The position numbers and the translations under genes were made by a program. From Ruminococcus sp. (GTDB lineage Bacteria > Bacillota > Clostridia > Oscillospirales > Ruminococcaceae), in contig JAFUXL010000007.1 of assembly GCA_017470905.1 (NCBI GenBank), positions 1-64,000 of the forward strand: a stretch of DNA of 64,000 nucleotides, in the 5' to 3' direction. The notes beneath the pieces were generated by a model. It searched no databases and was not told the origin of the DNA. It saw nothing but the letters and a program-made list of their open reading frames with translations. Each line of letters begins with the position of its first letter. Position 1 is the stretch's first letter. Shown here one piece after another: positions 1-64,000 of this stretch.

Positions 1-109
1 ACCGTAGGCTATACGGGAATTTACGCCTGTGGACTGTACATGAACTTGTGAGTAGACAGTGGCTTGTCACTTTCAAAAGCATACAGGTTGAAGCAGGAAT
101 TTTCTCAAT

Positions 110-3100
110 ATGGGTATGTTTGTCCATATTTTGAGTAGCAGTGATGATATGACCGAACAGCAGAAACTCGCAGTAAATGCAGAAAATTGTTCAATTATAG
201 TCTCGGCGGCGGCCGGCAGCGGAAAAACCACCGTCCTCACCGAAAGGCTTTCCCGTATACTTTCCGACCCCGATGCAGGGGTAAGGGCTGACAGGATAGT
301 TATTGTTACTTTCACGAACGATGCCGCCTCCGAACTCAAAAAACGTCTTGAAGCAAAGCTGACGGCTCTGATAAACGAAAATCCTTCCGATACCTATCTT
401 CTGCGCCAGCAGGTACTTCTCAAAAGCGCAAAAATTTCCACCATAAATTCATTCTGTTTTGACCTCATACGTGACAATATAGAGGAGCAGGGCGTAACAT
501 CGGGCTTTACGGTTCTTGACGATACGGACAACAAAGTCCTTAAATCTCAGGCTATGGATGACCTTATTGATTATTACTGTGCCAATGAGTACGACAAAAT
601 TTCTTATCTCTATGATAAATTCTGCATAGCGGACGAGAAAAGGCTCATAAATCTGATAAACTGTGTTGACGAATTTCTTGAGTCGGAGGCTTTCCGTGAC
701 AGGTGGCTCGACATGGTGAACAGGGAATATGCAAAGGATTTTAGGGACTCTTCTTATTATACGGCATTTATAAATACAAGCCTCAAAAAAATCCGCAGGG
801 CAAAAATGCTTGCAGACGAAAATCTTGTGCTTGTGCCGAAGATATTTCCCGATATATATACCGTGAAAACCGCCGTAAAGGTCAATGACCAGTCCCAGAA
901 CGACTGCGAAAAAACGGACGAAATTCTCTTCATGATTGAAAACGGAAATATCCCGACAAGCGAGGACATCGAAAGACTTACCAATTTCGGAAAAAAGGTA
1001 ACAGTCAGAAAGGATACGGACTGCAATCACGCTCTTGAAGAAGTATACAAGAAAAACAGAACGGAATTTATCGAAACGGCAAAACAAGTCGTGAAAAGTG
1101 CAGCATCAGCGGAAAGCGATTTTTATGAAACCGCCGAGATAACCAAAATCCTAAGCGAGGTAATCAGAAAATACCATGACTTCATATGGCAGAGGAAAAT
1201 CGAAAAAAATGCCCTCAGCTTTGATGACGGCGAGAGAATTACACTTGAACTCCTTGCGGATTTTGACGGGGACGGAAATATAATACAGTCCGAAACTGCG
1301 AAGAATATATCCCGTCAGTATGATGTAATAATGATTGACGAATATCAGGACTCAAACAACAAGCAGGATATGATTTTCAAGCTCCTGTCAAGAAATTTCG
1401 GACACAATTCGGACGGTCAGCCGCTTTACGGAGATAATGTCTTTCTCGTAGGAGATGTGAAACAGTCGATATACGGTTTCAGGCTTGCCAACCCCGAAAA
1501 TTTCATATCTACCTTTAAAAATTCCGAAAGATACAATCCCGGCAGCACAAGCAAAAATCAGTCCGTTGTGCTTGGCATGAATTTCAGAAGCTCCGAGCCT
1601 GTGATTGATTTTATAAATTATATTTTCTCGAATATAATGTCCGAGGAGTGCGGCGGCGTTGATTACAATGATGACGAGAGGCTTTATTTCGGTGCGGAAA
1701 GATACCGCAGCACAGATGACTGCAAAACGCATATCACCTTTGTGAATGACGACCCCTTAGAGGACGGCGGCGAAAATTCCGATAATACCGACAATCCCGA
1801 AGCAGTCTGCACTGCCGAAAAAATTGCCTCGATGATTAAACAGGGCTATACAGTCCTCGATGAAAGAGGAAAGACAAGACCGTGCAGACCCTCCGATTTC
1901 TGCATACTGGTAAGAAAGAATAAATTTTCCGCCGAATATGTGAAGCAGCTTTCATTGAGGGGAATTGCCGCAAAGGGCGCAGACAAAAAGGGCTATCTCA
2001 AATCCCGTGAAATATCAATACTTATTGATTTGCTCAGAATAATAAACAATCCCTTGCTCGATGTTCCGCTTACGGCGGTTCTGATGTCGCCTATGTATAT
2101 GTTCACGGCGGCGGAGACGGCATATATAAAATCATTCGACAGGGAAAGGGCAGTGTATTCTCTCCTCAGAGATATTGCGGACTGCGGATACGGCGGTTTC
2201 AGCGATGACAACCTCCTGCTCAGAATAAAAAAATTCCTTAAATCCTTTGACGGCTACAGGCTTGATGCCGTGACAATGACACTCGGAGAGCTTATAAATT
2301 CAATCTATGAAGATACGGATTTTATATCCGTCATGCAGCTCTACAGTGACGGCGAGAAAAAACGTGCAAATCTCCGTTCGCTGATACAGTATGCGAAGAA
2401 TTACGAGGAAAATTCCGCCGCCGAGGGAAGCGGAGGATTGGGCGGATTTTTGCGCCATATCGACAGGATTATGAAGAATAAGGACGACGAGGAGGGAAAG
2501 TCCGCTCCGCAGTCGGGTGACTATGTGACAATACAGACAATCCACGCATCGAAAGGTCTTGAATATCCATTTGTATTTCTTGTTGAGAATTTTGAAAAAT
2601 TCAGGAACGATACATCAGACATTGCCGCCTGCTCTACTGACGGAAGAATAGGATATATCCTCTTTGACAGCGAACTTATGAGAAAATATAAGACATTCCA
2701 AAAGGTAATCCTCAACGAAGAAAAAAGGCGTGAAAGCGTCAGCGAAGAAATGCGCCTGCTCTATGTCGCTCTCACGAGGGCAAAGCAGAAGCTTTTCATA
2801 AATCTGAAATGCGGCGAAAAATCCCTGAAACGCTTGCAGAAGCTGACCGATAATTTCGTGGTGAATATGGGCGATATAAAGGAAAATGTAATTTCCGCAT
2901 CGAGTTATTCCGATTGGCTGTGGTCGTGCCTTATGCTCCATTCGTCATTCGGCGATATTGCCGAAAGGCTCGATTTGGACTATTATGAAAACTCCGTAGA
3001 GCTTGAAAGATGTGATGACGATGTATTTGAATATGAATTTTATGACAATATACCGCACGCCGAAGAAGAAAATCAGGAGACGAACGAAGTAAAAATCATG

Positions 3101-3793
3101 CCCGATGAAGATGTTTATAACAAGCTTTCGGAGATAATAAAAACTCACTATGACGATACCCTCTCGAAAATGCCCGCAAAACTCAGCGTTACGCAAATAT
3201 CGCATAAATTTTCTGAAACGGAGGCATTTGATTTCAGCCTCCGCAGACCTGCTTTCATATCGGGAAAATCAAAGCTTACCGGTGCGGAAAGAGGTACTGC
3301 GATACATACATTTCTCCAGTACTGCGATTTCGACAGAGCAAAGGCATCTCCTGCGGACGAGATAGAGCGAATACATTCCCTCGGCTATATATCGGAAATT
3401 CAGGCTCAGTCGATAAGCACAGGGAAGATAAGCGCATTTTTCGGCAGCAGTCTCTATAAGCGTCTGGTTTCGGCAAATTCCTGTGAGCGTGAGAAAAAAT
3501 TCATGGTGGCTGTCGCACAGCTTAATATAAACAATGACCTGATGAACAAGCTGCGCAAATCGGACGGCATGATAAAAGGTATCATCGACCTTATGTTCGA
3601 GGAAGATGACGGCATTGTAATCGTGGATTACAAATCCGACAGGGGAATATCCGCAGATAAGCTCAAAGAACGCTATACACCGCAGTTAAGGCTGTATAAA
3701 AGTGCTGTGGAGATAACTACAGGCAAAAAAGTAAAGGAGCTTTGTCTCTATTCAATCGAACTCGAAAAAACTGTAAATATTGAAATGGGGTGA
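110..3793 (+). CDS. addA: ATP-dependent helicase/nuclease subunit A (AddA)
   Basis: UvrD/Rep-type helicase fused to a RecB-family nuclease, 1227 aa, the usual AddA size. With AddB it resects double-strand breaks for RecA-dependent repair. Walker A SAAAGSGKTT is at residues 32-41, Walker B with IDEYQD near 408, a late helicase motif HASKGLEYPFVF near 810, and MRLLYVALTRAK near 885. The C-terminal nuclease shows GIIDLMFEEDD followed by IVDYKSD (about 1157-1180) and QLRLYK, the metal-binding and QxxxY elements. The first ATG has an AGGAA 10 nt upstream; an ATG at 149 (MTEQQK) matches the usual family N-terminus and is the alternative start. addB is not in the window and presumably lies just upstream. 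Confidence 0.95.
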   Translation: MGMFVHILSSSDDMTEQQKLAVNAENCSIIVSAAAGSGKTTVLTERLSRILSDPDAGVRADRIVIVTFTNDAASELKKRLEAKLTALINENPSDTYLLRQQVLLKSAKISTINSFCFDLIRDNIEEQGVTSGFTVLDDTDNKVLKSQAMDDLIDYYCANEYDKISYLYDKFCIADEKRLINLINCVDEFLESEAFRDRWLDMVNREYAKDFRDSSYYTAFINTSLKKIRRAKMLADENLVLVPKIFPDIYTVKTAVKVNDQSQNDCEKTDEILFMIENGNIPTSEDIERLTNFGKKVTVRKDTDCNHALEEVYKKNRTEFIETAKQVVKSAASAESDFYETAEITKILSEVIRKYHDFIWQRKIEKNALSFDDGERITLELLADFDGDGNIIQSETAKNISRQYDVIMIDEYQDSNNKQDMIFKLLSRNFGHNSDGQPLYGDNVFLVGDVKQSIYGFRLANPENFISTFKNSERYNPGSTSKNQSVVLGMNFRSSEPVIDFINYIFSNIMSEECGGVDYNDDERLYFGAERYRSTDDCKTHITFVNDDPLEDGGENSDNTDNPEAVCTAEKIASMIKQGYTVLDERGKTRPCRPSDFCILVRKNKFSAEYVKQLSLRGIAAKGADKKGYLKSREISILIDLLRIINNPLLDVPLTAVLMSPMYMFTAAETAYIKSFDRERAVYSLLRDIADCGYGGFSDDNLLLRIKKFLKSFDGYRLDAVTMTLGELINSIYEDTDFISVMQLYSDGEKKRANLRSLIQYAKNYEENSAAEGSGGLGGFLRHIDRIMKNKDDEEGKSAPQSGDYVTIQTIHASKGLEYPFVFLVENFEKFRNDTSDIAACSTDGRIGYILFDSELMRKYKTFQKVILNEEKRRESVSEEMRLLYVALTRAKQKLFINLKCGEKSLKRLQKLTDNFVVNMGDIKENVISASSYSDWLWSCLMLHSSFGDIAERLDLDYYENSVELERCDDDVFEYEFYDNIPHAEEENQETNEVKIMPDEDVYNKLSEIIKTHYDDTLSKMPAKLSVTQISHKFSETEAFDFSLRRPAFISGKSKLTGAERGTAIHTFLQYCDFDRAKASPADEIERIHSLGYISEIQAQSISTGKISAFFGSSLYKRLVSANSCEREKKFMVAVAQLNINNDLMNKLRKSDGMIKGIIDLMFEEDDGIVIVDYKSDRGISADKLKERYTPQLRLYKSAVEITTGKKVKELCLYSIELEKTVNIEMG

Positions 3794-3797
3794 TTAA

Positions 3798-4355
3798 ATG
3801 AGTGTAAAAAACAAAATAAGCTACAATTCTCCCGTGATATTATCATTCGTTATAATATGTGCGGTGGTATACCTGCTCGACATCGTTACGCATACGGCGG
3901 TGAGCAATTTCCTTGCGCTCAGAAAGGCTTTCAGCTTTCAGCTTGTGACATACATATTCGCACACAGCGGACTTGAACACCTCACGGGAAATATGACCCT
4001 TTTGCTTCTCGTCGGACCTGTTGCGGAGGAAAAATACGGCAGCAAAAACCTTCTGCTTATGATTTTCTCGACTGCAATCATAAGCGGAATTTTGAATTGT
4101 CTGCTGTTCCACACAGGACTGCTCGGCGCAAGCGGAATAGTATTCCTCATGATAATATTAAGTGCGTTCACGAATTTTGAAAAGGGAAAAATTCCCCTCA
4201 CGCTCATACTTGTCGTGATTTTCTATCTCGGAAACGAGATAGTGAACGGAATTTTTGCACATGACAATATTTCGCAGTTCGGTCACATCGCAGGCGGAGT
4301 AATGGGTCTTTTCTGGGGATTTTTCTACATCTATTCGGGAGCAAAAAAGAAATAA
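3798..4355 (+). CDS. Rhomboid family intramembrane serine protease
   Basis: Integral membrane protein of 185 aa with about six hydrophobic segments. The rhomboid signature is complete: HLTGNM in the second segment, GASG carrying the catalytic serine in the fourth, and FGHIAGG carrying the catalytic histidine in the last. Rhomboids cleave single-pass membrane proteins inside the bilayer; the substrate cannot be read from the sequence. It starts 4 nt after addA with a GGGGTGAT ribosome site overlapping the addA end, so the two are probably cotranscribed. No rhomboid partner gene is evident. Confidence 0.9.
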   Translation: MSVKNKISYNSPVILSFVIICAVVYLLDIVTHTAVSNFLALRKAFSFQLVTYIFAHSGLEHLTGNMTLLLLVGPVAEEKYGSKNLLLMIFSTAIISGILNCLLFHTGLLGASGIVFLMIILSAFTNFEKGKIPLTLILVVIFYLGNEIVNGIFAHDNISQFGHIAGGVMGLFWGFFYIYSGAKKK

Positions 4356-4375
4356 ACCATAAATTAAAATAAAAG

Positions 4376-4408
4376 TGATGTTTCCCTCGCTACCGGGGGA
4401 AACAAAAA
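4376..4408 (+). repeat. Hairpin of the dispersed intergenic family
   Basis: GTTTCCC and GGGAAAC arms enclose a 10-nt loop and are followed by ACAAAAAATA. The hairpin and its flanks resemble the ends of the elements at 14621 and 35636. It follows the rhomboid gene and may also terminate it weakly: an A-tract and then a T-tract lie downstream. Confidence 0.5.
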
Positions 4409-4497
4409 ATATAAAAATTTTTTCGCATTATTTAAAAATGCTCATTTAAGAATAAATAAATATCTTCTTCATATAATGTACTGAAAGGAGTGCGTTT

Positions 4498-4965
4498 ATG
4501 AAGAAGATAAAATGGACGGAACTGATTATATCAATTGTTTCGGCGGAGCTTGTCGGGGCATTGTCGGCATTGATTTCGGGCGGCTACAGCGAATATTATG
4601 CAAGCCTTGTCCAGCCGCCCCTTGCGCCGCCCCCGATGGTATTCCCCGTGGTATGGGCAATACTCTATGCAGTAATGGGATTTTCCGCATATCTTGTGTA
4701 TTTTTCCGAAAGTCCGCACAGAAAAAATGCCCTTGTGATATATATTGCCCAGCTTGTGATAAATTTTTCATGGAGTATAATATTTTTCCGTTTTAAAGCA
4801 CTTATGCTTGCGGCGGCATGGGCTGTACTGCTCGCCATAGCCGTGGCTGCCATGGTGATAATATTCAGAAAGGTGAATAAGCTTGCATCGCTGGTTAATA
4901 TACCCTATCTGCTGTGGAGTATATTCGCTGCTTACCTTGCCGCAGGAATTTATCTGCTTAATTAG
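4498..4965 (+). CDS. tspO: TspO/MBR (tryptophan-rich sensory) family protein
   Basis: Five-segment membrane protein of 155 aa. The family hallmarks are present: SLVQPPLAPPPMVFPVVWAI near residues 35-55 (the PP...FxxVW motif), then WSIIFF, a short fourth helix and a final helix. Bacterial TspO proteins bind porphyrins and have been tied to tetrapyrrole and stress control; no role here can be inferred from neighbours. GAAAGGAG is 9 nt upstream of the ATG. Monocistronic by layout: the hairpin before it and the terminator at 4966 isolate it. Confidence 0.88.
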   Translation: MKKIKWTELIISIVSAELVGALSALISGGYSEYYASLVQPPLAPPPMVFPVVWAILYAVMGFSAYLVYFSESPHRKNALVIYIAQLVINFSWSIIFFRFKALMLAAAWAVLLAIAVAAMVIIFRKVNKLASLVNIPYLLWSIFAAYLAAGIYLLN

Positions 4966-4990
4966 AAAAGCTGCCGAAAGGCAGCCTTTT
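4966..4990. terminator. Bidirectional intrinsic terminator
   Basis: AAAAGCTGCC-GAAA-GGCAGCCTTTT: a GC stem with a GAAA tetraloop and T-runs on both strands. It sits exactly between convergent tspO and the thioesterase gene. Confidence 0.88.
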
Positions 4991-4993
4991 CGT

Positions 4994-5386
4994 TTATTTT
5001 ATTTTTGCTTTTGCTTTTTCGGTGAATTTCTTTCCGTACACGAGAAAACGCTTATGTGTACCCTCTCCTATGAGACCGCTTTCGTCATAGGCTTTGACAC
5101 TGAATGTGAGTTCTCTTCCGTTTACTGCGGTAAGCTCTGCTTCCGCACGGACTGTCATTCCTTCGGGCGTTGCGGAAAGATGTTTTATGTTAAGCTCCGT
5201 GCCGACTGTCGTTTCATCGTCCTCAAGGTAATCGGCGATACATTCGCAGGCTGATTTTTCCATGAGTGCGACCATTGACGGAGTGGAATACACATCAAGA
5301 CTTCCGCTGCCGACTGCCGATGCAAGTTTGTCTTTCAGAACGGCTGATTCTGCCGCACCTGTTATATTTCTCAATATGGTTTTCAT
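4994..5386 (-). CDS. Thioesterase family protein (FlK-like hot-dog fold)
   Basis: 130 aa, a single hot-dog domain resembling the fluoroacetyl-CoA thioesterase (FlK-type) group: VYSTPSMVALMEKSA near residues 32-46, the TVGTELNIKHLSATPEG core, and a basic KAKAKIK tail. Family members hydrolyse small acyl-CoA thioesters; the substrate is unknown, and fluoroacetyl-CoA need not be the natural one. A strong AAGGAGG precedes the ATG. Its start lies one base after the stop of the upstream sulfatase gene, so the pair is an operon read right to left. Confidence 0.82.
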   Translation of the reverse strand: MKTILRNITGAAESAVLKDKLASAVGSGSLDVYSTPSMVALMEKSACECIADYLEDDETTVGTELNIKHLSATPEGMTVRAEAELTAVNGRELTFSVKAYDESGLIGEGTHKRFLVYGKKFTEKAKAKIK

Positions 5387-5387
5387 T

Positions 5388-7232
5388 TTAGTCCTCCTTA
5401 TTTATAAGCATATCTTCGGGTATCGGACAGGGCGACATCACATCTCCGATAACCCTGTCATATGTCAGGACATCAAGCTCTTCGTTGTCGGGGATACTGC
5501 TGTCGTAGTCGCTCGAATAAACGGGAATTTCATCCATGAAGTCCATCATTTTCTCTATGAAAGCATCGTGGGGAGCGTCTATTATATTAAAGATTACATA
5601 CGGCATATAGAAGAATGAAACTTCATTTTCGGGAACGCTTGAATAGTCCGCATCGTAATTGCTCCAGAGAAAATATCGCTGCTGATAGAGTATGCTGCAA
5701 TTGTCGCCCGTGAGGTCAAGCTGACTGTAAACGCTCGTTTCGCCCCTTAATGACGGGAAGTGGTCGCCTACGAAGAATACAAGCGTAGGCTCATCAATAT
5801 TTTTCAATTGTTCGAGGAATACCGCAAGTCCCTCGTTGCTGTGCTGTATCCAGTCGAGATAGTTTCCAAATTCGTCCGTGGGGTCTGCACCCTGGTCATA
5901 GGGCTGATGGTTCTGCATGGTGGTTGTATGTACGTAAAGCGGTTTATCCGTGGTTTTTATAAGGTCAAGAAGCTGGTTGTAAACCGTGCTGTCATCTACA
6001 TAAGTACCGTAATGCTCAACAGGTACGGTGAAATCGCTTTCGCCCGTCTGGTCGTTATGGAAAATCATCTTATCAAAGCCAAATTCCCCGTATATTCTCG
6101 ACCTGCTGTAGAATGAACTCTGAAAAGGGTGTACATATGCGGTGGAATATCCCCAGCTCCTGTAATACTGCGCAAGTGCGGGCTGTTCACGCTCGGCAAG
6201 CGAACGCTGCGGCATATTGGGGGTATTCAGTCCCCTGACGGGAAGTCCGAAGAGAAGCTCAAATTCCGAACGTACCGTCCAGCTTGCATAGGTCGGAGTT
6301 ATAGCCGTGCCGCCGTGACCCTCCTGTGCGGCTTTGTCAAATTCCGCATATACGGCATCGTCAATATCAAGCTGTTCAAATGCCCTGAAATCGGCATACG
6401 ACTCGCTCATGACAACTATTACATTGGGCTTTGTGCCGCCGTCGAAGTCCTCGCTTTTGTCTATATCCACATCTGTTATTTCGTCAACATATTCCTCGCT
6501 GTAGTTGACTGGTTCAACAAGGCGGTTTGCAAAATTCTCCGATGCCGTTTCGACTATGAATGCAAGAAAGCTGTTGCTGTCGAATTTTTCATTCAGGAGA
6601 AAGGCATTTGTTGCCGCTGTGGTATCAACCTTAAAGAAATTATACACGGGTGTATAGAATGACGGGAGTACTATAAGACCTGCCGAGGGTACAACACAGC
6701 ACAAAGCCGTTATCAGCCTCTTTGAGGGGGACAATTTCGGCAGCTTCGGGTTGAAGTAATACACTAAAATCATGAAAGCTATCACTATGAGACAGTATAT
6801 TACAAGTCTGGGTGTTATTTTTATGTATGCGAATGATTTCAGGCTCTTTACGCTGCGGAACAGCTTCATATCCGAAAGAATGAGATGATTGCCGTTAGTG
6901 CCGTACTTGAACAGTTCCGTTATGCTCAGAGCCATGTATATAAAGCTCTGAATTGCCGTTGCTATCCATTCGCTGTGAATTACCGCCCAGAGGAAGATAA
7001 ACACCACCTCGGCAACTATAACATTGAAAAGCACAACGGTTGGTCTTTCTGCGGCAAAGCTGAAAAATGCCCCTGCCTTTTTGAATTGGTTTATTTCCGC
7101 CATTGAGCTTATGAAGAACGGAAAGAAAAGCATAAGGAACATATTCAGCCTGTGATATTTTTCGGAATTTTCCTGACGTTTTTTCTGAAAATCCTTTAAA
7201 AAGCCGAATTTTGACATCGTTTTCTCTGCCAT
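5388..7232 (-). CDS. LTA synthase-like membrane sulfatase
   Basis: 614 aa. About five transmembrane helices occupy residues 25-190, followed by an extracellular sulfatase/alkaline-phosphatase-fold domain. NVIVVMSESYADF near 268 gives the first metal ligand region. ASWTVRSEFELLFG carries the presumed nucleophilic Thr. HTTTMQNHQPYD and FFVGDHFPSL supply the later metal ligands. LtaS-type enzymes transfer glycerol-phosphate from phosphatidylglycerol to teichoic acid or related polymers outside the membrane. Whether this copy makes true lipoteichoic acid or modifies another glycopolymer cannot be told. An AGGAG site precedes the ATG, with a promoter at 7267-7295. Confidence 0.88.
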   Translation of the reverse strand: MAEKTMSKFGFLKDFQKKRQENSEKYHRLNMFLMLFFPFFISSMAEINQFKKAGAFFSFAAERPTVVLFNVIVAEVVFIFLWAVIHSEWIATAIQSFIYMALSITELFKYGTNGNHLILSDMKLFRSVKSLKSFAYIKITPRLVIYCLIVIAFMILVYYFNPKLPKLSPSKRLITALCCVVPSAGLIVLPSFYTPVYNFFKVDTTAATNAFLLNEKFDSNSFLAFIVETASENFANRLVEPVNYSEEYVDEITDVDIDKSEDFDGGTKPNVIVVMSESYADFRAFEQLDIDDAVYAEFDKAAQEGHGGTAITPTYASWTVRSEFELLFGLPVRGLNTPNMPQRSLAEREQPALAQYYRSWGYSTAYVHPFQSSFYSRSRIYGEFGFDKMIFHNDQTGESDFTVPVEHYGTYVDDSTVYNQLLDLIKTTDKPLYVHTTTMQNHQPYDQGADPTDEFGNYLDWIQHSNEGLAVFLEQLKNIDEPTLVFFVGDHFPSLRGETSVYSQLDLTGDNCSILYQQRYFLWSNYDADYSSVPENEVSFFYMPYVIFNIIDAPHDAFIEKMMDFMDEIPVYSSDYDSSIPDNEELDVLTYDRVIGDVMSPCPIPEDMLINKED

Positions 7233-7266
7233 ATTATCAACTCCTGTTTTAGTTCATCATAAATAT

Positions 7267-7295
7267 AATATATCACAATGAAAGAAAAGATTCAA
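7267..7295 (-). promoter_or_regulatory. Sigma-A-like promoter for ltaS-like operon
   Basis: On the minus strand TTGAAT, 17 nt, TATATT, with TGTGA just upstream of the -10. It lies about 35 nt before the sulfatase start. Confidence 0.6.
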
Positions 7296-7389
7296 GAATC
7301 ACGAAAGCAAAATCACCAAACTTTCATTATTTTCGGCGGTTTGGCAATAGTGTACAGAAATATGGTTTTAAATTTATGTATAATGCCGA

Positions 7390-7983
7390 TTATTTCTTTA
7401 GCCAGCCCTTTTCTGCGGCATCGTCAATTACCTGTTTCATCAAATCGCCGATAGAATCCGCAGTGTCGAAATATCCGGCATTCCTTGCAATGACCTGTTC
7501 CCTTTTTATATCATGTTCAAGCCAGGAACGCCCATTTTTTGTATAATTTAAAAGCATGGGCTGCATACGGTCGAGTACTGCCGCAAATTTTGCGTCATCT
7601 GTTTCACAGTCCTCAAATTCACGCCAAAGCGAATAAAATTCATCTCTCTGGTCATCGGGGAGGAGTCCGAAAATTCTCCTTGCGGCTTTCTCCTCACGTT
7701 CAGCCTTTGATTTATATCCCTCCGTATCGTAGCAATAGGTATCTCCTGCATCTATCTCGACAACATCGTGCAGAAGCACCATTTTCATGACATGGGTCAC
7801 GTCAATGGGATTATTTGAATACTCCGCAAGAAGAAAAGCCATTATTGCAAGATGCCAGCTATGCTCCGCATCGTTTTCCTTTCTGTCCTCATGAAGTACA
7901 TATGTCTGTCGATAGAGATTTTTCATCTTGTCGAGTTCAAGCATGAAATCTATCTGTTTTTTAAGACGTTCTTCAATATTCAA
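7390..7983 (-). CDS. HD domain phosphohydrolase (YfbR/HDDC2-like)
   Basis: 197 aa from a TTG start at 7983. The HD signature is ENDAEHSWHLAIMAF (first His) followed by LLHDVVEIDAGDTYCYD (the HD pair). This is the YfbR/HDDC2 arrangement of 5'-deoxynucleotidases acting on dNMPs, but substrate assignment is inference. The TTG is preferred because AAGGTG lies 6 nt upstream; an in-frame GTG at 7992 would overlap that ribosome site. It is the last gene of a minus operon after the SDR and mini SEC-C genes; the ribosome site overlaps the SEC-C stop. Confidence 0.85.
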   Translation of the reverse strand: MNIEERLKKQIDFMLELDKMKNLYRQTYVLHEDRKENDAEHSWHLAIMAFLLAEYSNNPIDVTHVMKMVLLHDVVEIDAGDTYCYDTEGYKSKAEREEKAARRIFGLLPDDQRDEFYSLWREFEDCETDDAKFAAVLDRMQPMLLNYTKNGRSWLEHDIKREQVIARNAGYFDTADSIGDLMKQVIDDAAEKGWLKK

Positions 7984-7996
7984 ACTTATCACCTTC

Positions 7997-8083
7997 TCAT
8001 TTTAATGCACACCATTTTTTGTATTTTTTTCCGCTGCCGCAAGGACAGTGAGCGTTTCTTGCGTATTCATTACTTTTTTTCAT
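7997..8083 (-). CDS. Mini SEC-C zinc-binding peptide (28 aa)
   Basis: A 28-codon frame whose product is almost entirely a SEC-C motif: [15 protein letters not shown]. The tail of SecA in this window reads [13 protein letters not shown], so the two match except that Trp replaces the third zinc ligand. It lies 19 nt after the SDR stop and 13 nt before the HD gene start, on the same strand. The ribosome site is weak (GAGA). It could be a genuine small protein or the remnant of a larger SEC-C protein; codons and spacing favour translation. Confidence 0.6.
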   Translation of the reverse strand: MKKSNEYARNAHCPCGSGKKYKKWCALK

Positions 8084-8102
8084 AGAAATCTCATTTGTTA
8101 AA

Positions 8103-8810
8103 TTAAATTACCATACCTCCGTTTATGGCGAGTATCTGACCTGTTATGTATACGGCTTTTTCAGATGCGAGAAACGAAACTGCATCGGCTATATGTTCGG
8201 GCTTTCCGAAAATTCCGAGGGGAATATCCTCACGTATAAGCTCCAAATCCTCCCACGAATAGCGTTTGTTCATATCCGTCATGATAAATCCCGGGGCGAC
8301 ACAGTTCACACGTATGCCCGACGGAGCAGTCTCTTTTGCAAGAGCCTTTGTAAAGCCTATAACTCCTGCCTTTGATGCGGAATAATCCACTTCGCACGAC
8401 GCTCCGCACTGTCCCCACATAGAGGATATATTTATGATACAGCCCGATTTTTTCCGTATCATCTCAGGGAGAAACACACGGGAGCAGTTTAGCGTACCGA
8501 TGAGATTTATTCCGTAGATTTTACTTATTTTTTCATCGCTCATGCGGTCGAACAAATCCGCCTCGGAAACTCCTGCATTGTTCACAAGCAGGTCAATACT
8601 TTCGATATTTTTGGAAATCTCACGCACCGCCGATATATCAGAAACGTCAAATCTTAAAGCCGTTCCCTGAATTTCCCGTGCAAGGCTTTCGGCTTTGTAT
8701 TTCGAGTTAAAATAATTTATATATACGAAATAACCGTCCGCCGCAAGCTGCCTGCAAACTGCCTGACCGATACCGCCTGCGCCGCCCGTAACGAGGGCGA
8801 TTTTACTCAT
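8103..8810 (-). CDS. SDR family oxidoreductase (FabG-like)
   Basis: 235 aa classical short-chain dehydrogenase. TGGAGGIG near residue 8 is the NAD(P)-binding loop, NNAG near 82 the structural motif, and Ser (INISSMWG), YSASK near 148 supply the catalytic Ser-Tyr-Lys. It ends with INGGMVI, typical of 3-oxoacyl-ACP reductases, but no fatty-acid genes are nearby, so the substrate is open. The start at 8810 is chosen because GGTGATG sits 7 nt upstream; the earlier in-frame ATG at 8822 lies inside the leader. First gene of a three-gene minus operon. Confidence 0.88.
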   Translation of the reverse strand: MSKIALVTGGAGGIGQAVCRQLAADGYFVYINYFNSKYKAESLAREIQGTALRFDVSDISAVREISKNIESIDLLVNNAGVSEADLFDRMSDEKISKIYGINLIGTLNCSRVFLPEMIRKKSGCIINISSMWGQCGASCEVDYSASKAGVIGFTKALAKETAPSGIRVNCVAPGFIMTDMNKRYSWEDLELIREDIPLGIFGKPEHIADAVSFLASEKAVYITGQILAINGGMVI

Positions 8811-8826
8811 AAACATCACCATATAT

Positions 8827-8855
8827 ATTATAGCATAAATAAATTTATTTTTCCA
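8827..8855 (-). promoter_or_regulatory. Promoter for SDR operon
   Basis: Minus strand TGGAAA, 17 nt, TATAAT, ending about 17 nt before the SDR start. It is back-to-back with the plus promoter at 8862. Confidence 0.5.
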
Positions 8856-8861
8856 GTCCTA

Positions 8862-8889
8862 TTGACAAATTTTTTTAATATGATATAAT
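8862..8889 (+). promoter_or_regulatory. Promoter for UPF0291-cdd operon
   Basis: TTGACA, 16 nt, TATAAT. It faces away from the SDR promoter and leaves a leader of about 140 nt that contains a dispersed repeat copy. Confidence 0.75.
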
Positions 8890-8911
8890 AATATAATAAT
8901 TGTATCATCTA

Positions 8912-9003
8912 TGATTGAACAAATTTAAAATTATTCGTGATAATATATATAAAATATAACAAAAAACAGTGCCTTTTATGGAAATACGATGCTGGGATTA
9001 TAA
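8912..9003 (+). repeat. Dispersed leader-type repeat, copy 1
   Basis: Begins TGATTGAACAAATTTAAAAT and continues TATTCGTGATAATAT...AAAATATAACAAAAAACAGT. It aligns with copies at 14621 and 35636. This copy has lost most of the GC-rich hairpin: it ends in a poor GCCTTTTATGG segment. It lies in the 5' leader of the next gene in the same orientation as the other copies. Confidence 0.65.
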
Positions 9004-9036
9004 GTTCTCTCCCGGAAAGCATAAAGGAGGATTAGT

Positions 9037-9237
9037 ATGACACAGGAAAAAATAAACCGTATCAATGAGCTTGCAAGAAAATCCAAGTCGGAGGGGCTTA
9101 CTCCCGAAGAAAAGGAAGAACAGACCGCACTCCGAAACGAATACAGACAGTCGGTCACGGGAAATCTAAAGGCGCAGCTCGAACACACCTACATCATGAC
9201 CCCGGACGGAAAAATGCACAAGGCAGGTCAGAAATAA
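9037..9237 (+). CDS. UPF0291/DUF896 small protein
   Basis: 66 aa, full length for the DUF896 (YnzC-like) family: INRINELARKSKSEGLTPEE forms the helical hairpin, with LRNEYRQSVTGNLKAQLEHT following. In Bacillus, members are small cytosolic helical proteins of uncertain function, one of them SOS-induced. AAGGAGG is 7 nt before the ATG. It is 12 nt upstream of cdd, hence an operon. Confidence 0.9.
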   Translation: MTQEKINRINELARKSKSEGLTPEEKEEQTALRNEYRQSVTGNLKAQLEHTYIMTPDGKMHKAGQK

Positions 9238-9249
9238 AGGAGCAGTTTT

Positions 9250-9639
9250 ATGGATAATCAGCTTTTCAAGGCGGCTGTTCAGGCGAGCAGAAATTCATAC
9301 AGTCCCTATTCAAAATTCAGGGTCGGTGCGGCTCTGCTGACCGAAAACGGAAATATTTTCACGGGCTGCAATATCGAAAATGCATCTTATTCGCTCACGA
9401 TATGCGCCGAGCGCACTGCGGTTTTCAAAGCCGTATCGCAGGGCGAAAAATCCTTTAAGGCGATTGCCGTTGCCGGCAGTGCGGACGATGATTTCGCAAA
9501 GCCCTGTCCTCCGTGCGGAGCGTGTTTGCAGGTTTTAAGCGAGTTCTGCACAGATGATTTTATTATAATTCTCTCGGACGGCGAATATAAATTATCCGAT
9601 TTTCTGCCGAACAGATTTGACAAAAATAATTTAAAATAA
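9250..9639 (+). CDS. cdd: Cytidine deaminase
   Basis: 129 aa homotetrameric-type cytidine deaminase, converting (deoxy)cytidine to (deoxy)uridine for pyrimidine salvage. Zinc ligands are Cys52 in TICAERTA with catalytic Glu54, and Cys90/Cys93 in PCGAC. The substrate motif GCNIENAS is at 39-46. AAGGAG lies 7 nt before the ATG. Second gene of the UPF0291 operon, closed by the terminator at 9644. Confidence 0.95.
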   Translation: MDNQLFKAAVQASRNSYSPYSKFRVGAALLTENGNIFTGCNIENASYSLTICAERTAVFKAVSQGEKSFKAIAVAGSADDDFAKPCPPCGACLQVLSEFCTDDFIIILSDGEYKLSDFLPNRFDKNNLK

Positions 9640-9643
9640 ATAA

Positions 9644-9675
9644 AAAACCGAAATACCGTATGATATTTCGGTTTT
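9644..9675. terminator. Bidirectional intrinsic terminator
   Basis: AAAACCGAAATA and TATTTCGGTTTT arms around an 8-nt loop, flanked by A and T runs. It separates convergent cdd and the GLUG protein gene. Confidence 0.85.
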
Positions 9676-9683
9676 GGTTTTTA

Positions 9684-10940
9684 TCAGAGCATGGTGTCGA
9701 TTTCATCTCTTCCTCCCGAAGAGAGATAGGCATAATATTTGAGTATGAGCGATGCATCGGAGGAGTCAATCTTTCCGTCTCCATTAATATCGCATTTTGC
9801 TATTGAATTTGCAGGAATATCCGAGGGCTTTTCGGTTGATGGTTCTGTCGTGGAATTTGAAGCGACATACGGAACATTTTTAAGTGTCGGATACGGGTAT
9901 TCCGCTGTAGAGTCAATTGTCCAGATTTCATCAAAATCAAAGCCTGTAAATGCCGCCTGTGATTTCATCTGACCTGCGGTCAAGCCTGCAACATTTTTAA
10001 ATTCACTGTCTGCCGCATAACTTGTTGCCGAAACATTATCGAAAGCTGAGTGGATAGGGTTTGCCTTAGAGTAATAAGAAGTGTTTAATTTATCAGAAGT
10101 ATTCAGCAAATTATATCCATCACCGACTATATCTCCGATATAAAGTCTTGATTGGTCGCTGTTGCTGAATTTGAACGTAATATCACCGACATTATAACAG
10201 CAATTTATACCGCCGTTATTCAAAAAACCTGAAATTCCGCCAATATTGTGATAAGTATTATTTTTACAATCGGAAGATATTACAAGGTTACACGCATTAA
10301 AACAATTTTTAATAAATCTAAAGTTTTCACCTGCAATACCGCCAATAAAAGTAGTGTATTCACTGTTGCCTGTATACTTGACGGATATGTTTCCTGTAAC
10401 ATAACAATTAGAAATATTAGGTGCATATCCTGCAACACTGCCTACCCAACAATCTGCACTTTTGTTATCATTAAGCTGAACATCAATACTCACATCAGTA
10501 AGCGCAAGATTAGAAATTAATGTTTCATAACCTCCTGAACCGAAGTCACACTTTCCGAACAGACCAATATACTGTTCATCAGGTTCACCAAAAATATGTA
10601 TATTTTTAATTGCATATCCGTTTCCGTCAAATGAACCTTTAAAAGCTCCTGAATTTGTATCACCTATCGGTTTCCAGCCGTTACCGCTGTCCCAGTCACC
10701 GCCCTTTGCAGTTTCGGAAAGGTCAATATCATTCATGAGGATATATTTACCGCTTAAATTATTACGAATGGCGTAAAGGTCATCAATAGTATAGACAGGC
10801 ATGTATCCGCTGGGAACGGTATCATATACCGCTGCCGAAGCAGTTTGCGGATTGACTGCGATATTATTGACGGGAGACGAAAAAACTCCGCCTGCGACTA
10901 TTGCCGCTGTGAGAAATGCCGATGTTATTTTTCTGTTCAT
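9684..10940 (-). CDS. Secreted GLUG-repeat protein with C-terminal dockerin half
   Basis: 418 aa. The N-terminus is a signal peptide (basic NRK, hydrophobic AFLTAAIVAGGVF). Residues about 45-330 carry GLUG-type repeats (IGLFGKCDFG, VGSVAGYAPNISNCYVTG, IGGIAGENFRFIKNCF, IGGISGF), separated by NCY turns; such repeats form adhesin-like beta solenoids. The end, DINGDGKIDSSDASLILKYY, is one dockerin F-hand calcium loop with the YYAYLS tail, corresponding to the second half of a Ruminococcus dockerin; the first half is not visible. It may bind a cohesin or simply calcium. Good GGAGG before the ATG. Confidence 0.8.
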   Translation of the reverse strand: MNRKITSAFLTAAIVAGGVFSSPVNNIAVNPQTASAAVYDTVPSGYMPVYTIDDLYAIRNNLSGKYILMNDIDLSETAKGGDWDSGNGWKPIGDTNSGAFKGSFDGNGYAIKNIHIFGEPDEQYIGLFGKCDFGSGGYETLISNLALTDVSIDVQLNDNKSADCWVGSVAGYAPNISNCYVTGNISVKYTGNSEYTTFIGGIAGENFRFIKNCFNACNLVISSDCKNNTYHNIGGISGFLNNGGINCCYNVGDITFKFSNSDQSRLYIGDIVGDGYNLLNTSDKLNTSYYSKANPIHSAFDNVSATSYAADSEFKNVAGLTAGQMKSQAAFTGFDFDEIWTIDSTAEYPYPTLKNVPYVASNSTTEPSTEKPSDIPANSIAKCDINGDGKIDSSDASLILKYYAYLSSGGRDEIDTML

Positions 10941-10951
10941 AACATACCTCC

Positions 10952-11044
10952 ATTTAAAATCGTCAAATTTCGCCTTTTGGTGCTTGACTATTTACTCACT
11001 TCATTACATTGCGTTCGTTCATACGTCAAGGGCGAAATTTTCCT
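10952..11044. repeat. Tandem 93-bp hairpin repeat, unit 1
   Basis: Starts ATTTAAAATCGTCAAATTTC and ends GGGCGAAATTTTCCT. The ends are complementary (AAATTTCGCC with GGCGAAATTT) and an inner CTTGAC/GTCAAG pair brackets the centre, giving one long hairpin. On the minus strand the centre reads ATGAACGAACGCAATG and GAAGTGAGT, as in the element at 35752. It lies in the leader of the GLUG protein gene. Confidence 0.7.
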
Positions 11045-11046
11045 AA

Positions 11047-11139
11047 ATTTAAAGTCGTCAAATTTTCGCTTTTTGTGCTTGCACTTTCGTTTATTTCGCA
11101 AAGCTTCATTCACTTTCAGTGAAAGGCGAAAATTTTCCT
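11047..11139. repeat. Tandem 93-bp hairpin repeat, unit 2
   Basis: The same length and outer ends as unit 1 (ATTTAAAGTCGTCAAATTTT start, GGCGAAAATTTTCCT end) but a largely different centre. Outer arms AAATTTTCGC and GCGAAAATTT pair. Between 11140 and 11241 only AT-rich sequence without a gene is seen. Confidence 0.7.
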
Positions 11140-11241
11140 TCGGATATTTTATATATTTATTGTATCAGTAAATGACATAAAAGTCAAGCAATATTTCAAA
11201 TTATTTATTTGTCAAACAAAAGTAGGTAAGCTATTTTTTGT

Positions 11242-11272
11242 GTATTCCGCCCGCCGAAGGCGGGCGGAATAC
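11242..11272. repeat. Perfect 14-bp GC-rich palindrome
   Basis: GTATTCCGCCCGCC, a GAA loop, GGCGGGCGGAATAC. There is no T-run on the plus side. It is related to the palindromes at 35696 and elsewhere in the window. Confidence 0.75.
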
Positions 11273-11312
11273 GTTATTGCATAATAAAATTTTATGCATA
11301 CTCAAATCATGC

Positions 11313-11341
11313 TTGAAAAATCTTTTTTAATATGCTATAAT
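11313..11341 (+). promoter_or_regulatory. Promoter for radical SAM operon
   Basis: TTGAAA, 17 nt, TATAAT, about 45 nt before the start of the TIGR03960 gene. Confidence 0.7.
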
Positions 11342-11384
11342 TATAACAATCCCATGGGATATATTAAAATTCACGGAGATAATT

Positions 11385-13223
11385 ATGTTAAAAGACAAGA
11401 TAGAAAAACATCTGCTCGAGGTGCAGAAGCCGTCAAGATATATCGGCGGCGAAGTCGGAAGCATAACAAAGGATAAATCAAAGATTGATGTAAGATTTGC
11501 ATTTTGCTTTCCCGACACATACGACATAGGAATGTCACATCTGGGAATGAAGATATTATATTCCCTTACCAATGAAAGAGAAAATTACTGGTGCGAAAGA
11601 TGTTTTGCCCCCGGACTTGATTTTGAGAAGATAATGCGGAAAAATGATATTCCGCTTTATGCGCTCGAAAGCCTTGACCCGATAAGGGATTTTGATTTTA
11701 TAGGCTTTACAATGCAGTATGAATTATCATATACAAATGTATTGAATATGCTCGACCTTGCCGGAATACCGATATTTGCAAAAGACCGAACAGACAGTCT
11801 CACGCAGATAGTTGTTGCCGGAGGTCCCTGTGTCTGTAATCCCGAACCGCTTGCGGATTTTTTTGATATATTTATTCTCGGCGAGGGAGAAGAGGTAAAC
11901 CTCGAACTCATGGATTTATACTGCGAGATGAAGAAAAAGGGTGCGTCAAGGCTTGAATTTCTTAAAGAGGCGGCGCAGATAGAGGGTATATATGTTCCGC
12001 AGTTCTATGAATTTTTCTATAAGGAAAACGGGACTGTTGACCATATCGAAACAAAGGAAAATGCCCCTAAGATTGTAAGAAAAAGAATAATAAAGAATTT
12101 GGACAATGTTTATTATCCCGAAAATTTCGTAGTGCCGTTTACGGAGATAGTACATGATCGTGTGTCCGTTGAGGTGCTGCGTGGATGTATAAGGGGCTGC
12201 CGTTTCTGTCAGGCTGGATTTATATACAGACCGTTCCGTGAAAAATCCTCCGATACGATATGCACGGAGACAAAATCCCTCTGCGAAAATACGGGCTATG
12301 ACGAGGTTTCTCTTGCATCGTTAAGCACAAGTGACCATTCCGATATATATACCATGCTCACAAAGCTCATAGACTACACGGAGAAAGAAAGGGTAAATCT
12401 TTCGCTGCCGTCTTTGAGAGTGGATAATTTTTCCGAGTCGCTCCTCGAAAAAATTAAAAAAGTAAGGAAATCAGGGCTTACCTTTGCGGCTGAGGGCGGA
12501 ACACAGCGTCTGCGTGATGTGATAAATAAAAACGTCACCGAGGAGGAAATCATGAATACCTGCCGCATAGCCTTTCAGGGCGGATATTCCGCAGTAAAGC
12601 TCTATTTCATGATGGGACTGCCTACCGAAACTGATGAGGATATAGTCGGAATTGCAGAGCTTGCCCAGAGGATAGTTGATTTGTTCTACAGCATTGAAAA
12701 CCGCCCGAAAGGAAAGGGAGTGCAGGTGTCCGTAAGCTGTGCGACGTTCGTTCCGAAGCCGTTCACGCCCTTTCAGTTTGAACCGCAGGATACCCGTGAG
12801 GAGATAGAACGCAAGCAGAAGCTGCTCCTCGACTCCGTGAAAACGAAAAAAATAAGAGTAAGCTATCACGACCCGAATGTCAGTATGCTTGAAGTAATCC
12901 TTGCGAAAGGCGACAGACGGCTCTGTCCTGTCATATATACGGCATGGAAAAAGGGCTGCAAATTCGACAGCTGGAGCGAACATTTCAGATTTGACAAGTG
13001 GCTTGAAGCCTTTGAGGAATGCGGCGTTGACCCGAAATTCTATGCGAACAGACGCTTTGAATACGATGAGGTACTCCCGTGGGAACACCTCGATTATCTC
13101 GTATCGAAGGAATTTTTCATACGTGAGAACAAGACGGCTCATACAGCCGTGACCACTCCGCACTGCCGTCAGAGGTGTTCGGGCTGCGGAGTAAATAAAA
13201 AAGTCGGGAGGGAATGTTTTTGA
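11385..13223 (+). CDS. TIGR03960 family B12-binding/radical SAM protein
   Basis: 612 aa. Residues 1-190 form a cobalamin-binding-like region with YDIGMSHLGMKILY and a GEGEE motif. The radical SAM domain follows with Cys268, Cys272 and Cys275 in RGCIRGCRFCQAGF, and an AEGGTQRLRDVINKN segment near 365. A Cys-rich tail ends HCRQRCSGCGVNKKVGRECF. The molecular function is unsettled. In Clostridia this gene nearly always precedes the TIGR03936 gene, as here with a 4-nt overlap, commonly near ribosomal protein genes. Good GGAG site. Confidence 0.9.
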   Translation: MLKDKIEKHLLEVQKPSRYIGGEVGSITKDKSKIDVRFAFCFPDTYDIGMSHLGMKILYSLTNERENYWCERCFAPGLDFEKIMRKNDIPLYALESLDPIRDFDFIGFTMQYELSYTNVLNMLDLAGIPIFAKDRTDSLTQIVVAGGPCVCNPEPLADFFDIFILGEGEEVNLELMDLYCEMKKKGASRLEFLKEAAQIEGIYVPQFYEFFYKENGTVDHIETKENAPKIVRKRIIKNLDNVYYPENFVVPFTEIVHDRVSVEVLRGCIRGCRFCQAGFIYRPFREKSSDTICTETKSLCENTGYDEVSLASLSTSDHSDIYTMLTKLIDYTEKERVNLSLPSLRVDNFSESLLEKIKKVRKSGLTFAAEGGTQRLRDVINKNVTEEEIMNTCRIAFQGGYSAVKLYFMMGLPTETDEDIVGIAELAQRIVDLFYSIENRPKGKGVQVSVSCATFVPKPFTPFQFEPQDTREEIERKQKLLLDSVKTKKIRVSYHDPNVSMLEVILAKGDRRLCPVIYTAWKKGCKFDSWSEHFRFDKWLEAFEECGVDPKFYANRRFEYDEVLPWEHLDYLVSKEFFIRENKTAHTAVTTPHCRQRCSGCGVNKKVGRECF

Positions 13224-13873
13224 TAAGATTAAGGGCAGAATTTGAGAAAAAGGGCAGGGCGAAATATATATCCCACCTCGATTTGAACCGCTGTATGCTC
13301 AGAACCTTCAGACGTTCAAGACTTCCGATATGGTATACGGAGGGCTTTAATCCGCACCCGTATTATGCCTTTGCGCTTGCTCTCTCACTTGGATTTGAAA
13401 GCAACTGCGAGATACTTGACTTCAATCTGAATGAGGAAATCCCCTTTGACGAGGTGCGTGACAGGCTCAATTCCGTCATGCCCGAGGGTATGCGGATAAT
13501 CAGGGTATGGGAACAGAAAATGAAGATAACCGCAATAAAAGAAGCCGAATACTGTTTCTCCCTCGTTTCGGAAAATGTGGACGGGCTTTTCGATGATATT
13601 AATAAATTACTGTCGCAGGAAAATATATTCATCGGGAAAAAAACCAAAAAAGGCATGAAAACCGTTGACATCAAGCCCGATATGAAAATAATATCATGCG
13701 AAAACGAAAGCGGCAGAATTAACGTCCGCATGAGACTCCCGGCAGGTACGCAGACCAATTTCAATCCGAATTTATTCATCGAGGCTCTGAAAAATTCTGC
13801 GCAGATTGGTTTCAGTGCCGAAAAAATAACAAGAACAGGTATTTTCTGCGATGATAACATGAAATTTGAATGA
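13220..13873 (+). CDS. TIGR03936/DUF2344 radical SAM-associated protein
   Basis: 217 aa from TTG at 13220. IRLRAEFEKKGRAKYISHLD is the family N-terminus, followed by FRRSRLPIWYTEGFNPHPYYAFALALSLGFES, the conserved GFNPHP block. No catalytic motif is known. The TTG start is favoured: GGGAGGG lies 7 nt before it, whereas it almost abuts the in-frame ATG at 13214. The start overlaps the stop of the upstream gene, so translation is probably coupled. Confidence 0.9.
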   Translation: MIRLRAEFEKKGRAKYISHLDLNRCMLRTFRRSRLPIWYTEGFNPHPYYAFALALSLGFESNCEILDFNLNEEIPFDEVRDRLNSVMPEGMRIIRVWEQKMKITAIKEAEYCFSLVSENVDGLFDDINKLLSQENIFIGKKTKKGMKTVDIKPDMKIISCENESGRINVRMRLPAGTQTNFNPNLFIEALKNSAQIGFSAEKITRTGIFCDDNMKFE

Positions 13874-13879
13874 CAAGCA

Positions 13880-13913
13880 CACTGTTCCCTACGTCACAGA
13901 TTTGGGAACAGTG
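13880..13913. other. 10-bp inverted repeat after TIGR03936 gene
   Basis: CACTGTTCCC and GGGAACAGTG around a 14-nt loop, with no T-run. It could be a 3' processing or weak termination hairpin, or an operator-like palindrome. Confidence 0.5.
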
Positions 13914-13985
13914 ACAAAATATCACAGATAAAAATATAAAATTACGGTTAAATATATTAATTTTATATTTTTCCGCAAAAAACAC

Positions 13986-14014
13986 TTGCATTTTGCTGAA
14001 AAGTGTGATATGAT
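13986..14014 (+). promoter_or_regulatory. Promoter for rplS
   Basis: TTGCAT, 17 nt, TATGAT. It leaves a structured leader of about 150 nt before rplS. Confidence 0.6.
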
Positions 14015-14021
14015 ATAAAAG

Positions 14022-14160
14022 CATTTGAAATTCCGTTCGCTCGCTGCGAATGAGGGTTAATGCCGAAAGACATTAAATCGGGCAGTCCGCTGCACCCTTT
14101 CCGCCTTGCCGTAATGCTGAAATGCTGGGGCGGCTGTGTATGAATGTCCGGAAATTTTAG
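14022..14160 (+). promoter_or_regulatory. Structured rplS leader, candidate autoregulatory RNA
   Basis: A GC-rich leader with short complementary segments (TTCGCTCGC/GCGAATGAG, GGGTTAATG/CATTAAATC, GGCGG/CCGCC). L19 leaders have been proposed in other bacteria; I did not match this to a known family. Confidence 0.35.
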
Positions 14161-14172
14161 GAGGAAATGAAA

Positions 14173-14517
14173 ATGGATGCATTGAAACTTATCAGCGAAT
14201 CAAGTATGAAGAAAGACGCTCCGAAGTTTGAAGTCGGCGATACCGTAAAGGTTCACGTTCAGATTAAAGAGGGCGAAAAGAGCCGTATCCAGATTTTTGA
14301 GGGTACTGTTATCGCAAAGAAGCACGGCGGCATAAGCGAAACCTTCACAGTAAGACGTGTTGCCCACGGCTGCGGAATCGAAAGAGTATTCCCCGTACAT
14401 TCGCCTGTCGTTGACAAGGTTGAGGTTATCAGACACGGTAAGGTTCGCAGAGCAAAGCTCTACTACCTCAGAGACAGAGTTGGTAAGGCTGCTAAGGTTA
14501 AGGAACAGATTCGCTGA
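14173..14517 (+). CDS. rplS: 50S ribosomal protein L19
   Basis: 114 aa. [22 protein letters not shown] and [21 protein letters not shown] are the L19 core, and [19 protein letters not shown] the basic C-terminus. It sits at the 30S-50S interface. The start at 14173 is chosen because AGGAGG is 8 nt upstream; the ATG at 14167 would be only 2 nt from it. It is transcribed from its own promoter with a long leader, and closed by the terminator at 14586. Confidence 0.96.
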
Positions 14518-14585
14518 GAATACTGTGCGCATCGGGTTTGTCGGAGCTTTCTCCGACAGGCTCGCTTAATCCTTTCAGTACGTTT

Positions 14586-14608
14586 GGGACACTTAATGTC
14601 CCTTTTTT
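14586..14608 (+). terminator. rplS terminator
   Basis: GGGACA, loop CTTAA, TGTCCC, then TTTTTT. Confidence 0.85.
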
Positions 14609-14620
14609 GATATTATACTG

Positions 14621-14715
14621 TGATTGGGCGAATTTAAAATTATTCGTGACAATATACAGAAAATATGATAAAAACACCGTTTCCCCGTTCATTTGGCATG
14701 GGAAACAAAGATAAA
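14621..14715 (+). repeat. Dispersed leader-type repeat, copy 2
   Basis: Begins TGATTGGGCGAATTTAAAAT, then TATTCGTGACAATAT...AAAATATGATAAAAAC, then GTTTCCCC...GGGAAACAAAG as a hairpin. The match to 35636 extends over about 90 bp. It ends 23 nt before the signal peptidase start, same orientation. Confidence 0.75.
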
Positions 14716-14737
14716 GATTGAAGAAAGGCGGCTAATT

Positions 14738-15493
14738 ATGGAAGAAAATAATGAAATGCTCGAAGATGCTGCCGAGGAACAGGAAAAAGACAGCTCTTCA
14801 TCCGAAGAAACAGACGAAGAAAAAAAAGCGGAAGAGAAAAAATCCGTAAATCTTACCGCCGACCTGCTCGAAATCGCAGAGGCTGCAATACTGACAATAT
14901 TTTTTATGTTTATGGTGTTTACATATCTTCTCCACCCCGTAAGCGTTGTCGGCCATTCAATGCAGCCTACCCTTAATCCGCACCCCGTTACACTCTCAAA
15001 CGGCATGGAGTCATCTGACAGAATACTCATGACAATGGTGTACGGAAAGCCGAAATACGGCGATATACTTGTTATTGACTGCAATGAGAATTATATGCTC
15101 GACAGCAGCGGAAATCCTGTTTTGTCCGAAAATATAAGCCCCCTCAACGAGTGCATAATAAAAAGAGTTATCGCTGTGGGCGGTCAGACAATTGACATAA
15201 AAAACAATACCGTTACCGTTGACGGGGAAATCCTTGCCGAGCCCTATGTGGCTTCACTGGCTGAAACAAAGGACCTCGGCGCATTTACGGGACAGTACCC
15301 CATAACAATCCCCGAGGGATATGTATTTGTAATGGGCGACAACAGGGAACACTCCACGGACAGCCGTTCACCAAGAGTCGGACTTGTGAAAAATTCCCGG
15401 ATTTACGGAAAGGCAGTCGCAAGATATTACCCTGCGAGCGATTTTAAAATACTGACAAATACGTGGAAAGAATCAGCCGATGACAAGGAATAA
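14738..15493 (+). CDS. lepB: Signal peptidase I
   Basis: 251 aa. An unusual acidic cytosolic N-terminus (residues 1-38, runs of Glu/Ser/Lys) precedes one transmembrane helix (about 45-68). Catalytic Ser74 is in GHSMQPT and Lys142 in IIKRVIAVGGQ; GYVFVMGDNREHSTDSRS is box E. It cleaves signal peptides from secreted preproteins. The start at 14738 has AAAGGCGG upstream; the in-frame ATG at 14693 lies inside the repeat and has no ribosome site. A second SPase gene overlaps its end by 14 nt. Confidence 0.93.
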   Translation: MEENNEMLEDAAEEQEKDSSSSEETDEEKKAEEKKSVNLTADLLEIAEAAILTIFFMFMVFTYLLHPVSVVGHSMQPTLNPHPVTLSNGMESSDRILMTMVYGKPKYGDILVIDCNENYMLDSSGNPVLSENISPLNECIIKRVIAVGGQTIDIKNNTVTVDGEILAEPYVASLAETKDLGAFTGQYPITIPEGYVFVMGDNREHSTDSRSPRVGLVKNSRIYGKAVARYYPASDFKILTNTWKESADDKE

Positions 15494-16067
15494 TTTTTTG
15501 AAATCCGCCGCCGACCTTGCGGAAACGCTTGTCATATCGTTCTTTGTCATGATGATGATATTTACATATATCTTCAATGTCATTACGATAAGCGGCGACT
15601 CCATGAGAAATACTCTCATGCCCGATGACAGGGTGCTTGTGTCGCTTTTCGGAACTCCCGAAAACGGCGATGTCATTATAGTGAACGCACAGCAGGCATT
15701 TCTTCTCGATGAGAATAATTCCGTTTCCGCAGAACAGGGACTGCATAAGAATATAGTGAAGCGTGTAATCGCTCACGGCGGTCAGACTGTCGATATAGAT
15801 TTTTCAAAAGGCACGGTCAGCGTTGACGGTGAAATACTTGACGAGGAATATCTGACGCTTGGGCTTACTCACGTTGACGGCGGAGCATTTACGGGGCAGT
15901 ATCCCATAACCGTTCCCGAGGGCTTTTACTTTGTAATGGGTGATAACCGTTCAATCTCAAAGGACAGCCGTTTTTCGGATGTAGGCTTCATTTCGGACGA
16001 AAGCGTTGTCGGAACGGTTCTGATAAGAATATATCCCCTTGATACATTCGGCTCTCTTGCATCGTAA
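15480..16067 (+). CDS. lepB: Signal peptidase I, second copy
   Basis: 195 aa, one N-terminal transmembrane helix. Catalytic Ser41 is in SGDSMRNTL and Lys94 in NIVKRVIAHGGQT, with box E as GFYFVMGDNRSISKDSRFSD. All catalytic residues are kept, so both tandem copies should be active. They differ most in the N-terminus (no acidic extension here). It overlaps the first copy by 14 nt in another frame, with only a weak ribosome site, which suggests coupled translation. The pair probably arose by duplication; different preprotein preferences are possible but not shown. Confidence 0.92.
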   Translation: MTRNNFLKSAADLAETLVISFFVMMMIFTYIFNVITISGDSMRNTLMPDDRVLVSLFGTPENGDVIIVNAQQAFLLDENNSVSAEQGLHKNIVKRVIAHGGQTVDIDFSKGTVSVDGEILDEEYLTLGLTHVDGGAFTGQYPITVPEGFYFVMGDNRSISKDSRFSDVGFISDESVVGTVLIRIYPLDTFGSLAS

Positions 16068-16077
16068 TGAGGTGAAT

Positions 16078-16959
16078 ATGGAAAATACCGATATGAAAAC
16101 TATACAGTGGTTTCCTGGACATATGGCAAAGACAAGGCGTGCAATAGCCGCAAATCTCAAGCTTGTCGATGCCGTTGCCGAAATCATAGACGCAAGAACT
16201 CCAATGAGCAGCAGAAATCCCGAAATAGACTCGCTTGTGTCAAGAAAGCCTCGTATAGTATTATTGAATAAATGTGACCTTGCCGACAGCAGTGCTACGG
16301 CGGCATGGATAAATTATTTTAAAAATACGGGAGCTGCCGCCCTTGCGGTTGACTGCAAATCGGGAAAGGGCATAAACAAGGTAATCCCAACACTTAAAAA
16401 TACCGTCCTGAAGGATTTAATCGAAAAAAGACAGAGCAGCGGTATGGTAAATGCCCCCATAAGGCTTATGGTTGTGGGAATACCGAATGTCGGCAAGTCC
16501 TCTCTCATAAACCGCCTTGCAGGTTCAAAGCGCACCAGGGTTGAGGACAGACCGGGTGTCACACGCACAAAGCAATGGGTTAAATTGCAGGACAATAACG
16601 AACTCCTCGATATGCCGGGGGTTTTATGGCATAAATTCGATGACCAGTCCGCAGCGATAAGACTTGCATTTACGGGAGCGGTCAGCGACAATATTCTCGA
16701 TACCGAAACGCTTGCCATGAAATTACTTCTTTTTCTTGCGGAGAATTATCCGCAGTCACTTAAAGACAGATACAGGATTGACATTGAGGACGGCGACACG
16801 GGGATTATTCTCCTCGAAAAAGTCGGCAGAAAGCGTGGAATGATAATTTCGGGCGGAGAGATAAATACCGAGAGAGCCGCCATAACCGTACTCGATGAAT
16901 TCAGGGGCGGAAAGCTCGGAAGAATTACTCTCGAACTCCCAGACGATAAGGAGCAGTGA
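16078..16959 (+). CDS. rbgA: Ribosome biogenesis GTPase RbgA (YlqF)
   Basis: 293 aa, circularly permuted GTPase: LLNKCDLAD (G4) comes before GIPNVGKSSL (G1, near 135-144) and DMPGVLWHKF (G3). QWFPGHMAKTRRAI at residue 8 is the RbgA N-terminus. It acts late in 50S assembly. Start at 16078 with GAGGTGA upstream; the longer reading from 16039 overlaps lepB and has no ribosome site. Followed by rnhB with a TGATG junction, the standard rplS-lepB-rbgA-rnhB order in Firmicutes. Confidence 0.95.
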   Translation: MENTDMKTIQWFPGHMAKTRRAIAANLKLVDAVAEIIDARTPMSSRNPEIDSLVSRKPRIVLLNKCDLADSSATAAWINYFKNTGAAALAVDCKSGKGINKVIPTLKNTVLKDLIEKRQSSGMVNAPIRLMVVGIPNVGKSSLINRLAGSKRTRVEDRPGVTRTKQWVKLQDNNELLDMPGVLWHKFDDQSAAIRLAFTGAVSDNILDTETLAMKLLLFLAENYPQSLKDRYRIDIEDGDTGIILLEKVGRKRGMIISGGEINTERAAITVLDEFRGGKLGRITLELPDDKEQ

Positions 16960-17588
16960 TGGCGAAAATAATTTTACATAAGGAATTATTTGACTACGAC
17001 AGCGAACTGAGAAAGCAATACCCCGTGATATGCGGTGTTGACGAGGCAGGCAGAGGACCTCTTGCGGGCGATGTCTATGCGGCGGCGGTAGTCCTCGATG
17101 ACGGTATCCTGATAGATTATCTCAATGACAGCAAGAAATTATCCGAAAAACGCAGGGAAGAGCTTTTCGATGTGATAAAGCAGAAAGCAAGGGCTTACTG
17201 TGTGGCGGCTGCAACAGTTGCGGAGATAGACAGGCTGAATATATTGCAGGCGACAATGCTCGCCATGAAAAGGGCTGTCGAGGGTCTGGGAATAAAACCA
17301 AATCTTGCGCTCATTGACGGCAATAAAATTCCAAAGCTTGACTGCAAAGCCGAATATGTAATCAAGGGCGATGCGCATTCCGCATCAATAGCGGCGGCTT
17401 CGGTTCTTGCAAAGGTTTCCCGTGACAGGTACATGAAGGATTTGGCAAAAAAATATCCGCAGTATCTCTTTGAACAGCACAAGGGCTACGGAACTAAGCT
17501 GCATTATGAAATGCTTGAAAAATACGGCATATCGGACGTTCACAGGAAAACATTCCTTAAAAAACTGACCGAAAATGCCGATGAATAA
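16959..17588 (+). CDS. rnhB: Ribonuclease HII
   Basis: 209 aa. Active-site carboxylates are Asp28 and Glu29 in CGVDEAGRGPLAG and an Asp in LIDGNKIP, with KGDAHSASIAAASVLAKVSRD following. It cuts RNA in RNA-DNA hybrids and at single ribonucleotides. The ATG at 16959 overlaps the rbgA stop (TGATG) with AAGGAG 5 nt upstream; a GTG three bases earlier is less likely. Overlaps yraN at the 3' end. Confidence 0.95.
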   Translation: MAKIILHKELFDYDSELRKQYPVICGVDEAGRGPLAGDVYAAAVVLDDGILIDYLNDSKKLSEKRREELFDVIKQKARAYCVAAATVAEIDRLNILQATMLAMKRAVEGLGIKPNLALIDGNKIPKLDCKAEYVIKGDAHSASIAAASVLAKVSRDRYMKDLAKKYPQYLFEQHKGYGTKLHYEMLEKYGISDVHRKTFLKKLTENADE

Positions 17589-17940
17589 CAACGAAACGGG
17601 CAGGCTCGGAGAAAATGCCGTCTGCCGTTATCTCACCGAAAAGGGCTATGTTATTTTAAAAAGAAATTACCGCATAAGGGGCGGAGAGATAGATATAATA
17701 GCCGAAAAGGAAGGATATATCGCCTTTGTTGAGGTGAAAACACGCAGTATTAACAGCATTTCCGACGGATTTGATGCCATAGACGCACGCAAGATGAGGG
17801 CTGTTATAAAAACGGCTGAGAATTATCTGAATAAATATCCCACACAGCTGCAGCCGAGATTTGATGCGGCACAGGTGACGGTCAGCGGCGGTGATGCTGC
17901 GGATATTGAATATGTCACGGACGCTTTTGATATTATATAA
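17581..17940 (+). CDS. yraN: UPF0102 (YraN) family protein
   Basis: 119 aa endonuclease-fold protein. GRLGENAVCRYLTEKGY is the conserved N-terminus, and GEIDIIAEKEGYIAFVEVKTR has the E-x-D...ExK nuclease-like residues. The biological role is not established. In many Firmicutes it follows rnhB, as here. Start codon: the ATG at 17581 overlaps the rnhB stop; one at 17575 is also possible. There is no clear ribosome site, so coupling is likely. Confidence 0.9.
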   Translation: MNNNETGRLGENAVCRYLTEKGYVILKRNYRIRGGEIDIIAEKEGYIAFVEVKTRSINSISDGFDAIDARKMRAVIKTAENYLNKYPTQLQPRFDAAQVTVSGGDAADIEYVTDAFDII

Positions 17941-17960
17941 ATTTTTTGAAGGGTGATTAT

Positions 17961-19454
17961 ATGTTATATAACAGTACAAGAAACAGTAATGTAAAGGTAA
18001 GCAGCGCAGAAGCCATAACACAGGGCATTTCCGCAGAGGGCGGACTTTTCGTCCCCGAAAGCATACCCTCGCTTTCGCTTGATGAAATAAAATCAATGGG
18101 AGATATGAAATACGCAGACAGAGCGTTTTATATCTTCTCGAAATATCTCACGGACTTCACCGAAGCGGAGATACATTACTGCACTGACAATGCGTACTCA
18201 ACAAAGAATTTCGACAGCGAAAACATAACGGAAATTTCACACCTCTTTGACGGCACGTATATGCTCGAATTGTGGCACGGTCCTACCTGTGCGTTCAAGG
18301 ATTTGGCATTGCAGATACTCCCTTATTTCCTTACCACATCGGCAAAGAAGATAAATCTCGACAAGAAGATAGTTATTCTCGTTGCCACATCGGGCGATAC
18401 CGGAAAGGCTGCCCTTGAGGGATTCAAGGACGTTGAGGGTACTTCAATCCTTGTATTCTATCCGGAGGACGGCGTAAGCCCCATGCAGAAAAGACAGATG
18501 AAAACGCAGGAGGGTTCAAATGTCGGAGTATGCGCATTAAAGGGAAATTTTGACGACTGCCAGAACGGTGTAAAGGCTATATTCACGGACGGGGACGTAA
18601 AATCACTGCTTGATGAAAACGGTCTTATGTTTTCAAGCGCAAATTCGATAAACTGGGGCAGACTTGTTCCGCAGGTTGTATATTATGTATCAGCATATGC
18701 CGAACTTGTAAAGGACGGAGAAATCAGCCTCGGCGACAAGATAAATATAGTCGTTCCCACGGGAAATTTTGGAAATATCCTTGCCGCTTACTATGCAAAG
18801 CATATGGGAGTACCCGTAAACAAGCTTATATGCGCATCAAATATAAACAACGTCCTCACGGATTTCATTAATACGGGCATTTACGACAGAAACAGGGATT
18901 TCCATACAACGGTTTCGCCGTCAATGGATATTCTCATTTCAAGCAACCTCGAAAGACTTCTCTATCTTCTCACTGACAGAAACGATGAGCTTATCCATGA
19001 TTGGTTCGGAAAGCTTGCCTCGGAGGGAAGATATGAAGTGAACGATGATGTCAAATCCAGGCTTAAAGAGGAATTTTGCGCAGGCTTCTGCGATGATGTG
19101 CAGACAAAGAATACAATTCACGAGCTTTTCGAGAAGTATTCATATACCTGCGATACTCATACAGCCGTTGCTGTAAAGGTATACAACGATTACAAAGCGG
19201 CAACGGGCGACAATACCAGAACTCTTATCGCTTCTACCGCAAGCCCCTATAAATTCAGTGCGGCAGTGCTGGAGGCACTGGAGGGCGGTGTTTCAGATAT
19301 TGACGAGTATGCAAAGGTAGAGAAAATTGCGGAGATTTCCAAAACCCCCGTTCCGCCCGCACTTGCTGGCCTCAAAACCAAGCCCGAACGTTTCGGCGAT
19401 GTCATTGACAAGACGGAGCAGAAACAGTATGTTCTCAAATCACTCGGCATATGA
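17961..19454 (+). CDS. thrC: Threonine synthase
   Basis: 497 aa, the longer fungal/E. coli-like class. It converts O-phosphohomoserine to threonine with PLP. LWHGPTCAFKDLALQ carries the PLP lysine (Lys113), and TSGDTGKAALEGF, VPTGNFGNILAAY are phosphate and cofactor loops. GAAGGGTGAT lies just before the ATG at 17961; the frame extends to 17946 only through a TTG within that site. Upstream genes are 20 nt away; downstream the phosphoesterase starts in the stop codon (ATGA). Confidence 0.95.
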   Translation: MLYNSTRNSNVKVSSAEAITQGISAEGGLFVPESIPSLSLDEIKSMGDMKYADRAFYIFSKYLTDFTEAEIHYCTDNAYSTKNFDSENITEISHLFDGTYMLELWHGPTCAFKDLALQILPYFLTTSAKKINLDKKIVILVATSGDTGKAALEGFKDVEGTSILVFYPEDGVSPMQKRQMKTQEGSNVGVCALKGNFDDCQNGVKAIFTDGDVKSLLDENGLMFSSANSINWGRLVPQVVYYVSAYAELVKDGEISLGDKINIVVPTGNFGNILAAYYAKHMGVPVNKLICASNINNVLTDFINTGIYDRNRDFHTTVSPSMDILISSNLERLLYLLTDRNDELIHDWFGKLASEGRYEVNDDVKSRLKEEFCAGFCDDVQTKNTIHELFEKYSYTCDTHTAVAVKVYNDYKAATGDNTRTLIASTASPYKFSAAVLEALEGGVSDIDEYAKVEKIAEISKTPVPPALAGLKTKPERFGDVIDKTEQKQYVLKSLGI

Positions 19455-20143
19455 GCCTGTGGGTGATAGGGGATTTGCACCTGTGCTTCAGCGACCCGTC
19501 AAAGACCATGACCGTCTTTTCGGGCTGGGAAAATTATCAGGAGCGAATTGAGAAGAACTGGAAAGAATTAATAAAAGAAGATGATACCGTAGTTCTTGCA
19601 GGGGATATTTCGTGGGGAATGAATATGAAACAGGCACTCCCCGACTTTAAATTTATCAACAGCCTTGCAGGGAAAAAAATCATAATCAAGGGCAATCACG
19701 ATTACTGGTGGTCCACCATGAAGAAAATGGAGGATTTCCTTGCGGCGGAGAGCCTTGATACCATAAAAATACTGCATAATAATTTCTGTCGCTATGAAAA
19801 TTACGGCATATGCGGTACAAGGGGCTGGGTGAGCATAAACGGAGAGTCTCAGGACGAAAAAATACTCCTGCGTGAGGTTCAGCGTCTTGAAACCTCGATA
19901 GGCCTTGCCGAGGCGGAGGGGCTTGAACCGATAGTCTTTCTGCATTATCCGCCGATTTTTGCAGGCAGCTTCAATTATGACATTTTGCAGGTGCTTTACA
20001 GGCACAATATAAAAAATTGTTACTATGGTCATATTCACGGGCGTTCAGCTCATGAATTATGTATAAAAAATACTTATGACGGGATAGATTTTCACCTTAT
20101 TGCAGGCGATTATTTGCGTTTTATCCCCGAAAAGGTATTATAA
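19451..20143 (+). CDS. Metallophosphoesterase
   Basis: 230 aa calcineurin-like phosphoesterase. The metal motifs are in order: GDLHL (residue 7), VVLAGDISWG, KGNHDYWW and YYGHIHGRS. Substrate unknown; similar Clostridia proteins are annotated only by family. The ATG overlaps the thrC stop as ATGA, so translation is coupled to thrC. Confidence 0.88.
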   Translation: MSLWVIGDLHLCFSDPSKTMTVFSGWENYQERIEKNWKELIKEDDTVVLAGDISWGMNMKQALPDFKFINSLAGKKIIIKGNHDYWWSTMKKMEDFLAAESLDTIKILHNNFCRYENYGICGTRGWVSINGESQDEKILLREVQRLETSIGLAEAEGLEPIVFLHYPPIFAGSFNYDILQVLYRHNIKNCYYGHIHGRSAHELCIKNTYDGIDFHLIAGDYLRFIPEKVL

Positions 20144-20175
20144 TTTGTACAATATGCAGAACTGAAAAAATATTG

Positions 20176-20204
20176 TGGAAATTATTTTTTAAATGTGGTA
20201 TAAT
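20176..20204 (+). promoter_or_regulatory. Promoter for tig
   Basis: TGGAAA, 17 nt, TATAAT with an extended TGG before the -10, about 40 nt upstream of the trigger factor start. Confidence 0.55.
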
Positions 20205-20242
20205 ATACCAAGTATGCTATATGTATAATGGAGGAATTACAA

Positions 20243-21589
20243 ATGAGTTTAAAATCATCAAACAAAACGGATGTAAACACTACCGAGCTTGTCATCACCA
20301 TTGATGCGGCTGCTTTCGAGGCTGCCGTTGAAAACGAGTACAAGCGTCAGAGAAAGAATATTCAGATAAAGGGATTCAGAAAAGGTCACGTTTCCCGTAA
20401 GCTTGCCGAGAGAGAATTCGGCGAGGGCGTATTCTACGAGGGCGCAATAAATGCCCTTATAGGTCCCGAGATAGACGCTGCTGTCAGGGAGACAAAGCTT
20501 GAACTCGTTGACAGACCCAGCGTTGAGGTTACTTCAATCGATAAGGGAAACGGCGTTGAACTCAAGGCAATCTGCATCACAAAGCCCGTTATAGAAATAT
20601 CCGACTACTTCGGCATAAAAGCCCCCAAGGAGGTAAAGGAAATCACTGACGAGGACATCGACAAGCAGATTGAAATTATCAGAAAGAAAAACGCAAGAAT
20701 CGTTTCCGTTGACGACAGAGCCGCACAGATTGGCGATGAAGTTATTCTCGATTTCGAGGGCTTCTTCGGTGATGAGGCTTTCGAGGGCGGCAAGGGCGAA
20801 GACCACCCCCTCCGTCTTGGCAGCGGTCAGTTTATCCCCGGATTTGAGGACCAGGTCGCAGGTCACAATATCGGCGATGAATTTGATGTGAACGTTACAT
20901 TCCCAGAGGATTACCAGATGACCGATTATGCCGGAAAAGAGGCTGTGTTCAAGTGCAGGCTCAAGGGCATTTCTTACGAGGAACTCCCCGAAATCAATGA
21001 TGACCTCGTTAAGGATGCAACGGAATTTGATACTGTTGACGAGTACAGGGCAGATATAAGGGCAAAGCTTGAAGATGCTGCCGTAAAGCAGGCTGACTCC
21101 GCATTCGAGAGCGCAGTGCTTGAAGCACTTATCGCCAAGGTTGATGCTCCTATCCCGAATTGTATGTTCGAGCAGAGAATTGATACTCTCATGCGTTCGT
21201 TTGAACAGCAGCTCGCACAGCAGGGCATGGACATCAAGCTTTATTACCAGTACACAGGCATGGACGAGGAGTCGTTCAGAGATACCTACAGAGAGAGAGC
21301 CGTAAACGAGGTCAAGCTCAGACTTGCACTCGAAAAGATTGCAGAGCTTGAAAATATCGAGGTTTCCGAAGAGGAAATCAACAACGGCATTGCGGAGATT
21401 GCCGCATCGAACAATGTTGATGTGGAAATCGCTAAGAGATTTATCCCCCTCGATGAGTACACAGAGGATATAAAGGTTCAGAAAGCCGTTGAACTTGTAA
21501 AGGAAAAGGCAATTGTTGACAACTCCGCACCCGAAGAGAAAAATGCATCGGGCGAAGAGGCTGCACCAGCAGAGGAAAATGCCGAATAA
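20243..21589 (+). CDS. tig: Trigger factor
   Basis: 448 aa ribosome-bound chaperone and peptidyl-prolyl isomerase. The N-terminal ribosome-binding signature is IKGFRKGHVSRKLAE (the usual GFRxGKxP loop, here GFRKGHVS). The FKBP domain (about 150-240) shows GDEVILDFEGFFGDEAFEGG and LGSGQFIPGFEDQVAGHNIG. The C-terminal chaperone arms end in an acidic tail rich in Glu/Ala. GGAGGAATT precedes the ATG at 20243. tig-clpP-clpX is a common Firmicutes order. Confidence 0.96.
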   Translation: MSLKSSNKTDVNTTELVITIDAAAFEAAVENEYKRQRKNIQIKGFRKGHVSRKLAEREFGEGVFYEGAINALIGPEIDAAVRETKLELVDRPSVEVTSIDKGNGVELKAICITKPVIEISDYFGIKAPKEVKEITDEDIDKQIEIIRKKNARIVSVDDRAAQIGDEVILDFEGFFGDEAFEGGKGEDHPLRLGSGQFIPGFEDQVAGHNIGDEFDVNVTFPEDYQMTDYAGKEAVFKCRLKGISYEELPEINDDLVKDATEFDTVDEYRADIRAKLEDAAVKQADSAFESAVLEALIAKVDAPIPNCMFEQRIDTLMRSFEQQLAQQGMDIKLYYQYTGMDEESFRDTYRERAVNEVKLRLALEKIAELENIEVSEEEINNGIAEIAASNNVDVEIAKRFIPLDEYTEDIKVQKAVELVKEKAIVDNSAPEEKNASGEEAAPAEENAE

Positions 21590-21615
21590 TTAATATAACC
21601 GTTAAATTATACATA

Positions 21616-21644
21616 AGCCGTCCCGCATGAACTGCGGAACGGCT
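21616..21644. other. Hairpin between tig and clpP
   Basis: AGCCGT...ACGGCT and CCGCA/TGCGG arms with a short loop and one mismatch. No T-run follows, so it may be an RNA processing or stability element rather than a terminator. Confidence 0.5.
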
Positions 21645-21671
21645 ATTCTGAAAAAGAAAGGGCGATAGTTA

Positions 21672-22262
21672 ATGAGTTTAGTACCTTACGTTGTTGAACA
21701 GACAGGCAGAGGAGAAAGGTCATACGATATTTTTTCCCGTCTTTTGAATGACAGGATAATTATGCTTTCGGAGGACGTAAACAGCACGACCGCAAGCCTT
21801 GTGGTGGCACAGCTCCTCTATCTCGAAAGTCAGGACCCCGAAAAGGATATTTCGCTTTACATCAACAGCCCCGGCGGTTCTGTCACCGACGGTCTTGCAA
21901 TCTATGATACTATGCAGTATATCAGATGTGATGTTTCAACAATATGTATCGGAATGGCTGCGTCAATGGGTGCTTTTCTGCTCTCATCGGGAACAAAGGG
22001 AAAGCGTATCGCCCTGCCGAACAGCGAAATAATGATACATCAGCCGCTTATCGGCGGCGGCGGAATTTCGGGTCAGTGTACCGATATTCAGATAAGAGCC
22101 GACCAGATGCTCAAAACCCGTGAGAGACTTGACAGAATACTCTCCGAAAATACTGGCAGACCCTACGAGGAGATACAGAAAGCCACGGAGCGTGACAACT
22201 GGATGACTGCTCAGGAGGCTCTCGACTACGGTCTTATTGACAAAGTTATCGAAAAGAGGTAA
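21672..22262 (+). CDS. clpP: ATP-dependent Clp protease proteolytic subunit
   Basis: 196 aa. Catalytic Ser98 in GMAASMGAF and His123 in [10 protein letters not shown]; the aspartate is probably Asp175 in [31 protein letters not shown] is the conserved oxyanion-region block. It forms the tetradecameric chamber used by ClpX and by the ClpA/C-type ATPase encoded at 23960. The ribosome site is GAAAGGGCGAT. Confidence 0.97.
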
Positions 22263-22272
22263 AGTGCATAAT

Positions 22273-23553
22273 ATGGTTCAGAATTTAAAATCCTGCAATT
22301 TCTGCGGAAAAAGCGAAAACAGAGTCCACAGTCTTTTCTCGGCAGGTGCAGCCAATATATGCGATGAATGTGTCGAGTACTGCTATGAAATGCTCCACGG
22401 CCCAGCCGTTGCAAAGGCTAACAAAAAGGCAAGGACAAGCAGCGGAAAAATTGAGGTAGGAGCCGCAAACCTCCTCAAACCCGTCCGGATAAAGGAATTT
22501 CTCGATGAATATGTAATCGGTCAGGACGATGCGAAAATATCTCTTGCCGTTGCTGTTTACAATCATTACAAGAGAATACTCGAAACAGATGACAAGAAGA
22601 GCGATGACGACGGAGTTGAACTCCAGAAGAGCAATGTCCTGCTCCTCGGTCCTACGGGTGTGGGCAAGACCTTCCTTGCGCAGAACCTCGCAAAAATGCT
22701 GAATGTCCCCTTTGCTATAGCCGATGCAACAACGATAACGGAGGCAGGCTATGTCGGCGATGATGTCGAAAATGTCCTTTTAAGGCTTATTCAGGCTGCC
22801 GATTATGATATAAAGGCTGCCGAAAAGGGCATAATTTATATTGACGAGATAGACAAAATCGCAAGAAAATCCGAGAACACATCTCTCACCCGTGACGTAA
22901 GCGGCGAGGGTGTTCAGCAGGCTCTCCTCAAAATAATCGAGGGTACGGTGTCGAATGTTCCTCCGCAGGGCGGCAGAAAGCACCCCAATCAGGAGACTTT
23001 GCAGATAAATACAAAGAATATCCTCTTTATATGCGGCGGTGCGTTTGACGGTCTTGAAAGACAGATACAGAAACGTATCGGAAAAGCTCCCATCGGCTTC
23101 GGCGGCGACCTCAAAAAACAGCTCGAAGAAAAGAATAATATATTCAAGAAGGTCATTCCCTCTGACCTCGTTAAATTCGGCATGGTACCCGAATTTGTGG
23201 GCAGACTTCCCGTTATAACTGTGCTTGAAGAGCTTGACGAGGCATCACTCGTTAGAATACTCACAGAGCCGAGAAATGCCCTTGTCAAGCAGTATAAAAA
23301 GCTTTTCAGCTATGATAACATCGAACTTGAAATTCAGGACGATGCGCTCATCGAAATCGCCAAACAGGCTATATCCCAGAAAACAGGCGCAAGAGGTCTG
23401 CGCTCGATACTTGAACATATACTCATGAATACTATGTATTCCGTTCCTACGGCTGAAAATGTTGTGAAAGTCGTTGTCAATGCGGACTGCGTTATCAACG
23501 GCACACAGCCACTCATGATAAACAGCCAGAACCAGGAAGTAAAGGCAGTATAA
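22273..23553 (+). CDS. clpX: ATP-dependent Clp protease ATP-binding subunit ClpX
   Basis: 426 aa. The N-terminal zinc finger uses Cys8, Cys11, Cys30 and Cys33. The AAA+ module has [12 protein letters not shown] (Walker A), [11 protein letters not shown] (Walker B), and a [14 protein letters not shown]-terminal helix with the ClpP-contacting loop (IGFGGDL). The start at 22273 sets the zinc finger at the usual position; GAGGT is 13 nt upstream. 10 nt after clpP. Confidence 0.97.
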
Positions 23554-23564
23554 ATTAAATAATC

Positions 23565-23598
23565 AAAAGGGTATCCCCGTTAAGGATACCCTTTTTTT
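23565..23598 (+). terminator. clpX terminator
   Basis: AAAAGGGTATCC and GGATACCCTTTT arms around a short loop, followed by a run of Ts; it also works in reverse for the small gene at 23607. Confidence 0.88.
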
Positions 23599-23606
23599 AT
23601 TCCTGA

Positions 23607-23741
23607 TTAACAGCCGCAGTTGCAGCCGCAGTTGTTGTTGTTGCAGTCGTTGTTTCCGCAGCAGGAAGAGAGAATGATGAAGAGGAGAATGAGGAGGATT
23701 ATCCAGCAGCAGCCGTTTCCGTCAAACATTGAATTACACAT
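23607..23741 (-). CDS. Cys-rich single-helix small protein (44 aa)
   Basis: 44 codons with a strong AAGGAG about 9 nt before the ATG. The product has a WIILLILLFIILSS hydrophobic helix (residues 13-26) flanked by Cys pairs (11-12 and 27-28), and an Asn/Gly/Cys tail with cysteines at 33, 38, 40, 42 and 44; ten Cys in total. Comparable short CC-W-helix-CC peptides occur in Clostridia, but I know no function. It is transcribed opposite to its neighbours and shares the clpX terminator. Candidate metal-binding or envelope peptide. Confidence 0.72.
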   Translation of the reverse strand: MCNSMFDGNGCCWIILLILLFIILSSCCGNNDCNNNNCGCNCGC

Positions 23742-23959
23742 AATAAAAACTCCTTGTTGATGTATTTAAAACGCTTTTGTCTGCGTTTCATAGTACATAA
23801 TATGCCAATGCCGAAAAAGTGTTACTTTATTTTTTCAGCCTTTCTTTTTCGACTGTTATCGCATATATTAAGTGGCATAATATATACGGGGACAGCGGCA
23901 GGCTGCAAAGAAAGAGAGATACCCCCATGTCGGTGAGTGCAGAAAAAGGAGGATATTCA

Positions 23960-26302
23960 ATGCTGAACAACGGAAAGTTTACCAAAAAAGCCCTCTGCAT
24001 CATAAACGGAGCAGTGGAGGCGGCTTCGGAGCTGGGTCATACATATGTCGGGAGTGAGCATATACTTCTCTCGATTACGAATGACGGCTCTACGGGTGCG
24101 GCGGAAATACTGATACAAAACGGCATAGCCTATGATGATTTGAAAAGAGAGATAATTCTCCTTGTCGGTCAGGGTACGCCGTCAATATTAAGTCAGCGTT
24201 ATCTCACAACGGCAGCAAAACGCATACTTGAACATTCCTACAGCGTGGCATTAAGTGACGGAAAGGAACAGGCATCGACAGAGCATATACTCGCCGCAAT
24301 AATTCACGAATCCTCATGCAGTGCGTGTACGGTGATTAAAAAGCTTGACGGGAATTTAATGGGTATATGCACGGGTCTTGACATAATATCCTCGGAGCAG
24401 GTGAGGGGAGAGCTTTTCGAGGCGATAAAGCCCAAAGCCTCACATCTTCCCAATCTTTTCAGGTACGGCAGGAATATAACCGATATTTCGCTGATAAAAA
24501 AGAACGACCCCCTTATCGGCAGGACGGAAGAAATTGAAAGGGTCTTGCAGGTGCTTGCAAGGAGAAATAAAAACAATCCCTGTCTTATCGGGGAGGCCGG
24601 TGTGGGAAAGACTGCGATAGTCGAGGGCGTTTCGGAGCTTTTCGTCAGAAATGCCGTTCCCGACTCTCTGAAAAATAAATTCATATTTTCGCTTGATTTG
24701 ACTTCAATGCTGTCGGGTGCGAAATACAGGGGAGATTTTGAGGAGCGTGTCAAGGCCTGCATAGATGAGGCTGTCAGCGCAGGAAATATAATACTTTTCA
24801 TAGACGAGATACACACGATTGTCGGGGCAGGTGCGGCGGAGGGCGCAATTGATGCGGCGAATATCATGAAGCCCCAGCTTGCAAGGGGAGAATTGCAGAT
24901 AATAGGCGCAACGACCTTTGAGGAGTACAGCAGGACTGTCGAGAAGGACTCCGCACTTGCAAGACGTTTCCAGCCCGTATATATAAACGAACCGTCTGCT
25001 GAAAGCTGCTTTGAAATAATAAAGGGACTTAAAGAAAACTATGAAAACTACCACGGTGTTGAAATTGGCGATGATATAATAAGGCTTGCGGTCAATATGT
25101 CCATAAGATATATAAATGACAGATTTCTCCCCGACAAGGCGATAGATGTTCTTGACGAAGCCTGCGCAAGCGCAAAAATCAGGAGAAACCATGGCATAAG
25201 CTCACGGGAGTCGGAGCTTATAAATTTCAAAGACCCCCGAATGAAGCTGACCAGACTGGAGAGTATAATAAAGCGCAGTGAAAAATCCCTTGTCCGTGAG
25301 TCCGATGTAATATCCGTAATATCCATGAAAACGGGCATTCCCCTCAGCAGGATTAAAACCGAGGACGCACAGCAGATAGGCTTTCTCGAAAAATTCCTTT
25401 CCGAAAGGGTTATCGGTCATAATTATGCGGTAAAAAAGGTAACTGCTGCGGTATGCCGTTCAAAATCGGGCTTGCGTGACGGCGGCAGACCTATGGCATC
25501 ATTTTTATTCGCAGGGCCTACGGGTGTGGGAAAGACGGAGCTTGCAAAGGCTCTTGCGGAATGTCTTTTCTGTTCCGAGAGCAACTTCATAAGGGTTGAT
25601 ATGTCGGAATATATGGAGAAACATTCCGTTGCAAAAATTATAGGTGCGCCCCCCGGATATGCAGGATATGACGAGAAAAGCAGTCTCTGCGAAAAGATAA
25701 GAAGAAAGCCCTATTCGCTGATATTATTTGATGAGATAGAAAAAGCCGACCCCGATGTGCTTAATATCATGCTCCAGATACTCGACGACGGAATACTGAC
25801 GGATTCCTCAATGCGGAAAATAAGTTTCAGAAACTGCATAATAATAATGACCTCGAATGTCGGTGCGGAGGAAATAAGCATGAGGACATCTATCGGCTTC
25901 GGCGGCAGTCCCGACAAGGACGAGAGAAACAGGGTTCTCTCAAAGATAAGAGCGCATTTTACACCTGAATTTATTAACAGAATTGACGAAATAATAGTTT
26001 TCCGCAAGCTTGAAAAGGATGACCTCATGCAGATAAGCCGCAAAGCCCTCGAAAATCTCAAATTCCGTGCGGCGGCTCTGGGGATTGATTTCATATATAC
26101 GCAGAAAGTGGTAGAAGCCGTTGCCGCCGCCAAAGAAACCGAAAAATACGGCGCAAGACCTATCCGCAGGAGAGTTACCGACCTTATAGAGAACGAACTT
26201 GCAAAAATGATAATAACCTCCGATATATGCCGTGGCGAGAGTGTATATGTCGATTTCAGGGAGGGAAAAATAAGTTTTTCAAAGGAACTCATAATGAAGT
26301 AG
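23960..26302 (+). CDS. Clp protease ATP-binding subunit (ClpA/ClpC family)
   Basis: 780 aa, two AAA+ modules. The Clp N-domain is at 1-145 (YVGSEHILLSI, STEHILAAI repeats). The first module has IGEAGVGKTAIVEG and IILFIDEIHTIVGAG; the second has [16 protein letters not shown] and LILFDEIEKADPDV. The inter-module region is short, with no full ClpB/ClpC-length M-domain coiled coil, so it is nearer ClpA or a trimmed ClpC. IGFGG in the second module is the probable ClpP-binding loop. Start at 23960 with AAAGGAGG; no ctsR/mcsA/mcsB genes flank it. Confidence 0.9.
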   Translation: MLNNGKFTKKALCIINGAVEAASELGHTYVGSEHILLSITNDGSTGAAEILIQNGIAYDDLKREIILLVGQGTPSILSQRYLTTAAKRILEHSYSVALSDGKEQASTEHILAAIIHESSCSACTVIKKLDGNLMGICTGLDIISSEQVRGELFEAIKPKASHLPNLFRYGRNITDISLIKKNDPLIGRTEEIERVLQVLARRNKNNPCLIGEAGVGKTAIVEGVSELFVRNAVPDSLKNKFIFSLDLTSMLSGAKYRGDFEERVKACIDEAVSAGNIILFIDEIHTIVGAGAAEGAIDAANIMKPQLARGELQIIGATTFEEYSRTVEKDSALARRFQPVYINEPSAESCFEIIKGLKENYENYHGVEIGDDIIRLAVNMSIRYINDRFLPDKAIDVLDEACASAKIRRNHGISSRESELINFKDPRMKLTRLESIIKRSEKSLVRESDVISVISMKTGIPLSRIKTEDAQQIGFLEKFLSERVIGHNYAVKKVTAAVCRSKSGLRDGGRPMASFLFAGPTGVGKTELAKALAECLFCSESNFIRVDMSEYMEKHSVAKIIGAPPGYAGYDEKSSLCEKIRRKPYSLILFDEIEKADPDVLNIMLQILDDGILTDSSMRKISFRNCIIIMTSNVGAEEISMRTSIGFGGSPDKDERNRVLSKIRAHFTPEFINRIDEIIVFRKLEKDDLMQISRKALENLKFRAAALGIDFIYTQKVVEAVAAAKETEKYGARPIRRRVTDLIENELAKMIITSDICRGESVYVDFREGKISFSKELIMK

Positions 26303-26409
26303 TTTGTGCAGTATGTACAAAATAAGTCGGAAAAATAATCCAAAAAAATTGATTTTCGGGGGTTTTTTTGTGATTTCAAACAAATATTAATCTGTTCATA
26401 ATTGATTTG

Positions 26410-26438
26410 TTGATTTTTTTGTGAAACAATGATATAAT
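26410..26438 (+). promoter_or_regulatory. Promoter for LRR protein gene
   Basis: TTGATT, 17 nt, TATAAT, 34 nt before the start codon. Confidence 0.65.
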
Positions 26439-26472
26439 CTATATACCGATAATTTTAAGCGGAGTGATATAT

Positions 26473-28053
26473 ATGACAATGAAAAAATGTGAAAATCAGC
26501 ATTTTTATGATGCGGATAAATACGCAGCCTGCCCTTTCTGCGGGATAAATCAGGACAGAAAGTCACAGAAACCTATCAAAGTAAAAGCCGTAAAGGTAAA
26601 GCCTGTAAAAAAATCTTCCAAGACCGTAACGGTCAAAAAAGCAGAAACCACCCCCGATATTTCTCCGATTGAGGAGATAGAAGAGACTCCAAAGCCCGAG
26701 CCTGTCAGGGAGATTCCAAAGCCCGAACCTGTTAAGGAAACTCCAAAGCCCGAGCCTGTCAGGGAAATTCCAAAGACCGAACCTGTTAAGGAAATTTCAA
26801 AGACCGAACCTGTTAAGGAAATTCCAAAGACCGAACCCGTAAAGGAAACTCCAAAGCCCGAACCCGTAAAGGAAACTCCAAAGCCCGAACCCGTAAAGGA
26901 AATTCCAAAGCCCGAGCCTGTAAAGGAAATTTCAAAGCCCGAGCCTGTTAAGGAAATTCCAAAGCCCGAGCCTGTAAAGGAAAGTCCAAAGTCCGAGCCT
27001 GTTAAGGAAATTCCAAAGCCCAAGCCTGTAAAGGAAAGTCCAAAGTCCGAACCCGTCAGGGAAACTCCGAAAAATGAAATAGTTATGGCTATGCCGCCGA
27101 AGTCCTCTCATATCGAAAATGATATTGATAACAGGATAATTATTGACGAACCCGATGAATTTGAGGAGATGGCAGAGGAGGAAATATTCAGCGAAGATGT
27201 CGATGTCGATGACATAAATAATATGGCAATAAGCCGCTGGACGGGTACGCTGATAAAATATATAGGAAAGAGCGAAGTCGTTATAATCCCCGAAAAAGTA
27301 ACCTCGATAGGGCAGTATGCTTTCAGGGGAAACGAACACATAAAAAAGGTAATCCTCTCCGAAAACGTTAAATTGATTGATAAATTCGCATTTGCGCACT
27401 GTGTCAACCTCGAAGAGATAATATTCCGGAAAAATCTCGAAACAATCGGGGAAAATGCATTTCTCAAATGTTTGAAACTGAAAGAGATAAATTTCCCCGA
27501 AGGAATAAAGACAGTAGGAAAGGGAGCATTTGCAAGGTGCAGCGCACTTAAAAAGGTCATATTCCCCAACAAGATAAAGAAGATAAACGACCTGACGTTT
27601 TTCTCATGCCGAAGTCTGAGAAAGGTAATAATATCCGACTCGGTTGAGACAATAGGCACATCGGCTTTTGCGGAGTGCTATTCGCTTAGAAAGGTGGTTT
27701 TAGGCTGCGGTGTGACCGTTATAGGGGACAGTGCGTTTTCGTGGTGTCGTTCTCTGCCCGAAATAAATATCCCTGCGAATGTCCGCACGATAAACGGCTT
27801 TGCGTTCTACGGCTGTCAAAACCTCTGCGAGATAACTGTCAGCATCAGCACCAAGGATATACGTGAGGACGCTTTCACGGGCTGTGAGAATATATACAGC
27901 ATAAAGATAGCCGAATTTGACGGCGACAAAGCCAAAGGCAGCGAAAGTATGCGGAAGTGTCACCGTGCGACATTGAGGATATTGAAACAGGTCAACAAGA
28001 AAAAAGCCGAACGCTATGCAAAGGAACACAACATAAGTATGCTCTTTATATAA
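26473..28053 (+). CDS. Zn-ribbon / Pro-Glu repeat / BspA-type leucine-rich repeat protein
   Basis: 526 aa in three parts. Residues 1-25 resemble a small zinc ribbon (C-x3-H-x10-CPFC). A basic linker leads to 14 tandem nine-residue units of the PKPEPVKE type. After an acidic spacer, from about residue 255, there are eight or nine BspA/LRR_5-type repeats (TSIGQYAFRG, TIGENAFLKC, TVGKGAFARC, TIGTSAFAEC). There is no signal peptide or membrane helix, so it is probably cytosolic, with the LRR face as a binding surface. The repeat should be a stiff extended arm. ATG at 26473 has GCGGAG 8 nt upstream. Function unknown. Confidence 0.8.
   Translation: MTMKKCENQHFYDADKYAACPFCGINQDRKSQKPIKVKAVKVKPVKKSSKTVTVKKAETTPDISPIEEIEETPKPEPVREIPKPEPVKETPKPEPVREIPKTEPVKEISKTEPVKEIPKTEPVKETPKPEPVKETPKPEPVKEIPKPEPVKEISKPEPVKEIPKPEPVKESPKSEPVKEIPKPKPVKESPKSEPVRETPKNEIVMAMPPKSSHIENDIDNRIIIDEPDEFEEMAEEEIFSEDVDVDDINNMAISRWTGTLIKYIGKSEVVIIPEKVTSIGQYAFRGNEHIKKVILSENVKLIDKFAFAHCVNLEEIIFRKNLETIGENAFLKCLKLKEINFPEGIKTVGKGAFARCSALKKVIFPNKIKKINDLTFFSCRSLRKVIISDSVETIGTSAFAECYSLRKVVLGCGVTVIGDSAFSWCRSLPEINIPANVRTINGFAFYGCQNLCEITVSISTKDIREDAFTGCENIYSIKIAEFDGDKAKGSESMRKCHRATLRILKQVNKKKAERYAKEHNISMLFI
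26686..27063 (+). repeat. In-frame minisatellite, 14 x 27 bp
   Basis: Exactly 14 units of 27 bp with consensus ATTCCAAAGCCCGAGCCTGT plus AAAGGAA, third positions and some residues varying. It encodes the Pro-Lys-Pro-Glu arm of the LRR protein. Further degenerate sequence follows. Confidence 0.92.
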
Positions 28054-28084
28054 TTCATAATGCATAATTCATAATTCATAATTA
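28051..28084. repeat. AATTCAT tandem repeat array
   Basis: TAATTCATAATGCATAATTC and further ATAATTC units directly after the LRR gene stop. Confidence 0.75.
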
Positions 28085-28145
28085 AACTTGTACTATATAA
28101 GCATTTTGAAATAATACACAAAAATTCTTATGTTTTTTCATATTC

Positions 28146-28171
28146 TCTCCGCCTGTGACGGAGAGGAATAA
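28146..28171. repeat. GC-rich palindrome
   Basis: CTCTCCG and CGGAGAG arms around CCTGTGA, related to the other intergenic palindromes. Confidence 0.55.
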
Positions 28172-28184
28172 GGACAAATAGTAA

Positions 28185-28222
28185 AAAGGCCCGAAAGCGG
28201 ATTTATACTGCTTTCGGGCTTT
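28185..28222. terminator. Bidirectional intrinsic terminator
   Basis: GCCCGAAAGC and GCTTTCGGGC arms with an 11-nt loop and A/T runs on both sides, between the convergent LRR gene and asnA. Confidence 0.82.
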
Positions 28223-28237
28223 GGTTATTAATAATTA

Positions 28238-29248
28238 TCAAAGGAGTGTTATGCCGTTTTCGGCGCATTTCTCAATCATGTGATCAGACCATATTGAGGA
28301 CTGTACTTCGCCGATATGGGCTTTTTCGAGGAGAAGCATACAAATTCTTGACTGACCTATGCCGCCGCCTATGGTAAGCGGAAGAGTACCGTCTGCAATC
28401 ATTTTATGATAATCATATTTCATTCTGTCCTCTGCATTGCATTCCGCAAGCTGTGATGCGAGGGATTTTTCATCTACTCTTATTCCCATTGAAGAGACTT
28501 CGAGGGAGTCGTCAAGCACTTCGTCCCATATGAGGATATCGCCGTTGAGTGACCAGTCATCATAGTCGGGCGCACGGCCGTCATGTTTCTGACCGCTTGC
28601 AAGCTTGCCGCCAATCTGCATGAGGAAAACGGTTTTATGTTCTTTTGTGATAAGTCTCTCACGCTCGTGGGAGGTTTTATCGGGGTACATATCCTCAAGC
28701 TCCTGCGTGGTGATGAAGAAGGGTTCTTCGCAGATTTTAGCGGAAAGCTGGGGATAGCGCAGGCTTACCTTTCTTTTTGTGTAGACGATAGCCTTTACAA
28801 CATTTTTAGCAGTTTCTTTCAGAAATTCAACATTTCTCTGCTCACGGCTGATGACTTTTTCCCAGTCCCACTGGTCAACGAAAATCGAGTGTGTGTTGTC
28901 GGTATCATCATCACGGCGGATAGCGTTCATATCAGTATAGATGCCCTCTCCGATGTTGTATCCGTAGCGGTGGAGAGCCATTCTCTTCCATTTGGCGAGA
29001 GACTGAACGACTTCTGCTTCGGACTGTGTTTCCTTTATATCAAATTCCACCTTGCGTTCAACGCCGTTGAGGTCATCATTGATACCGCTGCCCTTTTTGA
29101 CGATAAGGGGTGCGGAAACACGGTCGAGCGTGAGTGAAAACGAGAGAACCTGCTGAAATATATCCTTGATATATTTTATAGCATGCTGGGTATCTCTCAA
29201 TGTGAGCAAGGACTTGTAGCCCTCAGGGATATACAGCGATTTTGACAT
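28238..29248 (-). CDS. asnA: Aspartate--ammonia ligase
   Basis: 336 aa, ammonia-dependent asparagine synthetase of class II aaRS fold. KYIKDIFQQVLSFSLTLDRVSAPL at the N-terminus, HSIFVDQWDWEKVI near 120, and a C-terminal GGGIGQSRICMLLLEKAHIGEVQ motif 3 are typical. It makes Asn from Asp, NH3 and ATP. ATG at 29248 with AAAGGAAAG upstream (a GTG at 29257 is too close to that site). Last gene of the asnS operon and likely under the T-box. Confidence 0.95.
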   Translation of the reverse strand: MSKSLYIPEGYKSLLTLRDTQHAIKYIKDIFQQVLSFSLTLDRVSAPLIVKKGSGINDDLNGVERKVEFDIKETQSEAEVVQSLAKWKRMALHRYGYNIGEGIYTDMNAIRRDDDTDNTHSIFVDQWDWEKVISREQRNVEFLKETAKNVVKAIVYTKRKVSLRYPQLSAKICEEPFFITTQELEDMYPDKTSHERERLITKEHKTVFLMQIGGKLASGQKHDGRAPDYDDWSLNGDILIWDEVLDDSLEVSSMGIRVDEKSLASQLAECNAEDRMKYDYHKMIADGTLPLTIGGGIGQSRICMLLLEKAHIGEVQSSIWSDHMIEKCAENGITLL

Positions 29249-29314
29249 AGCAATCACTTTCCTTTGTAAATATATTCAAAGAACATCGCCATTGATGCTC
29301 TCTGTGTGCTGTAA

Positions 29315-29605
29315 TTAATTTCTGTCAAAGATGAATGGTTCAAATTTGTAATCAAAAATATCAAAAAAATCAAAGCCGTTAAGATTTTCGCCCACGGGAA
29401 TATCATCGCCGTACATTCCGCCGAATATCAGCGACAAAAACGGAACGGAGGATATTATCTTTCTCTTTGAGTCAATCAGATAATAATTCATGGGCGAAAC
29501 GATATTAATATCGGGGAACTTATTTTTTAAGTATTCCGTTTCACTGTCAGTAAGCCGGGCGATACGGTCATATCCCCAGCCGCCCGACCATATATTTAAT
29601 TTCAT
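29315..29605 (-). CDS. Hypothetical protein in asn operon
   Basis: 96 aa, not recognised. Aromatic- and Gly-rich (WSGGWGYDR at the start, FGGMYGDDIPVG, ending GFDFFDIFDYKFEPFIFDRN); no membrane helix or signal peptide. It lies 23 nt after asnS and 66 nt before asnA on the same strand, so it should be cotranscribed. No ribosome site is visible upstream of the ATG, which lowers confidence; coding bias is otherwise like that of its neighbours. Confidence 0.55.
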   Translation of the reverse strand: MKLNIWSGGWGYDRIARLTDSETEYLKNKFPDINIVSPMNYYLIDSKRKIISSVPFLSLIFGGMYGDDIPVGENLNGFDFFDIFDYKFEPFIFDRN

Positions 29606-29628
29606 ATTATTTTAATATTATATTGATA

Positions 29629-30999
29629 TTATCTTATAGAACCAACTGTTCTGGGGAAGAGTATAACGTCACGGATATTAGCCATGCCTGTGGTGTACAT
29701 GATAAGTCTCTCGAAGCCAAGACCGAAGCCGCCATGCGGAACAGAGCCGTATTTTCTCAAATCGAGATAGTCGGAATAGAGGTCGAGGTTCATGTTTCTC
29801 TCGTTCATAGCGGCTATGAGCTTATCGTAATCGGCTTCACGCTCACTTCCGCCGATAATCTCTCCGACACCGGGGACAAGCAAATCAACTGCGGCAACTG
29901 TTTTTCCGTCGGGGTTCTGCTTCATGTAGAATGATTTTATCTCTTTGGGATAATCCGTGACGAAAACGGCTTTTTTGAAAACCTTTTCGGAGATGTATCT
30001 TTCGTGTTCCGTCTGGAGGTCGCAGCCCCATTCAACGGGATATACGAAATTTTCGCCCGACTCCTGCAAAAGCTTTATTGCTTCGGTGTAGGTAACTCTT
30101 CCGAAATCGTGGGAGATTAATTCTTCGAGCCTTGCCTTAAGACCCTTTTCAAAATGAGCATCAAAGAAATTAATCTCATCGGGACAGGTATCGAGAAGTC
30201 TGCGGATTACATATTTGAGCATATCCTCTGCGATTTCGATAACGTCGTCAAGCTCTGCGAAAGCAACCTCCGGTTCGATATGCCAGAACTCTGCGAGATG
30301 CTTTGGGGTATTGCTGTTCTCCGCACGGAACGAGGGACCGAAGGTATAAATCTTACCCATGGCAGTCGCAGCCATTTCGCCCTCAAGCTGACCCGATACG
30401 GAAAGCCCTGCCTTTCTGCCGAAGAAATCGTTTGTGCAGTATTCCTCCTCGGATTTGTATTCCGCATTGTAGCCTACCGTAGTAACCTGAAACATCTCTC
30501 CTGCGCCCTCGCAGTCGCTGCCCGTTATAAGGGGTGTATTTATATATACGTAGTTGTTCTTCTGAAAATACTCATGAAGTGCGGCGGCAAGAACCGAACG
30601 TACTCTCCATACGGCATTGAACGTATTGCTTCTGCTCCTCAGATGCGGAATAGACCTCATAAATTCGAGGGTATGACCCTTTTTCTGGAGGGGATAATCC
30701 GTGGGGCAGTCTCCGAGGATGGTTATATGGGAGGGGAGTGCATTAATTTCCTTTGTATGGTTTCTTCCCTCAACGATATTTCCCGTTGCTTTGAGAGACA
30801 TACCGACACGGGGTTCCTTGTATTCGCCCTCGCCCTTTTCGACTACTATCTGGATATTTTTAAGGGAAGTGCCGTCATTGAGTTCAATGAATGCAACGCT
30901 TTTTGAATTTCTTGAGGTTCTCACCCAGCCGCAGACAGTGACCTGCTGACCGATGTACTTATCCGATGAAATAATTTCCTTGATATCCGTGTGTTTCAT
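29629..30999 (-). CDS. asnS: Asparagine--tRNA ligase
   Basis: 456 aa class IIb synthetase. The N-terminal OB fold begins VTVCGWVRTSRNSKSVAFIELNDG. Motif 2 lies around GPSFRAENSNTPKHLAEFWHIEPE and motif 3 is GFGLGFERLIMY. It charges tRNA-Asn. ATG at 30999 with AAAGGCGG upstream; the longer frame runs back into the T-box terminator and is not a start. Confidence 0.97.
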   Translation of the reverse strand: MKHTDIKEIISSDKYIGQQVTVCGWVRTSRNSKSVAFIELNDGTSLKNIQIVVEKGEGEYKEPRVGMSLKATGNIVEGRNHTKEINALPSHITILGDCPTDYPLQKKGHTLEFMRSIPHLRSRSNTFNAVWRVRSVLAAALHEYFQKNNYVYINTPLITGSDCEGAGEMFQVTTVGYNAEYKSEEEYCTNDFFGRKAGLSVSGQLEGEMAATAMGKIYTFGPSFRAENSNTPKHLAEFWHIEPEVAFAELDDVIEIAEDMLKYVIRRLLDTCPDEINFFDAHFEKGLKARLEELISHDFGRVTYTEAIKLLQESGENFVYPVEWGCDLQTEHERYISEKVFKKAVFVTDYPKEIKSFYMKQNPDGKTVAAVDLLVPGVGEIIGGSEREADYDKLIAAMNERNMNLDLYSDYLDLRKYGSVPHGGFGLGFERLIMYTTGMANIRDVILFPRTVGSIR

Positions 31000-31023
31000 A
31001 AAAAATCCGCCTTTCGGTTTAAA

Positions 31024-31272
31024 AATATAAAAACTCCCGTCCTGAGATACAGGACGGGAGGATAATACCCGTGGTGCCACCTGAATTACCGCCAAAAGCG
31101 ATCACTTTTGCCCGCTGTAACGTGCGGTCACGGCTCGCCTACTTGCATAAGCTTTCAGTCTGCTGCTCAGGAGTGTTATTCGCAGAGGCTCTGTTATGCG
31201 GCTCACACCGATGCCGCACTCTCTGGGAACGAAATCCGCTGTTACTTGTCTCCGTCAGCGCATTTAATTCAT
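31024..31272 (-). promoter_or_regulatory. T-box leader, Asn-specific
   Basis: Read on the minus strand, this leader holds the T-box sequence TGGCACCACGG (31069-31079) followed by a strong terminator, arms CTCCCGTCCTG/CAGGACGGGAG with a T-run (31029-31060). Stem I has an AGTA motif near its 5' end and GAAT-AAC-AC on the 3' side of the specifier loop; AAC at 31175-31177 is an Asn codon and fits the downstream genes. Uncharged tRNA-Asn should stabilise the antiterminator and switch on asnS, the small gene and asnA. Confidence 0.93.
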
Positions 31273-31278
31273 GGCGGT

Positions 31279-31307
31279 ATTATATCATGTTTTTTGGAAT
31301 TTGTCAA
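31279..31307 (-). promoter_or_regulatory. Promoter for T-box/asnS operon
   Basis: Minus strand TTGACA, 17 nt, TATAAT: consensus boxes and spacing. Confidence 0.85.
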
Positions 31308-31429
31308 GGGGTTTCCGAAAATTTTCATAATTTTTAATATTTTTACATATTAATCCCCCTTATGCTTCATTCATGCGGGGCTGAAAAAACGGGATATAAA
31401 TATTTGCATGAAAATTTTTCGGGCGGGTA

Positions 31430-31458
31430 TTGACAAAAGTAAATATTTGTTGTAAAAT
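31430..31458 (+). promoter_or_regulatory. Promoter for secA
   Basis: TTGACA, 17 nt, TAAAAT, 43 nt before secA and divergent from the asnS promoter. Between 31308 and 31429 I see only AT-rich sequence. Confidence 0.75.
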
Positions 31459-31500
31459 AAATGATATGTATAAATAATTGCAAAGGCGGTATATAGACAA

Positions 31501-34257
31501 ATGGGTTTATTTAAAAGTGTTTTCGGCGCAAATGCCTATTCAAACAGAGAGCTTAAAAGAATTGAACCGATAAAAAATTCGGTTCTCAAGCTTGAAGAGC
31601 CTTATTCAAAGCTTTCGGATACCGAATTGAAAGCCAAAACCAACGAGTTCAAATCAAGACTTGAGGGGGGCGAAACCCTTGACGATATTCTTCCCGAAGC
31701 TCTTGCAACTGTAAGGGAGGGTGCGTGGAGAGTACTCGAAAAAAAGCCCTATCCCGTACAGATTATCGGTGCAATAGTACTTCATCAGGGACGTATTGCC
31801 GAGATGAGAACAGGTGAAGGTAAAACTCTTGTTGCGTGTGTTGCGGCATATCTCAACGCACTCTCCGGCAAGGGTGTTCATGTCGTCACCGTAAACGACT
31901 ACCTCGCAAAGACACAGGCGGAGGAAATGGGAAAGGTTCTCCGCTGGCTCGGACTTACTGTCGGCTGTATTCTCCACGGTCTTAATAATGACCAGAGAAG
32001 AGAGGCTTACAACTGCGATGTCACATATGCAACCAACAATGAGCTGGGATTTGATTATCTGCGTGACAACATGGTAACTCACAAGGAGGAGCGTGTGCAG
32101 AGAGAGCCTAATTTTGCGGTTGTCGATGAGGTTGACTCAATTCTCATAGACGAGGCACGTACACCTCTTATCATTTCGGGACGAGGCGACAAATCAACCG
32201 ATTTGTATGTTATTGCCGACCGTTTCGCAAAGACACTCACTCCCACAACTGTCGTTGAAATGGACGACAAAGCCGACCAGGATGCCATAAACGAAACTGC
32301 CGACTATATCATTGACGAAAAGGCTAAAACTGCAACCATCACTCAGCGTGGAGTTAAAAAGGCAGAGGAGGTATTCAGAATTGAAAACCTCATGGACCCC
32401 GAAAATATGACGCTCCTGCACCATATAAATCAGGCTCTCAAAGCCAATGGTGTTATGAGAAACGAGGTTGATTATGTCATAAAGGACGGCGAAATAATCA
32501 TCGTTGACGAATTTACGGGACGTTTGATGCTCGGACGAAGATTTAATGACGGTCTGCATCAGGCTATCGAGGCAAAAGAGGGCGTTAAGATAAAGAGCGA
32601 GTCGAGAACGCTTGCGACAATCACCTTCCAGAACTTCTTCCGCCTTTACAACAAGCTTTCGGGAATGACCGGTACTGCCATGACCGAAGAGGACGAATTT
32701 AAAGAAATTTACAAACTCGATGTAATAGCCATACCGACCAACCGCCCCGTTATCCGTATAGACCACAACGACCAGGTATACAGCACCGAAAAGGGCAAGT
32801 ATGCTGCTATCATCGAACAGATAATAAAATGCCACGAAAAAGGACAGCCCATACTTGTCGGTACGGTATCAATCGAAAAATCGGAGCTTTTGTCCGCAAT
32901 GCTCAAAAGACGCGGAGTAAAGCACGAAGTCCTCAATGCAAAGCACCACGCAAAAGAAGCTGAAATTGTCGCACAGGCAGGAAAACTCGGTGCAGTTACA
33001 ATCGCTACCAATATGGCAGGACGTGGTACGGATATTATGCTCGGCGGTAATGCTGAATTTCTCGCCCGTGCGGAGCTGCGCAAGAGGGAAATCCCCGAAG
33101 AAGTCATAACCGAAGCTATCGGTTTCGCCGATACAAACAACGAGGAGGTTATCGAGGCAAGAAAGCTCTACCGTCAGCTTTATGACAAATTCAATGCCGA
33201 GGTTAAGGAAAAAGCCGTTGCCGTGAGAGAGGCAGGCGGTCTTTATATCCTCGGTACGGAAAGACACGAGTCGAGACGTATCGACAACCAGCTCCGTGGA
33301 CGTTCGGGTCGTCAGGGTGACGAGGGCGAAAGCTGTTTCTTCCTCTCCGTTGAAGATGACCTCATGCGTATATTTGCCGGCGACAGGCTCGAAAATATGA
33401 TGAAAGCCCTCAATGTCGAGGAAACCATGCCCATAGAAAGCAAGGCTCTCACGAAAATTATAGAGTCCTCACAGAAAAAGGTCGAGGGCAGAAACTTCAG
33501 CATAAGAAAGAATGTCCTCAACTATGACGATGTTATGAATACTCAGCGTGAGATAATCTACAAGCAGCGTTCACAGGTTCTTGACGGCGAGGATTTGCAC
33601 GAGAGTATCCTCAAGATGATGGAGGATTTGATTACCTCAACGGTGAATACATACCTTGCGGACGAGGATATGAAAGACGAATGGAATTTGGTCGGCTTGA
33701 GAGAATATTTCAACGGCTGGATTACTACTCCCGAAGACCTCGATTTTGATGAGGACGAGCTTGCAAAGGTCACAAAGGCAGATATTATCAACGCTCTCAA
33801 CGAGAAATGCGGAGAACTTTATCAGGCTAAGGAGGCAGAATACGGAAAAGAGGTTATCCGTGAACTCGAAAGAGTTATCCTCCTGCGCACCGTTGATACT
33901 AAGTGGATGGCTCATATTGACGATATGGAAGAACTTAAAAAGGGTATCGGTCTGCGCTCCTACGGTCAGAGAAATCCCGTCATCGAATACAGATACGAGG
34001 GCTTTGAGATGTTTGATGCAATGGTAGACTCTATCCGTGAAGATACCGTCCGTGCATTGCTCACGGTCAAGCTCCAGAAGAATGAAGCTCCCCAACGTGA
34101 ACAGGTAGCGAAGCCCGATGCACCCAATGCAGGAGCAGGCGACGGAAGCTTTTCAGAGGAAATCCGTACAAAGAAAATCGGCGACAACGACCCCTGTCCC
34201 TGCGGCAGCGGCAAAAAATACAAGAAATGCTGCAAGCTTAAAGAAAACAAGGCATAA
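31501..34257 (+). CDS. secA: Preprotein translocase subunit SecA
   Basis: 918 aa motor ATPase that drives preproteins through SecYEG. Walker A is TGEGKT with Lys108; [21 protein letters not shown] is the DEAD-type motif II region; [21 protein letters not shown] and RGRSGRQGD are the second nucleotide-binding fold. The tail [15 protein letters not shown] is an intact SEC-C zinc site (SecB or ribosome contact). A GGCGG site lies about 12 nt before the ATG. Confidence 0.97.
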
Positions 34258-34265
34258 GCATATTT

Positions 34266-34721
34266 ATGAAAAAAATATTTGATTGTGCATGTGTTTTTTT
34301 CAGGTTTTCAGTTTTGCTTTTTTCATTCGTTATGTTTGTTCGGGTTGCTTTCGGAGATGTGGCATTGGTTTTAAGATGTTCCGACAAGACAGAGGCTGTT
34401 GTTGCAGAATATAAAGTAATCGTCACAACAGATGATGACGGCGATAAAGTAAATCATTATTATCCTGTATACAGTTATAAGTACAAATATGTCAGCTATA
34501 AATCCGTCAGTGCGTTCAGTGACAGTTCTTTTCACAGGGCAAAGGAAGGTACATCTCTTGTAATACATATAAATCCTGATAACCCGAAGGAAGTGTATGG
34601 TTCGGTAAATGCAGACTTTTTCATAGTTATTGCCCTTATTGCCTTGCCTGTAGTATTTGTTGCTTACCTTTTTGTGCTGAAGAAGAAAAATAAAAAACAA
34701 AAAAAAGAAACATTTGACTGA
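34266..34721 (+). CDS. DUF3592-like membrane protein
   Basis: 151 aa. An N-terminal hydrophobic helix (about 8-30), an extracytoplasmic beta-rich domain with YYPVYSYKYKY and VIHINPDNPKEVYG (the P-V-Y...NPxNP pattern of DUF3592 proteins), then a second helix (118-138) and a Lys-rich tail. Function unknown. It begins 8 nt after secA with no strong ribosome site, so it may be read through from secA. Confidence 0.68.
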   Translation: MKKIFDCACVFFRFSVLLFSFVMFVRVAFGDVALVLRCSDKTEAVVAEYKVIVTTDDDGDKVNHYYPVYSYKYKYVSYKSVSAFSDSSFHRAKEGTSLVIHINPDNPKEVYGSVNADFFIVIALIALPVVFVAYLFVLKKKNKKQKKETFD

Positions 34722-34753
34722 ATATAAGGGGTGGCACTTCGCTGTCCCTTATT
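34722..34753 (+). terminator. Terminator-like hairpin
   Basis: ATAAGGG and CCCTTAT arms with an inner GCACTTCGCTG part; a short AT-rich tail follows. Probably ends the secA transcript. Confidence 0.5.
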
Positions 34754-34754
34754 A

Positions 34755-34788
34755 TAATGCATAATTTGTAATGCATAATTCATAATTG
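34755..34788. repeat. AATTCAT tandem repeat array
   Basis: Units ATAATGCATAATT, TAATGCATAATTCATAATT just upstream of the methyltransferase ribosome site. Confidence 0.7.
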
Positions 34789-34814
34789 CTTTTATAACAA
34801 GGAGGTTCCGGGAA

Positions 34815-35588
34815 TTGGCTTACAGCGCATTTGCAAGATATTATGATGAACTGACTGCAAATATAGATTACGAAAAGCGTGGCAGATATTTTCATGAGAT
34901 AATTAAAAAATTCAATTGTACCGAAAACAATATCCTCCTCGACCTCGCCTGCGGCACGGGGGGAATATCCTTTGTTATGTCGGGGCTTGGATATGATGTG
35001 ATAGGGCTTGACAATTCCGATGAAATGCTCGGAATTGCCCTCGATAAAAAATTTGACAGCGGTCTTGATGTACAGTTTCTTTGTCAGGATATGAGAAATT
35101 TCGAGATGTTCGGAACTGTCGGCATAACTCTCTGCGCCCTCGACAGCATAAATCACCTCGAAAATATCGAAGATGTAAGAAAAGTCTTTGAACGCACCGC
35201 ACTTTTCGCAGAACCGGAGGGGCTTTTCATATTCGATATGAATACGGAATACAAGCATAAAAATATTCTTGCGGACAATACTTTTACATATGAGACTGAA
35301 AATGTGTACTGCGTGTGGGAGAATACTCTCGACCCCGAAAGCCTTGAAGTCAGAATGAACCTCGAATTTTTTGAGCGTGAGGAGAACGGGCTTTATTCAA
35401 GAAGCTCCGACAGATTTTCCGAAAGGGCTTACAGTCAGCGTGAGATTGAAAAAATTCTCGAAGATACGGGCTTTGAGATACTTGCGAAATACGGCGGCGA
35501 TACTTTTGAACCGCCCGAAGCCGACACGCAGAGAATAGTATATGCCGCAAGAAATAAAAACCAACACCAACTCAATATTAATGCATAA
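34815..35588 (+). CDS. Class I SAM-dependent methyltransferase
   Basis: 257 aa. Motif I LDLACGTGGISF is near residue 45, motif II acid VIGLDNSDEML near 65, and LCALDSINHLEN near 110. The N-terminus AYSAFARYYDELTANIDYEK is shared by a broad family of small-molecule methyltransferases; substrate unknown. TTG start at 34815 with AAGGAGG about 9 nt upstream; there is no ATG alternative in frame nearby. Confidence 0.85.
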   Translation: MAYSAFARYYDELTANIDYEKRGRYFHEIIKKFNCTENNILLDLACGTGGISFVMSGLGYDVIGLDNSDEMLGIALDKKFDSGLDVQFLCQDMRNFEMFGTVGITLCALDSINHLENIEDVRKVFERTALFAEPEGLFIFDMNTEYKHKNILADNTFTYETENVYCVWENTLDPESLEVRMNLEFFEREENGLYSRSSDRFSERAYSQREIEKILEDTGFEILAKYGGDTFEPPEADTQRIVYAARNKNQHQLNINA

Positions 35589-35622
35589 TTTATAATGCAT
35601 AATGCATAATTCATAATTAAGA
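35581..35622. repeat. AATTCAT/AATGCAT tandem repeat array
   Basis: Several ATAATGCAT and ATAATTCAT units, overlapping the methyltransferase stop and followed by the leader-type repeat. Confidence 0.75.
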
Positions 35623-35635
35623 ATTATTTGTTATG

Positions 35636-35727
35636 TGATTGAGCAAATTTAAAATTGTTTGTGATAATTCACAAAAAAGTATGATAAAAAGCAATGTTCC
35701 CCCCGCCGTAGGCGGGGGGAACAAAGA
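35636..35727 (+). repeat. Dispersed leader-type repeat, copy 3 with perfect hairpin
   Basis: Begins TGATTGAGCAAATTTAAAAT, TGTTTGTGATAATTC..., then GTATGATAAAAAGCAAT and the perfect 12-bp palindrome GTTCCCCCCGCC-GTA-GGCGGGGGGAAC (35696-35722), ending ACAAAG. Most complete copy of the family. Confidence 0.78.
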
Positions 35728-35751
35728 AAAATAGGTTGAAAATTATAAAAG

Positions 35752-35851
35752 GGTGGCTTGGGGGGATAAGCAGCACTCTTGACACAATGAACGAACAGAG
35801 TGCAGCGAAGTGAGTGAGTGTGTCAAGGCTAAGAGTGCTGCGTTCCCCCCA
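35752..35851 (+). repeat. Large imperfect hairpin upstream of hslO
   Basis: The left arm contains GGGGGG and GCAGCACTCTTGACACA. The right arm contains TGTGTCAAG, AAGAGTGCTGC and CCCCCC. The apex ATGAACGAACAGAGTGCAGC plus GAAGTGAGT resembles the centre of the unit at 10952 on the other strand. It sits in the hslO leader, ending 24 nt before the ATG. Confidence 0.72.
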
Positions 35852-35874
35852 TTCTGATCTGAAAGGAGATTTTA

Positions 35875-36759
35875 ATGGGAAATTTATACAGGGCAATATC
35901 CGCAGATGGTTCGGCATTTGCTGCGGTTATTGATGCAAAAGATATAGTCTCGGAAATAGAAAATATCCACAAAACCTCGGCTGTCGTCACTGCCGCCCTC
36001 GGCAGACTGTCAATAGCCGCCTCGCTCATGGGATATATGCTTAAGGGCGATGATGACAGTGTAACGTTAAGAATAGATGCGGACGGTCAGACGGGTCAGC
36101 TTGTTGCCGTTTCCGACAGCAGGGGAAATGTCAAGTCTACCGTGAATAATCCCGTTGTCGAGATACCTCTCAACTCCGTGGGCAAGCTTGACGTTGCAGG
36201 CGCAGTCGGAAAAAACGGAACATTATCCGTTGTGAAGGATATGGGTCTGCGTGAGCCGTATGTCGGGGTAATACCGCTGGTTTCGGGCGAAATTGCAGAG
36301 GATATAGCGAATTATTATGCCGTCAGCGAACAGATACCGACAGTATGCGCATTGGGCGTGCTTGTGAATGAGGATTTGAGCGTAAAATCTGCCGGGGGCT
36401 TTCTTGTCCAGCTTCTTCCCTTTGCGGACGAAAAATGCATAGACATAATCGAAAAAAACGTCCGGAATATGCGCCCCGTTTCTTCAATTCTCAATGAGGG
36501 CATAACTCCGCAGCAGATAGCAGATATGCTGCTTGACGGTCTTGAACCGAACGAACTCGACAGCGCAAATCCCGTCTACAAATGCGATTGCAGCCGTGAA
36601 AGAACCGAAAGAGTACTCATAAGCATAGGCAGAAAGGAACTGTTCTCAATCGCCGATGATGGAAAAGACACGGAGGTTTCGTGCCATTTCTGCGGAAAGC
36701 GATATATCTTCTCGCCCGATGAAATCAGACATCTTGCGGAGGACTGCACGAATGAATAA
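35875..36759 (+). CDS. hslO: Hsp33 family redox-regulated chaperone
   Basis: 294 aa, cytosolic holdase activated by oxidation. Zinc ligands Cys237 and Cys239 (KCDCS) and Cys270 and Cys273 (CHFC) form the redox switch. The N-terminal substrate domain contains RIDADGQTGQLVAVSDSRG and the GTLSVVKDMG motif. AAAGGAG is 8 nt before the ATG. Its 3' end overlaps the lipoprotein gene by 8 nt. Confidence 0.95.
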   Translation: MGNLYRAISADGSAFAAVIDAKDIVSEIENIHKTSAVVTAALGRLSIAASLMGYMLKGDDDSVTLRIDADGQTGQLVAVSDSRGNVKSTVNNPVVEIPLNSVGKLDVAGAVGKNGTLSVVKDMGLREPYVGVIPLVSGEIAEDIANYYAVSEQIPTVCALGVLVNEDLSVKSAGGFLVQLLPFADEKCIDIIEKNVRNMRPVSSILNEGITPQQIADMLLDGLEPNELDSANPVYKCDCSRERTERVLISIGRKELFSIADDGKDTEVSCHFCGKRYIFSPDEIRHLAEDCTNE

Positions 36760-37414
36760 AAAAATATTTGTCCCTCTGCTTTTTTTACCCGTGCTGACTT
36801 CATGCGCCGCATTTGACAAGGGCGAGGGAAGAATAATATCGGACGATTTTGTGTTCATAACGACAGCACCCGTTCAGGCTGAAAGATTGTCGGACGAGAG
36901 CGTTGTCGAAATCGCCGATAATATCGAAGAAAATAATGAGCTTAATTTTGAAGTAAGCGAAAAAGTCCTGCGGATATATTCGGGAGATGAAAAAATTCAG
37001 GAGATAGAACTCAGATTTTCGCCGAATAAGGACGATATAAGAACTGCGGATTATGATTTTGACGGCGATGAGGATATATTCATACCCTATGATTTGAACA
37101 CAACGGATATGGGATTATATTATTGCTATGATGCTGAAAGCCGAAAATTCACACCCTCCGACCATCTGAATTATATAGGTCATCTCATGACAGTAACGGA
37201 GGACAACACACTCCTCGAAGAACTTATCGACAATGACGACTACTACGACCAGACTGTTGAATTTATATGGGAAAACGGAGCAATAAAACAATACAAGAGG
37301 AAAGTCAGATATGTTTCGACCCTCGACGGAAAGCTTTACGAGGAAACTTATGAATATGACGAAAAAGGTCAGGAATATTTTTCGGGAGTGGAAATCATAG
37401 AAGAGGAAGAGTAG
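36752..37414 (+). CDS. Putative lipoprotein
   Basis: 220 aa. Signal peptide NKKIFVPLLFLPVLTSC ends in an LTSC lipobox (Cys18), so lipid attachment on the outer face of the membrane is expected. The mature part is acidic, with a DYDFDGDEDIFIPYDLN segment like a calcium-binding FG-GAP/EF-loop turn; no enzyme motif is recognised. Start at 36752: GCGGAGG lies 9 nt upstream, within the hslO coding end. Cotranscribed with hslO and, two bases later, hflX. Confidence 0.78.
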   Translation: MNKKIFVPLLFLPVLTSCAAFDKGEGRIISDDFVFITTAPVQAERLSDESVVEIADNIEENNELNFEVSEKVLRIYSGDEKIQEIELRFSPNKDDIRTADYDFDGDEDIFIPYDLNTTDMGLYYCYDAESRKFTPSDHLNYIGHLMTVTEDNTLLEELIDNDDYYDQTVEFIWENGAIKQYKRKVRYVSTLDGKLYEETYEYDEKGQEYFSGVEIIEEEE

Positions 37415-37415
37415 T

Positions 37416-38675
37416 ATGTACGAGAACAAAACCAAAGAAACCCCCGTTAAAGCCGTTCTCGCCTGTGTCGATACGGGGGAGTTTGATGCGGAGACTTCAA
37501 TAGCGGAGCTTTCGGAGCTTGCAAGGACGGCAAATGCCGAGACAGTCGCAGAGGTTATCCAGAAAAGACCGACATTCGACTCCGCTGTCTGCATGGGGGC
37601 AGGCAGACTTGAAGAACTCAGAGAACAGATAAAAATGCTCGATGCGGAGCTTGTAATATTCGACCATGAACTGACGGGTGCACAGGTCAGGAATATAGAG
37701 GATATACTTGATGTCAGGGTTATCGACCGCACAACGCTCATACTCGATATATTCGCACAGAGGGCAAGAACCAAGGAGGGAAAATTGCAGGTTGAACTTG
37801 CACAGCAGAAATACCGTCTGCCCCGTCTTGTCGGAATGGGTACGGCTCTTTCACGTCTCGGCGGCGGAATAGGCACAAGAGGTCCGGGAGAAACCAAGCT
37901 TGAAACCGACAGACGGCATATCCGCAGAAGAATTGAATATCTTGAAAATGAGCTTGAACAGCTTAAAAAGCACCGCAGTTTCTCACGTTCACGCAGAAAA
38001 AAGGACGGAGTGCTGTGCGCCGCAATAGTCGGCTATACCAATGTCGGAAAATCAACCCTGTTAAATGCCCTGACCGATGCAGGAGTGATTGCGGAAAATA
38101 AGCTTTTCGCAACACTCGATATAACCTCCCGTGCGATAGAACTTCCCGATGGACGGAGCGTAATGCTGATAGATACCGTAGGACTTATCCGCAGACTTCC
38201 GCACGAGCTTGTGGAGGCTTTCAAATCCACGCTCGAAGAAGTTGCCTCGGCGGATATAATTTTAAATGTCTGTGATATATCCTCCCCAGAATGTGAGGAG
38301 CAGGCTGAAGTTACGGAGAAATTATTATCCGAACTCGGCTGTGACGGGATACCGAAAATAAATGTTTTCAATAAATCCGATAAATTATTAAATGCAGATT
38401 GTGTTCCCCCGTTCAGGATAACGGATTATAATAATGTAATGATAAGCGCAAGGCATCATTCGGGATTTGACAGACTTCTTGAATGTATCATTAAAAATCT
38501 CCCCGAAACCGCAAGGCGCATGAAAATGCTTATTCCGTATGAGGATACAGCCTTCATTGCGGAGATAAGACGTGAGGGCAAGGTCTTTTCCGAGGAATAT
38601 ACCGAAAACGGCACGGAAATTGATGCCCTTGTCGATATTAAATTAATAAAATCCGCCGAGAAATATATTATTTGA
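37416..38675 (+). CDS. hflX: GTPase HflX
   Basis: 419 aa ribosome-associated GTPase. The HflX N-domain shows ELTGAQVRNIE and VIDRTTLILDIFAQRA; GGGIGTRGPGETKLE is the glycine-rich segment, followed by the coiled coil and the G-domain: GYTNVGKSTLLNAL (G1, near 209), DTVGLIRRLPHELVEAFKST (G3) and NKSD (G4). It splits stalled ribosomes under stress. It converges on yqfD with an 8-nt overlap and no terminator between. Confidence 0.95.
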   Translation: MYENKTKETPVKAVLACVDTGEFDAETSIAELSELARTANAETVAEVIQKRPTFDSAVCMGAGRLEELREQIKMLDAELVIFDHELTGAQVRNIEDILDVRVIDRTTLILDIFAQRARTKEGKLQVELAQQKYRLPRLVGMGTALSRLGGGIGTRGPGETKLETDRRHIRRRIEYLENELEQLKKHRSFSRSRRKKDGVLCAAIVGYTNVGKSTLLNALTDAGVIAENKLFATLDITSRAIELPDGRSVMLIDTVGLIRRLPHELVEAFKSTLEEVASADIILNVCDISSPECEEQAEVTEKLLSELGCDGIPKINVFNKSDKLLNADCVPPFRITDYNNVMISARHHSGFDRLLECIIKNLPETARRMKMLIPYEDTAFIAEIRREGKVFSEEYTENGTEIDALVDIKLIKSAEKYII

Positions 38676-39825
38676 TAAATATTTCGTTTTCACGGCATAT
38701 ATCGCCTTTGAGTGTGTATTCAACATCGTATGTGATACATTCGGGGGCGGTATTTTTTTTGATATTCCTGTCCAGTATCTCAATATCGGATGTGAAATTT
38801 TTCTCGTAGAGATAGATTTTTTCCATGATATTGCTTTCCGCCTGTTCGGGAGTGAGGAGTGTTTCAGTGAAAGACGTTTCAAGGATTTTTGTCTCGTATA
38901 TTCCTATGGGGAGGTATCTGCCGAATATTTCAAGATATTCCGCATTTTCCTCGCTCTCAAAGCTTTCGTAGCTGTTTCCGCCCGAAAACAGCGGAATTTT
39001 AAATCCGAAAAGGTCAAGCTTTCTGGTGGTTTTTTCTCTGCCCGTAAAGACCTTTCTTTTTTCGGAGAGATTTTCCGAAAAGCTTATATTTTCCTTGTAT
39101 ATCCCCGTAATCTGTCCCATTGCATGATGAAAGGTGACATGACCCGTATCATCACTTGTCACGCCGCTTATGAGCATATCGCCCTCGAATACATAATCCC
39201 CGACCTTTTTCATCAGCATACCGTCATAAACCGAAGTATAGGTAATCTGTGCGGTTTTGTCGGCTGTGACGTTGCATGGTAGGCGTTCGTTTACCATTTC
39301 GGGCTTTTCAACGGTTTCCGTTACCTGAACGACAAGGCGGTTGCCCGTATAGCGCATACCGACCCATGAAATGCCGTCAACCGTGAACATGAGTTTATTT
39401 TCGCATTTTATGAAATCAATATCCCGTATTGGAGTACCCTTTCTGACGTTCATATTTTCGAGGGCTGAAAGTATGGTATCGCTGCTTACGGCTGAATTTC
39501 CCTCTATTTCGATAGTCACGACAACCTGCGAAAAATATATTATTATTACGGATATTATCAATATGCCGAAGAATATTCCGAAACGCAGGCGGTATTTTGA
39601 AGCTCTGCCCGCAGCGGACGGAAATTCCCGTATGTCCAGAATAATACTGCATTCATCGGCAAGGGCTTTTATTCTTTTCAAATCTCTGCGGTACATCTGC
39701 GCATGGAAAACATCATTTCTGCAATACTGTGCAAAGCAGTTGAAATTTTCCTTATGTATGCGGTTTATGAAGTCATATATATTTTTTCCGTGAGCATTTA
39801 TCTGAATATATCTCTTAATCCTCAA
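38668..39825 (-). CDS. yqfD: Sporulation protein YqfD
   Basis: 385 aa. One transmembrane helix (about 80-102) separates a cytosolic N-terminal region (CFAQYCRNDVFHAQMYRRDL) from a large extracytoplasmic part with a POTRA-like VTIEIEGNSAVSSDTIL segment and GVTSDDTGHVTFHHAMGQI. YqfD is a SigE-controlled mother-cell sporulation protein. TTG start at 39825, with GGGGGGTG 6 nt upstream; longer readings run into repeat DNA. Its usual partner yqfC is 183 nt upstream. Confidence 0.9.
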   Translation of the reverse strand: MRIKRYIQINAHGKNIYDFINRIHKENFNCFAQYCRNDVFHAQMYRRDLKRIKALADECSIILDIREFPSAAGRASKYRLRFGIFFGILIISVIIIYFSQVVVTIEIEGNSAVSSDTILSALENMNVRKGTPIRDIDFIKCENKLMFTVDGISWVGMRYTGNRLVVQVTETVEKPEMVNERLPCNVTADKTAQITYTSVYDGMLMKKVGDYVFEGDMLISGVTSDDTGHVTFHHAMGQITGIYKENISFSENLSEKRKVFTGREKTTRKLDLFGFKIPLFSGGNSYESFESEENAEYLEIFGRYLPIGIYETKILETSFTETLLTPEQAESNIMEKIYLYEKNFTSDIEILDRNIKKNTAPECITYDVEYTLKGDICRENEIFIK

Positions 39826-39843
39826 AAAAACACCCCCCTGGTT

Positions 39844-40013
39844 TAATTCATAATTCATAATTGAATTTGCCTTTGGCAAATTCAGAAATTCTTATATTTT
39901 GTATTTTTCTCCGCTACAGGCGGAGGAAATTGCTTTTTATTAAGAATAATTTTGCATTTTAATGCTGAAAGCATTAATAATTATGAATTATGAATTAAGA
40001 ATTATGAATTAAT
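39844..40013. repeat. Inverted-repeat-bounded insertion-like segment
   Basis: AATTCATAATTCATAATT at the left (39844-39862) and its complement AATTATGAATTATGAATT at the right (39978-40013) bound about 115 bp that holds two palindromes: GAATTTGCC-TTT-GGCAAATTC (39863-39883) and CTCCGC...GCGGAG (near 39911-39927). No gene inside. It fills the yqfC-yqfD gap and resembles a non-coding miniature element. Confidence 0.6.
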
Positions 40014-40245
40014 TTTCAAGTTCTATGCGTGAGATTTTCCCCCTTATGACAAGGCTGTCTGTCCTGAAATCATATGCTTTAAGGCTGTCGCCCCAGATAT
40101 TTATATGCAGACCGCCCGAAACCAGTCTTATGAAAACCTCGTTGTATTCCTCTATTCTTTTGCAGTTTTCGATTATAATTTCCCTGTTTCCGCTTATAAA
40201 TATTTCTGAATCGAGATAGAATTTTTGTTTGATTTTTTCGTGCAT
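40009..40245 (-). CDS. yqfC: YabP/YqfC family sporulation protein
   Basis: 78 aa, all of a YabP/YqfC domain: LDSEIFISGNREIIIENCKR, IRLVSGGLHINIWGDSLK and LVIRGKISRIELE. In Bacillus yqfC precedes yqfD in a SigE operon. AGGAAC/GGAGGAAC ribosome site upstream. The final bases of the gene overlap the right boundary of the repeat-bounded segment. Confidence 0.88.
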   Translation of the reverse strand: MHEKIKQKFYLDSEIFISGNREIIIENCKRIEEYNEVFIRLVSGGLHINIWGDSLKAYDFRTDSLVIRGKISRIELEN

Positions 40246-40269
40246 TTTTAGTTCCTCCGGGAATATAAT

Positions 40270-40312
40270 TTAATTATGAATTATGCATTATGCATTATGA
40301 ATTATGAATTAA
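40270..40312. repeat. ATTATGAATT tandem repeat array
   Basis: TTAATTATGAATTATGCATT and further units between the divergent yqfC and ylbJ-like genes; the reverse complement of the arrays at 34755 and 35581. Confidence 0.7.
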
Positions 40313-40352
40313 TCTGTTCTGTTAAGATAATATGATTTGACGGGTGATGAAT

Positions 40353-41420
40353 ATGAAAGAAAAATTGAAATCCTCACTTGAAATTATCTCAGTAATAATA
40401 CTTGCCCTCTTCTGTCTTACGGAGAGCCATGCCGTAAAGGACAGCATATACAATGCTGTAATGCGCTGTCTCGAAACGGTAATACCCTCGCTGTATGCAA
40501 TGATGATACTTTCAAGAATATTGACGAAAAGCGGACTGATTGGCAGAATATCGTCTTATACGGGAATATTTCCGCCCGTGTTCGTGTTTTCGGTATTTGC
40601 CGGCTATCCCGTGGGAACTGGAATATTATGCTCGGAATACGAATGCGGCAATATCTCACGCAGACAGGCGCAGGTAATGTCGGGAATATGCTACGGTGCA
40701 GGAAGTGCATTTATAAACGGCTGTATTGCAGGCAGACTATACGGAAAAGGCAGCGAGGGGAATATAATACTTATTTCGACAGTCGGGGCGGATGTAATTC
40801 TCTCCCTTTTTATGATACCATTTCTGAAAGGCAAATACCAAAAAAATGATAAAATACATATATCGTCAAATCTTCTCAATGAGAGCATATCGGAAAGCGG
40901 CAGGTCTATGGGAATTATATGTCTGAGCGTGGTATTTTTTTCCGTTATTTCGGTATTTTTGCAGTATACGGGGATTATATCCCTTGCAGGGGATATGCTC
41001 TCACGCATTACGGGCAGAGATAAGAGTATATGCGAAGGCATGATATATACCCTCATGGATATAACCAATGCGGAGAACCTCACGAAAGGCGACAGGACTT
41101 TGCTTCCGTTTTTAAGCTTTGTTACGGCTTTCGGGGGAGTATGCGTATTGTTTCAGATAAAGGCAGTAACGGGGGAGCGAATATCTCTTATGCTGTTTAT
41201 AATAATGAGAATTTTTGCGGCGGTGATGAGCGCAGTAATATGCCGCCTTATAATGCCGCTTATGCTGAAAGGCGAAACGGTATATGTATCGGTGAATATG
41301 AGCGTTCACAAGGCTGAAAGTCCCGTGCCGTCAGTAATGCTGATACTTATGACTTTTTTCATAATCGGCGAAAGCAACGGGTTATTTAATACTAACAAAA
41401 AATATTCTCAAAACGCTTGA
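40353..41420 (+). CDS. YlbJ-like sporulation integral membrane protein
   Basis: 355 aa with about eight transmembrane segments and a nucleoside-recognition (Gate) like core: VIPSLYAMMILSRILTKSGL, FAGYPVGTGILCSEYE with ISRRQAQVMSGICYGAGSAF. This pattern is that of YlbJ, a mother-cell sporulation membrane protein. The alternative is another member of the Gate-domain superfamily. GGGTGATG lies 6 nt before the ATG at 40353. Its stop overlaps a promoter for the next transcript. Confidence 0.7.
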   Translation: MKEKLKSSLEIISVIILALFCLTESHAVKDSIYNAVMRCLETVIPSLYAMMILSRILTKSGLIGRISSYTGIFPPVFVFSVFAGYPVGTGILCSEYECGNISRRQAQVMSGICYGAGSAFINGCIAGRLYGKGSEGNIILISTVGADVILSLFMIPFLKGKYQKNDKIHISSNLLNESISESGRSMGIICLSVVFFSVISVFLQYTGIISLAGDMLSRITGRDKSICEGMIYTLMDITNAENLTKGDRTLLPFLSFVTAFGGVCVLFQIKAVTGERISLMLFIIMRIFAAVMSAVICRLIMPLMLKGETVYVSVNMSVHKAESPVPSVMLILMTFFIIGESNGLFNTNKKYSQNA

Positions 41421-41446
41421 CTTTTGGTATAAGAATATGATACAAT
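41417..41446 (+). promoter_or_regulatory. Promoter for hydG leader
   Basis: TTGACT, 18 nt, TACAAT; the -35 overlaps the last codons of the upstream gene. It places a leader of about 220 nt before the TM1266-type gene. Confidence 0.6.
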
Positions 41447-41487
41447 AATAATGCGGTCATTCGGATTTATTCGTCTGACGGCTGTTT

Positions 41488-41507
41488 TAATTCATAATTC
41501 ATAATTC
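41488..41507. repeat. AATTCAT repeat within hydG leader
   Basis: TAATTCATAATTCATAATTC, embedded between segments that could pair (GGCTGT and ACAGC). Confidence 0.65.
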
Positions 41508-41591
41508 GGACAGCAGGGTAATTTCTCTGTTATCGGTTTGCGGTTTTATATGCTCATGCTGTCTGTCCGTGTCCGTGGACAGACTTTTTTT
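41505..41591 (+). promoter_or_regulatory. Candidate conditional terminator in hydG leader
   Basis: GTCTGTCC and GGACAGAC arms around an 8-nt loop followed by seven Ts (41561-41591) make a good intrinsic terminator downstream of the promoter at 41417. GACAGCA at 41507-41513 is complementary to TGCTGTC overlapping the left arm, giving a competing pairing. It could be an attenuator or simply the terminator of the preceding gene. Confidence 0.5.
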
Positions 41592-41619
41592 AATTCATAA
41601 TTCATAATTCATAATTTTT
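41590..41619. repeat. AATTCAT tandem repeat array
   Basis: Three ATTCATA units directly after the terminator T-run. Confidence 0.7.
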
Positions 41620-41672
41620 ATTGCCTGCGTCAATAAAGAATTTAAAGATAATAAAGGGGGATTCGGGAGACA

Positions 41673-41921
41673 ATGAACGATAAGAGAATTGCTGTCGTTG
41701 CGGTTGTTATTGATGAAATCTCCGCCGTAACCGAAGTAAACAGCGTACTGCATGAATATAATGACATGGTTATTGGAAGAATGGGTATACCCTACAGAGA
41801 ACGGGGAGTATCAGTTATTTCCGTGGCGGTCGATGCAGAACCCGACAAAATAAGCAGTCTGACAGGCAGGCTCGGACGCATATCGGGCGTTTCCGTAAAA
41901 GCTGCAATATCAAGGAAATGA
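41673..41921 (+). CDS. TM1266-type iron-only hydrogenase system regulator
   Basis: 82 aa ACT-like fold of the TIGR03959/TM1266 family: RIAVVAVVIDEISAVTEVN, then GRMGIPYRERGVSVISVAVDA and a GRLGRISGVSVKAAIS strand-helix end. The family co-occurs with [FeFe]-hydrogenase maturases; the ligand and mode of regulation are not established. It is 10 nt upstream of hydG. Start supported by GGGGATTCGGGAG upstream. Confidence 0.85.
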   Translation: MNDKRIAVVAVVIDEISAVTEVNSVLHEYNDMVIGRMGIPYRERGVSVISVAVDAEPDKISSLTGRLGRISGVSVKAAISRK

Positions 41922-41931
41922 GGTAAATTTT

Positions 41932-43383
41932 ATGTATGATGTCAAATCTTTAAAGGCTGAGGAATTTATCAGCGATGAGGAGGTAAAAGCCTCCCTCGAA
42001 TATGCCGACCAGAATAAGAATAACAGACAGCTCATTGAAGAAATTCTCGAAAAGGCAAAGTCCAGAAAAACAGGCAGAGGTGTTGAATGTGCAGGACTTT
42101 CCCACCGTGAGGCAAGTGTTCTCCTCGCCTGTGAAATCCCCGAAATGACGGAAAAAATATATTCCCTCGCCCGTGAGATAAAAGAGGCTTTCTACGGCGA
42201 CAGAATTGTTATGTTTGCTCCGCTTTACCTCTCGAATTACTGCGTGAACAAATGCGTATACTGTCCCTATCATATGCAGAATAAGGAGATACCCCGCAAA
42301 AAACTCACGCAGGAGGAAATAAGGGAAGAGGTCATTGCCTTGCAGGATATGGGTCACAAGAGACTTGCCATTGAAGCAGGCGAAGACCCCGTTAATAACC
42401 CCATAGAATATATCCTCGAATGTATTGACACTATCTATTCAATAAAGCACAAGAACGGAGCAATAAGACGTGTCAATGTAAATATCGCCGCAACGACCGT
42501 TGAGAATTACAAAAAGCTCCACGATGCAGGAATAGGCACATATATTCTCTTTCAGGAGACGTATCACAAGGAAAGCTATGAACAGCTCCACCCGGCAGGA
42601 CCAAAGCATAATTACGCTTATCATACCGAGGCTATGGACAGGGCTATGCAGGGCGGTATTGATGATGTCGGACTTGGTGTGCTTTTCGGACTTGACAAAT
42701 ACAGATATGAATTTGCCGCACTTCTCATGCATGCCGAACACCTCGAAGCCGTTCATGGAGTAGGTCCTCATACCATAAGCGTTCCCAGACTTAAAAGAGC
42801 GTCCGATATTGACCCGACACAATTCGACAACGGCATTGACGATGATATTTTCGCAAAGATAATCGCCTGTATAAGAATTGCCGTTCCGTACACGGGCATG
42901 ATAATTTCAACCCGTGAGAGCGAGGAATGCAGAAATAAAGTACTCGGACTGGGTATTTCCCAGATTTCGGGCGGTTCGAGAACCTCTGTCGGCGGCTATG
43001 CAGGGTATTCGGCTGACGAAAGACCCCACGATACGGAGCAGTTTGACGTTTCTGACCAGAGAAGTCTCGATGAAGTCGTTAAATGGCTCATGGAGGGCGG
43101 ATATATTCCCTCATTCTGCACAGCCTGCTACCGTGAGGGACGTACAGGCGACAGGTTCATGGCTCTTTGCAAGGTCGGTCAGATACAGAATTGCTGTCAC
43201 CCCAATGCGCTCATGACCTTGCAGGAATTTTTAACCGACTACGCATCGCCCGAAACCAGGAAAATCGGCGAAGAGCTCATCGCAAAGGAAATTCTCAACG
43301 TCCCCGATGAAAAACGCCGCCGGAGGGCTGTTGATTACCTCAATGAAATAAAACAGGGCGGCAAGAGGGATTTCCGTTTCTGA
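41932..43383 (+). CDS. hydG: [FeFe]-hydrogenase H-cluster radical SAM maturase HydG
   Basis: 483 aa. It cleaves tyrosine to supply CO and CN ligands of the H-cluster. The SAM cluster uses Cys104, Cys108 and Cys111 (CVNKCVYC). The C-terminal second cluster region reads SFCTACYREGRTGDRFM. ISRSGGSRTSVGGY-like ISGGSRTSVGGYAG lies near 345. hydE and hydF are not in the window. AGGTAAATTTT site before the ATG. Confidence 0.95.
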   Translation: MYDVKSLKAEEFISDEEVKASLEYADQNKNNRQLIEEILEKAKSRKTGRGVECAGLSHREASVLLACEIPEMTEKIYSLAREIKEAFYGDRIVMFAPLYLSNYCVNKCVYCPYHMQNKEIPRKKLTQEEIREEVIALQDMGHKRLAIEAGEDPVNNPIEYILECIDTIYSIKHKNGAIRRVNVNIAATTVENYKKLHDAGIGTYILFQETYHKESYEQLHPAGPKHNYAYHTEAMDRAMQGGIDDVGLGVLFGLDKYRYEFAALLMHAEHLEAVHGVGPHTISVPRLKRASDIDPTQFDNGIDDDIFAKIIACIRIAVPYTGMIISTRESEECRNKVLGLGISQISGGSRTSVGGYAGYSADERPHDTEQFDVSDQRSLDEVVKWLMEGGYIPSFCTACYREGRTGDRFMALCKVGQIQNCCHPNALMTLQEFLTDYASPETRKIGEELIAKEILNVPDEKRRRRAVDYLNEIKQGGKRDFRF

Positions 43384-43410
43384 TTATTTGGTGAAAGTTT
43401 TGTGCATTTA

Positions 43411-43439
43411 TTGACAAATCATTCCTCTTGTGATAGAAT
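43411..43439 (+). promoter_or_regulatory. Promoter for 48-aa peptide gene
   Basis: TTGACA, 17 nt, TAGAAT with an extended TGA before the -10. Confidence 0.75.
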
Positions 43440-43492
43440 ATATTCGGGTATATGATATCCGTGAAAAAGAAATACACAGGAGGACAAAACCA

Positions 43493-43639
43493 ATGTTATA
43501 TGATTTAATGGCAATCGCCGCCGATGCACCAGCCACAGGAGATAATTTCCCAGTAAAGATAGTTGTCATCGTTGCAATAATCGCCGCAATAGTCGCAGGC
43601 GGTATGGCATTCCTTTCGGGAAAAAATAAAAAGCAATAA
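43493..43639 (+). CDS. 48-aa PxTGD single-pass membrane peptide
   Basis: AGGAGGA 9 nt upstream of the ATG, its own promoter and its own terminator make this a convincing gene. The product is a short N-terminus (LYDLMAIAADA), PATGDN, a 20-residue hydrophobic helix (VVIVAIIAAIVAGGMAFL) and a GKNKKQ tail. That is the layout of a sortase sorting signal (PxTG-D, helix, basic tail) without any preceding secreted protein. Not recognised otherwise. It may be a membrane peptide that resembles a sorting signal by chance. Confidence 0.75.
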   Translation: MLYDLMAIAADAPATGDNFPVKIVVIVAIIAAIVAGGMAFLSGKNKKQ

Positions 43640-43652
43640 AATAATTTCATTG

Positions 43653-43681
43653 TCTCCGCATTGATTTGCGGAGATATTTTT
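43653..43681 (+). terminator. Terminator of 48-aa peptide gene
   Basis: TCTCCGCA and TGCGGAGA arms followed by TATTTTT. Confidence 0.82.
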
Positions 43682-43735
43682 GCATAATTCACAAAAATAT
43701 ATTTTGTTAAGGCTTGCATTTGTGAAAAAATGTCC

Positions 43736-43765
43736 TTGACATATTCAGGGAAAATATGTTATAAT
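43736..43765 (+). promoter_or_regulatory. Promoter for rpsB-tsf
   Basis: TTGACA, 18 nt, TATAAT with an extended TGT; about 110 nt of leader follow. Confidence 0.8.
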
Positions 43766-43771
43766 ATTCAG

Positions 43772-43860
43772 GCAATTCGCACGTTCGGTTTTTGCGGGTT
43801 GGTGTGCCTTTCGGCATTGCCTGCAAGTCAAGCCGTGCGGAGGATTATAAACCAATTTTT
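43772..43860 (+). promoter_or_regulatory. Structured rpsB leader, candidate
   Basis: GC-rich leader with GCACGTTCGG / CCGTGC complementarity and an inner GGTGTGCC-TTTC-GGCATTGCC hairpin. S2 leaders are known in other bacteria; not matched to a family here. Confidence 0.4.
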
Positions 43861-43876
43861 TAAGGAGGACTGCACA

Positions 43877-44620
43877 ATGGCAGTAGTTTCAATGAAACAG
43901 CTTCTTGAAGCAGGTGTTCACTTCGGACACCAGACAAGACGCTGGAACCCCAAAATGGCACCGTATATCTTTACTGAAAGAAATGGTATCTATATCATCG
44001 ACCTTCAGAAAACCGTAAAGAAACTCGAAGAGGCTTATATGTTCATAAGAGATATTTCCGCACAGGGCGGCGAGGTTCTTTTCGTAGGTACAAAGAAACA
44101 GGCAGGAGACTCCGTTAAGGAGGAGGCTACCCGTGCCGGCGCACACTATGTAAACGCAAGATGGCTCGGCGGTATGCTCACAAACTTCAAAACCATCCAG
44201 ACACGTATCAGAAGACTTGAACAGCTTCACGCTATGGAAGAGGACGGCACTTTCGCTCTTCTCCCCAAGAAAGAGGTTGTTAAGCTTAACCTTGAAATAG
44301 AGAAGCTTGAAAAATTCCTCGGTGGTATCAAGACCATGAAGAAACTCCCTGCGGCTCTCTTCATCGTTGACCCCAGAAAGGAAAAAATTGCCGTTGCAGA
44401 GGCTAAGAAGCTCGGTATCCCGATTGTTGCAATTGTCGATACAAACTGCGACCCCGATGAGGTTGACTATGTTATCCCCGGCAACGACGACGCTATCCGT
44501 GCGGTAAAGCTTATCGCAGGCACTGTTGCCAATGCCATTCTTGAAGGCAGACAGGGTGCTGATGCGGAGGTTGTAAACGCTCCCGCAGAGGAAACGGCTG
44601 AAGAAACTGTCACCGAATAA
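43877..44620 (+). CDS. rpsB: 30S ribosomal protein S2
   Basis: 247 aa. [20 protein letters not shown] is the S2 N-terminus; [20 protein letters not shown] and [20 protein letters not shown] follow, and the tail is an acidic Ala/Glu stretch. AAGGAGG lies 8 nt before the ATG at 43877; the frame extends upstream only through the leader. Followed by tsf, the universal order. Confidence 0.97.
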
Positions 44621-44630
44621 TCAGAATACA

Positions 44631-44659
44631 GGCTGCTGTCAGTTCGGCGGCAGCCGTTT
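44631..44659 (+). terminator. rpsB-tsf intergenic attenuator-like hairpin
   Basis: GGCTGC and GCAGCC arms followed by GTTTTAT. A partial terminator between rpsB and tsf could lower tsf relative to rpsB. Confidence 0.5.
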
Positions 44660-44689
44660 TATATTAATTATTTAACAGGAGGTATTACA

Positions 44690-45607
44690 ATGGGTAAGGT
44701 ATCCGTTGCAGAAATTAAGGAACTCATGAAGTCCACAGGCGTTGGCATGATGGACTGCAAAAAGGCTCTCGAAGCAAATGACGGCGATATGGACAAGGCT
44801 ATAGAATTTCTCAGAGAAAAAGGTCTTGCAACACAGGCTAAGAAGAGCGGAAGAGCTGCCGCAGAGGGCATAGTTGCCGCTGTTGTTGACGGCGACAAGG
44901 GTGTTCTCCTCGAAGTAAACACAGAGACAGACTTTGCCGCTAACACAGACGATATAAAGAATTTCGTAAGCGGTGTTGCAAATACAATCATCGAGCAGAA
45001 CCCTGCTGACATCGAGGCTCTCAAGGCTCTCACTATCAGCGGCGGCACAAGCACCGTAGGCGAGGTTCTCACAGAACTCGCAGGAATGAAAATCAGAGAG
45101 AATATCGTTATCCGCCGTTTCATAAGACTTGAAGGCACTCTTGCTTCATATATCCACAACGGCGGCAGCATCGGCGTACTCGTCAAGCTCGATACAGACC
45201 TCTCCGCAGAGCAGGTTGCAAATATCGGAAAGGACGTTGCTATGCAGTCCGCAGCTCTCAATGCAGCATATGTAAGACGTGAGGACGTTCCCGCTGAAGT
45301 TATCGAAAAGGAAAAGGAAATCATGCTCGCTCAGATGGCTGAAGACCCCAAGATGAAAACTAAGCCCGAACAGGTAAGAGTTAAAATCGTTGAGGGCAAG
45401 GTCGGCAAATACTACAGCGAAAACTGCCTCCTCGAACAGGCTTTCGTAAAGGACGACAAGCTCACGGTTCAGCAGTATGTTGATGCAGAGGCTAAGAAAC
45501 TCGGCGGCAGCATCAAGGTTGTTGATGTTATCCGTTATGAGCGTGGCGAGGGCGTTGAGAAGAAAGAGGACAACCTTGCTGACGAAGTGGCTAAGATGAT
45601 TAAGTAA
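44690..45607 (+). CDS. tsf: Elongation factor Ts
   Basis: 305 aa nucleotide-exchange factor of EF-Tu. VAEIKELMKSTGVGMMDCKK is the N-terminal UBA-like module, LEVNTETDFAANTDDIKNFV the TDFV-type motif (here TDFAA), and LLEQAFVKDDKLTVQQYV the C-terminal region. AGGAGG is 8 nt before the ATG. Preceded by rpsB, followed 24 nt later by a dockerin protein gene. Confidence 0.97.
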   Translation: MGKVSVAEIKELMKSTGVGMMDCKKALEANDGDMDKAIEFLREKGLATQAKKSGRAAAEGIVAAVVDGDKGVLLEVNTETDFAANTDDIKNFVSGVANTIIEQNPADIEALKALTISGGTSTVGEVLTELAGMKIRENIVIRRFIRLEGTLASYIHNGGSIGVLVKLDTDLSAEQVANIGKDVAMQSAALNAAYVRREDVPAEVIEKEKEIMLAQMAEDPKMKTKPEQVRVKIVEGKVGKYYSENCLLEQAFVKDDKLTVQQYVDAEAKKLGGSIKVVDVIRYERGEGVEKKEDNLADEVAKMIK

Positions 45608-45631
45608 TATAACAGGAAAGAAAGTGTTTAT

Positions 45632-46609
45632 ATGAAAAAGAACAGGATTTTATCCGCATTCGCAGCCGCAGCTCTTGCCGTTTCAGCTATGCCCCTTGCA
45701 GGAATTACAGCAAATGCAGATGATGACATCACAGGCAACACAATGCTCACCGCAGATGAACTCACTCTCAACAAGGTGGTTTCAGGCAGTCTGCCGGGCG
45801 GCGACAATGACTGGTATCATTTCAGTCTGACAGAACCGAGCAAGCTCAATATAATTTGTCAGAACCCCGGCAATAAATGGTTTACTTTCAGGCTTTATGA
45901 TGAAAAGAACGACAACAGTATTGTTTATGAAGCGGAGAATACGGGTTCGGTAAATGCAACCTGCTATCTTACCGAGGGCGATTATTACGTTTATTTAACT
46001 CCTTGGACGGAAGTAAGCAGCTATGATTTGAAAATTACCACAACTTCCTCTAATCTCAGCTTTGACGGAAATGCTGAAAACAACAGCATGACCGAGGCTA
46101 TTGCCGTTGACTTCGATACAAATTACAACGCTCAGATTTCCAATAATGACAAAATTGACTACTATACCTTTGAACTCCCCAAGGAGGCAAGAGTTACTTT
46201 CAATTTTTCGGGCAGCTTCGACAGCGTTGACTGGTCACTCTATGACAATGAGGACGATTTGATAAAGCACGGCACTTATCAGAAGGACAGCGAAAACGAC
46301 AGCAAGATAACCAAGAGAAGGTCACTCATTCTCAAAGCGGGAAAGTATACAATTTCTCTCGAAAGCAACAAGACTTCACCTGCATACGGTCAGTATTCGT
46401 TCAGCTTTAATGCTCTCGAAAATTACGGAGAAACAGCCGTAAACGGTATTATCCCCTTTGGTGATGTAAACAAGGACGGCTCTGTCAATTCAAGCGATGC
46501 ATCAATAATTCTTTCTTACTATGCTTACCTCTCGACAAACAAGAACAATCCCGAAACCGACATGAACAAATGGGTTGCCGAAAAATACGGCATTTCCGAA
46601 GAATTTTAA
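45632..46609 (+). CDS. Secreted protein with two PPC-like domains and dockerin half
   Basis: 325 aa. Signal peptide (KKNRILSAFAAAALAVSAMPLAGITANA). Two beta-sandwich repeats like pre-peptidase C-terminal domains: NDWYHFSLTEPSKLNI...GDYYVYLTP and IDYYTFELPKEARVTFNF...GKYTISLES. The tail GDVNKDGSVNSSDASIILSY is one dockerin calcium loop with YYAYLS, the second half only. Cell-surface or cellulosome-like attachment is inferred. It lies only 24 nt after tsf, so it may be read from the ribosomal promoter, which is unusual for a secreted protein. Confidence 0.78.
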   Translation: MKKNRILSAFAAAALAVSAMPLAGITANADDDITGNTMLTADELTLNKVVSGSLPGGDNDWYHFSLTEPSKLNIICQNPGNKWFTFRLYDEKNDNSIVYEAENTGSVNATCYLTEGDYYVYLTPWTEVSSYDLKITTTSSNLSFDGNAENNSMTEAIAVDFDTNYNAQISNNDKIDYYTFELPKEARVTFNFSGSFDSVDWSLYDNEDDLIKHGTYQKDSENDSKITKRRSLILKAGKYTISLESNKTSPAYGQYSFSFNALENYGETAVNGIIPFGDVNKDGSVNSSDASIILSYYAYLSTNKNNPETDMNKWVAEKYGISEEF

Positions 46610-46617
46610 TAATATCA

Positions 46618-46648
46618 GAGAACCGCAGAAAATCCTGCGGTTCTTTTT
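46618..46648 (+). terminator. Terminator after dockerin gene
   Basis: AGAACCGCAG and CTGCGGTTCT arms followed by TTTTT. Confidence 0.88.
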
Positions 46649-46667
46649 TAATTTTTTGTGAAAACCC

Positions 46668-46696
46668 TTGCAGTATATGCCGAAATATGTTATAAT
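46668..46696 (+). promoter_or_regulatory. Promoter for MoxR operon
   Basis: TTGCAG, 17 nt, TATAAT with extended TGT. Confidence 0.75.
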
Positions 46697-46747
46697 AACT
46701 GTATCTGATTAGTGCGACATAGAAATAAACGAATATGAGGTATGAAA

Positions 46748-47686
46748 ATGAACAGTAATATTAACAGACTTGCCGAGTCGGTCGGAAAGGTTATCGTAGG
46801 AAAAGACGATACTATCATTAAATTAATCGCAGCCATGCTCTGCGAGGGTCATGTCCTCCTCGAAGATGTTCCCGGAGTAGGCAAGACACAGCTTATCACC
46901 GCACTTTCACGCTCCATAGGCGGAAAATTCAACAGAATACAGCTTACCCCCGATGTAATGCCCTCCGACATTGCAGGCTTTACAATGCTTGACCAGAAAA
47001 CGGGGGAATTTATCTACCGTGACGGCGCAGTAATGTGCAATTTTCTCCTTGCCGACGAGATAAACCGTGCCTCCCCGAAGGTGCAGTCCGCCCTCCTCGA
47101 AGCTATGGAGGAGAGACAGATTTCGCTTGACGGTGTTACGCATAAGCTGCCCAAGCCTTTCCTTGTAATGGCTACGCAGAACCCCGTTGAAACATACGGA
47201 ACATTTCATCTCCCCGAAGCGCAGATGGACAGATTTTTCATGAAGCTTTCCATGGGCTATCCCGATGCGGAGGAAGAAGTAAAAATCCTCGAAAGAACCG
47301 AAATGCATAACCCGATAAACAATATCGAAGTCCCTGTCATGACCGATAAGGATATTATAAATTTGCAGGAGGAAGTAAGAAATGTCCGTGTCACGGAGCA
47401 GGTTAAAAAATATATCGTGGATATTGCAGGCTCTACCCGTGACGACAGAAACGTCACGCTCGGTATAAGCCCCCGTGGAAGTATAGCTCTGTACAAAGCT
47501 GCAAAAGCCTTTGCGTATATTTACGAAAGGGAATATGTCACACCTGATGACGTAAAGACCGCCGCCGTTTCTGTGCTTGCCCACAGGATAATTCTCTCTC
47601 CGCAGGGAAAGAGCGAATTTGGCACTCCCGAAGAATATGTAAAGCACGTAATATCGGAATGCCCCGTTCCGTCAATGGGAAAGTGA
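46748..47686 (+). CDS. MoxR family AAA+ ATPase
   Basis: 312 aa AAA_3 ATPase. Walker A is VLLEDVPGVGKTQLITAL, Walker B NFLLADEINRASPKVQSALLEAMEE, sensor 1 MATQNPVETYGTFHLPEAQMDRF. MoxR proteins are chaperone-like and typically paired with DUF58/VWA proteins and transglutaminases, as here. ATG at 46748 has GAGGT 7 nt upstream; the ATG at 46742 abuts it. The next gene starts 1 nt after the stop. Confidence 0.92.
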   Translation: MNSNINRLAESVGKVIVGKDDTIIKLIAAMLCEGHVLLEDVPGVGKTQLITALSRSIGGKFNRIQLTPDVMPSDIAGFTMLDQKTGEFIYRDGAVMCNFLLADEINRASPKVQSALLEAMEERQISLDGVTHKLPKPFLVMATQNPVETYGTFHLPEAQMDRFFMKLSMGYPDAEEEVKILERTEMHNPINNIEVPVMTDKDIINLQEEVRNVRVTEQVKKYIVDIAGSTRDDRNVTLGISPRGSIALYKAAKAFAYIYEREYVTPDDVKTAAVSVLAHRIILSPQGKSEFGTPEEYVKHVISECPVPSMGK

Positions 47687-47687
47687 T

Positions 47688-48908
47688 ATGAAAAAGAAGA
47701 AAAAAGAAAAAAAAGAATTTACCTTTTTCGGAAATGAATTTTCGGGCGGTTTCAAGAGTATTCTTGCCCTTGCAGCCGTTGCATATTTATTATATATATT
47801 TACTTTCTACATAGACGGCGAAATGGGAATAATCCTCATAGCCTTTATGCTTTTCGCCCCTGTCATATCCGTAATAATGGCATTATATGCAAGAAACCGC
47901 ATAAAAATAAGCTTTGACTGCGATGCCTATGTCAAAAAGCACAGCAGTCTGAAAGTAACCGTCACCGCAGAGAAAACGGGATTTTTTCCGCTTGCGGTAG
48001 TCGAGGTAAGGCTTAAAGCTTCCGAAGTCTTTGAAGAAAGCGGCAGAGCCTACCGCTTTTCCATGACGGGCGAGGGAAAAAAATCGTTCAGCCTTGAATA
48101 CAAGGCAAAAACGGGCGGAAACGGCGAAATATCCGTTGAGAAAATATATTCCTGCGGCTTCCTCGGCTTTCTCAAATTCAAGGTTAATAATACAATTCAG
48201 CCGGCAAGCGTGGGCGTTATCCCCGAAATTCCCGAAATCAAGACATCGTCTCAGTTTTTCCGCAATATCGCCGATGTGGTACTCACGAGCGATGAAGAAG
48301 AGGACAACGACACCATGATGCTTTTCTCCTCGAATACTGCCCCCGGATACGAACACAGGGAATATGTTCAGGGCGACCCTCTTAAACGAATAAACTGGAA
48401 ATTATCCACAAAAAAGGATAAGCTTATGGTTCGTCTCGATGAGGCAGCCGCCACCGCACAGCCTTTGATAATCTTTGACCTTTTCAGGAACGGCAGTTCC
48501 GAACCAGATGAGGCAATAATCGGCGAGGAAAGGCTCATACAGTCGGTTTTCGGATTCCTTTCGGCACTCGTCCGTCAGGGCATAGCCTGTAGTTTTGTAT
48601 ATTACGGCGCAGACGGCAGTGTAATAAGCGAAAATATCGACAACCCCGACTATCCTGCACAGCTTCTGCTCAAAGTCCTTGCCGTAAAGGTGAAAGCCGA
48701 CAGGCGCATAAATACCGATGCACTGAACGACTCAATATGTGCCTGCATAATTGCATCTACGGAGTTCGGCGATGGTATTTCAGCGATAACAAAAAATATA
48801 GAAAGTCCCGATAATGTCAGCCTTATGGGTATATCCGCACAGCAGGAAAATCTTACCAATATCCCTATGTGGTATCTTGACGGCGACAATAACTTCAAAA
48901 TGGTGTAA
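47688..48908 (+). CDS. DUF58 domain-containing protein
   Basis: 406 aa. A Lys-rich start, two transmembrane helices (about 22-70), a beta-rich region, then the DUF58 signature HREYVQGDPLKRINWKLSTKK near 225-245. DUF58 resembles a VWA fold lacking metal residues. It is coupled to the MoxR gene (1 nt gap) and to the transglutaminase (3 nt gap). The role is presumably in assembling or maturing an envelope complex. Confidence 0.9.
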   Translation: MKKKKKEKKEFTFFGNEFSGGFKSILALAAVAYLLYIFTFYIDGEMGIILIAFMLFAPVISVIMALYARNRIKISFDCDAYVKKHSSLKVTVTAEKTGFFPLAVVEVRLKASEVFEESGRAYRFSMTGEGKKSFSLEYKAKTGGNGEISVEKIYSCGFLGFLKFKVNNTIQPASVGVIPEIPEIKTSSQFFRNIADVVLTSDEEEDNDTMMLFSSNTAPGYEHREYVQGDPLKRINWKLSTKKDKLMVRLDEAAATAQPLIIFDLFRNGSSEPDEAIIGEERLIQSVFGFLSALVRQGIACSFVYYGADGSVISENIDNPDYPAQLLLKVLAVKVKADRRINTDALNDSICACIIASTEFGDGISAITKNIESPDNVSLMGISAQQENLTNIPMWYLDGDNNFKMV

Positions 48909-48911
48909 GAT

Positions 48912-51173
48912 ATGAAAAAGAATGTAAAAGAATTTTTCATCAGGACTTTATCAGACCCGATACTCATATACACGACGGTAGTCATGATGTCCATGATGTA
49001 TCACTACGGTGCGGCTATGACACCTGTCTACGGAATTATCACATATATAAGTGGCTGGGCATTTTTCAGACTGTTTGAATATATGCAGAAGCATAACCTT
49101 ATCGGCGCAGCACTGTATATGATAGCCTTTTTTGCAGTTACAAGACTTGCAGGCTACTGCATAAATGTGGGAAGAGAAATATATCCCATCACATGGGGTG
49201 TATGGTTTCTCACTCCGCAGGACGCACTCGACTACAGCTTCTGGTATACATTCGCCCTGTTCGTGCTTTTTGATATGTTCATGGCATCGGTTATATATTA
49301 TTTCACAAGAGTAAGATACAGGATTTTTATGAATTTTCTGATATTCATAATTCCTTTCGCAGTGTACGGCAAGGAATATGAAAAAATGCCGACATATTTC
49401 ATAATTCTTATGGCTCTTGGATATATACTCACTATGATATATATGCGCTCACTGAACGAAACCGAGCGAACCAAAATCGTGAACAAGCCCGATACATGGC
49501 GTTCCGTTGCGGTATTTACCGTTATATTTGCGGTCATATCCTCAACCGTCCCGAAGCCCGAGGTCGAGGCGGACAGAACCGTCCTCGAAACGCTCATCAA
49601 CGCAGACCAGTTTACCGACCGTCTTATTGCCATGCTGAATGTTTTCCGTGACGATACGGACGGCAGCCAGTTCAGGTCAACCGCAAGCAATATTCCTGTG
49701 TATTATGTCAGCGCAGACGAACCCCTCCGACTTAAAACCCTCACTTATACAAGTTATGATTTTTCAACCGACAAGTGGTCTGCGGGAGTGCTTGACGAAA
49801 AGGAAGAGAAAATCACTCCCGATATGCCCATGGATATGACGGGAAACAGCATATATGCCGAGGCTCTGCTGAAAGCCGCACAGACAGACAGCAGCTTCGC
49901 CGACAGATATAATATAGATGCAGACACCGGGCTTAAAATCCCTGCGGCTAAAAAGGTAAGAATATATTCCGCAGTACAGAGCGGAAAATATGCCCCCGTT
50001 CCGCAGTCCTCATATGCGATAACAAGGACTTCATATGTAGGCAGGGTTGCCATGACCGCCACGGGATTGATAAAGGCATATGAGGGGAATTTCATGCAGA
50101 CGAATACTTTCGATTATGAGTATTACCCCGATGTTTTCTTTGCGAACGAGACAAACAGGAATTTTATTTCCTCTCTTTCGGATTATGACTACTACGAGAT
50201 GACCTTACAGGCGGAAGATATTCTTGCAGATGAATATATGAACAGTCCGAACGGCGAATATAGAGATTATATCGGCGGACTTTTGCAGGAATTGCAGTTC
50301 ACCGAGAGATATTATCAGGAATATCTGAATAATTATCTCGATTACGGAAATAACGAAAGAATTAAAAAATTTGCCGAGGAAATAACCGCCGACTGCTCCA
50401 CGGAATACGAAAAAGCCTCAAAGCTGCGCTGGTATTTCTACATGAACGATTACACCTACGATACGGAATTTTCAACGCAGGGCAAAAATGCCGAGGATTT
50501 TATATTCGATACAAAGACGGGCGTATGCTACGAATACGCAACCGCCATGACCCTTATGGCAAGGAGTATAGGCATTCCTGCACGATACTGCGAGGGCTTC
50601 AATATGCAGACAGAATTTAAATCCGAAAACGTAAGAACCAACGGCTATGACATAGATTATGTCGTGACGGCGCAGGACGCTCACGGTTTCCCCGAATTGT
50701 ATCTAAGGGGCTACGGCTGGCTTTCGTTCGAGCCTACCATGACTGATGCCGTTGCAGAGGAAGAAAGCACCGCATCGGGCAATCTCTCAAAGGCAGGAAT
50801 ATTTATACTGATATTGTCGCTTCTGACACTTGTCGGAATAATGATTTATCCGACCGTTTCGCACATGGTATTCATAAAAAGAAATAACAGGCGTGAACCG
50901 AATCAGGCAGTATATATGACGATACACCGCCTTTGCCGTCTTTACAATGTCGGGGAGGGAAATACCGCCCGTGATGCGCAGAAAATTATAAAGGATTTTT
51001 CGGGTGCGGATATTTCTGAAACGGTTCTCATGTTTGAAAAATCGGAATACGGCGGAGAAAAGCTTGACGAGAATTGCAGACAGAAATCAATGGAAGAATA
51101 TATTGCCGCTTATGTGGCTCTTAAAGAGACAAAGAAAGAGAACCGCAGGCGCAGGAAATTAAAAAGGAGTTAA
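48912..51173 (+). CDS. Membrane transglutaminase-like protein
   Basis: 753 aa. About six N-terminal transmembrane helices (to residue 220), an extracellular region containing a transglutaminase-core domain with Cys539 (KTGVCYEYATAM), His591 (QDAHGFPELYL) and Glu607 (LSFEPT) at the triad positions, then a helix at about 625-650 and a cytosolic DUF4129-like C-terminus rich in Arg/Lys. The usual HAW after the catalytic His is HGF here. Such proteins may act as proteases or cross-linkers; the reaction is unknown. Part of the MoxR operon. Confidence 0.88.
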   Translation: MKKNVKEFFIRTLSDPILIYTTVVMMSMMYHYGAAMTPVYGIITYISGWAFFRLFEYMQKHNLIGAALYMIAFFAVTRLAGYCINVGREIYPITWGVWFLTPQDALDYSFWYTFALFVLFDMFMASVIYYFTRVRYRIFMNFLIFIIPFAVYGKEYEKMPTYFIILMALGYILTMIYMRSLNETERTKIVNKPDTWRSVAVFTVIFAVISSTVPKPEVEADRTVLETLINADQFTDRLIAMLNVFRDDTDGSQFRSTASNIPVYYVSADEPLRLKTLTYTSYDFSTDKWSAGVLDEKEEKITPDMPMDMTGNSIYAEALLKAAQTDSSFADRYNIDADTGLKIPAAKKVRIYSAVQSGKYAPVPQSSYAITRTSYVGRVAMTATGLIKAYEGNFMQTNTFDYEYYPDVFFANETNRNFISSLSDYDYYEMTLQAEDILADEYMNSPNGEYRDYIGGLLQELQFTERYYQEYLNNYLDYGNNERIKKFAEEITADCSTEYEKASKLRWYFYMNDYTYDTEFSTQGKNAEDFIFDTKTGVCYEYATAMTLMARSIGIPARYCEGFNMQTEFKSENVRTNGYDIDYVVTAQDAHGFPELYLRGYGWLSFEPTMTDAVAEEESTASGNLSKAGIFILILSLLTLVGIMIYPTVSHMVFIKRNNRREPNQAVYMTIHRLCRLYNVGEGNTARDAQKIIKDFSGADISETVLMFEKSEYGGEKLDENCRQKSMEEYIAAYVALKETKKENRRRRKLKRS

Positions 51174-52724
51174 ATGCCAATGCATTTGTCAAAAAAAATA
51201 TTAAGCGCAGTCCTTGCGTTTTTCATGCTTGCCGGAGTTTCCGCAGGCTCATTCGATAAAATTATTGCCGATGAAATAATAACGGCAATCGCAGACGAAA
51301 CAGACAATACAGAAAATACAGACGATAAAGAAAATACAGACAATACCGAAAACCCCGTAGACGAACCTGAAGAGACCGAAAATCCCGATGAACCCGAAAA
51401 AAAGGAGGACGAAACCCCAAAGGAAAATCATCACCTCTGGAAACAGTTTGACAGCCGCTGGGGAAGTATGGGTCTCGGCGGAGCATACAACAGCATGACC
51501 TCCATAGGCTGCCTTGTTACCTCGATATGCATAGCCGCCGTTGACTGCGGTGCGGTAAGTGTCGATAATTTCAGCCCCATAACTTTCGTGAATAAGATGA
51601 ATTCAGTCGGCGGTTTCAGCTCAGGCGGCGCATTGTTAAGCTATAAGCAGGTTTCGCAGCTTATCCCGGGCTTTCAGGTGATTAACAACTACGGCTATAA
51701 ATCCTCAACCAAGGAGGGAAAAGCCGCCGAAATGAAATACTGGATGAACCAAGGCTATTATATAATCTGTCATACGAAATATTATATGGACCAGAACGGA
51801 TACTGGCAGTCGCATTTCGTTTATATTGAAGATATTGACGGCGAATATGTGAAAATGAATGACCCGGGCTCATGGAGCGAGGATATGTTCGGCACTTACT
51901 GGTATAAATTTGCGGCGGATTATCTCGTCATAAAAGGACCAAATTCCCCTGACGAATACAGCGAGCCTCCTGCATCGCATGAAGCGGAGCTTGCCCTCGA
52001 TTTGCTTTATTATCCGAAGAAAACCGTCTACAGGCTCGGCGAAAGGCTTGACCTGACGGGCGGTGTGGGAATTGTCACGGGTATAAATCCCGACAGCGGA
52101 TACTACTGGATACTCCATGCCGAAAATATGGGAAATGCCCACAGCTTTGCGACATACACCTCCGAATTTGACAGCTCTGCGGCGGGATATTACAATATAT
52201 ATTTCTGCGCAAGGCTTTATGATATAGAAGCATGGCAGAAAATAGAAGTCGTTGTCCTCGATGAAAACGGAAACTATCCGCCGAGAGAAACCGAAGAAAA
52301 TACCGGAAATACCGCCATTGATGAATATTATTTCATCGGCGAGGGCGATTTGGACGCTTATGCAGACCCGGCAGAGACCGATGAACCTGTCGTATCTATC
52401 CCGAACGGATATATTTTCAAGATTTTCGATATTGACGAGGACTACGGAAAGACGGTAATTGATGGAAATGAAGTGTGGGTGGATACGAATATTCTTGAAA
52501 AGGCTGAAAATTCGGAAACCTATGAAAAGGGAGACATAAACAATGACGGAGTTGTTGACATCTGCGACCTGTCACTTCTGAATGATTACCTTGATGCGCT
52601 TGAAAACGCTCCGGAGGGATTGTCTCTGCTCAGTGAAACGGAAATTGAAGCCGCCGATATAAATTCGGACGGAATAATCGACAGAAAGGACATTATCGCC
52701 TATCTGGACAGAATTTGCCTATAA
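51174..52724 (+). CDS. Secreted C39-like peptidase with full type I dockerin
   Basis: 516 aa. Signal peptide, then an acidic Thr/Glu/Asn-rich linker (40-85). C39-like papain-fold domain: WKQFDSRWGSMGLGG and IGCLVTSICIAA with Cys113, SHFVYIEDIDG with His214 and MNDPGSW with Asp230, so a complete triad. A beta-sandwich region follows, and the C-terminus has both dockerin loops (GDINNDGVVDICDLSLLNDY and ADINSDGIIDRKDIIAYL). It should be exported and could dock on a cohesin. Its stop-start junction with the transglutaminase (TAAATG) makes it part of the MoxR operon. Confidence 0.85.
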   Translation: MPMHLSKKILSAVLAFFMLAGVSAGSFDKIIADEIITAIADETDNTENTDDKENTDNTENPVDEPEETENPDEPEKKEDETPKENHHLWKQFDSRWGSMGLGGAYNSMTSIGCLVTSICIAAVDCGAVSVDNFSPITFVNKMNSVGGFSSGGALLSYKQVSQLIPGFQVINNYGYKSSTKEGKAAEMKYWMNQGYYIICHTKYYMDQNGYWQSHFVYIEDIDGEYVKMNDPGSWSEDMFGTYWYKFAADYLVIKGPNSPDEYSEPPASHEAELALDLLYYPKKTVYRLGERLDLTGGVGIVTGINPDSGYYWILHAENMGNAHSFATYTSEFDSSAAGYYNIYFCARLYDIEAWQKIEVVVLDENGNYPPRETEENTGNTAIDEYYFIGEGDLDAYADPAETDEPVVSIPNGYIFKIFDIDEDYGKTVIDGNEVWVDTNILEKAENSETYEKGDINNDGVVDICDLSLLNDYLDALENAPEGLSLLSETEIEAADINSDGIIDRKDIIAYLDRICL

Positions 52725-52740
52725 CGAAAGGAATACGCTT

Positions 52741-53706
52741 ATGGAATGGATTGAACTGAATATCTACACGGCAACGGAGGGCATTGAAATTGTCTGCTCA
52801 AAGCTCACAGACATAGGAGTAAAGGGCTTTGCAATAAAAGATGCGGAGGATTTCAAGGAATTTCTTGAAAATAAAAACGGTCAGTGGGACTATATAGATG
52901 ATGACCTCATGGGACTTTCCGAGTGCGAAACCTGCGTTACCGTATATCTTCCCAAAAACGAACAGGGTGCGGATATGCTCATTGACATAAAAAATATGCT
53001 TAAGGAATTAAAAAATTCCGACACCGACGGCATATACGGCAGGCTTGAATTTGACTTTAACAGCATTCACGAGGAGGACTGGGCGAACAACTGGAAAAAA
53101 TACTTCAAGCCCGTAAAGATAGGCGAAAAGCTCCTGATAAAGCCCTCGTGGGAGGAGTATAATTCCGATGATGAGAGAATTATACTCGAAATCGACCCTG
53201 CATCAAGCTTCGGAACGGGTCAGCACCATACAACGAGGCTTTGCCTTGAACTCCTCGAAAAATGCGTGAAAAAGGGCGACAAAATCCTCGATATGGGCTG
53301 CGGCAGCGGTATACTCTCAATCGGTGCTATACTCCTCGGAGCAGATGATGCTGTTGCCGTTGATATTGAAGAAAATGCCGCCGCTACCGCCCTTGAAAAT
53401 GCACGCAAGAATAATATCCCCGAAAGCAAATATCACACTTATTTCGGAAATATCCTCACGGACGAAAGGCTCGCTGACGGGATTGATTATAAATATGACA
53501 TAATCACCGCAAATATAGTCGCAGATGTTCTCATAGCGATGAAAGACTATTTCGCACGTTATCTCAGAGACAGCGGTATACTCATAATATCGGGAATTAT
53601 CGAGGAAAGGGCAGATGAAGTAATTTCCGCAGTCGAGGGAGCAGGCTTTACGAAACAGTCCGTGAATATAAAAGACGGCTGGGCGGCTGTTCAATTCGGA
53701 AAATAA
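52741..53706 (+). CDS. prmA: Ribosomal protein L11 methyltransferase
   Basis: 321 aa. An N-terminal L11-recognition domain (WIELNIYTATEGIEIV, with the NWKKYFKPVKIGEKLLIKP linker) and a Rossmann domain with LDMGCGSGILSIGA (motif I, near 180). DPASSFGTGQHHTT is the family signature. It trimethylates L11. AAAGGAAT before the ATG. 16 nt after the dockerin protease gene, so possibly transcribed with the MoxR operon. In many Firmicutes it lies next to dnaK or 16S methyltransferase rsmE, which are absent here. Confidence 0.95.
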   Translation: MEWIELNIYTATEGIEIVCSKLTDIGVKGFAIKDAEDFKEFLENKNGQWDYIDDDLMGLSECETCVTVYLPKNEQGADMLIDIKNMLKELKNSDTDGIYGRLEFDFNSIHEEDWANNWKKYFKPVKIGEKLLIKPSWEEYNSDDERIILEIDPASSFGTGQHHTTRLCLELLEKCVKKGDKILDMGCGSGILSIGAILLGADDAVAVDIEENAAATALENARKNNIPESKYHTYFGNILTDERLADGIDYKYDIITANIVADVLIAMKDYFARYLRDSGILIISGIIEERADEVISAVEGAGFTKQSVNIKDGWAAVQFGK

Positions 53707-53769
53707 ATTAATAATAAGCTTTCGCCAAAAGATAAAAATTTATTTTCACTACAAATTAAAACTATGTCC

Positions 53770-53798
53770 TTGACAAATTATGATAAATATGTTATGAT
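53770..53798 (+). promoter_or_regulatory. Promoter for unknown 386-aa gene
   Basis: TTGACA, 17 nt, TATGAT. A leader of about 95 nt with a weak GC-rich hairpin (53849-53876) follows. Confidence 0.72.
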
Positions 53799-53848
53799 GT
53801 TATTATCACAGTTTTGTATCTAAGGCAAATCGTTTTTTTAAAATATAT

Positions 53849-53880
53849 CTCCCCTCCGCAGGCGGGAAGATACAAAAAAT
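53849..53880 (+). repeat. GC-rich hairpin of dispersed family
   Basis: TATCTCCC and GGGAAGATA arms with one mismatch, then ACAAAAAATAAT and the ribosome site; same context as the hairpin before tspO. Confidence 0.5.
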
Positions 53881-53902
53881 AATATCAAGGAGATTGATTA
53901 AA

Positions 53903-55063
53903 TTGGCTTTATTTAAGAAAAAAAATCAGGCAAACGATGAAAAATCAGAGGAAAAATCCGTAGATGTCAGAGGCATTGTCCTCGAACAGCTCAACCAGAA
54001 GCTCAACGGACATATCTATGATAACTGCATAATTATCCCCAGAGGCGGATATACCATAGATGTATCCCTCGGCAGACGTGAGGAGAGAGAGGGCATAAAG
54101 CTCATTCAGTTCATTTTCGTTGTAAGAAATGACGAGTTTGACGAACCCCTTATCGACCCCGTTGACGCTCAGGGCGAAACCGAAGAGGATGCCGCTAAAA
54201 TGGCTGCGGATATTTTCTACGGCAGTGTATGGCATCCGATAGACCAGTCATTGCAGAAGAAGAACCCTATTCCCGTTTCCGTCAACTACCTCATGCAGCA
54301 CTACGATTTTGATATGTACTGTCAGTCCGTGGTAAGAATAGGCGTTCCCGAGGAGAAGAAGCCCACTGTTCTCCTTAACTTCATCAAGTCGGAAATTCCC
54401 AAATACCTCGGCTCGAAAAAATATTACTGGATAAGAATTTACCTTGCAAAGCTCAGAGAAAGACGTATAATCGAAATCCGTGTGAACGGCTCCGTATGCG
54501 GTCAGCTTTCAAAATTCTTTGAGCCTTACGTTGACTCGTGGGAGCAGTCTGACAAGTTCATCTGCGAAAAACAGTACGGATTTTTCGTTCAGCATGAGGA
54601 CGACAAATGCCCCTTTAAAAAGGAAGTCGTTACCGAGGCTGCAAAGGCTGCAATTGATATGATGGTGAAAATCAAGAACCGTGAGGACTATCAGGCTATG
54701 GCGAAAAAGCTTGATGAAATGACGGGCGACAAGAGTATTGCCGCAGAGGTCAGGATTTTCATTCCCGAAATATTCGCAAAGCTCACTCTCGGCTACCATG
54801 AGGGCGACAGCCTTTTCCTTATGGAAGAAAACGGAAATATCGAGATAAGAAAGACCCAGCTCCGTTCGTATTTCTACATACAGCAGGTTATCCTCGAATA
54901 TCTTGCGACCAAGCCCCCTAAGGAGGACGTTCAGCAGATTGTTGTGAACAGTGTCGCTTTCAGAGAGCTTAAAAAGGCAAAGGAACAGGGTCACGACCCC
55001 AAAGACCTTTTTGTTCCCGGTACTTCATTCAAGATTGCCGCAGAAAATTATAAGGTATGGTAA
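53903..55063 (+). CDS. Hypothetical cytosolic protein, 386 aa
   Basis: Not recognised with confidence. No signal peptide or membrane helix. A charged start (ALFKKKNQANDEKSEEKS), a mixed alpha/beta body with RGGYTIDVSLGRREERE, LIQFIFVVRNDEFDEPLIDPV, and a RRIIEIRVNGSVCGQLSKFF segment, and a helical C-terminal third. It looks like two related halves, but I could not align them. The TTG at 53903 has AAGGAGA 9-10 nt upstream; the TTG at 53894 abuts that site. Own promoter and strong terminator, so it is an independent unit. Confidence 0.75.
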   Translation: MALFKKKNQANDEKSEEKSVDVRGIVLEQLNQKLNGHIYDNCIIIPRGGYTIDVSLGRREEREGIKLIQFIFVVRNDEFDEPLIDPVDAQGETEEDAAKMAADIFYGSVWHPIDQSLQKKNPIPVSVNYLMQHYDFDMYCQSVVRIGVPEEKKPTVLLNFIKSEIPKYLGSKKYYWIRIYLAKLRERRIIEIRVNGSVCGQLSKFFEPYVDSWEQSDKFICEKQYGFFVQHEDDKCPFKKEVVTEAAKAAIDMMVKIKNREDYQAMAKKLDEMTGDKSIAAEVRIFIPEIFAKLTLGYHEGDSLFLMEENGNIEIRKTQLRSYFYIQQVILEYLATKPPKEDVQQIVVNSVAFRELKKAKEQGHDPKDLFVPGTSFKIAAENYKVW

Positions 55064-55070
55064 TTTTTTA

Positions 55071-55107
55071 TTCTTTCCGCCGTTTTTTCGGCGGAAAGAA
55101 ATTTTTT
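55071..55107 (+). terminator. Strong intrinsic terminator
   Basis: TTCTTTCCGCCG and CGGCGGAAAGAA arms, a six-T loop, then ATTTTTT. Confidence 0.92.
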
Positions 55108-55117
55108 CGTAAAGCCC

Positions 55118-55146
55118 TTGACAAAATAAATATAATGTGTTAGAAT
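55118..55146 (+). promoter_or_regulatory. Promoter for rplU operon
   Basis: TTGACA, 17 nt, TAGAAT with extended TGT. Confidence 0.8.
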
Positions 55147-55152
55147 AGTATT

Positions 55153-55225
55153 GCCGCTTGTGAACAGGCTTTAAGTCAGTCATGCGCCTGTCGCAGCGAG
55201 TTTTTTTGAAAAGGCAGGTGCCGGA
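55153..55225 (+). promoter_or_regulatory. L21-leader-like RNA
   Basis: Short structured leader between promoter and rplU with AACAGGC/GCCTGT and GGCAGGTGCC complementarity. A ribosomal L21 leader is known at this place in Bacilli and Clostridia; identity not confirmed by alignment. Confidence 0.5.
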
Positions 55226-55226
55226 A

Positions 55227-55538
55227 ATGTACGCAGTTATCGAAACAGGCGGAAAGCAGTATCAGGTAAACGAGGGAGATATTATCTTCATCGAAAAGCT
55301 TGCTGTTGATGCCGACCAGACAGTTACCTTCGATAAGGTCATCGCTCTCGGAGCAGAGGACGGTATCAAGGTTGGTACTCCCTATGTTGAGGGAGCAGCA
55401 GTTGAGGCTAAAGTTCTCAAAAACGGAAAGGCTAAGAAAATCACTGTTTTCACCTACAAACCCAAAAAGGGCGAGAAGAGAAAGCAGGGTCACAGACAGC
55501 CTTACACTCAGGTAAAAATCGAAGCTATCAAGGCTTGA
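55227..55538 (+). CDS. rplU: 50S ribosomal protein L21
   Basis: 103 aa. [20 protein letters not shown] is the L21 N-terminus, and [20 protein letters not shown] the conserved basic C-terminal block. It binds 23S rRNA with L20. ATG at 55227; the frame open upstream is leader. First gene of rplU-prp-rpmA-obgE. Confidence 0.97.
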
Positions 55539-55545
55539 AAAAACC

Positions 55546-55857
55546 ATGATAAAAGCAGAGTTTTTTGAGAAAGACGGGGAAATTACAGGCTTTCGTGTAA
55601 ATGACCATGCGGATTATGCGGAAAGCGGTGAGGATATTGTCTGCGCCGCCGTTTCATCGGCTGTTCAGCTTACCGCAAATCTGCTCGATGCGCTTGACCT
55701 TCAGCCCGATATAAACCTCGGCGAGAATGTCGTTGAGTGTATGCTCCCGTCAACAGGCAATTTGCAGGCAAAAATCCTCGGACAGTTCAGGCTTCACCTT
55801 GAGTCCGTTCAGGAGGAATTTCCCGAAAACATTAAAATCACTATTTCGGAGGTGTAA
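55546..55857 (+). CDS. prp: Ribosomal-processing cysteine protease Prp
   Basis: 103 aa, YsxB/DUF464 family. Catalytic His21 in [12 protein letters not shown] and Cys33 in [11 protein letters not shown]. It trims the N-terminal extension of L27, encoded next to it, which is essential for ribosome assembly in Firmicutes. Between rplU and rpmA as usual, with spacings of 7 and 2 nt. Confidence 0.94.
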
Positions 55858-55859
55858 GT

Positions 55860-56141
55860 ATGTTAAAGATTGGTATTCAGTTTTTCGCTCATAAAAAGGG
55901 TGTTGGTTCTACCAAGAACGGCCGTGACTCCGAGTCAAAGAGACTTGGTGTTAAAAGAGCTGACGGTCAGTTCGTTAAGGCAGGCAATATCCTCGTTCGC
56001 CAGAGAGGTACTCACATTCACCCCGGTGAGGGTGTAGGTATCGGTTCGGACGATACATTATTCGCAACCGTAAGCGGCAGAGTAAAATTTGAACGCTTCG
56101 GTCGTGACCGCAAAAAGGTTTCTGTAAAGGCAGAACAGTAA
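55860..56141 (+). CDS. rpmA: 50S ribosomal protein L27 (with Prp-cleaved extension)
   Basis: 93 aa. The start [13 protein letters not shown] carries the Firmicutes nine-residue extension ending in the Prp cleavage site (between Phe and Ala). The body [20 protein letters not shown] and [19 protein letters not shown] is L27, whose N-terminus reaches the peptidyl transferase centre. GGAGGTGTAAGT site. Confidence 0.97.
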
Positions 56142-57512
<1,371 letters not shown>

Positions 57513-57513
57513 T

Positions 57514-57918
57514 ATGAAATTTCTTACGAAACGTGAGGCGGCGGCATACAGTCCGCTTGCCCTTGCATTTCTCGGCGACAGCGTTTACGATACTCTCGTC
57601 AGGGAATATCTGCTCAAAAAATCAAATATGCCCGTGGGCAGACTTCACGCAGAGAAAATTAAATTTGTATGCGCAGAGTTTCAGTCAGCAGTCTATTCTC
57701 TTATAGAGGATAAACTGACCGAGCAGGAGCATGGTGTTCTCAAAAGGGGAAGAAATGCCACGGGGAATACTGTCCCTAAACACGCCGATACCGCCGACTA
57801 CAGACGTGCTACCGCCGTGGAATGTCTTTTCGGGTATCTGTATCTCACGGGCGACAGCGACAGAATAAGGGAATTATTCTGCATTATAAAGGATAATATA
57901 AACCAAGGGGGAGAATGA
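57514..57918 (+). CDS. mrnC: Mini-ribonuclease 3
   Basis: 134 aa, RNase III catalytic domain without a dsRNA-binding domain. ALAFLGDSVYDTLVREYLL carries the active-site Asp, and TAVECLFGYLYLTGD the second acidic patch. It matures 23S rRNA in Firmicutes. ATG at 57514 one base after obgE; the longer reading overlaps obgE. In Clostridia it often follows cysS; here it is in the obgE unit. Confidence 0.92.
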   Translation: MKFLTKREAAAYSPLALAFLGDSVYDTLVREYLLKKSNMPVGRLHAEKIKFVCAEFQSAVYSLIEDKLTEQEHGVLKRGRNATGNTVPKHADTADYRRATAVECLFGYLYLTGDSDRIRELFCIIKDNINQGGE

Positions 57919-58091
57919 TGGATAATAAGAATTTCCGTGAATTTCTCACGGCTTTCGGCACAGGCTTTGCAATCGGATTTGTTTCGGGTGCGCTTGTTGC
58001 CGCAATAATAGACTATTACGATGAAAAGAAGAAAAATCTTGCAAGAATACGCAGAGACTCCGATGAGAACTATATCTCTTCGGGCGAATAA
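57918..58091 (+). CDS. Small single-helix membrane protein (57 aa)
   Basis: 57 codons. The ATG overlaps the mrnC stop (TGATG), with GGGGGAG 4-8 nt upstream. The product: NKNFREFLTAF, a hydrophobic helix with small residues (FGTGFAIGFVSGALVAAIID, residues 13-31), then a basic DEKKKNLARIRRD tail. It resembles YtxH-type short helices but is not confidently assigned. Probably a membrane-anchored peptide, cotranscribed with obgE-mrnC and the YebC gene. Confidence 0.75.
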   Translation: MDNKNFREFLTAFGTGFAIGFVSGALVAAIIDYYDEKKKNLARIRRDSDENYISSGE

Positions 58092-58103
58092 TGGAGGAAG
58101 AAT

Positions 58104-58835
58104 ATGTCAGGTCATTCAAAATGGAATAATATCAAACGCAAAAAAGAAGCTACCGATGCGGTAAAGGGTAAAATTTTTACTAAAATCGGCAGGGAAATTA
58201 CCGTTGTCGTAAGAGAGGGAGGCCCCGACCCGAATAACAACAGCAAGCTCCGTGACCTTATCGCGAAGGCAAAGGCTAACAACGTTCCCAATGACAATAT
58301 CGAAAGAGTTATCAAGAAAGCCGCAGGCGGCGAGGATAAGAACAATTACGAGAATATCACCTATGAGGGATACGGTCCCAACGGTGTTGCCGTTATCGTT
58401 GAGTGCCTTACCGACAACAGAAACAGAACCGCAGGCGATGTCCGCCACTATTTCGACAAATTCGGCGGAAACCTCGGCACTATCGGATGTGTATCGTTCA
58501 TGTTCACGAGAAAGGGCATTGTTATCCTTGAAAATACGGGTCTTGACGAGGATAAAGTCATGGAAGATGTATTCGAGTGCGGCGGCGATGATTTTGATGT
58601 AAACGAGGAAACTGTTGAAATCGAATGCACTCCCGAAAATGTTCACGCTCTCCGTGAGGGACTTACGGAAAAGGGCTATAATGTAATCTCCGCAGAGGTA
58701 GAGCAGATACCCTCGAATTATACAAGTCTCACGGACGAAGACCAGATAAAGAAAATGAACCTCCTCCTCGAACACCTTGAGGATAATGACGATGTTCAGA
58801 ACGTTTATCACAACTGGGAGATGCCCGAAGAATGA
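58104..58835 (+). CDS. YebC/PmpR family transcriptional regulator
   Basis: 243 aa. SGHSKWNNIKRKKEATDAVK is the family N-terminus; AAGGEDKNNYENITYEGYGP and NRTAGDVRHYFDKFGGNLG follow. YebC proteins bind DNA as regulators in some species and have more recently been linked to relief of ribosome stalling at proline runs. GGAGGAAG 5 nt before the ATG. Ends in an ATGA overlap with the GNAT gene. Confidence 0.94.
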   Translation: MSGHSKWNNIKRKKEATDAVKGKIFTKIGREITVVVREGGPDPNNNSKLRDLIAKAKANNVPNDNIERVIKKAAGGEDKNNYENITYEGYGPNGVAVIVECLTDNRNRTAGDVRHYFDKFGGNLGTIGCVSFMFTRKGIVILENTGLDEDKVMEDVFECGGDDFDVNEETVEIECTPENVHALREGLTEKGYNVISAEVEQIPSNYTSLTDEDQIKKMNLLLEHLEDNDDVQNVYHNWEMPEE

Positions 58836-59329
58836 TTAACATTAAGAACGTAAAATATTATCCCGAACTGCGCAAAGTCGCAGAGCTTGCGGACGAGATA
58901 TGGCATGAGTGCTTTGTGGATATAATAAGTCCGGGACAGATAGACTATATGGTAGAGAAATTCCAGTCCCTCGGCGCAATGACAAATCAGATTGAAAATC
59001 AGAGTTATTTATATTTTGCCGTTTGTGATGATGAGGATTTATGCGGATATATCGCCGTAAAGCCCGAAGAGGACGACAGATTTTTCCTGAGCAAGCTCTA
59101 TCTGCGCAGTGATAAAAGAGGGCGGGGAATTGCCTCCCTCATGATGAATTACGTTTTTGACACGGCGAGAAAGGCTGGCAAGAAATCCGTTTATCTCACG
59201 GTCAACAAGTACAACAGCCACGCAGTCGAGGTATATAAAAAAATCGGTTACAAGCTTATTGATTCCGTTGTCACGGATATTGGCGGCGGATATGTAATGG
59301 ACGACTATATTTTTTCGTATGCTCTGTAA
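58832..59329 (+). CDS. GNAT family N-acetyltransferase
   Basis: 165 aa. Acetyl-CoA site LYLRSDKRGRGIASLMMNYV (the R-x-x-G-x-G/A P-loop) near residues 90-110, followed by VYLTVNKYNSHAVEVYKKIGY. Substrate unknown. ATG overlaps the YebC stop (ATGA), so it is translationally coupled. Confidence 0.88.
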   Translation: MINIKNVKYYPELRKVAELADEIWHECFVDIISPGQIDYMVEKFQSLGAMTNQIENQSYLYFAVCDDEDLCGYIAVKPEEDDRFFLSKLYLRSDKRGRGIASLMMNYVFDTARKAGKKSVYLTVNKYNSHAVEVYKKIGYKLIDSVVTDIGGGYVMDDYIFSYAL

Positions 59330-59336
59330 TATGAAG

Positions 59337-59409
59337 AAAGCTCCGTAAATATACTCATAATAGGAACCTTAAAAGGAGGAATATAATGAGTATAACGGAG
59401 CTTTTTTTT
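59337..59409 (+). terminator. Terminator-like hairpin overlapping the mntP start
   Basis: AAAGCTCCGT (59337-59346) pairs perfectly with ACGGAGCTTT (59395-59404). Inside it TATACTCAT (59350-59358) pairs perfectly with ATGAGTATA (59386-59394). Eight Ts end at 59409. The loop holds the AAGGAGGA ribosome site, and the mntP start codon is in the right arm. Confidence 0.8.
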
Positions 59410-59937
59410 CTTGCGGCGGGACTTGCCGCCGATGCGTTTTCGGTGTCGGTTTGCAGAGGACTTGGAATGAAACGCATAAATTTGCGGAAGGCGGCTGTCA
59501 CTGCGCTTTATTTCGGGTCATTTCAGTTTATGATGCCTGTTGCCGGGTATTTTTTCGGCGGAATGTTCGGAAAATATATAAATCCCTTCAGCCACTGGGC
59601 GGCATTTATTCTGCTGGGCTTTATCGGCGGCAAAATGATTTTTGAGGCTTTCGGCGAAAGAGAAGAGAACAGCGGCACGGAATTATTTATCCTTGCGATA
59701 GCGACAAGTATTGACGCTTTTGCAGTCGGGATAGTTTTTGCGGCTCAGAAAACCGAACTCATGCGCTCTGCATCCGTGATAGGGATGGTTACTTTTACTA
59801 TATCATTTATCGGCGTGTCACTCGGAAATCATCTGGGTAACAAATACGAAAAAAAGGCTGAAATTGCAGGCGGAGCGGTGCTTATATTAATTGGTCTTAA
59901 ACTCCTGCTTGAAGGGCTGGGGGTTATTGATTTTTAG
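59386..59937 (+). CDS. mntP: Manganese efflux pump MntP
   Basis: 183 aa, six transmembrane helices. SITELFFLAAGLAADAFSVS begins helix 1 with the conserved Asp; helix 4 has IATSIDAFAVGIVFA with the second Asp. MntP exports Mn2+ and is commonly controlled at the RNA level by manganese. AAGGAGGA lies 5 nt before the ATG, within a hairpin that spans the start. The 3' end overlaps ligA by 14 nt (convergent). Confidence 0.93.
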   Translation: MSITELFFLAAGLAADAFSVSVCRGLGMKRINLRKAAVTALYFGSFQFMMPVAGYFFGGMFGKYINPFSHWAAFILLGFIGGKMIFEAFGEREENSGTELFILAIATSIDAFAVGIVFAAQKTELMRSASVIGMVTFTISFIGVSLGNHLGNKYEKKAEIAGGAVLILIGLKLLLEGLGVIDF

Positions 59938-61876
59938 ATAATTCCTGAAAATCCTCCTCCGTGAGAATGGGGATATTCAGCTCCTTTGCCTTTTTGTTCT
60001 TTGAAGAATTTGAAGCCGAGTCGTTGTTTATAAGATAATCCGTCTTTGAAGATACTGCGGAGGCGCATTTTCCGCCGTTCGCCTCGATGAAGTTTTTCAG
60101 CTCATTGCGGTTTTTCCAGATATGGACAGAACCGGTTATAACGAAAGTCTTTCCCGATATGGGAGAATCCGAGGGAATGTTTTCGGGGGGGAGTATATTT
60201 AATTCTTTTATCAGATTATGATATTCGTTCAGATTTTCCTCATCGGAAAAATATTTTACATATTCAGCCGCAAGGACTTCGCCAATTCCGTCAATGGCGG
60301 TAAGCTGCGGTATATCAACCGTTTCAAGGCTTTCCGCAGACGGATATTCCGCACAGATAAGCCTTGATGCAGACCTGCCGATATTCGGTATTCCGAGGGA
60401 GTAAAGCACACGGCTTAATTCGGTATTCCTCGAATTTTCGACAGCCTCGTGCATTTTTTCGTATGACCTCTTTCCGAAACCGTCTATCGAAATTATCTTG
60501 TCTCTGTAATCTTCAAGGTGATAGAAGTCTCTGAACTCTTTGACAAAGCCCTCAGAAACGAGCGTTTCAATTGTGGCGGTTGACATACCGATTATATTCA
60601 TTGCATCACGCTGTACGAAATGCTCAAACTTTCCGATATGCTTTGCAGGACACTCCTTATTTATGCATACAATTGTCTGTATACCGTCATCGGAGGTTTT
60701 AATTTCGGCTTTTCCGCCGCACACGGGGCATTTATCGGGTATGGGGAGAGTATCGGAACAGCTTTTATTTTCGAGTATCTGCGGTATTATCATATTCGCC
60801 TTGAAAATCGAGAGGGTATCGCCTATGCCGAGTTTAAACTGTCTGACTATGCTGAGATTATGGACGGAGGCTCTTGAAACGGTTGTTCCCTCAAGCTCAA
60901 CGGGGTCAAACACTGCGATAGGATTTAAAAGCCCGGTTCTGCTTGCCGACCATTCAACTTCACAGAGGGTAGTGTCTGCTGTTTCGTCACGCCACTTGAA
61001 AGCAATAGCATTTCTCGGTGCATGGGAGGTCTGTCCGAGACTTGCTCCGTAGCTTACATCGTCAAATATCAGCACAAGACCGTCCGAGGGGAATTCGTTT
61101 TCGGGGATATTTTTTTCAAATTCTGCGACAGTATCGGCTATGCCGTTTTTATCGGTTTTCACTCCGTAAACGGTCTGAAAGCCGATATTTTTAAGCCATT
61201 CAAGGCGGTTTGCGAAAGAGTTTTCTTCATAGCCCTCCGCACTTACAAGATTGAAGGCAAAGAAATTTATATTCCTCTCCGCAGTGATTTTAGAGTCGAG
61301 ATTTCTCACCGTGCCGACGCATAGATTTCTGGGATTTTTATACTTTGCGCCCTCATCGGTTTCGGAATTTACACGGTTAAAATCCCTGTATTTCATAAGG
61401 GACTCACCACGGATAACCAGTCTGCCGCCGAACGGGATTTTTGCAGGAATACCCCGTATATGCCTTGCGTTCTGCGTTATATCTTCGCCCGTTTCGCCGT
61501 TTCCACGGGTAACAGCCTGAATAAGAACACCGTTTTCGTAGGTCAGTACGAGGGTAAGACCGTCAAGCTTCCAGCTTATAAATGCCGTATTATCGCCGAG
61601 CCAGTCCTTTAATTCGTCAACGCTTTTTGTCTTTTCGAGGGAGAGCATTTTCGATTCGTGCTTAATCTTTTTGAGCGAAGATGCAACCTCATAGCCGACT
61701 TTCTGCGTGCGGCTGCCGCCGAGAATAATGCCCGTTTCTTTTTCGATTGAGACAAGCTCATCGTAGAGCCTGTCGTATTCATTATCGGACATTTTTTCGA
61801 CACCCGTATTATAATAGGCATCTGCGGCGGCGGCGAGTATCTCGTTAAGCTCGTTCATTCTTTTAATCTTATCCAT
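59924..61876 (-). CDS. ligA: NAD-dependent DNA ligase LigA
   Basis: 650 aa. Ia domain at the N-terminus; the adenylated lysine is Lys103 in SWKLDGLTLVLTYE; GETGEDITQNARHIRGIP is a conserved nucleotidyltransferase block. The Zn finger is CPVCGG...CINKECPAKH, then HhH domains and a C-terminal BRCT domain (GKTFVITGSVHIWKNRNEL). It seals nicks with NAD+. AAAGAGGTG ribosome site; promoter at 61907. Confidence 0.96.
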   Translation of the reverse strand: MDKIKRMNELNEILAAAADAYYNTGVEKMSDNEYDRLYDELVSIEKETGIILGGSRTQKVGYEVASSLKKIKHESKMLSLEKTKSVDELKDWLGDNTAFISWKLDGLTLVLTYENGVLIQAVTRGNGETGEDITQNARHIRGIPAKIPFGGRLVIRGESLMKYRDFNRVNSETDEGAKYKNPRNLCVGTVRNLDSKITAERNINFFAFNLVSAEGYEENSFANRLEWLKNIGFQTVYGVKTDKNGIADTVAEFEKNIPENEFPSDGLVLIFDDVSYGASLGQTSHAPRNAIAFKWRDETADTTLCEVEWSASRTGLLNPIAVFDPVELEGTTVSRASVHNLSIVRQFKLGIGDTLSIFKANMIIPQILENKSCSDTLPIPDKCPVCGGKAEIKTSDDGIQTIVCINKECPAKHIGKFEHFVQRDAMNIIGMSTATIETLVSEGFVKEFRDFYHLEDYRDKIISIDGFGKRSYEKMHEAVENSRNTELSRVLYSLGIPNIGRSASRLICAEYPSAESLETVDIPQLTAIDGIGEVLAAEYVKYFSDEENLNEYHNLIKELNILPPENIPSDSPISGKTFVITGSVHIWKNRNELKNFIEANGGKCASAVSSKTDYLINNDSASNSSKNKKAKELNIPILTEEDFQELSKNQ

Positions 61877-61906
61877 AAAACACCTCTTTCATTGATATTA
61901 TAATAT

Positions 61907-61935
61907 ATTATAACATATTATGATATGAAAATCAA
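61907..61935 (-). promoter_or_regulatory. Promoter for ligA
   Basis: Minus strand TTGATT, 17 nt, TATAAT, directly after the hydrogenase terminator. Confidence 0.65.
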
Positions 61936-61939
61936 CAAA

Positions 61940-61966
61940 ACACTCCCGATTTGCGGTCGGGAGTGT
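61940..61966 (-). terminator. Hydrogenase operon terminator
   Basis: ACACTCCCGA and TCGGGAGTGT arms with a 7-nt loop, then TTTTG on the minus strand. Confidence 0.78.
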
Positions 61967-61986
61967 CGGATAAATTATATTGAAGG

Positions 61987-63729
61987 TCAGTTTACGCTTC
62001 TCTTTACATAAGATGTGTGGAGAACCTCGTGAGCCTTATGGCTGCCGGGCTTGCCGAAATATGTCTCGTAAACTTCCTTGATAGCGGGATTTTCGTGTGA
62101 CTGTCTCAAAGGCATTGAAGCATCGAGGTCATAGAGAACCTTTGCACGCTTTTCTCTGATGTCAACGAAGTTTCTGATACCCATAGGAACCTGAGGCTGA
62201 CCGCCGCCGTTTACACAGCCGCCGGGACAAGCCATGATTTCGATGAACTGATAATCAGCTTCGCCACGCTGAACCTTTTCGAGAACCTCACGGGCATTTG
62301 CAAGACCGCTTGCAACAGCAACCTTGACTTCAAGGTCGCCAACCTTGTAGGTAGCCTCCTTGATACCCTCCGTGCCTCTTACTTCGGGGAGGTCGGTGAC
62401 GTTTTCGCCTGTGAGAGTATGAATGGCAGTACGGAGAGCAGCCTCCATAACACCGCCTGTTGCGCCGAAGATAACGCCTGCGCCTGTTGCAATTCCGAGC
62501 GGGTCATCGAATTTCTCATCGGGGAGAGCAGCGAAGTTTATGCCTGCACGCTCAATCATTCTGCCAAGCTCACGGGTAGTAAGCGAATAATCAACATCGG
62601 GAACACCTGCGGCACTCTGATTGTCTCTGCCGATTTCAAATTTCTTTGCAGTACATGGCATTATCGAAACGCTTACGATATTATTCGGGTCGATACCCAT
62701 TTTTTCAGCCCAGTATGTCTTAGCTGTTGCGCCGAACATCTGCTGAGGAGATTTGCAGGTGGAGAGATTATCAATCATATCGGGGAAGTAATGCTCACAG
62801 AACTTAACCCAGCCGGGTGAACATGAAGTAATCATCGGGAGAACTCCGCCGTTCTGTACACGCTCAACAAATTCGTTAGCCTCCTCCATGATAGTGAGGT
62901 CAGCGGAGAAGTCTGTGTCGAATACCTTGTCAAAGCCGAGCTTGCGGAGAGCGGCAACCATTTTGCCCTCTGTATTTGTACCGATAGGAAGTCCGAATGC
63001 TTCGCCGAGACCTGCTCTTACTGCGGGAGCTGTCTGAACGATAACGGTCTTTTCGGTGTCTGCAATTGCCGCAAGAACCTCCTTGATGTAGTCCTTTTCG
63101 GAGATAGCACCTACGGGACATACAGCGATACACTGACCGCACGATACACAGCTTGTCTCGCCCAGACCCATATCGAACGCAGAGCCGATATATGTCTTAA
63201 ATCCACGCTCATTTGCGCCGATAACGCCTATACCCTGAGTTTTTCCGCAGACTGCAACGCAGCGGCGGCAGAGGATACATTTATTGTTGTCACGGTACAT
63301 ATGTGCGGCACTGTCGTCTATGCAATATTCGTTTCTTACACCGTCATATTTGTCGGCATCCTCAACTCCGTAATCCTTACAGAGCTTCTGAAATTCGCAG
63401 TTTCCGCTTCTTACGCACGAAAGGCACTTCTTGTCATGGGTCGAGAGCATAAGCTCAAGGGTTTTCTTTCTTGCTTCGATAACCTTGGGGGAATTGGTGA
63501 GTATCTCCATTTTGTCGGAACAGGGATAAACACAGCCTGCAACGAGACGGAAGCCCCTGCCCTCGTTTACCTCGGTAACGCAGATACGGCACGCACCGAT
63601 TTCGTTTATTTCTTTCATATAGCAAAGTGTGGGAATTTCAAAGCCTGCACTGTGAGCAGCTTCAAGAACTGTAGTACCCTTGGGTACAGTCAATTCCACA
63701 CCGTTGATTTTTACTGTAATATCAGCCAT
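61987..63729 (-). CDS. NAD(P)H-linked [FeFe] hydrogenase catalytic subunit (HndD/HydA type)
   Basis: 580 aa, cytosolic. In order: a 2Fe-2S plant-type domain (CYMKEINEIGACRIC...GCVYPC), a His-Cys 4Fe-4S site (HDKKCLSCVRSGNCEFQ), two ferredoxin 4Fe-4S motifs (CILCRRCVAVC; CVSCGQCIAVCPVG), and the H-cluster domain with Cys303 (TSCSPGW), Cys359 (MPCTAKK), Cys501 and Cys505 (MACPGGCVNGGG). This is the group A multimeric type that with NuoE/NuoF-like subunits couples NAD(P)H and often ferredoxin to H2. ATG at 63729, AGGAGG upstream; the longer reading has no support. Coenzyme choice is not determined. Confidence 0.94.
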   Translation of the reverse strand: MADITVKINGVELTVPKGTTVLEAAHSAGFEIPTLCYMKEINEIGACRICVTEVNEGRGFRLVAGCVYPCSDKMEILTNSPKVIEARKKTLELMLSTHDKKCLSCVRSGNCEFQKLCKDYGVEDADKYDGVRNEYCIDDSAAHMYRDNNKCILCRRCVAVCGKTQGIGVIGANERGFKTYIGSAFDMGLGETSCVSCGQCIAVCPVGAISEKDYIKEVLAAIADTEKTVIVQTAPAVRAGLGEAFGLPIGTNTEGKMVAALRKLGFDKVFDTDFSADLTIMEEANEFVERVQNGGVLPMITSCSPGWVKFCEHYFPDMIDNLSTCKSPQQMFGATAKTYWAEKMGIDPNNIVSVSIMPCTAKKFEIGRDNQSAAGVPDVDYSLTTRELGRMIERAGINFAALPDEKFDDPLGIATGAGVIFGATGGVMEAALRTAIHTLTGENVTDLPEVRGTEGIKEATYKVGDLEVKVAVASGLANAREVLEKVQRGEADYQFIEIMACPGGCVNGGGQPQVPMGIRNFVDIREKRAKVLYDLDASMPLRQSHENPAIKEVYETYFGKPGSHKAHEVLHTSYVKRSVN

Positions 63730-63745
63730 TTTCTGTATCCTCCGC

Positions 63746-64000
63746 TTACTTCTTGATGATTGCCTTGAACTTACAGGTTGCGATACAAGCACCGCATTTT
63801 ACGCACTTGTTCTTGTCAATGTCATACGCAGGTTTTTTCTTTCCGGGAGCAGTATAGTCTGTAACGCTGATAGCATCTGCGGGACACTGTCTTGCACACA
63901 TACCGCAGCCGAAGCACTTGTCCTTGATAATCTCAAAGCTGAGAAGGTCTTTACATACTCCTGCAGGACATTTTTTATCAACAACGTGAGCGATATACTC
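63746..64000 (-). CDS. NuoF/HndC-like hydrogenase subunit, C-terminal part (cut by window edge)
   Basis: 84 residues of the C-terminus, open to the window end. CPAGVCKDLL closes the NuoF 4Fe-4S domain; then come two ferredoxin motifs, CFGCGMCARQCPADAIS and CVKCGACIATCKFKAI, and a KK end. That C-terminal 2[4Fe-4S] extension is typical of the HndC/HydB diaphorase subunit of electron-bifurcating or NADP-reducing hydrogenases. 16 nt upstream of the catalytic subunit, same operon. Confidence 0.9.
   Translation of the reverse strand, partial: EYIAHVVDKKCPAGVCKDLLSFEIIKDKCFGCGMCARQCPADAISVTDYTAPGKKKPAYDIDKNKCVKCGACIATCKFKAIIKK

Follow-up and report, generated by a model that had tools for sequence, protein, structure and literature searches.

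A hairpin at the start of Ruminococcus mntP may insulate the gene from upstream read-through

Introduction

In fold-back inhibition of the IS10 transposase, transcripts from outside hide the ribosome site, whereas transcripts from the transposase's own promoter do not. At sigG of Bacillus subtilis, a hairpin of 20+ bp has been proposed to block translation of spoIIG read-through RNA, and the sigG promoter lies between the arms, so that RNA from this promoter cannot form the hairpin (PMC5942855). A third kind of control is found at manganese exporters of other bacteria, including mntP, which are regulated by the yybP-ykoY manganese riboswitch (RF00080).

Here, we describe a hairpin around the start of mntP, which encodes a putative manganese efflux pump, in a 64,000-nucleotide stretch of Ruminococcus sp. 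contig JAFUXL010000007.1 (the window). The sigG hairpin is the closest known system: like it, the mntP element would be a large hairpin directed against upstream read-through with a promoter, putative at mntP, between its arms. The mntP element differs from the sigG kind by what it adds, a right arm made of the start codon and first codons and a T tract behind it. With IS10 the element has in common that read-through hides the ribosome site, but mntP is not a mobile element and a T tract is present. Like an intrinsic terminator, it has a stable stem followed by eight Ts; it differs from one in spanning a promoter-like pair and the start of the next gene, and in its 27-nt loop region with small helices. 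Our literature search, which covered titles, the beginnings of abstracts and open papers, found no report of such an element at mntP. We consider it moderately probable that the hairpin is a read-through insulator around an internal, probably sporulation-type promoter.

Results and Discussion

The locus

The features of the locus are collected in Table 1. Although the mntP product matches its Pfam family, it scores 101 bits against the MntP equivalog model, under the cut-off of 214, and it matches YtaF weakly (47.1 bits, cut-off 149.6). GNAT and mntP are codirectional, with 56 nt between the GNAT stop and the mntP ATG. The 3' end of mntP overlaps by 14 nt (59924-59937) a convergent 650-aa ORF at 59924-61876, which we take from its sequence to be a DNA ligase.

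Table 1. Features at the mntP locus, in window coordinates
Feature	Position	Strand	Basis or remark
YebC/TACO1 family gene	58104..58835	+	PF01709, PF20772; overlaps GNAT gene by 4 nt
GNAT acetyltransferase gene, upstream of mntP	58832..59329	+	PF00583; stop TAA at 59327-59329
-35-like TAATATG, putative promoter part	59327..59333	+	overlaps GNAT stop codon; conserved spacing
Left arm, outer helix (AAAGCTCCGT)	59337..59346	+	pairs with 59395-59404; predicted fold and comparison with relatives
Bulge AAA, 3 nt	59347..59349	+	identical in all three group A loci
-10-like AATATACT, putative promoter part	59348..59355	+	overlaps left arm; matrix score and spacing
Left arm, inner helix (TATACTCAT)	59350..59358	+	pairs with ATGAGTATA at 59386-59394
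Expected start of mntP's own RNA	59361..59363	+	derived from the -10-like element
Shine-Dalgarno GGAGG	59375..59379	+	inside weak apical helix of the hairpin (predicted)
mntP, putative manganese efflux pump	59386..59937	+	PF02659, 154.1 bits
Right arm, inner helix (ATGAGTATA)	59386..59394	+	start codon and codons 2-3 of mntP
Right arm, outer helix	59395..59404	+	mntP codons 4-7
T tract, 8 Ts	59402..59409	+	within mntP codons 6-8

The hairpin and the hidden start codon

The hairpin consists of 10 + 9 bp with a 3-nt bulge. RNAfold gives it -32.4 kcal/mol with a z-score of -7.17, which none of 200 shuffles equalled, and the segment 59330-59409 alone, corresponding to an RNA that ends at the T tract, folds with a z-score of -9.5. 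The arms, the bulge, the eight Ts and the 56-nt gap all lie where the initial annotation of this DNA had placed them, and RNAfold predicts the perfect 10-bp and 9-bp stem parts and the paired start codon that it had described. The annotation had also put the ribosome site in the loop. The Shine-Dalgarno sequence is indeed apical, but it is predicted to belong to a weak apical helix formed by CCTT 59367-59370 and GAGG 59376-59379 rather than to a plain loop.

Opening the region from -16 to +6 of the mntP start is calculated to cost 16.4 kcal/mol, the second highest value among the 53 gene starts in the window; the median for gene starts of the same genome is 6.0 kcal/mol. When the 74 upstream bases were shuffled and the mntP side was kept, the start was equally hidden in 2 of 1000 shuffles. 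A simple rule applied to about 445 kb of the genome called 363 gene starts; six of them reach the opening energy of mntP, and 0.8 are expected from shuffles. These calculations indicate that the hairpin around the mntP start is real. That chance alone is expected to yield about 0.8 such starts among the 363 leaves some room for an inverted repeat that has no function. However, the repeat is kept in all three genomes of its clade, at 76-88% MntP identity, with folds that beat 200 of 200 shuffles, and we find a chance origin highly improbable.

As in an intrinsic terminator, a stable stem is followed directly by a U tract. The loop is not short: 27 nt, with weak helices inside, lie between the inner arms (59359-59385). 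This apical region is long for an intrinsic terminator and counts against the insulator. A consensus terminator scan does not list the hairpin because its rule allows only loops of 3-8 nt, and loop-limited scans can miss such elements generally. The suggestion in the initial annotation that the hairpin might end the upstream transcript is consistent with what we see, a terminator-like hairpin that overlaps the start of mntP.

Conservation in relatives

An mntP match was present in 110 of the 125 genomes of the genus that we surveyed, and three of these 110 (G515, G035, G476) were left out; with L028 and L031 from other genera added to the 107 loci from the genus, 109 mntP loci were available. 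Reading their upstream regions, we found the same hairpin besides the window only in L094 (88% MntP identity), whose place and identity equal those of a contig named Ruminococcus sp. UBA4383, and in L003 (76%). These two and the window, hereafter group A, form one clade with support of 100/99 in an 86-locus tree built from GNAT and the first 50 MntP residues. One mntP copy was found in each group A genome. A DNA search with the start region in 396 genomes of the family, at E up to 10, gave near-chance matches only.

The structure is conserved across group A. The fold z-scores are -6.5 for L094 and -5.8 for L003, and each of the three folds is better than 200 of 200 shuffles. In the alignment 95.6% of 90 cells are paired, and sliding the arms by 1-3 columns lowers this to 45.6-53.3%. 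Of 30 pairs, two changed on both sides (C-G to U-A, A-U to G-C), four changed on one side and three have a broken cell; one inner pair is broken in L003. The initial annotation looked to compensatory changes in close relatives as a check on the hairpin, and both nearest relatives keep it with two such changes, although with only three sequences, and 65 of 500 shuffles scoring as high, the covariation of group A is not significant by itself and not proven. The T tract accompanies the hairpin: within the first 36 nt of mntP the longest T run is 8, 7 and 7 in group A and never exceeds 5 in the remaining 106 loci, so that a run of at least 7 occurs in 3 of 109 loci, exactly those with this hairpin.

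A hairpin of different build lies between GNAT and mntP in 15 species that form a separate clade (100/99), hereafter group B. Its right arm usually holds the Shine-Dalgarno sequence, and in 12 of the 15 loci six or seven consecutive Ts stand in the final 20 nt ahead of the mntP start. Across 16 aligned loci, which include L029 from outside the 15 core loci, 93.7% of cells are paired, a figure that none of 500 shuffles reached but that is favoured by the derivation of the structure from the consensus of the same sequences; with the arms slid, 42.5-68.1% are paired. Thirteen cells changed on both sides, which 1 of 500 shuffles matched (mean 6.4). These compensatory changes bear on the possibility that the arms are a DNA palindrome, either a protein-binding site, for example for a metal regulator, or a cruciform. 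The inverted repeat does overlap a promoter-like region, but the group B arms change with compensation between species, unlike a fixed operator, and only on the coding strand is the right arm followed by the T tract. We give such a palindrome very little credence.

Two broader statements are not part of our argument. We do not claim a single origin of the group A and group B hairpins, which belong to separate clades. We also considered a promoter-spanning hairpin at mntP throughout the genus and rejected it: loci with a TTGAC-type promoter mostly do not have the layout (duplex z-scores of -1.7 to +0.9 in 15 scored loci of 17, with L007 and L014 left out), although 4 of 10 pass by opening energy.

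A promoter-like pair inside the hairpin

The left arm overlaps a promoter-like pair, TAATATG-N14-AATATACT in the window, and it does so in both clades A and B. Upstream of mntP the pair GTAATA-N18-TATA[ACG]T is present at spacing 18 in 24 of 109 loci, and over spacings of 10-26 it otherwise occurs only at 23 (two loci) and 25 (two loci). The 24 loci are the three of group A, the 15 of group B, five termed group E, and L102. In the window GTAATA starts one base before the GNAT stop, so part of the first element is stop-codon context; three group E loci (L017, L126, L132) keep this element though GNAT was not found just upstream. We regard a promoter inside the hairpin as likely.

Which sigma factor would read it? 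In the form TAATATN-N14-AATATANT, the pair is similar to sites before spoIIIAA of the genus, such as TAATATT-N14-AATATGAT, whose general form is TAATATT-N14-AATATKAT. spoIIIAA depends on sigma E. We built a matrix from these sites (matches in 55 of 60 genomes searched, 30 loci fetched, 23 used for training); it is narrow, since all its training sites come from orthologues of a single gene. As background we scored 361 other gene starts from the window's own genome, which put the 95th percentile at 9.2 and the 99th at 13.2; the three group A loci score 10.7, above the former and below the latter. Group B scores 18.0 in 15 of 15 loci and group E 13.6-14.5 in 5 of 5, although two of the latter, L141 and L143, have their best site elsewhere. 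The window agrees with the sigma E promoter form in its 16-nt spacing, and its -10 has an A in first place, like the majority of the genus's spoIIIAA promoters. The distance from ATA to the -10 equals that of the Clostridioides difficile spoIIID promoter, which under sigma E reads ATA-N16-CATATATA with a -10 of the CATA type; in the same organism the sigma E genes repressed by SpoIIID include the spoIIIA operon (PMC3789822). Expression of YtaF is confined to sporulation and is reported to be under sigma E in Clostridium perfringens (PMC9332280).

Other searches were less telling. The best canonical sigma A site for mntP of the window is weak (score 8; 3/6 + 5/6 matches). Neither of two further yardstick genes provided a usable promoter: 3 of 30 spoIID loci exceed the 95th percentile, and 1 of 29 scored spoIVA loci (30 fetched) reaches 11 or more. 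In the window's own genome, a pattern for promoters of this form matched at 16 places and its backward control at 9; as 12 of the 16 gave no gene under the start rule, the comparison is uninformative. The genome encodes a SigE-like protein at 348.1 bits, 0.5 under the family cut-off of 348.6, and a SpoIVA over its cut-off, which makes the organism a probable spore former. The promoter is probably of the mother-cell sigma E type, but this is a lead and the weakest step of our reading. In three other loci (L018, L131, L139) a TTGAC-type sigma A promoter upstream of mntP shares its place with a site to which the spoIIIAA matrix gives 15.7-16.1, the two overlapping, and two sigma factors may possibly act there at one place.

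The promoter-like pair also bears on a simpler reading, in which the hairpin is a fixed attenuator or plain intrinsic terminator of a yebC-GNAT-mntP operon that has no internal promoter, and mntP is expressed at a low level from read-through. The stem with its eight Ts, the close codirectional spacing of GNAT and mntP, the listing of no other terminator-like site between them on the same strand and the only moderate score of the window pair all suit this reading. Nevertheless, a terminator has no need to hide a start codon, the spacing of the pair is conserved across clades, and clear promoters lie between GNAT and mntP in group D and at numerous further loci of the genus. We regard a plain terminator as rather unlikely.

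Read-through RNA and the gene's own RNA

How would mntP fare in the two kinds of RNA? We modelled its own RNA as starting about 7 nt after the -10, and hence without the left arm. RNA from 59361 has no significant fold (z-score -0.54). Opening the start is calculated to cost 16.4, 15.5 and 14.2 kcal/mol in read-through RNA of the three group A loci and 6.6, 4.3 and 4.0 kcal/mol in their own RNA; the means over groups A and B are 15.6 and 5.7 kcal/mol. One locus of group B, L024, shows a reversal (3.2 read-through, 8.9 own), and its Shine-Dalgarno sequence lies past the T tract. This calculated difference between the two RNAs is firm within the folding model, and at mntP the inverted repeat is predicted to hide ribosome site and start only in the RNA derived from upstream. 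Counting a start as hidden when at most 5 of 100 shuffles are as high, we find it so in all three group A loci, in 14 of the 15 in group B and in 4 of the 10 in group D, but in none of the five group E loci, where the promoter-like pair thus occurs without a start-hiding hairpin.

Based on these calculations, the hairpin probably keeps mntP silent in RNA that runs in from the upstream genes. RNA polymerase leaving yebC and GNAT would copy both arms, the hairpin would form at the U tract, and much of the read-through RNA, which we infer to occur, would end within mntP codons 6-8. Any RNA that passed the terminator would have its Shine-Dalgarno sequence and AUG buried. If the gene's own promoter works and is read by sigma E, as we infer, RNA would begin near 59361 without the left arm and be translated freely. 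Because such RNA never contains the hairpin, no opening step is needed.

The arrangement may reflect a lack of space. At spoIIIAA an ordinary terminator lies just ahead of the -35 in at least half of 30 loci, as judged by eye. At mntP the -35-like element overlaps the GNAT stop, so no terminator would fit ahead of it, and the place left would be around the promoter. The -10 begins within the 3-nt bulge, which would account for the break in pairing between the arms. If the insulator reading is correct, it shows a way to protect a gene from an operon packed tightly upstream where no terminator fits before the gene's promoter: the terminator folds around the promoter, and the gene's own first codons serve as its second half. 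In these gut bacteria mntP would then be linked to sporulation and not to metal sensing. As a single MntP was found per group A genome, a promoter used only in sporulation would deprive growing cells of MntP, leaky read-through aside.

Metal control and riboswitch-like leaders

The initial annotation had proposed a switch instead: an initiating ribosome would break the nascent stem and prevent termination, possibly under metal control. The presence of Shine-Dalgarno sequence, AUG and T tract within one hairpin and the identity of the exporter as a putative manganese pump speak for such a switch, as does the riboswitch-like leader, recognised by motif match, that 26 of 109 related mntP loci have instead. 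Initiation would nevertheless have to beat a very stable stem, given the 16.4 kcal/mol at the buried start, and the promoter-like element in the left arm would bypass the switch by giving mntP an RNA of its own that does not hold the hairpin. In line with the annotation, which saw no room for the yybP-ykoY aptamer, neither this riboswitch nor any other Rfam family matched between 57900 and 60300 at E up to 1. Nothing found at the site points to metal sensing, and a switch set by initiation or by metal is not supported. Overall, we judge the initiation switch improbable.

The leaders in the 26 loci (e.g. L012, L019, L107) lie between GNAT and mntP and consist of conserved GGGAGTAGTTAGC ... AATGAGACTCATGTA followed by a terminator. 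By eye they look like a diverged yybP-ykoY riboswitch. In Rfam the leader reaches at most 28 bits (in G487, under the cut-off), and RF00080 was not listed in eight of these loci at E up to 0.1. RF00080 has no match in the window's own genome under strict filters, and 125 genomes of the genus gave two weak matches, none over the cut-off.

Other start-codon hairpins

A second start-codon hairpin of the window lies at 4461-4509, at a tspO-like gene (4498-4965; 80.1 bits against the NCBIfam TspO model, under the cut-off of 180). The first codons pair with 4461-4473, a left arm that overlaps CATATAAT. The opening energy of 23.8 kcal/mol ranks first among the 53 gene starts. A tspO match was present in 97 of 125 genomes searched, and in the 30 loci sampled the start is hidden beyond what 5 of 100 shuffles reach in 13, by arms that differ greatly in sequence between loci. 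On the spoIIIAA matrix, 23 of the 30 exceed the 95th and 9 the 99th percentile. tspO belongs to the C. difficile sigma E regulon (PMC3789822). These hairpins mean that the layout is not unique to mntP. We tentatively raise the possibility that Ruminococcus insulates closely packed sporulation genes by hairpins wrapped around sigma E promoters, with the ribosome site or first codons as right arm and often with a terminator, that this layout arose more than once (mntP in clades A and B, tspO), and that the one MntP found in clade A is a metal pump of the mother cell.

Two further starts carry hairpins of other kinds. At the mntP start of L023, on the reverse strand of that locus, CTGCGGTCAT pairs with ATGACCGCAG and no long T run follows. 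On the minus strand of the window's own genome (L191:4031; C3:24031), a 122-aa gene has the promoter TTGACA-N17-TATAAT, and its promoter region pairs with early codons; opening this start is calculated to cost 14.2 kcal/mol, a value as high in 0 of 60 shuffles.
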